Source of the DNA: Bacteroidales bacterium
GTDB taxonomy: Bacteria > Bacteroidota > Bacteroidia > Bacteroidales > JAIPAH01
Assembly (NCBI GenBank): GCA_021738485.1
Contig: JAIPBX010000023.1
Coordinates: forward strand, 1-34,346
Length of the DNA stretch: 34,346 nucleotides
Reading direction: 5' to 3'
Part shown: positions 1 to 34,346 of the stretch, in pieces
How the letters are laid out: each line of letters opens with the position of its first letter
How positions within the stretch are numbered: the first letter of the stretch is position 1
The notes under the pieces: model-generated
The model's database searches: none
What the model saw: only the letters and a program-made list of their open reading frames with translations
Told to the model about the DNA's origin: nothing
Made by a program: the position numbers and the translations under genes

Positions 1-1
1 T

Positions 2-214
2 TATAAAGTTGAAATGTATGATCAGGATAGCGATATTGCTGACAATTCCCAGATTACACAGACTTTTGGTATAAATTACTTTTTTAACGATTGGACCCGT
101 TTACAGATTAATTATCTTTATCGCGCCGAACAAGAAAACTACTCCCTGGATGGAAGTGTTGTAGGCGAAACAGACAATGATTGTCTGCAAGTCCAATTGC
201 AAGTTGTATTTTAA
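2..214 (+). CDS. C-terminal part of an outer-membrane beta-barrel porin (truncated at window start; phosphate-selective porin O/P-like)
   Basis: Frame open from position 2 (YKVEMYDQDSD...), alternating aromatic beta-strand pattern (FGINYFFNDWTRLQINYLYR) and terminal ...LQVVF typical of OM barrels; stop at 212-214. Confidence 0.6.
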   Translation, partial: YKVEMYDQDSDIADNSQITQTFGINYFFNDWTRLQINYLYRAEQENYSLDGSVVGETDNDCLQVQLQVVF

Positions 215-226
215 AAAGGAGCTAAA

Positions 227-1087
227 ATGAAAGAATTAAACAAAAGATTAATAACATTAACGATTTCGGTGCTTCTGGCAGGAGCATTGTATGCGCAATC
301 ACCTGTCATTAAAGCCGGTGAATTTAAATCTGCTGCTAAAGAAGATAACGTGGTTGTAGTTGATGCGAATACCGCTTCAACCTTTAACAGTATGCACGTG
401 AAAGATGCAGTAAATATCCCTCACCTTGAGTTATACAAAGACGGGGATATCAAAGGCATCCTAAAGGAACCCGACAAACTTGCTGACTACTTCGGAAGTA
501 AAGGCATTGCCACGGATAAGAAAATCATCATTTATGATGATGGGTCACAAAAATATAATAGCCGCGTGTACTGGACGCTGAGATATTTAGGAGCGGATAA
601 CGTCCATTTGCTTCATAAAGACATGAACAAATGGCGGAAAGAAAGAATTCGCCTAACACGAAGAGGGAGTAAACCGGCTTCGGCCGACTTTACACCCAAG
701 GTTCAGGATCAGCTCATAGCCAATGCTGCTGAAGTCAAAAAAGGAATCAATGACAATAATGTGATTCTTCTCGACTCCAGAGCTAAAGGGGAATATGAGG
801 GAAAAGAGAAGAAAAGCAAAGGCCATATCAAAAGTGCCGTAAATATCAACTATAAGGATATTTTGGATGAAAATGGAGCCTTTCTGCCAAAAAGTGACAT
901 GAAAAAAATATTTGAAGATAAAGGCATCACACCGGACAAAGAAATCATAGCTTACTGTAAAACTAGTGTAAGAGCAGCCGTAAATTTTGTTGCTTTAAAA
1001 GATATTCTTGGATATCCTAACGTTAAGGTATACGACGGAGCATACCTCGAGTGGGAGTCTAAATATCCAAACTTAATAGAGCAATAA
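227..1087 (+). CDS. Secreted tandem-domain rhodanese / sulfurtransferase
   Basis: Signal peptide (LITLTISVLLAGALYAQS), two rhodanese-like domains (VVVVDANTASTFNSMHVKDAVNIP; VILLDSRAKGEYEG...GHIKSAVNI), catalytic loop AYCKTSVRAA in the second domain; purine-rich RBS (aaaaggagc) upstream. Confidence 0.88.
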   Translation: MKELNKRLITLTISVLLAGALYAQSPVIKAGEFKSAAKEDNVVVVDANTASTFNSMHVKDAVNIPHLELYKDGDIKGILKEPDKLADYFGSKGIATDKKIIIYDDGSQKYNSRVYWTLRYLGADNVHLLHKDMNKWRKERIRLTRRGSKPASADFTPKVQDQLIANAAEVKKGINDNNVILLDSRAKGEYEGKEKKSKGHIKSAVNINYKDILDENGAFLPKSDMKKIFEDKGITPDKEIIAYCKTSVRAAVNFVALKDILGYPNVKVYDGAYLEWESKYPNLIEQ

Positions 1088-1113
1088 CTTGCTCAGCACT
1101 GTGTGTTGTCCTT

Positions 1114-1147
1114 CAACCGGTCGTCTTTCGCGACCGGTTGTTTTTTT
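1114..1147 (+). terminator. Rho-independent terminator
   Basis: Perfect 10-bp inverted repeat CAACCGGTCG (1114-1123) / CGACCGGTTG (1131-1140) followed by T7. Confidence 0.9.
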
Positions 1148-1259
1148 ATCCAAAAGCCACCCGAAAACCCCATTCATGTTACTTCCCTTTAAATATGATA
1201 AATCAAATAAAACCCGATCTATGGTTCATTCACCTGTCAGCACACTTATGACGCTTCCA

Positions 1260-1267
1260 TAAATTTG
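1260..1267 (+). promoter_or_regulatory. Candidate Bacteroidetes -7 element (TAAATTTG)
   Basis: Matches TAnnTTTG, ~53 bp upstream of the porin ATG at 1321; no convincing -33 element seen. Confidence 0.35.
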
Positions 1268-1320
1268 TATGGTAAACCTTTTATATGTTAATTTGTTGAT
1301 TAAGATAAAAATCAAAAACC

Positions 1321-2625
1321 ATGAGCAGACTTTTATTTACTCTTTTTGCACTCTTTAGTTTTCTCCACCTAAACGCCCAATTTATTCTTGACGGTGAATT
1401 CAGATCCAGAGGGGAATACCGCAACGGGTACAAAACCATACCTACTGAAAATTCGGATCCTTTAGCCGTTGTTGCACAGCGCTCAAGGCTTACTGTGAAT
1501 TATAGCGCGGATAAACTGACTACAAAATTATCGGTACAGGATGCCCGAATATGGGGAGAAGACAAATGGAAAACCGATAACTCAGGAATGGGTTTGTATG
1601 AAGCCTGGATAAAATACAACTTTTCAAATCAGCTGGCCCTAAAAGTTGGCCGACAGGAATTGGTGTATGATGATGTCCGGCTTTTTACTAATGGAAACTG
1701 GCGAACATACGGCGAAAGTCATGATGCGGCTCGTCTGATGTTTACAAGCAAAGACGGAGATTTTATGATTCATGCCGGTTATGGGGTGAATAATGACCCG
1801 GAAGCAGAGTTAAAGCCTTTTACCACCGATTATTCGCTTAACGAATCCCATCATAAAAACATCGCATACTTATGGCTTCATAAAGACTTTGGTGACGATC
1901 TCGGGTTTTCCCTGGTCGCTGTGCGTGATGGGTTTCAAAAAGCCGACACCGAAGGAGAAGAAGGTCAAACGATAGAACATCCGGACATCATAAAATATCG
2001 CCATACCATTGGTCCTTACATGACTTATGCTGCCGGTATTTTTGATTTTTCCGGAGCTTATTATCAGCAAAGCGGGGAAGACCCCACAGGCAGAACGATT
2101 CAGGCAGAATTTTTCTCTCTTCGGGCAGGAGTCAGACCGGTTAAATCACTATACCTGAATGCGGGTTATGACCACTATTCCGGTACCGATTACTCATCAG
2201 CAAATACACCCCTGGAGAAAAACAATACATTTTCAAACCTTTATGGCCCGGGCCATAAATACCTGGGTTATCTGGACTTCTTCGGTAAACCTGCCAAGCA
2301 CGGGGCCGGCGTTAATGACCTACTCTTTCGGGGCAGTTACAAAGTAAAAAAAATAGGGAAATTCCAATTGACCCTGCATAACTTTAGTTTAGACGAGCCA
2401 TACCTGAAAACCGGCGAAAAAGTTGACAAATCACTGGGATCAGAGATAGATATAGTTTATTCCGGCAAAATCGATGAAAACGTTTCGCTAAAAGCCGGGT
2501 ATTCTACAATGTTCTACCAGGAAAGCATGGAGCGGCTAAAAGGAGTGCAAGCTGGCGCCGGCAAAGATGTGCACTGGGGGTGGATAATGCTGATTGTTAA
2601 ACCTACATTTTTCGCGACGAAATAA
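1321..2625 (+). CDS. Alginate-export-domain-like outer membrane porin
   Basis: Signal peptide (LLFTLFALFSFLHLNAQ) then FILDGEFRSRGEYRNGYK..., repeated amphipathic strands (SNQLALKVGRQELVYDDVRLFTNGNWR), typical of Bacteroidetes alginate_exp-like porins. Confidence 0.7.
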   Translation: MSRLLFTLFALFSFLHLNAQFILDGEFRSRGEYRNGYKTIPTENSDPLAVVAQRSRLTVNYSADKLTTKLSVQDARIWGEDKWKTDNSGMGLYEAWIKYNFSNQLALKVGRQELVYDDVRLFTNGNWRTYGESHDAARLMFTSKDGDFMIHAGYGVNNDPEAELKPFTTDYSLNESHHKNIAYLWLHKDFGDDLGFSLVAVRDGFQKADTEGEEGQTIEHPDIIKYRHTIGPYMTYAAGIFDFSGAYYQQSGEDPTGRTIQAEFFSLRAGVRPVKSLYLNAGYDHYSGTDYSSANTPLEKNNTFSNLYGPGHKYLGYLDFFGKPAKHGAGVNDLLFRGSYKVKKIGKFQLTLHNFSLDEPYLKTGEKVDKSLGSEIDIVYSGKIDENVSLKAGYSTMFYQESMERLKGVQAGAGKDVHWGWIMLIVKPTFFATK

Positions 2626-2680
2626 TTTGGAACACTTATAAATAATTAATACATTTGATATAAAGAAAAAAATTATAATC

Positions 2681-3421
2681 ATGGCAAATAATCGAATCAT
2701 TGGCTCTATCGGGTACATTACCAAAAAAGAAACATTGTCAACCTATCAGTCACAGTATGATCATCCGCAGATGATTTTGGAGGATATGCATCCTTTTCCG
2801 GGATATTATGAGTTTTATAACATCCCAAGGAATAAAATAGAACTTGTCCCGCGAAGTTTGTTTGTTGTGCTTCGTACTTTCCGTTATATCTGCGAAGATG
2901 ATGTCATCAGAATGGCACAGCGAATCAAGAAAAATTATCCCGAATTCAAGTTTGACGCGGTTTTAGGGCACATTACCCTTTTAAACGAATTGCGAACTGT
3001 CCTGCGAATAAAGATGGAGAATCTGGATCAATTGGGAGATCTTTTGAAGCTTTTTGAAAAAGAAGGGCTGGATTTTGATAAAAAAAGAAAAGTCAGAGAC
3101 TTTACTACCATAATCAGTGTTCGCAAATACCTTGAAATGGAAGAACTTGATGAGGGTATCTACAAAGATACCGATATGGCGTGCACATATTATCTTAAGC
3201 AGGATTATGAACTGAAATGGGAAGATTTCGAAGAAATCACTAAAGTGTTAAAAACCAATTTTGAATACAAATCATTTGATGCGGCCAGAGGGACAATTTA
3301 TGTGAAAGAAGGGCTGGTTGACCTCATAAGGATTTATGACGTTGAAGCGACACTTGACAAATTAAAATTATTGAAGAACCGCTATAAAACGGAAATTGAG
3401 CAATATGAACCACCGGTATAA
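2681..3421 (+). CDS. Conserved-looking hypothetical protein with two internal repeats
   Basis: 246-aa ORF, no signal peptide, 55 bp after the porin stop; internal repeat with FDAxxGxI core. Family not recognised. Confidence 0.6.
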   Translation: MANNRIIGSIGYITKKETLSTYQSQYDHPQMILEDMHPFPGYYEFYNIPRNKIELVPRSLFVVLRTFRYICEDDVIRMAQRIKKNYPEFKFDAVLGHITLLNELRTVLRIKMENLDQLGDLLKLFEKEGLDFDKKRKVRDFTTIISVRKYLEMEELDEGIYKDTDMACTYYLKQDYELKWEDFEEITKVLKTNFEYKSFDAARGTIYVKEGLVDLIRIYDVEATLDKLKLLKNRYKTEIEQYEPPV

Positions 3422-3474
3422 TCCCTTTGCTATTTAACAAGAAATGCTTCCGAAGCATTTTCAACGAATAAAGT

Positions 3475-3549
3475 CCCTTGTCATCAATTTGAAAACTGGT
3501 TTTTCAAACTAGAACTAAAGCTAATCAAACAAATGACAGGGGTTTTTTT
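3475..3549 (+). terminator. Branched terminator-like structure
   Basis: Outer stem CCCTTGTCAT (3475-3484)/ATGACAGGGG (3533-3542), 10 pairs incl. one G-U, enclosing hairpin TTTGAAAA/TTTTCAAA (3488-3508); T7 tract follows at 3543-3549. Confidence 0.5.
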
Positions 3550-3625
3550 GTTTATTTAACCATGTCAGAAGTTAACTAAATTAAAAAGGATCTGTGGTTA
3601 ATAACCACCAATTATTATTTTTGCA

Positions 3626-3889
3626 ATGAAACTAACAAAGAAAGATTTTGAAGCGCTTTCACTCGTAGAAAAGGCAGAACATACACTGGAAACGGGAGAC
3701 GAAATTATGGCCCGTATTTATATGTATTATCTGATTAAGCTCTTTGCGGTGGATAATTTTTTTGTGGAGATATGGTATCATCAAACCAGTAACCACATCG
3801 CTAAGGTAAAAACCATTGAAGAAGAGGATATTCTGCATCACTACGGGAACGAAATTGATATTTCAGGCGCGGCAGGCAACATGGAATGA
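3626..3889 (+). CDS. Small hypothetical protein upstream of queA
   Basis: 87-aa ORF, stop overlaps the next ATG (ATGA at 3886), suggesting translational coupling. Confidence 0.6.
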   Translation: MKLTKKDFEALSLVEKAEHTLETGDEIMARIYMYYLIKLFAVDNFFVEIWYHQTSNHIAKVKTIEEEDILHHYGNEIDISGAAGNME

Positions 3890-5091
3890 GTAAAATGCAG
3901 CATCCTAAGAATATACGGATTGAAGACTTCGATTATCCTTTAGAGGAATCCTCCATCGCGAAATATCCGTTAAAGCAGAGAGATCAGTCAAAGCTGCTTT
4001 TCTATAACCATGGCAAAATAAGCCGCCATCAGTTTTCAGAAGCTCCTGAGCTACTACCCCCTGATTCCCTCTTGGTTTTCAACGAAACAAGAGTAGTACA
4101 GGCACGTCTGCTTTTTCAAAAAGCAACGGGGGCTCGCATTGAAGTTTTTGTTCTGAAGCCTCATGATCAGGATATTCATGAAGCTTTTCAAAAATATGGG
4201 GAAGGGGATTGGCAATGCTTTGTAGGTAATGCCAAAAAATGGAAAGAAGGAGAATTAAAATTAGAGGGCGAAAATTTTGTGTTAAAAGCCACCCGGAAGA
4301 AGCAAGTTGGCAACTCTTTTATCATTCACTTTGAATGGGATAAGGATAAGACCTTTGCCCTGGTTCTGGAACAAGCAGGCGAAATTCCATTGCCCCCTTA
4401 CTTGAAAAGAGAAGCCGAGAAAGCCGACCGTACGCGTTATCAAACGGTTTATGCCCGTAATAATGGCTCTGTGGCTGCTCCGACAGCCGGGCTGCATTTT
4501 ACGGAAGACATATTGAAACGTCTTGACCAAAAAAACATCCGCAAGACAACAGTCACATTGCATGTGGGCGCCGGTACTTTTAAACCGGTATCAGAGAGGA
4601 CTATCGGCGAACATGAGATGCATACCGAGCAAATCGTGGTCCAAAAGAGCACGCTAAAACAAGTGAGAGATAATAACCAAAAAATTGTGGCCGTGGGCAC
4701 TACCTCGGTCAGGACATTGGAAAGCCTTTACTGGTATGGCGTAAAGCTAATGGAAAATTCTTCAGCGACTTTTTCTATAGGGCAATGGTATCCTTATGAA
4801 AATAAATCGCCCCATTTGCCCTCAAAGCAAGAAGCTCTTGATATAATCATTAATAAACTTGATAAAGAGCAGAAGGAAAATATCCGCGGAGAAACGCAGC
4901 TTATCATTGCCCCGGGATACGATTATAAAATGGTAGACGCTATGTTTACGAATTTTCATTTACCCAAAAGCACTCTGCTGCTGTTGGTTGCCGCCTACCT
5001 TGGCGACGACTGGCGGCGAGTTTATGACTATGCCCTGCAGAATAATTTTCGTCTTCTCAGCTACGGAGACAGTTGCTTGCTGATAAAATAA
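3886..5091 (+). CDS. queA: S-adenosylmethionine:tRNA ribosyltransferase-isomerase
   Basis: QueA signatures: EDFDYPLEESSIAKYPLKQRDQSKLL, NETRVVQARL, NNGSVAAPTAGLHFTEDILK, LHVGAGTFKPV, TNFHLPKSTLLLLVAA. ATG at 3895 is an alternative start. Confidence 0.95.
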   Translation: MSKMQHPKNIRIEDFDYPLEESSIAKYPLKQRDQSKLLFYNHGKISRHQFSEAPELLPPDSLLVFNETRVVQARLLFQKATGARIEVFVLKPHDQDIHEAFQKYGEGDWQCFVGNAKKWKEGELKLEGENFVLKATRKKQVGNSFIIHFEWDKDKTFALVLEQAGEIPLPPYLKREAEKADRTRYQTVYARNNGSVAAPTAGLHFTEDILKRLDQKNIRKTTVTLHVGAGTFKPVSERTIGEHEMHTEQIVVQKSTLKQVRDNNQKIVAVGTTSVRTLESLYWYGVKLMENSSATFSIGQWYPYENKSPHLPSKQEALDIIINKLDKEQKENIRGETQLIIAPGYDYKMVDAMFTNFHLPKSTLLLLVAAYLGDDWRRVYDYALQNNFRLLSYGDSCLLIK

Positions 5092-5210
5092 ATTTATTGT
5101 GTCTGCTCTGAGAAATCCAATTATAGATGAAGTAATCAATTGTTTTAAGCTCCAAAAAAATTTGTATCTTCAACATCTTAAACACCACATCCCACCGATG
5201 GGGTCGTAAC

Positions 5211-5846
5211 TTGGAAGAAAGAAAGAATTTTATGACATTAACCGAACCTGTTACCGGAATCATTCTTGCCGGGGGATTGAGCAGCCGCTTTGGAAAAGAC
5301 AAATCATTGGCGGAATTCAGGGGAAAAACGTTTATCCAGCACAATATCGATATCTTGTTGCAGTTCACTTCCAACATTTTAATCTCCAGCAACACCGCTT
5401 ATCACAAAAAGACAGGTTATCCAATAATACATGATAAAATAAAAAACATAGGACCTGCAGGAGGGTTGCTAAGCACTCTGCAGCATTCTCAAACCAAATG
5501 GAATATAGTCATATCCGTCGACCTGCCATTAATGAATGAACATTACCTGCGCTACCTTGCGGATAACAGAAATGAGGCATTGGTAACTATTGGCAAAGAC
5601 TCCAAAGGGAGAACCCATCCTTTGTGTGGATTGTACTCTACTGACACTGTATGCTATTTGCAGGCGAATATTGTTAAAAAAAAGTATAGCATGAAAGAGT
5701 TGCTTAAGGCTCTGCCAAAGGTCAATATTGTAGCACCGCCCGAGAATGCTTTCTTCTATTCGGATACTATTTTTAAAAATATCAATACTATACAGGAATA
5801 CTATCAGTTACTTAATGAAGGAAACGAGTTCACAGATCTCAACTAA
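5211..5846 (+). CDS. mobA: Molybdenum cofactor guanylyltransferase
   Basis: GIILAGGLSSRFGKDKSLAEFRGKTFIQHNIDIL nucleotidyltransferase signature, GPAGGLLSTL, VDLPLMN, HPLCGLY. ORF-track start is TTG; ATG at 5232 is the more likely start. Confidence 0.85.
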   Translation: MEERKNFMTLTEPVTGIILAGGLSSRFGKDKSLAEFRGKTFIQHNIDILLQFTSNILISSNTAYHKKTGYPIIHDKIKNIGPAGGLLSTLQHSQTKWNIVISVDLPLMNEHYLRYLADNRNEALVTIGKDSKGRTHPLCGLYSTDTVCYLQANIVKKKYSMKELLKALPKVNIVAPPENAFFYSDTIFKNINTIQEYYQLLNEGNEFTDLN

Positions 5847-5940
5847 TCCTGCAACTTCACTAAACCAAAACCCCTCACTCATATGGTTAAAGCATTGCAG
5901 CTAATGATAGCCCGCCAACAAAATAAAAAGAAATAGACCG

Positions 5941-8670
5941 TTATTTAAAATAAAACTCAGGCAAGACACATTTATCACTCCGCTCATCCAAAAGTTTCTG
6001 AAAATCCTCCAGGCTCCTTTGCATCAATTCAGAATCCTGGTTGTGGCACTCAAGGCAGGATCCTACTAATAGAATTCGCTCCTGTTCCTGCTGATTAAAC
6101 GGCCTCATATTTTTCCGGGTAGCCGATTGATCATTCCGGCCCTCCATAAATCCCGTCCAGGCATCTTCCGGTAAACCGTCATACTCATTATCAGAAAATC
6201 GGGGAGTAAACTTCCATTTCCCCCGCGGGCCATCGGTTTCATATTTCAGCTCTCCCCTTCCGTAGCCAAGCGCCAGCGAGCTGTTGTGGCAGGACTTACA
6301 ATCCCGTCCTTTTGTTGAAATAGTATGGGGTGAAGACGGGGCAAACAACCTGTGATGAATCATTTTCTTGTCTTCATCTTCAGTCCAGGTCGATTTATCG
6401 ATTGAAAGCACCATGCCAGGAGCAAAGCTGGTAACAGTCCTTCCTGTATCGTGCTCATCGATCCCCAGAGTAGGAGGATCGGCTAAAAAGCGGCCGATAT
6501 ACTCCACCCATGAACCTTTTGTTTCTTTGTATTCCAGTAAGTCAAATCCGTTTTCTACATCTTCATCAAATTCATTGTGGCATCCTATGCATTGCGGCGC
6601 CCACGAGGTATGACATGCCGAACAAGTGATATCCGAATGGGCATCACCCCGGGTGCAAATTTCTGCAGGTGAACTTAAAGTGAAGGATTTTTTTGTGTTT
6701 TTACCCACCATGTGAGCGCTATCTCCATCATACCAGGTGTTGGTCAGTGCCTGCCCAGCTTCATTTGAAACCAGGTATTTTTTATCCTTTGAGAGATGAG
6801 CGCGCAGGTTAATAATTTTTTGTTCTTCGGCGGTGAGCTCTTCATAGCTTTTTGTTTTGGGCTGCCCTTCAAAATGGCAATCCTTGCAACTCACTTTTTG
6901 CTGTTGCTCCTTGTGGGCATATAAATTCCCGTCACCCATAAGTTCATACGAAGTGTGGCAATCGACGCATTCCATTCCGAGCTGATGATGCACATCGGCT
7001 TCCACATACTTAAAAACGCGATCATCCTGCAAAATGCGGTATTTATTGGTATCCGACTCTTCCACTTCTTCTTTCTCTAGCTGAGTTTCATTCCACCCTT
7101 CATAATTGGTTGAAATCCTGCCGGAGCGGCTATGGCAGCCAAAACAGTGTTTATCGGAAACATTAAGCGATACTTCAGGATGAAAATGCGTCAACATCGT
7201 ATCGGTATCTTGCTGTAAATACTTTTGCAACCCCTGTTCGGCTTTCTTGTCATAATTCAGATGACAAGCATTACACCCCCCACCGCGGGTCATCTGATCT
7301 ATCACTCCAAATTCTCTTTTTTCATTCCCCAGGTGGCAATTGGCGCAAAGATTCCTGAAGTGCTGGTCAGCCGCGCTATGCGTAAGATTTTGTATATGAG
7401 CCAGCGCCGACAAGTCTTTCTCTTCATTAAAGACAAACCGATCCACGGTAATCATCCCGCTGTTGGTGGTCATGATATTCTTATCCATCCGGTCAGTAAT
7501 ATCCGGATGACATTCAGCGGTGCCGCAGGTTTTATCAGCAACGCTGAGATTTCCGGGAATAGTAACCATTTTCTCATGCGCCTCATTCTTATCCAGGGTA
7601 AAGGGATTGCCCAGATGACAGGAAGCACATCCGATACCCTGCGGGTTGTGAGAATCAGTAAGCCCGCTCATATCCTCATGACATACCATGCAAGCCTCCG
7701 CCCTGCCCCTAACCTTGGGGATCTCGCTGCCATGGTATTCCGACAATGTCAGAGGAATACGCTGGACTTCAAAGGGGTTATAAGCTTCTGTTGCGTATTC
7801 CGGCTCCCATTGCCAGTTCTCTCCTCTGAAAAAATAGCCTGTCACCGTCAAAGCACTGTATATCACTAAAGCTATCAATAAAAACCGCTTTAGAAGAGCA
7901 GCAGTTTGAAGATTAACTTTTGGAATAAAGTAAATGACAACCAGTAATGCGACAACAATCAATAAAGCCCATCCGGCCTGGCTCATCCAATGAAGGATTT
8001 CCTGCAGACCTACAAAATACCAGGGGCCTTTCACCACGGTATCGATGTTGTCATGAAGCGGTGCCTGAAAGAAGACACTCAAAACAGCAATTATAAGCGT
8101 AGTAATAACCGTAGTATGAGCTTTTGTCCAAATGTAGCGGGCGTGCTCATAAACTACTATAAATATAAATACCGTTGCAGTTGCCACATGATGCACATAA
8201 AGCAACTGAAAACTTTCCTTACTTCCCAAAAGAATATAAGATAAAAAATCTCCTATTAATGGTATATCCCTGATAAGTGCATCCAGAATCCGTCGTGCCT
8301 GAAGACTATCAGCATCACCCTTTAAAATAAAGCCTGAGAGCATCACAAAAAATACGGCAATCAATGACAGGGTTAATCTTAACCATGCTTTAGGTTTAAC
8401 GCGGGATTCAGTATTTCGATACAAATGATCAATAATATGAATAATGGTAAATACCAGGAAAAACTGACCCGACCAATAATGAAAATTTCTGAAAAATGCA
8501 GCGGTAGGATTGTTGATAATAAACCGGCTGATTGATTCATAAGGACTGGCTACATCATAAGGGATGGCAAGAGCGATACCGGAAAGAGTACAAATTAATA
8601 AACTGGCTGTGGCTATGGCACCAAAAGTGTCATACAAAAACCCTTTGAATATAGACTTCCATTTCATCAC
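5941..8670 (-). CDS. Cytochrome b (b6-like plus subunit IV-like) fused to a multiheme c-type cytochrome (11 CXXCH + 1 CX4CH)
   Basis: N-terminal cytochrome b helices with paired His (HYWSGQFFLVFTIIH; HHVATATVFIFIVVYEH), KGPWYFVGLQEILHW at the PEWY position, then a soluble region with CMVCH, CASCH, CGTAECH, CANCH, CNACH, CFGCH, CVDCH, CKDCH, CSACH, CIGCH, CKSCH, CLECH. Listed start is GTG; ATG at 8667 is likely. Confidence 0.92.
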   Translation of the reverse strand: MMKWKSIFKGFLYDTFGAIATASLLICTLSGIALAIPYDVASPYESISRFIINNPTAAFFRNFHYWSGQFFLVFTIIHIIDHLYRNTESRVKPKAWLRLTLSLIAVFFVMLSGFILKGDADSLQARRILDALIRDIPLIGDFLSYILLGSKESFQLLYVHHVATATVFIFIVVYEHARYIWTKAHTTVITTLIIAVLSVFFQAPLHDNIDTVVKGPWYFVGLQEILHWMSQAGWALLIVVALLVVIYFIPKVNLQTAALLKRFLLIALVIYSALTVTGYFFRGENWQWEPEYATEAYNPFEVQRIPLTLSEYHGSEIPKVRGRAEACMVCHEDMSGLTDSHNPQGIGCASCHLGNPFTLDKNEAHEKMVTIPGNLSVADKTCGTAECHPDITDRMDKNIMTTNSGMITVDRFVFNEEKDLSALAHIQNLTHSAADQHFRNLCANCHLGNEKREFGVIDQMTRGGGCNACHLNYDKKAEQGLQKYLQQDTDTMLTHFHPEVSLNVSDKHCFGCHSRSGRISTNYEGWNETQLEKEEVEESDTNKYRILQDDRVFKYVEADVHHQLGMECVDCHTSYELMGDGNLYAHKEQQQKVSCKDCHFEGQPKTKSYEELTAEEQKIINLRAHLSKDKKYLVSNEAGQALTNTWYDGDSAHMVGKNTKKSFTLSSPAEICTRGDAHSDITCSACHTSWAPQCIGCHNEFDEDVENGFDLLEYKETKGSWVEYIGRFLADPPTLGIDEHDTGRTVTSFAPGMVLSIDKSTWTEDEDKKMIHHRLFAPSSPHTISTKGRDCKSCHNSSLALGYGRGELKYETDGPRGKWKFTPRFSDNEYDGLPEDAWTGFMEGRNDQSATRKNMRPFNQQEQERILLVGSCLECHNQDSELMQRSLEDFQKLLDERSDKCVLPEFYFK

Positions 8671-9062
8671 TACGCAAACCTAATAATAATTTTACCTCCT
8701 TCTATCCGGTAATCGAGATTTTTAAGCGGTCGCGGAGCAGGACCGGATATGGGTTCACCACTCTGGTTATACCTTGAACCATGACACGGACACACTAAAT
8801 GGCTACCTTCGGCTTTTGCTATTCGACAGCCAAGATGAGTACATTTTGATGAGAAAACTTTAATCTTATTCGAATCATTGACAATAATGCAATCTTCAAA
8901 GAAATTATATCCATTATTTAAACTATTCTTATCAACTTCTACAACTTTTTGCTGAGACAGGTCCTGATGCCTTCCTGTCAGTTTTACCAGGAAATACAAG
9001 AAAATGAGAAGTAATAAATTTCCGGCTTGCTTAAAAAACTGTTTTCTACTGATACCCTTCAA
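8670..9062 (-). CDS. Rieske [2Fe-2S] protein
   Basis: CTHLGC...CPCHGSRYNQSGEPISGPAPRPL Rieske motifs, N-terminal TM with twin-arginine-like SRKQFFK; overlaps the cytochrome b gene by 1 nt. Confidence 0.93.
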   Translation of the reverse strand: MKGISRKQFFKQAGNLLLLIFLYFLVKLTGRHQDLSQQKVVEVDKNSLNNGYNFFEDCIIVNDSNKIKVFSSKCTHLGCRIAKAEGSHLVCPCHGSRYNQSGEPISGPAPRPLKNLDYRIEGGKIIIRFA

Positions 9063-9259
9063 TATCCCCGATTTTTACAATTTTTTTTATTAAAAACTAT
9101 TCCGCCTAGTATGACCTTTTCTTCAATCTTACTGAAATGCAAATTTATATGCAATCTAAATAAATTCTTACATTTTTGTTAGTCAACCACATAGCCCTGT
9201 TTTAATATCTCAACATCCTTATTGTTTGCTATATATAATACTCAATATCAAGTACTTAT

Positions 9260-9277
9260 TTTATATCCAGATATAAA
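9260..9277. promoter_or_regulatory. Candidate operator: inverted repeat TTTATATC-CA-GATATAAA
   Basis: Perfect 8-bp arms with 2-bp spacer in the 330-bp divergent intergenic region between the Rieske/cytb and psrABC-like units. Confidence 0.35.
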
Positions 9278-9309
9278 TATACCTATTTCTGTATTTAATC
9301 ACAACTCTG

Positions 9310-9317
9310 TATTTTTG
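9310..9317 (+). promoter_or_regulatory. Candidate -7 element TATTTTTG upstream of the psrA-like gene
   Basis: Matches TAnnTTTG, ~75 bp upstream of ATG 9393; -33 box not clear. Confidence 0.3.
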
Positions 9318-9392
9318 TGAATTGTAAGACATAGATAGTATTTAAATACATCTGTACAAATATAGTTAACAATTTATATAAGCTATAATAAA

Positions 9393-11642
9393 ATGAAAAC
9401 GAGAAGGGATTTCATAAAAATATCAGCACTTGGGGCCGGGGGACTTGCTGCGGCTGGAGGGGCTTATAAATGGGCTAAAGGCTCGGAGATTATGGATAAG
9501 CTTTCAGGAGAAGCGGCTGATAAAAACCTGAAACTTAACAGGTACCCCACCTATTGCGAAGTGTGCTTTTGGAAGTGTGCAGGATGGACTCATACTGATG
9601 ACTCAGGAAACATCATCAAAATTATCGGAAATGATGATGACCCGCACAGCAACGGAAGAATGTGCCCGCGTGGAACCGGTGGTATAGGAATGTATTATGA
9701 CGAGGATCGTCTGAAGACACCTCTGATACGCACCACAAAAAATGGGAAGCAGACCTTCCGAAAGGCCTCCTGGGATGAAGCTCTGGAAGTCGTAGCTAAA
9801 AACTTTAATAAAATCAAACAAAAATACGGTCCCGAGGCTGTGGCCGGATTTTTCCACGGATCACCGGGTTCTCATCTGGGACATACCCTGCATGCTTTTG
9901 GCTCACACACCGAAGCTCATCCATCCTATGCCCAATGTCGCGGACCGCGTGAAGTGGGCTTTGCCGCCACTTTCGGCAGCGGTGTGGGATCGCCTGAACC
10001 CACAGATATCAGAGATACCAAATGCATGGTTCTGATAGGTTCGCATATCGGCGAAAACATGCACAATGGACAAGTCCAGGAAATGGCTGATGCAATAGAT
10101 AAAGGAGCTTCGATTATCACGGTGGATCCACGGTTCTCGACAGCTGCCAGTAAATCAAAATTCTGGTTACCCATCAAACCATCCACGGATATCGCTCTTC
10201 TGATGGCCTGGATTCATGTGATCATCAACGATGAGCTATATGATAAAAAATACGTTGAACAGTATGCCTATGGCTTTAAAGAGCTGAAAGAACACGTAAA
10301 AAAAATGACACCGGAATGGGCTTACGGTATTACAACCATTGAACCCTCATTAATCCGGAAGACCGCTTATGAAATGGCCGCAGCATCGCCGGCAGCCATT
10401 ATTCACCCAGGGCGGCATGCTACATGGTATGGCGATGACACCCAGCGCGAACGAGCTATTGCAATTCTCAATGCATTGCTGGGAACATGGGGAAGACGTG
10501 GCGGATTCTATTTTAAGGAAGCAATGAGCTTACCTAAATATCCCACACCTGAGCCGCCGAAACCAAAATGGGACTGGAAAGATATTCACGGCGATAAATA
10601 TCCTCTGGCAGCACTGCCCGTATCCAATGCCCTGGTGGAGGCTACCATTGCTGAAAATAAACCAAAGCATCAAATCAGAAGCTGGTTAGTAGCAGGGACA
10701 AATCTGCCATTAACCTTGCCAAATAAGGAGCAAACATTAAAAGCTATACAGGAGCTGGAATTCATGGTGGTGGTAGATACCATGCCTATGGAGGTGACAG
10801 GATATGCTGATGTGGTGCTTCCCGAATGTACTTACCTTGAACGCTATGATTACATTCGAACCTCGCCCCATCGCGAACCCAACATAGCCTTGAGGATGCC
10901 GGCAACAAATCCTAAATACGAGAGCAAACCGGCCTGGTGGATTGCTAAAAAACTGGGTGAAAAATTAGGACTGGAAAAATATTTCCCCTGGAAAGATATC
11001 GAGGAAGTATTGGACTGGCAATTGTATCAGGTAGGTTCTTCACTGGAAGAAATGCAAAAAGTAGGGGTGAAAAAGTTTGAACGGGCTTACGGAGCGCCCT
11101 ACCTCAAGCAAGGAGAAGATTATGAATTCTATACGAACTCGGGTAAAATCGAGTTGTATTCTACTGAAATGGAGAATGCCGGTTTCGACCCGATGCCCTC
11201 TTTCACCCAGCATGAGGAACCACCCAAGGATTTTTACCGGTTGATATACGGTCGTACACCCGCGCATACTTTTAGCCGCACGGCCAACAATCCCAATCTG
11301 GTTGATTTGAAAGCCGAACCATTACTGTGGATTAATCCCAAGGTAGCTAGCATTTGGGGAATTAAAAACGAACAATATATCTGGTTGAAAAACCAGGATG
11401 ATAAAATTACTCAGTTCCCGGTGAAGGTGAGAGTCACCGAACGAATTCGCTGGGATTCAGTTTTTATGCCTCATGGATTCGGGCATAGCAATAAGCGTCT
11501 GAGCCGGGCCTACGGTAAAGGCGCAAGTGATGCAGAGTTGATAACAAATGTAAACGTAGACCCGGTAATGGGGGGAACAGGCATGCGTGCCAATTTTGTG
11601 ACCTTCCTGACCGAAGAACCAAAAACGGAGACTAGATCATGA
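9393..11642 (+). CDS. Tat-exported molybdopterin oxidoreductase, PsrA/PhsA-like catalytic subunit
   Basis: Tat signal TRRDFIKISALGAGGLAAAGG; [4Fe-4S] motif CEVCFWKC..GRMC; MPRGTGG-type loop (CPRGTGGIGMYY); candidate Mo-ligand Cys in SYAQCRGPREVG (codon 9936-9938); C-terminal RIYGR-like domain. Substrate not determinable. Confidence 0.9.
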   Translation: MKTRRDFIKISALGAGGLAAAGGAYKWAKGSEIMDKLSGEAADKNLKLNRYPTYCEVCFWKCAGWTHTDDSGNIIKIIGNDDDPHSNGRMCPRGTGGIGMYYDEDRLKTPLIRTTKNGKQTFRKASWDEALEVVAKNFNKIKQKYGPEAVAGFFHGSPGSHLGHTLHAFGSHTEAHPSYAQCRGPREVGFAATFGSGVGSPEPTDIRDTKCMVLIGSHIGENMHNGQVQEMADAIDKGASIITVDPRFSTAASKSKFWLPIKPSTDIALLMAWIHVIINDELYDKKYVEQYAYGFKELKEHVKKMTPEWAYGITTIEPSLIRKTAYEMAAASPAAIIHPGRHATWYGDDTQRERAIAILNALLGTWGRRGGFYFKEAMSLPKYPTPEPPKPKWDWKDIHGDKYPLAALPVSNALVEATIAENKPKHQIRSWLVAGTNLPLTLPNKEQTLKAIQELEFMVVVDTMPMEVTGYADVVLPECTYLERYDYIRTSPHREPNIALRMPATNPKYESKPAWWIAKKLGEKLGLEKYFPWKDIEEVLDWQLYQVGSSLEEMQKVGVKKFERAYGAPYLKQGEDYEFYTNSGKIELYSTEMENAGFDPMPSFTQHEEPPKDFYRLIYGRTPAHTFSRTANNPNLVDLKAEPLLWINPKVASIWGIKNEQYIWLKNQDDKITQFPVKVRVTERIRWDSVFMPHGFGHSNKRLSRAYGKGASDAELITNVNVDPVMGGTGMRANFVTFLTEEPKTETRS

Positions 11643-12172
11643 GATATGCAATGGCTATAGACACCAATAAATGTGTCGGATGTGCAGACTGCGTAGTTGC
11701 CTGTCAGACGGAAAATAATGTACCTGTAGGATATGCCCGCGATTGGATTGCGGAAATCGTAGCTGGTACCTATCCGAATGTAGAATTGGAAATTCGTTCG
11801 GAACGATGTAATCACTGTGATAACCCCCCATGCGTGAGGGCTTGCCCAACGGGAGCGAGCCATGTGGTGGAAGGAGGCATTGTCAAGGTGACTCCCGAAG
11901 AATGTATTGGTTGCGGCGCCTGTATTCAATCCTGCCCTTACGATGCTCGCTTTTCACATCCCGACGGATATGTCGATAAATGTACTTTCTGCGATCATCG
12001 CGTCAAAAAAGGTCAGGACCCTGCCTGCGTAGCAGTTTGCCCGACGAAATGCATGTACTTTGGAGACCTGGACGATCCCAGCAGTGATGTATCAGAGGCT
12101 ATGAAAAACAGGAAATATAAAGCCCTTGCTCCAGAGGCAGGTACCGATCCTCATATTTTTTATTTAATGTAA
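11639..12172 (+). CDS. 4x[4Fe-4S] ferredoxin electron-transfer subunit, PsrB-like
   Basis: Four cysteine clusters: CVGCADCVVAC, CNHCDNPPCVRAC, CIGCGACIQSC, CTFCDHRVKKGQDPACVAVC; ATGA overlap with upstream gene. Confidence 0.93.
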   Translation: MRYAMAIDTNKCVGCADCVVACQTENNVPVGYARDWIAEIVAGTYPNVELEIRSERCNHCDNPPCVRACPTGASHVVEGGIVKVTPEECIGCGACIQSCPYDARFSHPDGYVDKCTFCDHRVKKGQDPACVAVCPTKCMYFGDLDDPSSDVSEAMKNRKYKALAPEAGTDPHIFYLM

Positions 12173-12191
12173 TCAAAAATTTGAAATAACC

Positions 12192-13133
12192 ATGACAGAA
12201 GAACTTTTGACAAGCGGCAGGATGAATCCCAACATCGATCCGTATCTGAATATTTGGCACTGGCATATTCCGGTTTATCTTTTCCTGGGAGGATTGGCCG
12301 CCGGAATTCTTTTCTTTGCCGCTTATTACACCATCACCGGTAAAGAGAAGCAAATGCCGACCACTGTTAAATGGGCTACTTTTATTGTACCGGCAGCGTT
12401 AATAATCGGTCTGATAGCTCTATTTCTGGATTTAAAACACCAGATGTATTTCTGGCGGCTGTACACTACAGTCAGGCTGGAATCTCCGATGTCCTGGGGC
12501 GCCTGGACCCTGATGCTTATCACACCGCTTAGTATCATCTGGGTGGCTACTTATATGAAAGAAGTAGTCCCTGGTTGGCAATGGAAATGGAAGTTTCTGG
12601 ACACCGCGGAGACCTGGATCATTAAAAATAAAAAAGGGCTGGCATGGGCGCTGATTGTGCTGGCTGTTATTCTGGGTATCTATACGGGTATCCTCCTTTC
12701 GGCCTTTAATGCCCGACCGCTATGGAACGTATCCATTCTTGGACCACTATTTTTGGTATCCGGATTATCGACCGGTGCAGCAGTCATTATCTGGATGACC
12801 AAAAACCATCATGAACGCAAAATCATGAGCCGCATCGACATCCTTTTGATAATCATTGAGCTCTTCCTGGTGACGCATATGATTATGGGATTCCTCGCCG
12901 GCTCGGAAGTTAAAATAGCCACGGCTCAGCTTTTCCTTGGCGGGCAATTTACCGTTTCATTCTGGGTATTCTTCGTAATACTTGGATTGGTCTTCCCCTT
13001 GGTTTTGGAAACATTAGAGCTCAGAGGTTTTAAAATTCCAGTGGCAGTTCCGGCTATACTGATACTTTTCGGCGGATTGGTATTCCGTTTCATTATAGTA
13101 GAAGCAGGGCAGTTTACAAGATATTTGTATTAA
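12192..13133 (+). CDS. NrfD/PsrC-family integral membrane quinone-interacting subunit
   Basis: WHIPVYLFLGGLAAGILFFAAYYTITGK NrfD signature and multiple TM helices, immediately after the ferredoxin subunit. Confidence 0.9.
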   Translation: MTEELLTSGRMNPNIDPYLNIWHWHIPVYLFLGGLAAGILFFAAYYTITGKEKQMPTTVKWATFIVPAALIIGLIALFLDLKHQMYFWRLYTTVRLESPMSWGAWTLMLITPLSIIWVATYMKEVVPGWQWKWKFLDTAETWIIKNKKGLAWALIVLAVILGIYTGILLSAFNARPLWNVSILGPLFLVSGLSTGAAVIIWMTKNHHERKIMSRIDILLIIIELFLVTHMIMGFLAGSEVKIATAQLFLGGQFTVSFWVFFVILGLVFPLVLETLELRGFKIPVAVPAILILFGGLVFRFIIVEAGQFTRYLY

Positions 13134-13151
13134 TCAAAAAGAACTTAACTT

Positions 13152-13670
13152 ATGAACGACAAAAGCAATAAATACATCAGTCCGTACCTGGGAGGCTTTT
13201 TATTGGGCCTTCTATTGCTGGTTACCTTTTTCATTACTGGACGAGGACTAGGAGCCAGTGGTGCAACAAAATCAACAGTAGTTACAGTAGTGGATGCGGT
13301 ATCGCACTCCCACGCCACTGAATCAGCATACTACAGCAAATTCATCAGTGACGATAAGCATCCTATGAATACATGGCTCACATTTGAAGTCTTGGGCATC
13401 CTGGCCGGCGCCTTTTTATCAGGGGCTTTAGCCGGAAGGGTGCGTTTCAAAACCGAACACTCCCCCAAAATAACAAGCAAAACCCGGTTGCTGGCGGCAG
13501 CTGGAGGAGGTATTCTCTTCGGGTTTGGCTCTCAGTTGGGCCGGGGGTGCACAAGCGGCGCAGCTTTAAGTGGGATGGCCACGCTTTCAACAGCCGGTTT
13601 TGTGACCATGCTGGCCATTTTCGGGACCGGCTTTATTGTTGCCTATTTCTTCCGAAAACTATGGATATAA
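13152..13670 (+). CDS. YeeE/YedE-family sulfur transport protein (half-size)
   Basis: GSQLGRGCTSGAALSGMATLS motif and TM helices; 172 aa. Confidence 0.85.
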   Translation: MNDKSNKYISPYLGGFLLGLLLLVTFFITGRGLGASGATKSTVVTVVDAVSHSHATESAYYSKFISDDKHPMNTWLTFEVLGILAGAFLSGALAGRVRFKTEHSPKITSKTRLLAAAGGGILFGFGSQLGRGCTSGAALSGMATLSTAGFVTMLAIFGTGFIVAYFFRKLWI

Positions 13671-13699
13671 TTATTGTGAATGACTAAAAAAATTTAATA

Positions 13700-14296
13700 A
13701 TGGGACCACTCATACCACAAGAAATAATTGACCCGCAATGGAACAGTGTCATTGCTTTGCTTATAGGGATGGCTTTTGGGTTCATCCTGGAATCATCCGG
13801 GTTCTCATCTTCAAGAAAATTAGCCGGCGTGTTTTATGGTTATGATTTCGTCGTTTTAAAGGTTTTCTTTACGGCAGCCATAACCGCAGCACTGGGATTG
13901 TATTACTTCGATTATGCCGGCTGGATCGACGGGGATTTACTCTACATTAATCCTACGTATCTTACGGGAGCTATAGCCGGAGGAGTAGTCATGGGAATAG
14001 GTTTCGTACTCGGCGGCTTTTGTCCCGGAACCAGTACCTGTGCTGCCGCAATAGGAAAAATTGACGGTTGGGTATTTTGGGGAGGAATGCTTGTCGGCGT
14101 GTTCATTTTCTCCGAATTCTTCCCATTGCTCCAGGAAGCATATACCAGTAATGCTTTGGGACCAATCAGGGTATATGAGTCGCTAGGCCTTAACGCTTCA
14201 ACTTTCATCATGATATTAATTGTCGTTGCCCTGGCGGCCTTTTATGTAGCTTCAATGATTCAGAAAAAAATCAGACCTAAAAGAGTAGAATTTTAA
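13700..14296 (+). CDS. YeeE/YedE-family sulfur transport protein (half-size)
   Basis: GFILESSGFSSSRKLAGVFYGYDFVVLKVFFTA and GGFCPGTSTCAAAIGKIDG motifs; 198 aa. Confidence 0.87.
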   Translation: MGPLIPQEIIDPQWNSVIALLIGMAFGFILESSGFSSSRKLAGVFYGYDFVVLKVFFTAAITAALGLYYFDYAGWIDGDLLYINPTYLTGAIAGGVVMGIGFVLGGFCPGTSTCAAAIGKIDGWVFWGGMLVGVFIFSEFFPLLQEAYTSNALGPIRVYESLGLNASTFIMILIVVALAAFYVASMIQKKIRPKRVEF

Positions 14297-14306
14297 AAAT
14301 ATTATT

Positions 14307-14921
14307 ATGAATACACGGTATATCATATTGGCAATACTTCTTCTTGCCCTGGGCGCCGGAACAATGATTCTCCCGGACAAAGCAGAAAAAGAAGAGCTGC
14401 CGGCCGAAAGATTATTACTGGACATAACCAGCGACACCCGATTCAAAGAGCCAATTTTTGTGGCACAAAAAATCATAGAAAAAGACCCTGTATATACACT
14501 AATTGATGTACGAACTTCAGATCAATATAACGAGTTTCATTTGCCGGGAACCATTAATATTCCTTTGAAGGAGTTTAACAATCCCGAATATCAGGGTTAT
14601 CTGGACCGAGAGGTAAAGAATAACATATTTATATCCAATGGAAGTTTAAAAGCTGATCAGGCATGGTTTCTTTGCCGCAGGAAGGGATATGAAAACAATT
14701 ATGTGATGCAGGGAGGTCTGAACCAGTGGGTCGAAAATATCCTTCGCCCGACTCCTCCGCCTGCAACTGCATCAAAAGCTGCCTTTGAAGAATACAACAG
14801 ATGCAAAGCTGCCAGCCTGTACTTTGGTGGCGGCTCAATGGATATAAGCACAGAGGTTAGAAAAGAAGAGTTACCGGTCAAACGAAAGAAAAAAGAGCGG
14901 AAAGTGGCCGGAGGATGTTAA
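14307..14921 (+). CDS. Membrane-anchored rhodanese-like protein lacking the catalytic Cys, with C-terminal KRKKKERKVAGGC tail
   Basis: N-terminal TM; VYTLIDVRTSDQYNEFHLPGTINIPL; catalytic loop FISNGSLKADQAWFL has Ser at the Cys position; tail ends in GGC-stop. Confidence 0.88.
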   Translation: MNTRYIILAILLLALGAGTMILPDKAEKEELPAERLLLDITSDTRFKEPIFVAQKIIEKDPVYTLIDVRTSDQYNEFHLPGTINIPLKEFNNPEYQGYLDREVKNNIFISNGSLKADQAWFLCRRKGYENNYVMQGGLNQWVENILRPTPPPATASKAAFEEYNRCKAASLYFGGGSMDISTEVRKEELPVKRKKKERKVAGGC

Positions 14922-14940
14922 TCGATAAAATAAATGAATC

Positions 14941-15573
14941 ATGAAAAAAATAAATAATCTGATAGCAGGAGCTATAGCTTTCGTTGCGGTAATATTTATT
15001 GCGATGATTAGTATTAATCAACCCGAGCATCCTTACGAACTTAGTATTGATGAAGCCTTGGATACTACTCTGACGATGACCGAAATGGAAGTATTCCCGG
15101 AAGATGTTCCCATGATGCTGGAAGACTCCACTTCCAATCATGTTTTTATAGATGTGAGGAATCCCGGTGAATTTGTAAAAGGACATATCGAGGGAGCAAA
15201 AAATATCCCTGTCAACAGTATTCTTCAGGAGAGCAGTCTTGAATTTTTCCGGGAAAAAGATTCGGCCACAACGGCTATCCTTTATGGAAAAGACCAAATA
15301 CAGGCCAATGCCCCATGGATGTTGTTAACTCAACTTGGCTTTAATAATATTAAGGTGATGAAGGGAGGCTATGATTATTATTCAACCCATTCGCTGGATA
15401 TCTATGATATGCCCGCTATACCTGAATATATGATTGAGGAACCAATGTATGATTATCAACAGGTCGTGGAAGAAACACCAGGGATTGGAGATGTAAAAGT
15501 AAAAACTGAAGGACCTGAAAAAGTAGTCCCCAAGCGTAAGAAAAAAGAACGTAAGGTTGAAGGAGGCTGTTAG
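14941..15573 (+). CDS. Membrane-anchored rhodanese-like protein lacking the catalytic Cys, with C-terminal KRKKKERKVEGGC tail
   Basis: N-terminal TM; HVFIDVRNPGEFVKGHIEGAKNIPV; catalytic loop ILYGKDQIQANAPWML has Gly at the Cys position; tail ends in GGC-stop. Confidence 0.88.
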   Translation: MKKINNLIAGAIAFVAVIFIAMISINQPEHPYELSIDEALDTTLTMTEMEVFPEDVPMMLEDSTSNHVFIDVRNPGEFVKGHIEGAKNIPVNSILQESSLEFFREKDSATTAILYGKDQIQANAPWMLLTQLGFNNIKVMKGGYDYYSTHSLDIYDMPAIPEYMIEEPMYDYQQVVEETPGIGDVKVKTEGPEKVVPKRKKKERKVEGGC

Positions 15574-15671
15574 GTCAAAAGAAAGAGTAGTGACGGTAAA
15601 AATAAGATCGATAAAGCAATTTAACCGTTAGCCGAGTTTAGTCTATACAAAATTTTATAACTAAATTGATG

Positions 15672-15706
15672 AAAAAAGCTGTGTCGGTAGGACACAGCTT
15701 TTTTTG
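15672..15706. terminator. Rho-independent (possibly bidirectional) terminator
   Basis: Perfect 14-bp arms AAAAAAGCTGTGTC (15672-15685) / GACACAGCTTTTTT (15691-15704), GGTAG loop, T-rich 3' side. Confidence 0.9.
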
Positions 15707-15873
15707 TTACTATATATTAGTTAAATCTTTGATAAAAAATTTAGAACCGAACTTATTGAATTGCTACAAAAACTCCACTTTATCAACTAAAAAGGCTGAT
15801 TAGTTTCCTAAAATGAATTTTTGCAATAAAATACCATTATTATGGCTTTTTTATAATTTTGTTTTTCTAAACC

Positions 15874-16731
15874 ATGGCTGAAAAAATATCAACAAAAAAG
15901 AACAAGAAGCGCCGGCAGGATGATAACAAAATGGGCTTCTGGGACCACCTGGAGGAGCTGCGTTGGCATCTCTTCCGCTCTTTTATCGCAATATTTGTGC
16001 TTGCGATAGGAGCTTTTTTAGCGCGTCATATTATTTTTGACCTCATCATTCTTGCTCCCAAAAGTCCTGACTTTATTACCAACCGCTTCTTTTGCTCTTT
16101 AGCCGAATATACCTCAATGAATGTGCTGTGCATTAATGACACAACTCTGGAAGTTGTCAACCTGAAAATGTCAGGGCAGTTTCTGATTCATCTTTATGTT
16201 TCCATCATTACCGGAGTTATCGTGGCAATTCCTTACATTATCGCAGAAATCTGGGCATTTATCAGACCCGCTTTGTATCCGAATGAAAAAAAACATTCAA
16301 CCGGTGCCATTTTTGTTACTTCATTTTTATTTCTTGTGGGTATTCTTTTCAGTTATTTCCTCATTGTACCACTAACCGTGAACTTCCTCGGCTCATACCA
16401 GGTGAGCGATACGGTTCAAAACACCATTTCACTGAGCTCTTATATCGGTACGGTGGTATCGCTTACCTTTGCCGTAGGATTGGTTTTTGAAATGCCCGTT
16501 TTTGTTTATTTCCTGACAAAAGTAGGAATGCTTACGCCTCAATTTATGAGGAGAAACAGAAAATACATGATAGTTATCATCCTGGTTTTAGCGGCGATTA
16601 TTACACCGGCGGATATATTCAGTCAGATATTAATATCGATTCCTTTGTTTGGTCTTTACGAGTTTAGCATAATTATTTCCCAAAGACTCTATAACAAACA
16701 AATGGAGGAGGAGGCCCCGGAGGCAATGTAA
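15874..16731 (+). CDS. tatC: Twin-arginine translocase subunit TatC
   Basis: MGFWDHLEELRWHLFRSFIAI, AEIWAFIRPALYPNEKK, FVYFLTKVGMLTPQFMRRNRKYMIVIILVLAAIITPADIFSQ - canonical TatC motifs. Confidence 0.96.
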   Translation: MAEKISTKKNKKRRQDDNKMGFWDHLEELRWHLFRSFIAIFVLAIGAFLARHIIFDLIILAPKSPDFITNRFFCSLAEYTSMNVLCINDTTLEVVNLKMSGQFLIHLYVSIITGVIVAIPYIIAEIWAFIRPALYPNEKKHSTGAIFVTSFLFLVGILFSYFLIVPLTVNFLGSYQVSDTVQNTISLSSYIGTVVSLTFAVGLVFEMPVFVYFLTKVGMLTPQFMRRNRKYMIVIILVLAAIITPADIFSQILISIPLFGLYEFSIIISQRLYNKQMEEEAPEAM

Positions 16732-16840
16732 GGGAGTTGTGGAAATTGACAACCGGGTCACTCATGACGTAATGATTCAATATTTGAAATGATCTGTAAC
16801 CAAACTGAATTTACTGCGTCAAAACCAAAAAAGAAATATT

Positions 16841-17287
16841 ATGAGCCAATCGAGATTGTACAGAGAAACATCAAACCAGGTAATCGGTGGAGTTTGTTCA
16901 GGTTTGGGAACCTACCTCAACATCGATCCTGTTATTGTCCGCATCATATTTGTGCTGCTGGCAATATTTGGCGGGGGAGGGTTAATTATCTATATTTTGC
17001 TTTGGATCTTCGTCCCTGCAAGAGATTCATATGCTTATTACCAAAATGCGAATGATAATATGGAACAGCCTCCACCAAACGAAGAGCAACAGCATCAACC
17101 TGTAATGGATCCCTCTCGCGGGAGCCTGTTAGCAGGCCTCATTTTAATCACATTCGGGGCTATCTTTTTAGTAGACCGCTTTGTACCGGCTATTGATTTT
17201 GCCGATCTTTGGCCGCTACTGCTTATTGTGGCCGGAGTATTATTGTTAAGAAACCATTTTACACACGATAAAAACGAAGAGCAATGA
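16841..17287 (+). CDS. PspC-domain membrane protein
   Basis: SRLYRETSNQVIGGVCSGLGTYLNIDPVIVRIIFVLLAIFGGGGLIIYILLWIFVP is a PspC domain; C-terminal DUF5668-like TM segments. Confidence 0.9.
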   Translation: MSQSRLYRETSNQVIGGVCSGLGTYLNIDPVIVRIIFVLLAIFGGGGLIIYILLWIFVPARDSYAYYQNANDNMEQPPPNEEQQHQPVMDPSRGSLLAGLILITFGAIFLVDRFVPAIDFADLWPLLLIVAGVLLLRNHFTHDKNEEQ

Positions 17288-18237
17288 GTTATAAAAAAAT
17301 TTTCTGGGGTGTTATCCTGATTCTTATCGGATCACTGTTTATATTGAAAAATTTAGGCTTGATCTATTTCGACTGGGGAATGATATTAAGTATGTGGCCA
17401 TTAGTGCTGATTCTTTGGGGCATCTCTATCCTGCCCTTTAAAAGCGGTATAAAGCTGATCCTATCTCTGGCTTCCATAGTTATAGCCTTCCTTGTCGTCA
17501 ACAGATATGAGGAAAGGGTCTATGACGGTTATGGCCTGTGGGATAAAGGCATAGAGTTCAATTTTGACGGCGACCGTAACTGGGAAGATAAAGAATACAA
17601 TACCTACCAATGGGAACAGGATCAAAAACTAACGGCCGAATATAAAGACAAAAAACATGCTTCGCTTAATTTTAATGCCGGGGCAGGTGAATTTGTTATA
17701 TCCGAATCCTCCGAGGATTACCTCGCTACCTTTCTCCGCAAAGGGGAAGGCGGAAAATATTCAATGACAACGCAGACGGAGGAAAATCGTCAAAAAATCG
17801 ATTTCAAATTAAAAACAAAGACATGGTCCACTGATAAGACCGTCGAAAATAAGGTGAATCTTATCCTCCATCCTGCTCCGCTATGGGATTTTGATTTTGA
17901 TGTGGGGGCCGCTAAAATTGATTTTGATTTATCCTCACTGCGCACCAAACTCGTTGATATAGATGGTGGCGCTTCATCGATATACTTAAAACTGGGCGAC
18001 CGGCATAACAAAACCCGCGTTGAAGTAGATGCAGGTGCCTCGGAAGTAAACATCAAAATCCCCGAAGGTAGCGGCTGTCGCGTAAAAACATCTACTTTTC
18101 TTTCAGGAAAATCGCTTTCCGGCTTTAATAAAATGGATAACGGCGATTATGTGACAGAAGGCTACGAACAAGCGGATAAAAAAATTGAAATAAAAGTGCA
18201 GGCAGCAATATCTGACATTAATATTTCGCGGTATTAA
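17284..18237 (+). CDS. LiaF-like / toastrack-domain membrane protein
   Basis: N-terminal paired TM (GVILILIGSLFILKNLGLIYF...LWPLVLILWGISIL) and beta-helical C-terminus; ATGA overlap with the PspC gene. Confidence 0.75.
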   Translation: MSYKKIFWGVILILIGSLFILKNLGLIYFDWGMILSMWPLVLILWGISILPFKSGIKLILSLASIVIAFLVVNRYEERVYDGYGLWDKGIEFNFDGDRNWEDKEYNTYQWEQDQKLTAEYKDKKHASLNFNAGAGEFVISESSEDYLATFLRKGEGGKYSMTTQTEENRQKIDFKLKTKTWSTDKTVENKVNLILHPAPLWDFDFDVGAAKIDFDLSSLRTKLVDIDGGASSIYLKLGDRHNKTRVEVDAGASEVNIKIPEGSGCRVKTSTFLSGKSLSGFNKMDNGDYVTEGYEQADKKIEIKVQAAISDINISRY

Positions 18238-18288
18238 AAAAAATTCCCTCAACCCAGGGTTTATCAAAGCACTCTTTTTATAAAATGG

Positions 18289-18328
18289 TATTCAGCAACT
18301 TTTACCTGTAAGCCGAAGTTGCTGAATA
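18289..18328. repeat. 13-bp perfect inverted repeat between convergent genes
   Basis: TATTCAGCAACTT (18289-18301) / AAGTTGCTGAATA (18316-18328), 14-nt loop, located directly at the convergent 3' ends. Confidence 0.75.
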
Positions 18329-19132
18329 TCATTGCTTTTTCCTACCGGGCCTGAACTCGCAAGTCTTGCCTGTAAAAGCGCTGATAATGGCACACAGTTC
18401 ATCGGGAGCTTCAGCATGAATCCAATGACTAGTTCCGGCAACCGTTTCTATTTCCGCTTCGGGGAAGTGACGGTATATTTTGTCAAAGTCCGCATCAAGC
18501 ACATAATCGGATTTTTCGCCTCTCACAAAAAGCGTGGGTTTCTCATAGCGGTTGAAATGTTCAACCCCCTCAAAAATGTTTTCAAGATTATCATAAATCG
18601 CCTGAAGATTTAAACGCCATTTAAACGTGTTTTTACCTTCCCTTGTAAGATTTTTCATGATAAACTGCCGTATGGGCTTGCTGCTAATTCCTTTCTGCAA
18701 TTGCTTATCCACATCTTCCCGGGTAGTCACCTCTGAAAAATCCACCGCCTGCATAGTTTCAATCATCTGCTGATGCCCGTGCTGAGGTGGATATTTCCTC
18801 AGGCTAATGTCAACTACCATCAGGCTGTTCACCCTTTCAGGATATTCTAAAGCAAAATACATCGCCACTTTCCCGCCCATGGAGTGACCTATGATAATTG
18901 GATTTTCCAGTTGATGATCTTCTATAAACTCATTCAGATCATCCATCATAGCTACATAATTAAAAGTATCGCTATGAGGGGATTGACCATGATTTCGCAT
19001 ATCCGGAATATAAACCGAAAACTGTTCGGCAATTTTCCGGGCTATGGTCACCCAGTTATCCGAAACACCAAAAATCCCGTGAAGAATAATTACAGGTTGT
19101 CCCTCGCCGAAATGTCTGTAAAATAATTTCAT
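18329..19132 (-). CDS. Alpha/beta-fold hydrolase (YbfF-like esterase)
   Basis: VIILHGIFGVSDNWVTIAR, MRNHGQSPHSDTFNYVAMMDDL, IIGHSMGGKVAMYFAL nucleophile elbow, TSHWIHAEAPDEL. Confidence 0.9.
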   Translation of the reverse strand: MKLFYRHFGEGQPVIILHGIFGVSDNWVTIARKIAEQFSVYIPDMRNHGQSPHSDTFNYVAMMDDLNEFIEDHQLENPIIIGHSMGGKVAMYFALEYPERVNSLMVVDISLRKYPPQHGHQQMIETMQAVDFSEVTTREDVDKQLQKGISSKPIRQFIMKNLTREGKNTFKWRLNLQAIYDNLENIFEGVEHFNRYEKPTLFVRGEKSDYVLDADFDKIYRHFPEAEIETVAGTSHWIHAEAPDELCAIISAFTGKTCEFRPGRKKQ

Positions 19133-19173
19133 GAGAATAATCCTTTCCGTTTATAATCCATTAATAAGCCTGG

Positions 19174-19902
19174 CTATTTTTTGGATGCTTCCCTGATTTC
19201 CTTCAGGTATAGCTGTATGGTTTTCTCCAATCCATAATAAAGGGCATCACTGATTAATGCATGGCCGATAGAAACTTCCAGAAGATGCGGTATGTTAGCC
19301 ACGAAATAACGCAGATTCCCCAGATCCAGGTCATGACCGGCATTAACCCCCAATCCAGCCTCATGTGCTGCTTTTGCGGCTTCAATAAAAGGAGCTATGG
19401 CTTCTTCCTTATCCTGGTGAAAATCCCGTGCAAAAGGCTCGGTATATAATTCCACCCGATCAACACCGATTTTGGCGGCATTTTTAATCATTTTTTCATC
19501 TGTATCGATGAAAATAGAAGTTCGAATTCCGTTCTGCTTTAATTCCTGGTATACCTCTTTGAGTAATGATTCATTCTCAATGGTATCCCACCCATGGTTA
19601 GAGGTCAGGGCGTGAGGAGGATCGGGAACCAAAGTCACCTGGGCCGGTCTGACCTCAGTCACAAGTTGCAGAAAACTAATCCCGGGATACCCTTCGATAT
19701 TAAACTCTCTGGATAAGATTGGTTTTAATTGCCGCACATCTTCATAGCGTATATGTCGCTCATCAGGACGCGGGTGTACTGTAATTCCTTCAGCACCATA
19801 CTCTTCACATTTCAAAGCTGCTTTTTCCACATCCGGTATATTTCCGCCGCGAGCATTTCTGATAGTAGCAATTTTGTTAATGTTAACGCTTAAACGTGTC
19901 AT
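19174..19902 (-). CDS. pdxJ: Pyridoxine 5'-phosphate synthase
   Basis: [93 protein letters not shown]. Confidence 0.96.
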
Positions 19903-19918
19903 GTGGTCAAATATTTAA

Positions 19919-21394
19919 TTAATAGGCTTTCGCAAATATTACGCGGCGTTCCGAAGGTTTACCCGTATAGATGCATTTCCCCTCTTCCTTTTTATCATCA
20001 AGCGGCAGAGCTCTGATAGTAGCTTTGGTTTCTTCTTTAATGGCCTGCTCGGTTTCTGCTGTGCCATCCCAGTGAGCATAAACAAATCCCCCTTTGTTGT
20101 TTACCACATCTTTAAATTCCTCCCATGTATCTGCGGTATGGGTATTTTCATTGCGAAAATCCAGCGCTTTTTGATAAAGATTGCTTTGCACGCTTTCCAG
20201 CAAATGTTTTACCTTGTTGGTGATATCGGCCAGTTGGTAAGCCTCTTTTTCCAATGTATCCCTGCGGGCTACCTCTACAGTTTGGTTATCCAAATCCCTG
20301 GGGCCAATAGCCAGCCGTACGGGAACACCCTTGTATTCCCACTCTGAAAATTTAAAGCCGGGTTTCTGTGTGTCGCGATTATCATATTTTACCGCGATGT
20401 CCTGATCCTGCATTTCCTTTTTAATGCGGTTAGCAACTTCGGAGACTCGGTTAAACTGTTCTTCATTTTTATATATTGGAACAATAACTACCTGTATAGG
20501 AGCCAGCTTAGGAGGAATCACCAACCCATTGTCATCCGAGTGTGCCATTATCAGGGCTCCCATTAATCGCGTAGATACGCCCCATGAAGTAGCCCAGACA
20601 TACTCTCGCTTATTATCTTTACTCAAGTACTTGACATCAAAAGCTTTGGCAAAATTCTGTCCCAAAAAATGCGATGTTCCTGCCTGAAGGGCTCGGGCAT
20701 CCTGCATCAGCGCTTCTATACAATATGTCTCCACGGCACCCGCAAAACGCTCATTCGGAGATTTAGTTCCCTGAATAACCGGTATCGCCATCCAGTTCTC
20801 CACAAAATCCGTGTATACATTAAGCATGGTTTTTGTCTCCTCCAGCGCCTCTTCTTTGGTGGCATGAGCCGTATGACCTTCCTGCCACAGAAACTCTGCG
20901 GTTCTTAGAAAAAGACGTGTTCTCATCTCCCATCTTACAACATTGGCCCATTGATTCACAAGGATAGGTAAATCACGATAAGATTGTACCCAATTGCGAT
21001 AGGTGTCCCAAATAATTGTTTCAGAAGTCGGGCGGACTATGAGCTCTTCTTCAAGCCTTGCATTCTCATCGGCAACAAGATCTTTTCCATCTTCACTCTC
21101 TTTAAGCCTGTAGTGCGTTACAACAGCGCATTCTTTAGCAAAACCTTCCACGTGATCGGCTTCTTTATTGAAAAATGACTTGGGAATAAATAAAGGGAAA
21201 TAAGCATTGGAATGCCCTGTATCTTTGAACTTCTTATCTAAAACTCTTTGCATTTCCTCCCATATGGAATATCCGTAAGGTTTGATGACCATGCATCCTC
21301 TTACGGCTGAATACTCGGCTAAATCGGCATTTATTACAATATCGTTATACCATTGCGAGTAATTCTCTTTACGCGTAGCAAATTTTTTCGCCAT
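19919..21394 (-). CDS. proS: Prolyl-tRNA synthetase (archaeal/eukaryote-like type)
   Basis: [78 protein letters not shown], ends ...KAY. Confidence 0.96.
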
Positions 21395-21519
21395 ATTTAT
21401 ACTGTTGGTATAGTATTTGCTTTTTTATTCAAAATTCGTTTGGTTACAAAAATAACAAAATAATAAGAACCAAAAATTGAATTACATTTGTAGTATAATA
21501 AAGGCAAGGAGGATATATC

Positions 21520-23127
21520 ATGAGACTTAAAGGTTTTTTAACAATAATGTTGGCATCATTTTTACTTATGGGGTGCAGTACATCATATCAAACAAGTACG
21601 TTACCCAATGATGATGCTTATTACGATCCTTTCACACCCGGCCGGCAGGTTGAAAAGCAAGCTACAGCAGCTAAAGGAGAGCAAGCTGATATGCAGGAAG
21701 AAAATGCAAAGGTAGCTGATGCAAAATCGGGCATGAAGGAAGTTTCACCGGACAGTAGCCAGGTAGCTTCGGGATCGGCATACGACGATTATTACAACTA
21801 CGAATACACTTCACGAATTCGACGCTTTCATACTGATTATTACTTCGATAGTTATTACCACGATTATTATACCAACTCTTATTGGTACAGCCATAATCCG
21901 CATGCTTTCGGGACAAGCATTTACGTAGGATATAACCACTTTGGTCCTCATTACAGAAACCCATGGTATTATGGTTCAGCAAGCTGGTATGGATACGGTG
22001 GCTACTGGGGTTCTTCATGGTGGGGATATAACAATTGGTATGGATATAATCCCTATAATTACTATGGCTATGGATATGGCTATCCCGGTTACGGCGGATT
22101 ATACAGCTATAACCTCGGATACAGTAGCGGTTACATGGCAGGCCTTTACAGCGGAGGATATTATAGTGGTGTATACAATAATCCTTACGATGTCAATTCC
22201 AGTTACTATTACGGAAAAAGAGATGATCGCGGAGGAGGTGCCGGCTTAGGCTCAACAGATTCGAGGGGAAGAAGAGATCTTTCATCCGGAGCACGTAAAA
22301 AGGCTGATAATAAGAATGAGCAAGTTCAACAAGCCGCTCAAAGGAGTGAAAGAGCCAGAGCCGCTCAGAAAGATAACAACCGGGCTGAAAAAGGTCAGCG
22401 AACAAGAGTTGCTGAGGAGCGGCAAAATGCTAATCGACAAGAGAGGGCAGAGCGATCAAACCGATCACAAACTGCCGAAAATCGCCGGGATACACAAATT
22501 GAAAGGTCTCAACAAGCTTCGCCGGAAAACCGCCAGCGGGCTCAAAACAATGCACAAAGAGAATTTCAAAAGCCTGCGAACAATCGACAGCAAAACGAAG
22601 GCAGCAGCAAGCGATATTCATCGGCTCGTAGCTCAGAAAGGAATTATGTGCGGCCTTCGGAGCGTAGTGGTGACAACCTTAATAAACCGAAACGCTATCA
22701 AACTCCGAATTATGCAAAACCACGTTCCAGCAGGGAATACAGCAGTCCTGGTACACGAAGCACCTATCAGAGGACTTCTCCTTCCAGAAAGAACCAGAGT
22801 ATAAATCGTAGCGGGTCCAATACCAAACGGTATAACAGACCTTCAAGTCGCTCCTACGACAACAATCGCTCACGATCCTCTTCCAGGGATTATAACCGGT
22901 CATCAAGGAGTTCAGGAAATGATCGCTCCTATAACCGTTCAAGCAGTTCCTCTTCAAGAAATTACAACAGGAGTAGCAGCTCCTCGCGAAGCAGGGGATC
23001 ATCAAGTAGTTCAAGCGGACGAAGCATTAATCGATCAAGCAGTTCGTCGAGCAGTAGCTCATCAAGCGGCCGTTCAGGAAGCAGTTCCGGTAGTAGCCGT
23101 TCACGCGGTGGCGGAGGTAGAAAGTAA
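21520..23127 (+). CDS. Lipoprotein with Tyr/Gly/Trp-rich middle and Ser/Arg-rich low-complexity C-terminus
   Basis: Lipobox LLMGC; WYGYGGYWGSSWWGYNNWYGYNPYNYYGYGYGY region; Arg/Gln/Asn-rich linker; extended SSSSRSRGSSS tail. TACATTTG (21483-21490) may be the -7 element. Confidence 0.8.
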   Translation: MRLKGFLTIMLASFLLMGCSTSYQTSTLPNDDAYYDPFTPGRQVEKQATAAKGEQADMQEENAKVADAKSGMKEVSPDSSQVASGSAYDDYYNYEYTSRIRRFHTDYYFDSYYHDYYTNSYWYSHNPHAFGTSIYVGYNHFGPHYRNPWYYGSASWYGYGGYWGSSWWGYNNWYGYNPYNYYGYGYGYPGYGGLYSYNLGYSSGYMAGLYSGGYYSGVYNNPYDVNSSYYYGKRDDRGGGAGLGSTDSRGRRDLSSGARKKADNKNEQVQQAAQRSERARAAQKDNNRAEKGQRTRVAEERQNANRQERAERSNRSQTAENRRDTQIERSQQASPENRQRAQNNAQREFQKPANNRQQNEGSSKRYSSARSSERNYVRPSERSGDNLNKPKRYQTPNYAKPRSSREYSSPGTRSTYQRTSPSRKNQSINRSGSNTKRYNRPSSRSYDNNRSRSSSRDYNRSSRSSGNDRSYNRSSSSSSRNYNRSSSSSRSRGSSSSSSGRSINRSSSSSSSSSSSGRSGSSSGSSRSRGGGGRK

Positions 23128-23147
23128 CTCTTTTTAAAAATCAGATT

Positions 23148-24644
23148 ATGAAGAAGATAGCAATTTTGATAAGTGTCTTACTGACAACGTTTATCACCCA
23201 TGAGGGTTTGGCTCAGTCTGAAACAGACGCCCTTAGGTATTCAAGGTTGTATTTTGGGGGATCAGCCCGTAGTTCAGCAATGGGCGGTGCTTTCGGGGCA
23301 ATAGGGGCCGACATGAGCACCATGAGTACCAACCCCGGGGGAATAGGCTTGTACAGTCATTCCCAGCTCTCTATAAGCCCTGCCCTGAACAAAGGAGAAA
23401 CGGAATCGACTTACCTGGGCACTACGGCAATTGATTCGAGATACGATTTCGGTATGCAAAATATCGGAGCAGTATTTACCTTTACACCGGGAGATGATCA
23501 ATCCGGTTGGAAAAAAATCCAGTTCGGGATAGGTAGCAACCGGTTGAAAAATTTCAATAACCAGTTTCAGGTCCTAGGTAAGAATACGCAAAAGTATGGA
23601 ACCATTATGGAACCCTACTGGAATTATGCTACTAACGGGGGTGGGAGTAATCTTCAACCGAATGCCTTGGAGAGAAATGCCGCTTTTGATGCTTACCTTG
23701 CCTATGAAGCCGATTTGTTGTATGATGCAAATACTGACCAAGAAGGCTATCAATGGGGCTATGATGCCATTTTCGGAGGCGTACAGCAGAATAAAGTCAC
23801 AGAAACCTCAGGGGCGGTCGATGAAGTCTACATCACACTCGGGGGAAATTACAATGATCGCCTGTATCTGGGTGGCACCCTAGGATTTCAGAGCATAGAA
23901 TACAAACAGGAAAGCACTTACAAAGAAAGAGATATTGCCGATACTATTCCTTATTTCAATGCGCTAACAAAATATGACGATCTAAAAACGACAGGCTCCG
24001 GGGTTAATTTAAAGCTTGGAGCCATCTACCGTGCTTTTCAATGGTTGAGGGTGGGCGTTGCTTATCACACACCAACTTTCTACAATAATATGCAGGACGA
24101 ATGGAGCGCACAGATAGAGTCGACATTGGATCTTGGTGATGGCCCTGAATCCAGTTCATCCAGAACATCCAAAGGGCGCTTTGACTATAAATTGAGAACC
24201 CCGTCAAGATGGATATTTAGTGGCGCTTACATTGCCGGTCAATATGGTCTCATTTCCGTCGATTACGAAATTATCGATTATTCCTCCGCCAACCTTGACT
24301 CGGATTCGGATAATTTTTCCACGGCTAATAATGCTATCGACCAGAATTTTCAGCGCCAGCACAACATCAGGGTAGGCACCGAGTGGAGATATAGCAATTA
24401 CTATATCCGCGGAGGATATAGTATGTACGGCTCACCCTCCAACATAAATGCCGATGAATATGGCAGTACGACGTTCACAACGCTGGGATTAGGGTATAAA
24501 ACCAATCATTTTTTCCTGGATGTTGCCTACGTTCACTCCGAAATGAAAGATACGTACTTTATTTATGACGCAAACTATGCCGAGCCGGCAGAAAATAAAT
24601 ATTTTAAGGAGCGTTTTATGACGTCCATTGGATTTACATTTTAA
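23148..24644 (+). CDS. OmpP1/FadL-like outer membrane protein
   Basis: Signal peptide; DALRYSRLYFGGSARSSAMGGAFGAIGADMSTMSTNPGGIGLY; long beta-barrel; ends ...RFMTSIGFTF. Confidence 0.8.
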   Translation: MKKIAILISVLLTTFITHEGLAQSETDALRYSRLYFGGSARSSAMGGAFGAIGADMSTMSTNPGGIGLYSHSQLSISPALNKGETESTYLGTTAIDSRYDFGMQNIGAVFTFTPGDDQSGWKKIQFGIGSNRLKNFNNQFQVLGKNTQKYGTIMEPYWNYATNGGGSNLQPNALERNAAFDAYLAYEADLLYDANTDQEGYQWGYDAIFGGVQQNKVTETSGAVDEVYITLGGNYNDRLYLGGTLGFQSIEYKQESTYKERDIADTIPYFNALTKYDDLKTTGSGVNLKLGAIYRAFQWLRVGVAYHTPTFYNNMQDEWSAQIESTLDLGDGPESSSSRTSKGRFDYKLRTPSRWIFSGAYIAGQYGLISVDYEIIDYSSANLDSDSDNFSTANNAIDQNFQRQHNIRVGTEWRYSNYYIRGGYSMYGSPSNINADEYGSTTFTTLGLGYKTNHFFLDVAYVHSEMKDTYFIYDANYAEPAENKYFKERFMTSIGFTF

Positions 24645-24674
24645 GTCTCAATGATTTTGATAATTGCCGTATTT

Positions 24675-24716
24675 CCGGGGTTTGCCTCTTTTCAGGGCAA
24701 ACCCCGGTCTTTTTTA
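24675..24716 (+). terminator. Rho-independent terminator
   Basis: Perfect 12-bp arms CCGGGGTTTGCC (24675-24686) / GGCAAACCCCGG (24696-24707), then TCTTTTTT. Confidence 0.92.
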
Positions 24717-24728
24717 CTTCAAATCCCA

Positions 24729-26225
24729 TTATTCTGACAACAGTCTTGCTTTTCCCGCTTCGGCCTTTTGATGGATAGATAACTCATATTCAAACCCAGA
24801 TAAATCCAGGCATTTTTCATATTGCTTAAGAGCTTCTCCATAATATCCCTTTTGCTCATAAATATGCCCGCTCATCAGAGCTGCATTAGCCGCAAAATAA
24901 GCCTCCAGGTCTTTTCCTTTAACGAAAGTTTTCTCATAATAAGTCAATGCTGTATCCACTCGCTCCTGCTCATGAAAAACACGGCCCTTACGGTAATACC
25001 ATTCAACTTTTCTTTTAGTGGATTTTCCTGCAGGGTCAAAATTATTAAGTGACTTTAAAGCTTGCTGATAATAGCCCCCGTCAAAAGCAAGACGGGCTTT
25101 GAGAAGATCTGTATCGGGAATTTTATCGCTCTCAGCTTCATTGGCGGCACTTTTATCCGCCCCGATTAAAGCCTCCCCTTTTTGGGTGGCATAATGAATA
25201 TAATTTTTATACCGGGAAACGTCATCATTAATCAGGTAATACCATGCCTTTTTTTGATAAGTAGATTTGATATAATGTCGTCCGGGAAATTTTTCCAGAT
25301 ATTTATCAAAATACTCTATGCATTTTGGAGAATTCTTATACAAATAGGCCAACCCTCTCATGTAATCGAGATAATAAAATGGGTACTGCCCCTGCTCTTT
25401 TTCATAAGCGTTTAAAACCGTCAATGCCTTTTCGTTCTTTCGTTTTTTCTGAAGCAGATTTCCATAGGCAAAGACGAGTAAAGGCTGGTGCTTTAAAATT
25501 CCCTTCCGATGGTATGCCTCATACCGCTGCATAATAGTTTTATCAACCTCTTGTTGAATATTCATATCAATAAAAGAAAGCATAAACAGGGTGGGATATT
25601 CCAGGAAAGCCCATGCTGTATCGCTCTCCGATTTGGCGAGCATGTCAACGATTCGACCCTTTCCTCCTTTAATTGTTCCTTCCAGGTTAAGGAGGTCTGC
25701 CAACCATTCATATTTTTGAGGAATTGTGCCAATCAAAACCTCGATTACCCCCAATCCTGCATGACCGGGAATAAAAGCCGGATGTTTTTGGTAATTTTCT
25801 TTCAGAAGCCTGTAGGCCTTGTTCAATTCTATCGCCGCTCGGAACCTATCTCCCATCTTTCCTCTTATGGGTACCCAACGGAGATAAATTTCTCCTTTCA
25901 TATAGTCTTTATACTTATTAGCCCCGGAAAGGTTATCGATCTTCTCCAGTCGATCTTCTCTTCTCTCAAGGGCGGCCTCGTACAATGCTTCGTCTTCACT
26001 TATAAAAATCTTCAGAAAATCGCGGTAATCCTCCAGAAATTCCACCACCCTGTTTTCAGGGTTCTGACGGCGCTCCTTGTCAAGCATTCGGGCGGCTTGC
26101 TCGAAACGCAATGCAGCTATATCATTAATAGCCTTTTTACATGCCGGAGTGTAGCGCGTTTGGGGATAACCCGCTGTCAAAATTAATAACAACCCGCATA
26201 GTAAAAAGACTTTCCTGATATTCAT
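24729..26225 (-). CDS. Secreted TPR-repeat protein
   Basis: Signal peptide (VFLLCGLLLILTAGYPQ) and helical TPR-like repeats (ARLAFDGGYYQQALKSLNNF..., ALMSGHIYEQKGYYGEALKQYEKCL). Confidence 0.75.
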   Translation of the reverse strand: MNIRKVFLLCGLLLILTAGYPQTRYTPACKKAINDIAALRFEQAARMLDKERRQNPENRVVEFLEDYRDFLKIFISEDEALYEAALERREDRLEKIDNLSGANKYKDYMKGEIYLRWVPIRGKMGDRFRAAIELNKAYRLLKENYQKHPAFIPGHAGLGVIEVLIGTIPQKYEWLADLLNLEGTIKGGKGRIVDMLAKSESDTAWAFLEYPTLFMLSFIDMNIQQEVDKTIMQRYEAYHRKGILKHQPLLVFAYGNLLQKKRKNEKALTVLNAYEKEQGQYPFYYLDYMRGLAYLYKNSPKCIEYFDKYLEKFPGRHYIKSTYQKKAWYYLINDDVSRYKNYIHYATQKGEALIGADKSAANEAESDKIPDTDLLKARLAFDGGYYQQALKSLNNFDPAGKSTKRKVEWYYRKGRVFHEQERVDTALTYYEKTFVKGKDLEAYFAANAALMSGHIYEQKGYYGEALKQYEKCLDLSGFEYELSIHQKAEAGKARLLSE

Positions 26226-26328
26226 AAACGAAAGTTACACAAAAATAAATAACAAACGGGAATAAACTGCTGCAGCGCATAATCTCTTGCAACTGTATAT
26301 TCCCGCCTATGATAATCTTAAGGTAAAA

Positions 26329-27156
26329 CTACTTCTTTTCCAGGTTTTTTTCAGCTTTTTCAGCAATATCATCATCCACCAGAATTCGCCCGCAGAATTC
26401 ACAAACGATAATCTTTTTATGGGTTTTGATATCCAACTGATGCTGCGGGGGAATTTTACTGAAACAGCCTCCACAAGCGTCTCTTTCTATCTTAACCACA
26501 GCCAGGCCATTTCGCGCATTCTCTCTTATTCGGTTGTAAGCATTGAGAAGCCTATCCTCTATCTCCTTATCCAGTTTCCGGGACTTCTCATTCATCTCCT
26601 TTTCCTCTTTTTCAGTCTCGGAGACGATCTCATTCAGCTCTTTCTGCTTTTCCTCGAGGTCTTTCTTGCGCTCATCAAGCTCGGACTTAGCCTTCTCAAC
26701 CTGTTCATTTTTAGCCTTTTTCTTTTCTTCCGCCTCTTTGATACGCTTCTCGGCCAGTTGAATCTCCAGGTTTTGGTATTCCAATTCTTTAGCAATAGAA
26801 TCATATTCGCGATTGTTGCGAACATTCATCTGCTGCTCTTCATATTTTTTAATCAGATCATTGCTTTCTTTAATCTGATTTTGCTTATCCTTGATGTCCT
26901 TGTCAATTTCCTCAATTTCATTCTGAAATTTCTCCACACGCGTCTCCAACCCGGCAATTTCATCCTCAAGATCCTGCACCTCAAGAGGCAGTTCACCTCT
27001 GATAACTTTTATCTTATCAATCTGTGCATCAATTTTCTGCTTCGAGTAAAGGGCTACCAGTTTGTTTTCAATCGAACTTACAACACTCTCCTCATTCTGT
27101 GTTGCCTGGGCTTTCTTATTTTGTTTGACTTTAACTTCATCAGCCTTTTTAGCCAT
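26329..27156 (-). CDS. Coiled-coil protein with C-terminal C4-type zinc ribbon
   Basis: Long Glu/Lys coiled coil followed by ACGGCFSKIPPQHQLDIKTHKKIIVCEFCGRILVDD (zf-RING_7-like). Confidence 0.88.
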   Translation of the reverse strand: MAKKADEVKVKQNKKAQATQNEESVVSSIENKLVALYSKQKIDAQIDKIKVIRGELPLEVQDLEDEIAGLETRVEKFQNEIEEIDKDIKDKQNQIKESNDLIKKYEEQQMNVRNNREYDSIAKELEYQNLEIQLAEKRIKEAEEKKKAKNEQVEKAKSELDERKKDLEEKQKELNEIVSETEKEEKEMNEKSRKLDKEIEDRLLNAYNRIRENARNGLAVVKIERDACGGCFSKIPPQHQLDIKTHKKIIVCEFCGRILVDDDIAEKAEKNLEKK

Positions 27157-27188
27157 AATATCCGCTTTCTTTGTATTAAAAAATCTGT

Positions 27189-28283
27189 TTATAAATAATT
27201 TATCGGATTTGTATCTATTTCAGATAAAGTGGGTGCAAAATTAGGAAATTTTTTGATAATTAACTGATTTAATAAGTCTTTTGTATACTTTTCACTTTCA
27301 TGATGCCCAATATCCACTAAAATAAAATCTTTATCCGCCTCAAAAAACTCATGATACTTCATGTCGGCTGTAATGAACATATCAGCTCCCGCCTTTTTCG
27401 CTTTGTCTATCAAAAAACTTCCGGAGCCTCCGCATACGGCAACTTTTTTTACCTGTTTATCTTTTGAAGTGGAATGTCTGATACACCCTATTCCCAGCTC
27501 CTTCTTTATTTTTTCCAAAAATTTTTCTGCAGCATAGGCTTCTTTCAGTTCCCCAATCATTCCATGACCCACCTTATCAAATTTATTATCCAAAGGATAA
27601 ACGTCATAAGCTACTTCTTCGTATGGATGAGATTCAAAAAGTGCTTTCAGCACTTTATCCTCCAGGTATAGGGGATACACCGTTTCGATTCTTTCCTCCC
27701 GCTCATAATGCAACTGGTTTTTCTCTCCGACAAAGGGATCGGTCCCTTCGCCGGGCTTAAAAGAACCGCGGCCTTCCAGGTTAAAACTGCAACTGTCGTA
27801 TTCGCCAATTTTTCCGGCACCCGCTTCAAAAATAGCTTTTCTGACTTTCTCTGCATAATCGACCGGGCAGAAGGTAGCCAGCTTTTTCAACAGATTCTCT
27901 TTGGGTTCCAATACCTGCTGATTCTGCATTCCTACTTTATCGGCAAGCATTTTGCTCACGCCAAAATCGACACTATCCAGGTTAGTATGCGCCGCATACA
28001 CAGCTATGTCGTTTTTAATGGCTGCCTCTACGGTTCGTTCCACATGATTCTGACCTGTTATCTTCTTCAATCCTTTGAATATAATGGGATGATGAGCAAT
28101 TATTAAATTACAGTTTTTGCGCACAGCTTCTGATACAACCTCCTCGGTAACATCCACTGTCAAAAGCATCCCTTTTAAATCTTTAGCCTCATCTCCCAGT
28201 AAAAGTCCGGAATTATCATAAGACTCCTGAAGCATCAAAGGAACAGTTTGATCCAAATATGACGTAACTTCCTTAATTTTCAT
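27189..28283 (-). CDS. Nif3-like dinuclear metal center protein with internal PII/CutA-like insert
   Basis: PLMLQESYDNSGLLLGD, LIIAHHPIIFKGLKKI, AVYAAHTNLDSVDFGVS, VAVCGGSGSFLIDKAKKAGADMFITADMKYHEFFEA. Confidence 0.93.
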   Translation of the reverse strand: MKIKEVTSYLDQTVPLMLQESYDNSGLLLGDEAKDLKGMLLTVDVTEEVVSEAVRKNCNLIIAHHPIIFKGLKKITGQNHVERTVEAAIKNDIAVYAAHTNLDSVDFGVSKMLADKVGMQNQQVLEPKENLLKKLATFCPVDYAEKVRKAIFEAGAGKIGEYDSCSFNLEGRGSFKPGEGTDPFVGEKNQLHYEREERIETVYPLYLEDKVLKALFESHPYEEVAYDVYPLDNKFDKVGHGMIGELKEAYAAEKFLEKIKKELGIGCIRHSTSKDKQVKKVAVCGGSGSFLIDKAKKAGADMFITADMKYHEFFEADKDFILVDIGHHESEKYTKDLLNQLIIKKFPNFAPTLSEIDTNPINYL

Positions 28284-28374
28284 AACTTAAATCATTTGTT
28301 TCACAAAATTAAGGATAAAATCATGAATAACTTTTAGGAAAATCATAATTAATATTGTAATTTTCCACCATAAT

Positions 28375-29436
28375 ATGTGGAGGGTATTAGTTTTTCCGTT
28401 TACGCTTATTTATGGGATAATTGTTCTATTGAGGAATAAATTCTTCGATTGGGGCATTTTACGTTCCAAAAAATTTGACATCCCGGTAATTTCCGTGGGT
28501 AATTTATCCGTGGGGGGATCAGGGAAGAGCCCCCATGTGGAATACCTTATCAGGCTATTAAAAAAAGAATATAACATTGCTACCCTAAGCAGAGGTTACC
28601 GGCGAAAAACCAAGGGTTTCCGCATTGTAAAACAACAGGCTACAGCCCGGGAAGTGGGTGATGAGCCCTGCCAATTCAAACATAAATTCAGGGAAATTAC
28701 CGTTGCTGTTGATGAAAAAAGGCGTCGCGGTATTGAAAAAATCAAACAGCTGGATCCTTATGTGGAAGTCATCCTTCTTGACGACGCCTTCCAGCATCGT
28801 TATGTAAAGCCCGGACTAAGTATTTTAGTAACCGATTTTCACAATCCCTACCCCGAAGATTTTTTAATGCCCTCGGGCAGATTACGTGAACAAGCCTGGG
28901 GAGCTAAACGCGCTGATATTATTATTGTTAGTAAAACGCCGAATGTCCTCTCGCCCATTACGAAAAGGAGATTTTATCATGAAATCAACCCCCTGCCCCA
29001 CCAGTTATTGCTTTTTACTTACGTGAAATACGGCATGTTACGAAAGGTCTTTGAGTCAAACTCCGAGGACAAAATACCCCAGTCTTTTAACTCTATACTC
29101 ATGGTGACAGGCATTGCCAATCCTTATCCCCTGGAAGAACATCTTAGAGAGAAATGCTATGACCTGGAAAAATTCAGCTATCCCGATCATCATAAATTTT
29201 CAAAATCCGATCTTAAAAAGATTAAAAAAGCCTATGACAATATATTCTCCCCTAAAAAGGCAATCATAACGACCGAAAAAGATGCCGCGCGCCTGAGGTC
29301 AACAATTGGGATAGAACTTTTAAAAGACTTACCTTTGTACCTTATTCCCGTGGAAGTAGCTTTCCACAAAGGACAAAAGCAAAAGTTTGATAGAAAAGTA
29401 TTAAATTATGTCAGAGAAAATCAAGGAAACCAGTAA
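28375..29436 (+). CDS. lpxK: Tetraacyldisaccharide 4'-kinase
   Basis: VISVGNLSVGGSGKSPHVEYLIRLL, LSRGYRRKTKGF, GDEPCQ, VEVILLDDAFQHRYVKPGLSILVTDF, ITTEKDAARL. Confidence 0.95.
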   Translation: MWRVLVFPFTLIYGIIVLLRNKFFDWGILRSKKFDIPVISVGNLSVGGSGKSPHVEYLIRLLKKEYNIATLSRGYRRKTKGFRIVKQQATAREVGDEPCQFKHKFREITVAVDEKRRRGIEKIKQLDPYVEVILLDDAFQHRYVKPGLSILVTDFHNPYPEDFLMPSGRLREQAWGAKRADIIIVSKTPNVLSPITKRRFYHEINPLPHQLLLFTYVKYGMLRKVFESNSEDKIPQSFNSILMVTGIANPYPLEEHLREKCYDLEKFSYPDHHKFSKSDLKKIKKAYDNIFSPKKAIITTEKDAARLRSTIGIELLKDLPLYLIPVEVAFHKGQKQKFDRKVLNYVRENQGNQ

Positions 29437-30220
29437 TTTTCTTTTAAAAGACTTATCTGAAAAACCGGAAATCGGAATCATCCTGGGAACAGGTTTGGGT
29501 GAACTAGGACGCGAGATTCATGTTAAAAAAGAAATCAAATACAGTAATATCCCAAATTTTCCAACTTCTACCGTGAAGGGCCATGAAGGCAAATTGCTAT
29601 TCGGCACACTCAACGACCGGAATGTTGTAGCCATGCAAGGACGTTTTCATTATTACGAAGGCTACTCCATGAAACAACTCACCTTTCCCATTCGCGTGAT
29701 GCATTTTTTAGGAGTCAAAACATTGGTTTTATCCAATGCTGCCGGAGGGTTAAATGAGGATTTTGAAATCGGCGATATTATGTTTATCACCGACCACATC
29801 AATCTTATGCCCGACAATCCGCTAATCGGTATAAACGATGACAACCTGGGCCCCCGTTTTCTGGATATGAGTGAAGTGTACAACGAAAACATCATTCGTG
29901 ATGCCAAAAAAATAGCCCGCCATAATCAGATACGCTTCCAGACGGGCGTTTACGCCGCCGTTACCGGACCTACTTTTGAAACACCCGCTGAATACAAATA
30001 TATCCGAACTATCGGTGCTGACTCTGTGGGGATGTCAACCATTCCCGAAGCGATTGCTGCCCGGCATATGGATATGAATGTTTTTGCTATCTCGCTGATT
30101 ACAGACCTGGGGGTGGAAGGCAAAATTGTGGAGGTATCTCACGAAGAAGTGCTGGAAGCGGCCAAGGCCGCCGAACCTTACGCCCGAAAAATCATTAAGG
30201 AACTCGTACCTAAGCTTTAG
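29408..30220 (+). CDS. Purine nucleoside phosphorylase (PNP family)
   Basis: IGIILGTGLGELG, GKLLFGTLNDRNVVAMQGRFHYYEGYSMKQLTFPIRVM, NAAGGLNEDFEIGDIMFITDHINLM, VTGPTFETPAEYKYIRTIGADSVGMSTIPEAIAARHM. Confidence 0.96.
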   Translation: MSEKIKETSNFLLKDLSEKPEIGIILGTGLGELGREIHVKKEIKYSNIPNFPTSTVKGHEGKLLFGTLNDRNVVAMQGRFHYYEGYSMKQLTFPIRVMHFLGVKTLVLSNAAGGLNEDFEIGDIMFITDHINLMPDNPLIGINDDNLGPRFLDMSEVYNENIIRDAKKIARHNQIRFQTGVYAAVTGPTFETPAEYKYIRTIGADSVGMSTIPEAIAARHMDMNVFAISLITDLGVEGKIVEVSHEEVLEAAKAAEPYARKIIKELVPKL

Positions 30221-30225
30221 GGATT

Positions 30226-31668
30226 ATGGTTGCCGGTAACCGCTTTAGCCCTGTAATTGGGCTGGAGATACACCTCCGGCTCGAAACACAAGCCAAACTT
30301 TTTGCCCCTGAAGCGGTTACCTTTGACCAACAACCCAACACCAATACTTCTGAAGTAACACTTGCTGAGCCCGGAGCACTGCCCACCGTAAACAAAAAAG
30401 CAGTGGATTTCTCCCTGCTCATGGCTTTGGCTTGCGGGTGCCGCATTGCCGGCAAACTGGTTTTTGACCGTAAAAACTACTTCTATCCCGATCTGCCTAA
30501 AGGATACCAGATTACCCAATACCGGGAACCACTGGGCACGGGTGGGGAGATTGTACTGAGTTCGGGAAAACGCATCAGGCTTAAAAGCCTCCAGATTGAA
30601 GAGGACTCGGCAAAATCCAACCAACTGGACGATAGCCATTCAGGCCTGGACTTTAACAGGGCCGGGATACCGCTGCTGGAAATTGTTACGGCACCGGAGA
30701 TTCATGATGGCGCCATTGCCTCGCAGGCCGTTTATGAAATCGCCAGAATAGCCCGCTATTTGGGGATAAGCCACGCCGACCCTGAAAAAGGAAGTCTGCG
30801 CTGTGATACCAACATCTCCCTGAAAAATACGGATACGGGGTTTATAGGAAACCGCACGGAAATCAAAAACCTCAACTCTTACTCGCTAATCAAACAAGCA
30901 CTTCATTATGAGATAGAAAGACAAACGCAGCTATACAAGGACGGCAACCGCGTCAATCCTGAAACCCTCACTTTTGACCCGAAAAGCCGTAAAACGATAC
31001 CCATGCGTGAAAAAGAAGTCAGCGAAAGTTACCGCTATACCCCGGAATTTGATTTGAATCCTATAGAGTTGTCTGAAAAATACATTCAAACCCTTAAAAA
31101 GAGCATCCCTGAGCTGCCGCATGAAAAAATAAACCGCCTGAAAAAAAATTATGACCTGCGGGAAGACAAAGCTCAGTTCATAGCAGACAATTATTCAAGA
31201 GCCGTTTTTTTTGAAAAGCTTGCGAAATATAGCGGTAATCAGGCGGCAGCTACCTGGTTGGCCGGTCCGGTTCAAAAAATCCTGAAAGAATACAAACTAT
31301 CTCTCAAAGACATCTCCCTTACCCCGGACAGACTCGCCCTACTCATTAACCTGGTAAAACAGGGGGCCGTTAGCCGGGAGAATGCAGAAGCAATCGTTCT
31401 TCCCGCTTTGATAAACAATAGTGCCCTGGATATCGAAAAATATCTGAAAGAAAAAAATCTCAAAATTGAGAATCGGCAGGAAGAAATTGATGAGGCTATT
31501 GCAAAGGTTTTAAAGGAACATCCGGAAGAAACCGAAAGGTTAAAAGATGGGGAAGACAAACTTGCCGGATTCTTCATAGGTCAGATTCTAAAGAAAATCC
31601 GCGTAAAAACCGATCCGCGTACCATAAGAAAAAGGCTCTTCGAAACGTTACAAAACCAAAATCAGTAG
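30226..31668 (+). CDS. gatB: Asp-tRNA(Asn)/Glu-tRNA(Gln) amidotransferase subunit B
   Basis: PVIGLEIHLRLETQAKLF, NTNTSEVTLAEPGALPTVNKKAVDFSLLMALA, FDRKNYFYPDLPKGYQITQY, GSLRCDTNISL, GNRTEIKNLNS. Confidence 0.96.
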   Translation: MVAGNRFSPVIGLEIHLRLETQAKLFAPEAVTFDQQPNTNTSEVTLAEPGALPTVNKKAVDFSLLMALACGCRIAGKLVFDRKNYFYPDLPKGYQITQYREPLGTGGEIVLSSGKRIRLKSLQIEEDSAKSNQLDDSHSGLDFNRAGIPLLEIVTAPEIHDGAIASQAVYEIARIARYLGISHADPEKGSLRCDTNISLKNTDTGFIGNRTEIKNLNSYSLIKQALHYEIERQTQLYKDGNRVNPETLTFDPKSRKTIPMREKEVSESYRYTPEFDLNPIELSEKYIQTLKKSIPELPHEKINRLKKNYDLREDKAQFIADNYSRAVFFEKLAKYSGNQAAATWLAGPVQKILKEYKLSLKDISLTPDRLALLINLVKQGAVSRENAEAIVLPALINNSALDIEKYLKEKNLKIENRQEEIDEAIAKVLKEHPEETERLKDGEDKLAGFFIGQILKKIRVKTDPRTIRKRLFETLQNQNQ

Positions 31669-31673
31669 AATTC

Positions 31674-32846
31674 ATGAAAACTCGTTTGGTCCCGGTTATT
31701 ATCCTGTTACTGATCTTGGGCAGTTGCACCAGGGAGGAGGAGAAGTCTTCCGGGAAAATAATTCTCGCTATTGAAAGCAAAGTACCGTTTACCGGTGCTT
31801 TAAGTTTGATTGATATCCGGGCGGAAGGGAAACAAACCCTATTTACTATGGCTCCTGATACCAAAAGAGTTCTGAAAAAAGAATTTCCTGCCGAAAGAAG
31901 AAAGCTGCTGGCTCTAAGAGGCGGCGACTCTTTTACCATCCCCCTGTCAGCCGCACCGGGCGATACTATCAAAGTTACATTATACGATAATTCGCTTTCT
32001 GATTACGATATTTCGGGATCTAAAGAATCCCGTCACCTTGGGGCCTATCAAAAAACCTATGCGGCCGGTAAAAAAAATGTGGATTCTTTGATGAAAAGAC
32101 TTTACGAAAGTACCCGGCAAGGCAATTACGGCAGTACGAAAAAGGCCGCGGATTCCTTACACAGAAAAACACTGAAAAACCTGCAATCGAGAGGTTTAGA
32201 ACTAATTCAGGAGAATACCGGTAACCTGGGAAATATATTAATCCTAAACCGCTACCTTGGCAATCAGCGCATTCTGAATCCTGAGCATCATCCCCGCCTT
32301 TTCGAAAAGGCCGACAGCGCTATTATGCAGCATTTTGCTTCCCATCCCCTGGCCATCCAGTTTCACAAACAAGTATCACGTCGCCTGGAAGAACTCAGGA
32401 AGGATCAGAAACGAGAAGCCCGGATAAAAGAAGGAGCTCCGGCCCCCGAAATATCAGCGCCAACAGCAGAGGGGAAAAAGATTTCCCTTGAAGGTTTTAA
32501 AGGCCATCCCGTTTTACTGGTTTTCTGGGCGGCCAAAAGCGAAAAAGCCGTTGAGAAATTGAACCGCTTAAAAAAGATCTATCAAAATTTTCATCCGGCA
32601 GGTTTTGAAATCTTTGCCATCTCCGTGGATAACAACCGGCAGCTATGGCAGCGGGCTACCCGCGACAGTATCTATCCGTGGATTAATGCAAATGTTACGG
32701 GGTGGTTGTCAGCTCCGCAGGCTAAACGTTATGCCGTGGACTCCCTGCCTGCTTCCTTCCTTATCAATAAAACCGGGATAATTGAGTCAATAAATCCTGA
32801 CCCCACCGAGCTACCTGCTAAACTCGAAACCATTACAAAGCAATAA
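31674..32846 (+). CDS. Thioredoxin-fold (TlpA/AhpC-like) lipoprotein without the CXXC motif
   Basis: Lipobox LLLILGSC; C-terminal IKEGAPAPEISAPTAEGKKISLEGFKGHPVLLVFWAAKSEKAVEKL with Ser/Ala in place of the redox Cys pair. Confidence 0.82.
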   Translation: MKTRLVPVIILLLILGSCTREEEKSSGKIILAIESKVPFTGALSLIDIRAEGKQTLFTMAPDTKRVLKKEFPAERRKLLALRGGDSFTIPLSAAPGDTIKVTLYDNSLSDYDISGSKESRHLGAYQKTYAAGKKNVDSLMKRLYESTRQGNYGSTKKAADSLHRKTLKNLQSRGLELIQENTGNLGNILILNRYLGNQRILNPEHHPRLFEKADSAIMQHFASHPLAIQFHKQVSRRLEELRKDQKREARIKEGAPAPEISAPTAEGKKISLEGFKGHPVLLVFWAAKSEKAVEKLNRLKKIYQNFHPAGFEIFAISVDNNRQLWQRATRDSIYPWINANVTGWLSAPQAKRYAVDSLPASFLINKTGIIESINPDPTELPAKLETITKQ

Positions 32847-32865
32847 ATCACAGATTTTTCTAATT

Positions 32866-33681
32866 TTGCCGGAGAATAAATTGACGAATCATTTGAAGAA
32901 AAGCGGCAACATCCACATACCTGAAGGGAAAAGAATCTATTTTTCTTCCGACTTTCATCTCGGTATCCCTGATGCGCAAAGCAGCCTGGAAAGAGAAAAG
33001 AAACTGGTCAGATGGCTGGAGACCGTCCGGCACGATGCCCACGCTATTTTCCTGATGGGCGATTTGTTTGATTTCTGGTTTGAGTACAAAACGGTGGTTC
33101 CTAAAGGGTATGTCCGTTTTTTGGGTAAAATCACCGAAATCACCGATTCGGGCGTTCCGGTGTACGTCTTTCGCGGGAACCATGACATCTGGGCTTTCGA
33201 TTACCTGGAAGAAGAGTGTGGGGTTACACTCCACCGCCGCCCTGTTTTGAAATCCTTTAACGGATACACCTTTTTCCTGTCGCACGGTGATGGCCTCGGC
33301 CCCGGCGATACCGGCTATAAAATGCTGAAAAAAGTCTTTGAGTTCCCGCTCAACCAATGGCTTTTCCGGTGGCTGCATCCCGATTTGGGTACAAGGCTGG
33401 CCCTGTTTTTCTCCGGGCGTAGCCGCCTGGCTAATGAAGCCCGCGAGCACAAAACCCCTGACGGACGCAAAACCGAAAACCTCCCGCTGTGGCATCACGC
33501 CAAAGACATAGCCGCCAGGCATCCCGAAATCAATTATTTCATTTTCGGGCACAACCACCTGATGCGCCATGCCTCCATCAACAACACCACCGAATTTATG
33601 CTCCTGGGCGATTGGATTAATTTTTTCTCCTATGCCGTCTTCGATGGAGAGAAGCTGGAGTTGAAGAAATTTGAAGGGTGA
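32866..33681 (+). CDS. lpxH: UDP-2,3-diacylglucosamine diphosphatase (LpxH-family metallophosphoesterase)
   Basis: YFSSDFHLG, FLMGDLFDFWFEY, FRGNHDIWAFDYL, FLSHGDGLGPGD, FGHNHL. Track start TTG 32866; TTG at 32881 preceded by GGAG is the likelier start. Confidence 0.88.
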   Translation: MPENKLTNHLKKSGNIHIPEGKRIYFSSDFHLGIPDAQSSLEREKKLVRWLETVRHDAHAIFLMGDLFDFWFEYKTVVPKGYVRFLGKITEITDSGVPVYVFRGNHDIWAFDYLEEECGVTLHRRPVLKSFNGYTFFLSHGDGLGPGDTGYKMLKKVFEFPLNQWLFRWLHPDLGTRLALFFSGRSRLANEAREHKTPDGRKTENLPLWHHAKDIAARHPEINYFIFGHNHLMRHASINNTTEFMLLGDWINFFSYAVFDGEKLELKKFEG

Positions 33682-33691
33682 ATGAAAAGCA

Positions 33692-34099
33692 TTATGGTAA
33701 ATCGGTAGGCCCCGTCCTCTTATCTAAAGCATCTTGAATGTGTTTAAATGGTTGGGATATTTTTGCATATGTATAAGTACTGGTATTCATGACCTGAATG
33801 CTGTGCGTGCCTGTTTCTCCACCTTCCTTTTTAGGCTTTACACGTCTAATTCCTTGAACTAAAACACGGATTTTTTCTCCTTTAATTGAGTCATGTAAGT
33901 CCAAGTGAGAATACTCTGACTTTATTGGTGCTTTAGGTTCCAATTCTTTTTGAATTGTTGCTATTGAATTTCTTTCACAACTATAACCTATCACCAGGCC
34001 GATACTTGGGTCTTTTTTAGGCTGCTGAGGAATTACTTTTCTTGTTCTTATTTGTGATTTTTTACATTCTATACTCTCATTCTTACGATAATATGTCAT
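33692..34099 (-). CDS. Hypothetical protein
   Basis: 135-aa ORF, adjacent downstream of a 40-aa ORF on the same strand; no recognised motif. Confidence 0.45.
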   Translation of the reverse strand: MTYYRKNESIECKKSQIRTRKVIPQQPKKDPSIGLVIGYSCERNSIATIQKELEPKAPIKSEYSHLDLHDSIKGEKIRVLVQGIRRVKPKKEGGETGTHSIQVMNTSTYTYAKISQPFKHIQDALDKRTGPTDLP

Positions 34100-34105
34100 A
34101 GTAAA

Positions 34106-34228
34106 TCACCGGATTTCGTCAAGTTTTTTCTCTATATCTTCTGCGTCAGTAGAAAATAAGTCTGCTACTTCGTCTATCGTAAACTCATGACCTAGTTTCT
34201 TAACTATGGGTTTGTTAAAAAATAACAT
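34106..34228 (-). CDS. Small 40-aa ORF (HTH-like helix pattern)
   Basis: Manual translation: MLFFNKPIVKKLGHEFTIDEVADLFSTDAEDIEKKLDEIR-stop; below the ORF-track length cutoff; next ORF starts 6 nt downstream. Confidence 0.35.
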   Translation of the reverse strand: MLFFNKPIVKKLGHEFTIDEVADLFSTDAEDIEKKLDEIR

Positions 34229-34245
34229 TTACAATCTATTATTTT

Positions 34246-34275
34246 CCTTACCTTTGTTGTAAACAAAAGGTAAGG
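34246..34275. repeat. Imperfect inverted repeat just upstream of the transposase-like ORF
   Basis: CCTTACCTTTGTT (34246-34258) / AACAAAAGGTAAGG (34262-34275), 1-nt bulge. Confidence 0.65.
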
Positions 34276-34278
34276 ATT

Positions 34279-34346
34279 ATGAATACACAAAAACTTGAAG
34301 AAAAATACAGGTTATTGTTTCCCCATTTAGATGAAAAAGCAAAACG
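34279..34346 (+). CDS. 5' end of a probable ISAzo13-like transposase (truncated by window end)
   Basis: Manual translation MNTQKLEEKYRLLFPHLDEKAKR..., resembling the (Y/L)xxLFPHLDERxRR N-terminus of ISAzo13-family transposases; only 22 codons visible. Confidence 0.45.
   Translation, partial: MNTQKLEEKYRLLFPHLDEKAK

What the first reader, a model, noticed from the sequence alone, without database searches (positions are those of the whole stretch)
14307..15573. Two adjacent catalytically dead rhodaneses share a terminal KRKKKERKV(A/E)GGC tail: a possible Cys swinging arm
Seen in sequence: both proteins have an N-terminal TM and a rhodanese-like fold. The active-site Cys position is Ser in one (FISNGSLK, codon 14634-14636) and Gly in the other (ILYGKDQ, codon 15286-15288). 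Each has a long linker and then a nearly identical 13-residue tail ending exactly in ...GGC-stop (14880-14918 and 15532-15570). Across the 13 tail codons, 5 are identical, 7 differ synonymously and 1 differs non-synonymously (Ala/Glu). That pattern suggests selection on the peptide, not a recent DNA copy. Established knowledge: SoxY carries sulfur intermediates on a C-terminal GGCGG swinging arm, and DsrC on a C-terminal Cys arm. Inference: these are periplasmic, membrane-tethered scaffolds in which the terminal Cys replaces the lost rhodanese Cys as sulfur carrier, passing sulfane sulfur between YeeE/YedE, the tandem rhodanese and the PsrA-like enzyme. A docking or anchoring role for the tail is also possible.
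Basis: partly seen in the sequence, partly recalled or inferred. Interest (0 to 1): 0.87.

Follow-up and report, generated by a model that had tools for sequence, protein, structure and literature searches.

The report
Dead rhodaneses with terminal-cysteine sulfur arms
Two membrane-tethered proteins that have lost the usual active site of their enzyme family end in a flexible tail finished by a single cysteine; this tail is kept almost without exception across the bacterial phylum Bacteroidota, only next to a sulfur transporter and a sulfur-reducing enzyme, so it is probably an unrecognised arm for carrying sulfur atoms outside the cell's inner membrane.

Summary
In pooled homologous operons (80 loci chosen independently of the tail), 126 of 130 Rho1 and 96 of 105 Rho2 proteins end in GGC or GGCx. 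Of the nine other Rho2, two end in close variants, four keep a Cys in another tail, three lack it. The terminal Cys is as conserved as the rhodanese fold residues, while the catalytic position is Ser or Gly. In the window's genome no other real ORF ends in GGC. Within a genome the Rho1 and Rho2 tails match (68% versus 28% between genomes), although their domains do not. The invariant is GGC, not KRKKK: operons without Psr lose the charge and keep GGC. And the partner tied to the tail is the split YeeE/PmpAB sulfur transporter, because some lineages fuse the PmpB half to the tailed rhodanese. A catalytic tandem rhodanese often carries the same tail, so it is not simply a replacement for a lost Cys. 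Best explanation: a periplasmic sulfane-sulfur carrier arm, convergent with SoxY GGCGG, serving PmpAB and, where present, PsrABC. Sulfur carriage is inferred, not shown. No family or paper found here describes it.

The parts
14307..14921 (+). Rho1: N-terminal TM anchor, rhodanese-fold domain with Ser in place of catalytic Cys, about 60-residue linker, C-terminal GGC tail
   Evidence: AF2 model pLDDT 85.6 with rhodanese fold and low-confidence tail from about residue 174; Foldseek top hits all rhodanese domains
14880..14918 (+). Rho1 tail KRKKKERKVAGGC
   Evidence: G202 G203 C204 invariant in 22 diverse homologues; C204 99.2% of 131
14634..14636 (+). Ser110 at the rhodanese catalytic-Cys position of Rho1
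   Evidence: S in 122/131 Rho1, C in 1
14941..15573 (+). Rho2: second membrane-anchored, catalytically dead rhodanese with tail; C210 is its only cysteine
15532..15570 (+). Rho2 tail KRKKKERKVEGGC
   Evidence: only D71, R73 and C210 invariant in 24 diverse Rho2; C210 98.1% of 108
15286..15288 (+). Gly116 at the rhodanese catalytic-Cys position of Rho2
   Evidence: G 61, A 13, S 11, C 9 of 108
13700..14296 (+). PmpB-like protein (N-terminal half of YeeE, Sulf_transp); Cys108 invariant 97/97; fused to the tailed rhodanese in other lineages
13152..13670 (+). PmpA-like protein (C-terminal half of YeeE, Sulf_transp); Cys133 invariant 94/94
12192..13133 (+). PsrC/NrfD-type membrane quinone subunit
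   Evidence: PF03916 8.5e-47
11639..12172 (+). PsrB-type 4Fe-4S subunit
9393..11642 (+). PsrA/PhsA-type molybdopterin enzyme with twin-arginine leader RRDFIK
   Evidence: best NCBIfam PhsA thiosulfate reductase, 467 bits, below the equivalog cut-off of 694
227..1087 (+). Separate secreted tandem rhodanese without tail; possible but unproven sulfur donor

Best explanation
Rho1 and Rho2 are periplasmic, membrane-anchored pseudo-rhodaneses that carry sulfane sulfur on a C-terminal Cys at the tip of a flexible arm. A catalytic rhodanese (tandem Rho3 where present) or polysulfide/thiosulfate would load the terminal Cys as a persulfide. The arm presents it to the split YeeE-type transporter PmpAB, whose two channel cysteines are invariant, and in operons with PsrABC also to or from that polysulfide/thiosulfate reductase. 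The dead rhodanese domain would be a scaffold or receptor, and the Lys/Arg stretch an adaptation to the anionic substrate or to Psr. Shown: fold, N-terminal anchors and periplasm-type topology signals, near-invariance of the terminal Cys, operon exclusivity, matched tails within a genome, fusion to PmpB, invariant PmpAB Cys. Inferred: persulfide carriage, direction of transfer, identity of the docking site.
For: Loci sampled independently of the tail by a PsrC C-terminal signature plus the order-level set: Rho1 126/130 GGC/GGCx, 3 EGC, and the one apparent loss (L154) is a frameshift with ...KKAVQGGCS* in the next frame. Rho2 96/105, plus 2 variants and 4 with a Cys in FDExCPDLN. Terminal Cys 99.2% and 98.1% conserved, and the only Cys of the protein in 67/126 Rho1 and 47/96 Rho2. 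Tail exclusive to the operon. Within-genome tail identity 0.675 versus 0.284, 0 of 2000 permutations, while the domains are 0.271 versus 0.261; codon identity at shared tail residues 0.54 versus 0.48 at the domain rate, so mostly not recent conversion. The extra residue after Cys also matches between Rho1 and Rho2. Psr-less operons Rho3-PmpA-PmpB-Rho2 keep GGC but lose charge. PmpB-Rho-GGC fusions in 10 of 30 phylum-level loci, all 30 tailed. PmpA C133 94/94 and PmpB C108 97/97. N-terminal positive TM anchors; lipobox-like in 11/108 Rho2 and 31/50 Rho3. Tail of low confidence, probably disordered, in AF2. SoxY GGCGG has an established sulfur-binding function (PMC6067878); SoxY-Cys hand-over to SoxT/YeeE cysteines has been called conceivable (PMC11582611).
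Against: No direct evidence that the Cys carries sulfur. Three Rho2 (L096, L190, L202) lack it, and a third of Rho3 lack it. A cytoplasmic TusA acceptor was not found in several genomes that have the operon, including highly complete ones, so an import route ending at TusA is not general. The channel cysteines of YeeE are about 7 angstroms apart, which makes direct Cys-to-Cys relay questionable (PMC11582611). Matched tails could also reflect docking without sulfur chemistry.
Confidence: 0.6

Rival explanations
1. The tail is a docking element only: it holds the pseudo-rhodaneses to PmpAB/PsrABC, and the Cys forms a structural disulfide or binds a metal rather than carrying sulfur.
For: Tails of paralogues match within each genome, as expected for a shared binding pocket; a weak extra correlation of tail distance with PmpB distance (partial r 0.18 versus 0.05-0.08 for PsrC and PmpA).
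Against: The docking-like part varies freely between genomes and even loses its charge, whereas GGC is nearly invariant; Gly-Gly-Cys at a flexible tip is the shape of a carrier arm; Cys is kept even where GGC is replaced (FDExCPDLN).
Confidence: 0.2
2. The arm serves PsrA only, as a membrane-tethered analogue of the Wolinella Sud polysulfide carrier; the YeeE pair is incidental.
For: In most loci the genes follow psrABC, and the Lys/Arg-rich stretch is more positive where Psr is present (Rho2 +4.2 versus +1.8, Rho3 +3.0 versus -0.9).
Against: Operons without Psr keep PmpAB and the GGC tail; the fusions are to PmpB, not to Psr subunits.
Confidence: 0.12
3. The terminal Cys is a site for lipid or other C-terminal modification, or a sorting signal.
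For: Short conserved C-terminal motif after a basic stretch.
Against: The proteins already have a TM or lipoprotein anchor; the motif is confined to one operon, not spread over unrelated proteins; there is no following hydrophobic segment and one extra residue after Cys is allowed.
Confidence: 0.05
4. The similarity is an artefact of recent tandem duplication or gene conversion without function.
For: Codon identity in tails is slightly above the domain rate (0.54 versus 0.48), so occasional conversion is possible.
Against: Phylum-wide conservation of the Cys, near-saturated synonymous differences, and domains only 27% identical.
Confidence: 0.01

Closest known systems
SoxY (SoxYZ sulfur carrier, C-terminal GGCGG arm)
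   Same: Periplasmic carrier with a Cys flanked by glycines at a flexible C-terminus; some tails here read GGCG; SoxY has been proposed to hand sulfur to YeeE-like SoxT (PMC11582611).
   Different: Here the scaffold is a rhodanese fold, membrane-anchored, usually with nothing after the Cys, in a Psr/PmpAB operon without Sox genes among those examined; convergent, not homologous.
PmpAB / YeeE-TsuA / SoxT transporters
   Same: The operon encodes a split YeeE pair with one invariant Cys each, as described for PmpA/PmpB (PMC11582611).
   Different: The usual described partners are cytoplasmic TusA/YeeD or periplasmic thioredoxins; tailed pseudo-rhodaneses, or their fusion to PmpB, were not found described.
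Sud of Wolinella succinogenes
   Same: Periplasmic rhodanese-type protein feeding polysulfide sulfur to Psr (from general knowledge).
   Different: Sud uses its catalytic rhodanese Cys; here that Cys is lost and a terminal Cys exists.
DsrC
   Same: Sulfur carried on a C-terminal Cys arm (general knowledge).
   Different: Cytoplasmic, different fold, two arm cysteines, DsrAB partner.
Secreted rhodaneses near psr or yeeE genes in sulfur disproportionators (Desulfurivibrio dismutans, PMC12142623)
   Same: Secreted multi-rhodanese sulfurtransferase in a Psr operon; other periplasmic sulfurtransferases beside YeeE.
   Different: A multi-domain sulfurtransferase; no terminal-Cys tail reported in the passages read.

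Membership tests
Rhodanese (PF00581) fold family | Rhodanese domain above the curated cut-off / rhodanese fold | tested here: met
   Pfam 50.1 and 61.7 bits versus 22.2; AF2 and Foldseek for Rho1
Catalytic rhodanese sulfurtransferase | Cys in the active-site loop | tested here: not met
   Ser110 and Gly116; across the family Ser 122/131 and Gly 61/108
SoxY | SoxY domain / homology | tested here: not met
   Pfam and NCBIfam give only rhodanese-type families
SoxY | C-terminal Gly-flanked Cys arm | tested here: met
   GGC or GGCx terminus; analogy of anatomy only
SoxY | Covalent sulfur intermediates on the arm Cys | not testable with these tools
   needs mass spectrometry
PmpAB split YeeE (genes 13152 and 13700) | Two short Sulf_transp proteins matching the C- and N-terminal halves, one conserved Cys each | tested here: met
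   profile positions 175-309 and 8-157; C133 94/94 and C108 97/97
PhsA thiosulfate reductase (gene 9393) | NCBIfam equivalog cut-off of 694 bits | tested here: not met
   467 bits; a Psr/Phs-type enzyme of undetermined substrate
YTD cluster of sulfur disproportionators | TusA and DsrE-like genes beside YeeE | tested here: not met
   no TusA match in G000 at 78% completeness; none of the nine window proteins scanned matched TusA/DsrE in Pfam
C-terminal sorting signals (CTERM-type) | Motif shared by many unrelated proteins of a genome, with a TM segment beside it | tested here: not met
   only the two rhodaneses in G000; no TM beside the motif

The most novel reading that the evidence does not exclude
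A phylum-wide periplasmic sulfur relay in which pseudo-rhodaneses, having given up their own active site, present a persulfide on a C-terminal Gly-Gly-Cys tip directly to the mouth of a split YeeE channel (in some lineages as one fused polypeptide), so that sulfane sulfur is handed on between a catalytic rhodanese, the arm, the channel cysteines and a polysulfide/thiosulfate reductase.
Probability: 0.35. Interest if true: 0.85.

Novelty: new variant of a known kind. Interest (0 to 1): 0.74.

Why it matters
How zero-valent sulfur is moved outside the cytoplasm and across the membrane is an open question; the YeeE/SoxT literature read here leaves the periplasmic donor speculative. A conserved, tagged donor candidate that is sometimes fused to the transporter half makes the question directly testable, including in cultured species (Maribellus luteus, Lutibacter citreus, Maribacter luteus, Hyunsoonleella jejuensis). 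It would also be a convergent reinvention of the SoxY arm on a dead enzyme scaffold, and it gives annotators a simple marker for these operons.

Tried and rejected
The search for related loci with the diverse Rho1 alignment failed (no stretch conserved enough), so a PsrC C-terminal DNA signature, independent of the tail, was used instead. Plasmid tblastn gave only generic rhodaneses. Simple co-variation of GGCx with columns of PmpA, PmpB and PsrC gave only clade-like signals, and the mirror-tree partial correlations are weak, so the docking partner is not identified this way. A general C-terminal sorting or lipid tag was rejected because the motif is operon-exclusive. Recent duplication was rejected on synonymous divergence. 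The idea that KRKKK is the functional element was rejected because Psr-less and several other lineages lose it. Literature searches found no description of a GGC-tailed rhodanese.

Full report
Observation. Both proteins are rhodanese-domain proteins by Pfam. AlphaFold2 models (45 and 36 aligned sequences) give confident rhodanese-type folds with a long N-terminal helix and a poorly defined tail. Foldseek for Rho1 returns rhodanese-type domains at the top.

Neighbourhood. The window lies in a 3.1 Mb, 78%-complete genome of a Bacteroidales-like organism (named neighbours). The operon reads PsrA/PhsA-type Mo enzyme with a twin-arginine leader, PsrB, PsrC/NrfD, then two halves of a YeeE-type sulfur transporter (13152: C-terminal half, PmpA-like; 13700: N-terminal half, PmpB-like, with the half assignment following PMC11582611), then Rho1 and Rho2. 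Each transporter half has one invariant Cys (94/94 and 97/97).

Conservation. An order-level search found homologues in 107 of 295 genomes, with most alignments reaching the last residue and often two adjacent genes. Regions from 100 such loci and 80 further named loci chosen only by a PsrC C-terminal signature were pooled, with identical proteins removed. Near the YeeE genes, 126 of 130 complete Rho1 end in GGC or GGCx; three end in EGC; the remaining one (L154) is a frameshift that reads ...KKAVQGGCS* in the neighbouring frame. After removing four mis-assigned ORFs, Rho2 has 96 of 105, two close variants, four with an alternative FDExCPDLN ending that still has a Cys, and three without (L096, L190, L202). 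In alignments of 131 Rho1 and 108 Rho2 the terminal Cys is 99.2% and 98.1% conserved, level with the structural Asp/Arg of the fold, and it is the only Cys of the protein in 67 of 126 and 47 of 96. The catalytic position is Ser in 122 of 131 Rho1 and Gly in 61 of 108 Rho2, with Cys in 9 Rho2.

A third player. Many relatives add a tandem rhodanese (Rho3, often a lipoprotein, 31/50 lipobox-like) with catalytic Cys retained (39/50 and 46/50). Of 48 complete Rho3, 32 end in the same tail. So the tail is not merely compensation for a lost active site; it may let a catalytic member and two dead members use one shared acceptor.

Specificity. The basic GGC pattern was searched in 60 genomes: 24 of 40 operon genomes hit, 35 of 38 listed matches lie in the operon, and none of 20 operon-less genomes hit. 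In the window's own genome all 39 GGNGGNTGYTRR sites were read: only the two rhodaneses are real ORFs ending in GGC, and the reversed control pattern gave 46 sites. This argues strongly against a general sorting tag.

What is invariant. Loci with the order Rho3-PmpA-PmpB-Rho2 and no Psr genes keep GGC but lose the Lys/Arg stretch (for example SKPKIIETKMIVSGGC; net charge of the last 25 residues +1.8 versus +4.2 for Rho2 and -0.9 versus +3.0 for Rho3). A phylum-level search found 48 of 396 genomes; all 30 fetched loci (the window among them) are tailed, ten of them as a fusion of PmpB to the tailed rhodanese with the rhodanese's own TM segment kept in those read in full, and others ending KKKKREGC. 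Fusion and the Psr-less operons make PmpAB the constant partner.

Matched tails. In 87 loci with both tails, the 11 residues before GGC are 67.5% identical between Rho1 and Rho2 of the same genome, against 28.4% between genomes and 27.6% even between orthologous Rho1; no permutation of 2000 reached the observed value. The rhodanese domains show no such effect (27.1% versus 26.1%). The extra residue after Cys also agrees in all but three loci. Codon identity at shared tail residues is 0.54 against 0.48 expected from the domains, so recent gene conversion explains little. The simplest reading is selection by one common partner site; the weak mirror-tree signal for PmpB is only suggestive.

Mechanism. 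N-terminal charges and lipoboxes place the tail in the periplasm (hydropathy only). About 65 residues separate the domain from the C-terminus, the last 30 or so being flexible. I infer a sulfane-sulfur carrier arm: loaded by a catalytic rhodanese or by polysulfide, unloaded at PmpAB and possibly exchanged with PsrABC. The direction of flow is not determined; TusA, the usual cytoplasmic acceptor, was not found in several genomes that have the operon. The anatomy matches the SoxY GGCGG arm (PMC6067878), and hand-over from the SoxY Cys to YeeE-type SoxT cysteines has been considered conceivable although the distances are a problem (PMC11582611).

Novelty. No Pfam or NCBIfam model covers Rho1/Rho2 beyond generic rhodanese-domain families, and no paper in the searched library was found to describe such a tail. 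The library lacks most subscription journals, so an earlier description elsewhere cannot be excluded. I rate it a new variant of a known kind: a sulfur-carrier arm on a new scaffold and in a new context.

Limits. Genome sets overlap in part and sequences are phylogenetically related, so percentages are not independent counts. Many loci are from metagenome assemblies, including those labelled Chlorobiota and Neomarinimicrobiota, which may be mis-binned. ORF starts are approximate. Nothing here shows that the Cys carries sulfur.

Noticed in passing
5941-9062 (- strand): A 909-aa protein with a cytochrome b-like TM part and many haem-type CxxCH motifs plus a Rieske protein lies divergent to psrA; the same pair recurs beside the operon in L041, L053, L055 and L056.
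   Followed up: no
L107, L124, L128, L131 (Rho2 C-termini): A subgroup replaces GGC of Rho2 by FDExCPDLN while Rho1 and Rho3 keep GGC; the Cys is retained near the same place.
   Followed up: partly
L160:13896-14405 (-): A further short rhodanese outside the operon, beside a tandem rhodanese, ends KKASSGGCGD.
   Followed up: no
Rho1 active-site loop, window 14634-14642: The loop is a conserved Y/F-S-N-G/D in place of the catalytic Cys loop, suggesting a retained binding pocket rather than a degenerate one.
   Followed up: partly
Rho2 of L039, L040, L042, L044, L046, L050: A subgroup has an extra conserved Cys in ACGPW after the dead active-site loop.
   Followed up: no
L108, L143, L151, L156, L158, L161, L162, L164, L165: A second operon type without Psr genes: mostly Rho3, PmpA, PmpB, Rho2 with weakly charged or uncharged GGC tails (L108 differs in gene order and is cut).
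   Followed up: partly
21520-23127 (+): 535-aa lipoprotein-like ORF with a very Tyr/Gly-rich middle and a Ser/Arg-rich low-complexity C-terminal half.
   Followed up: no
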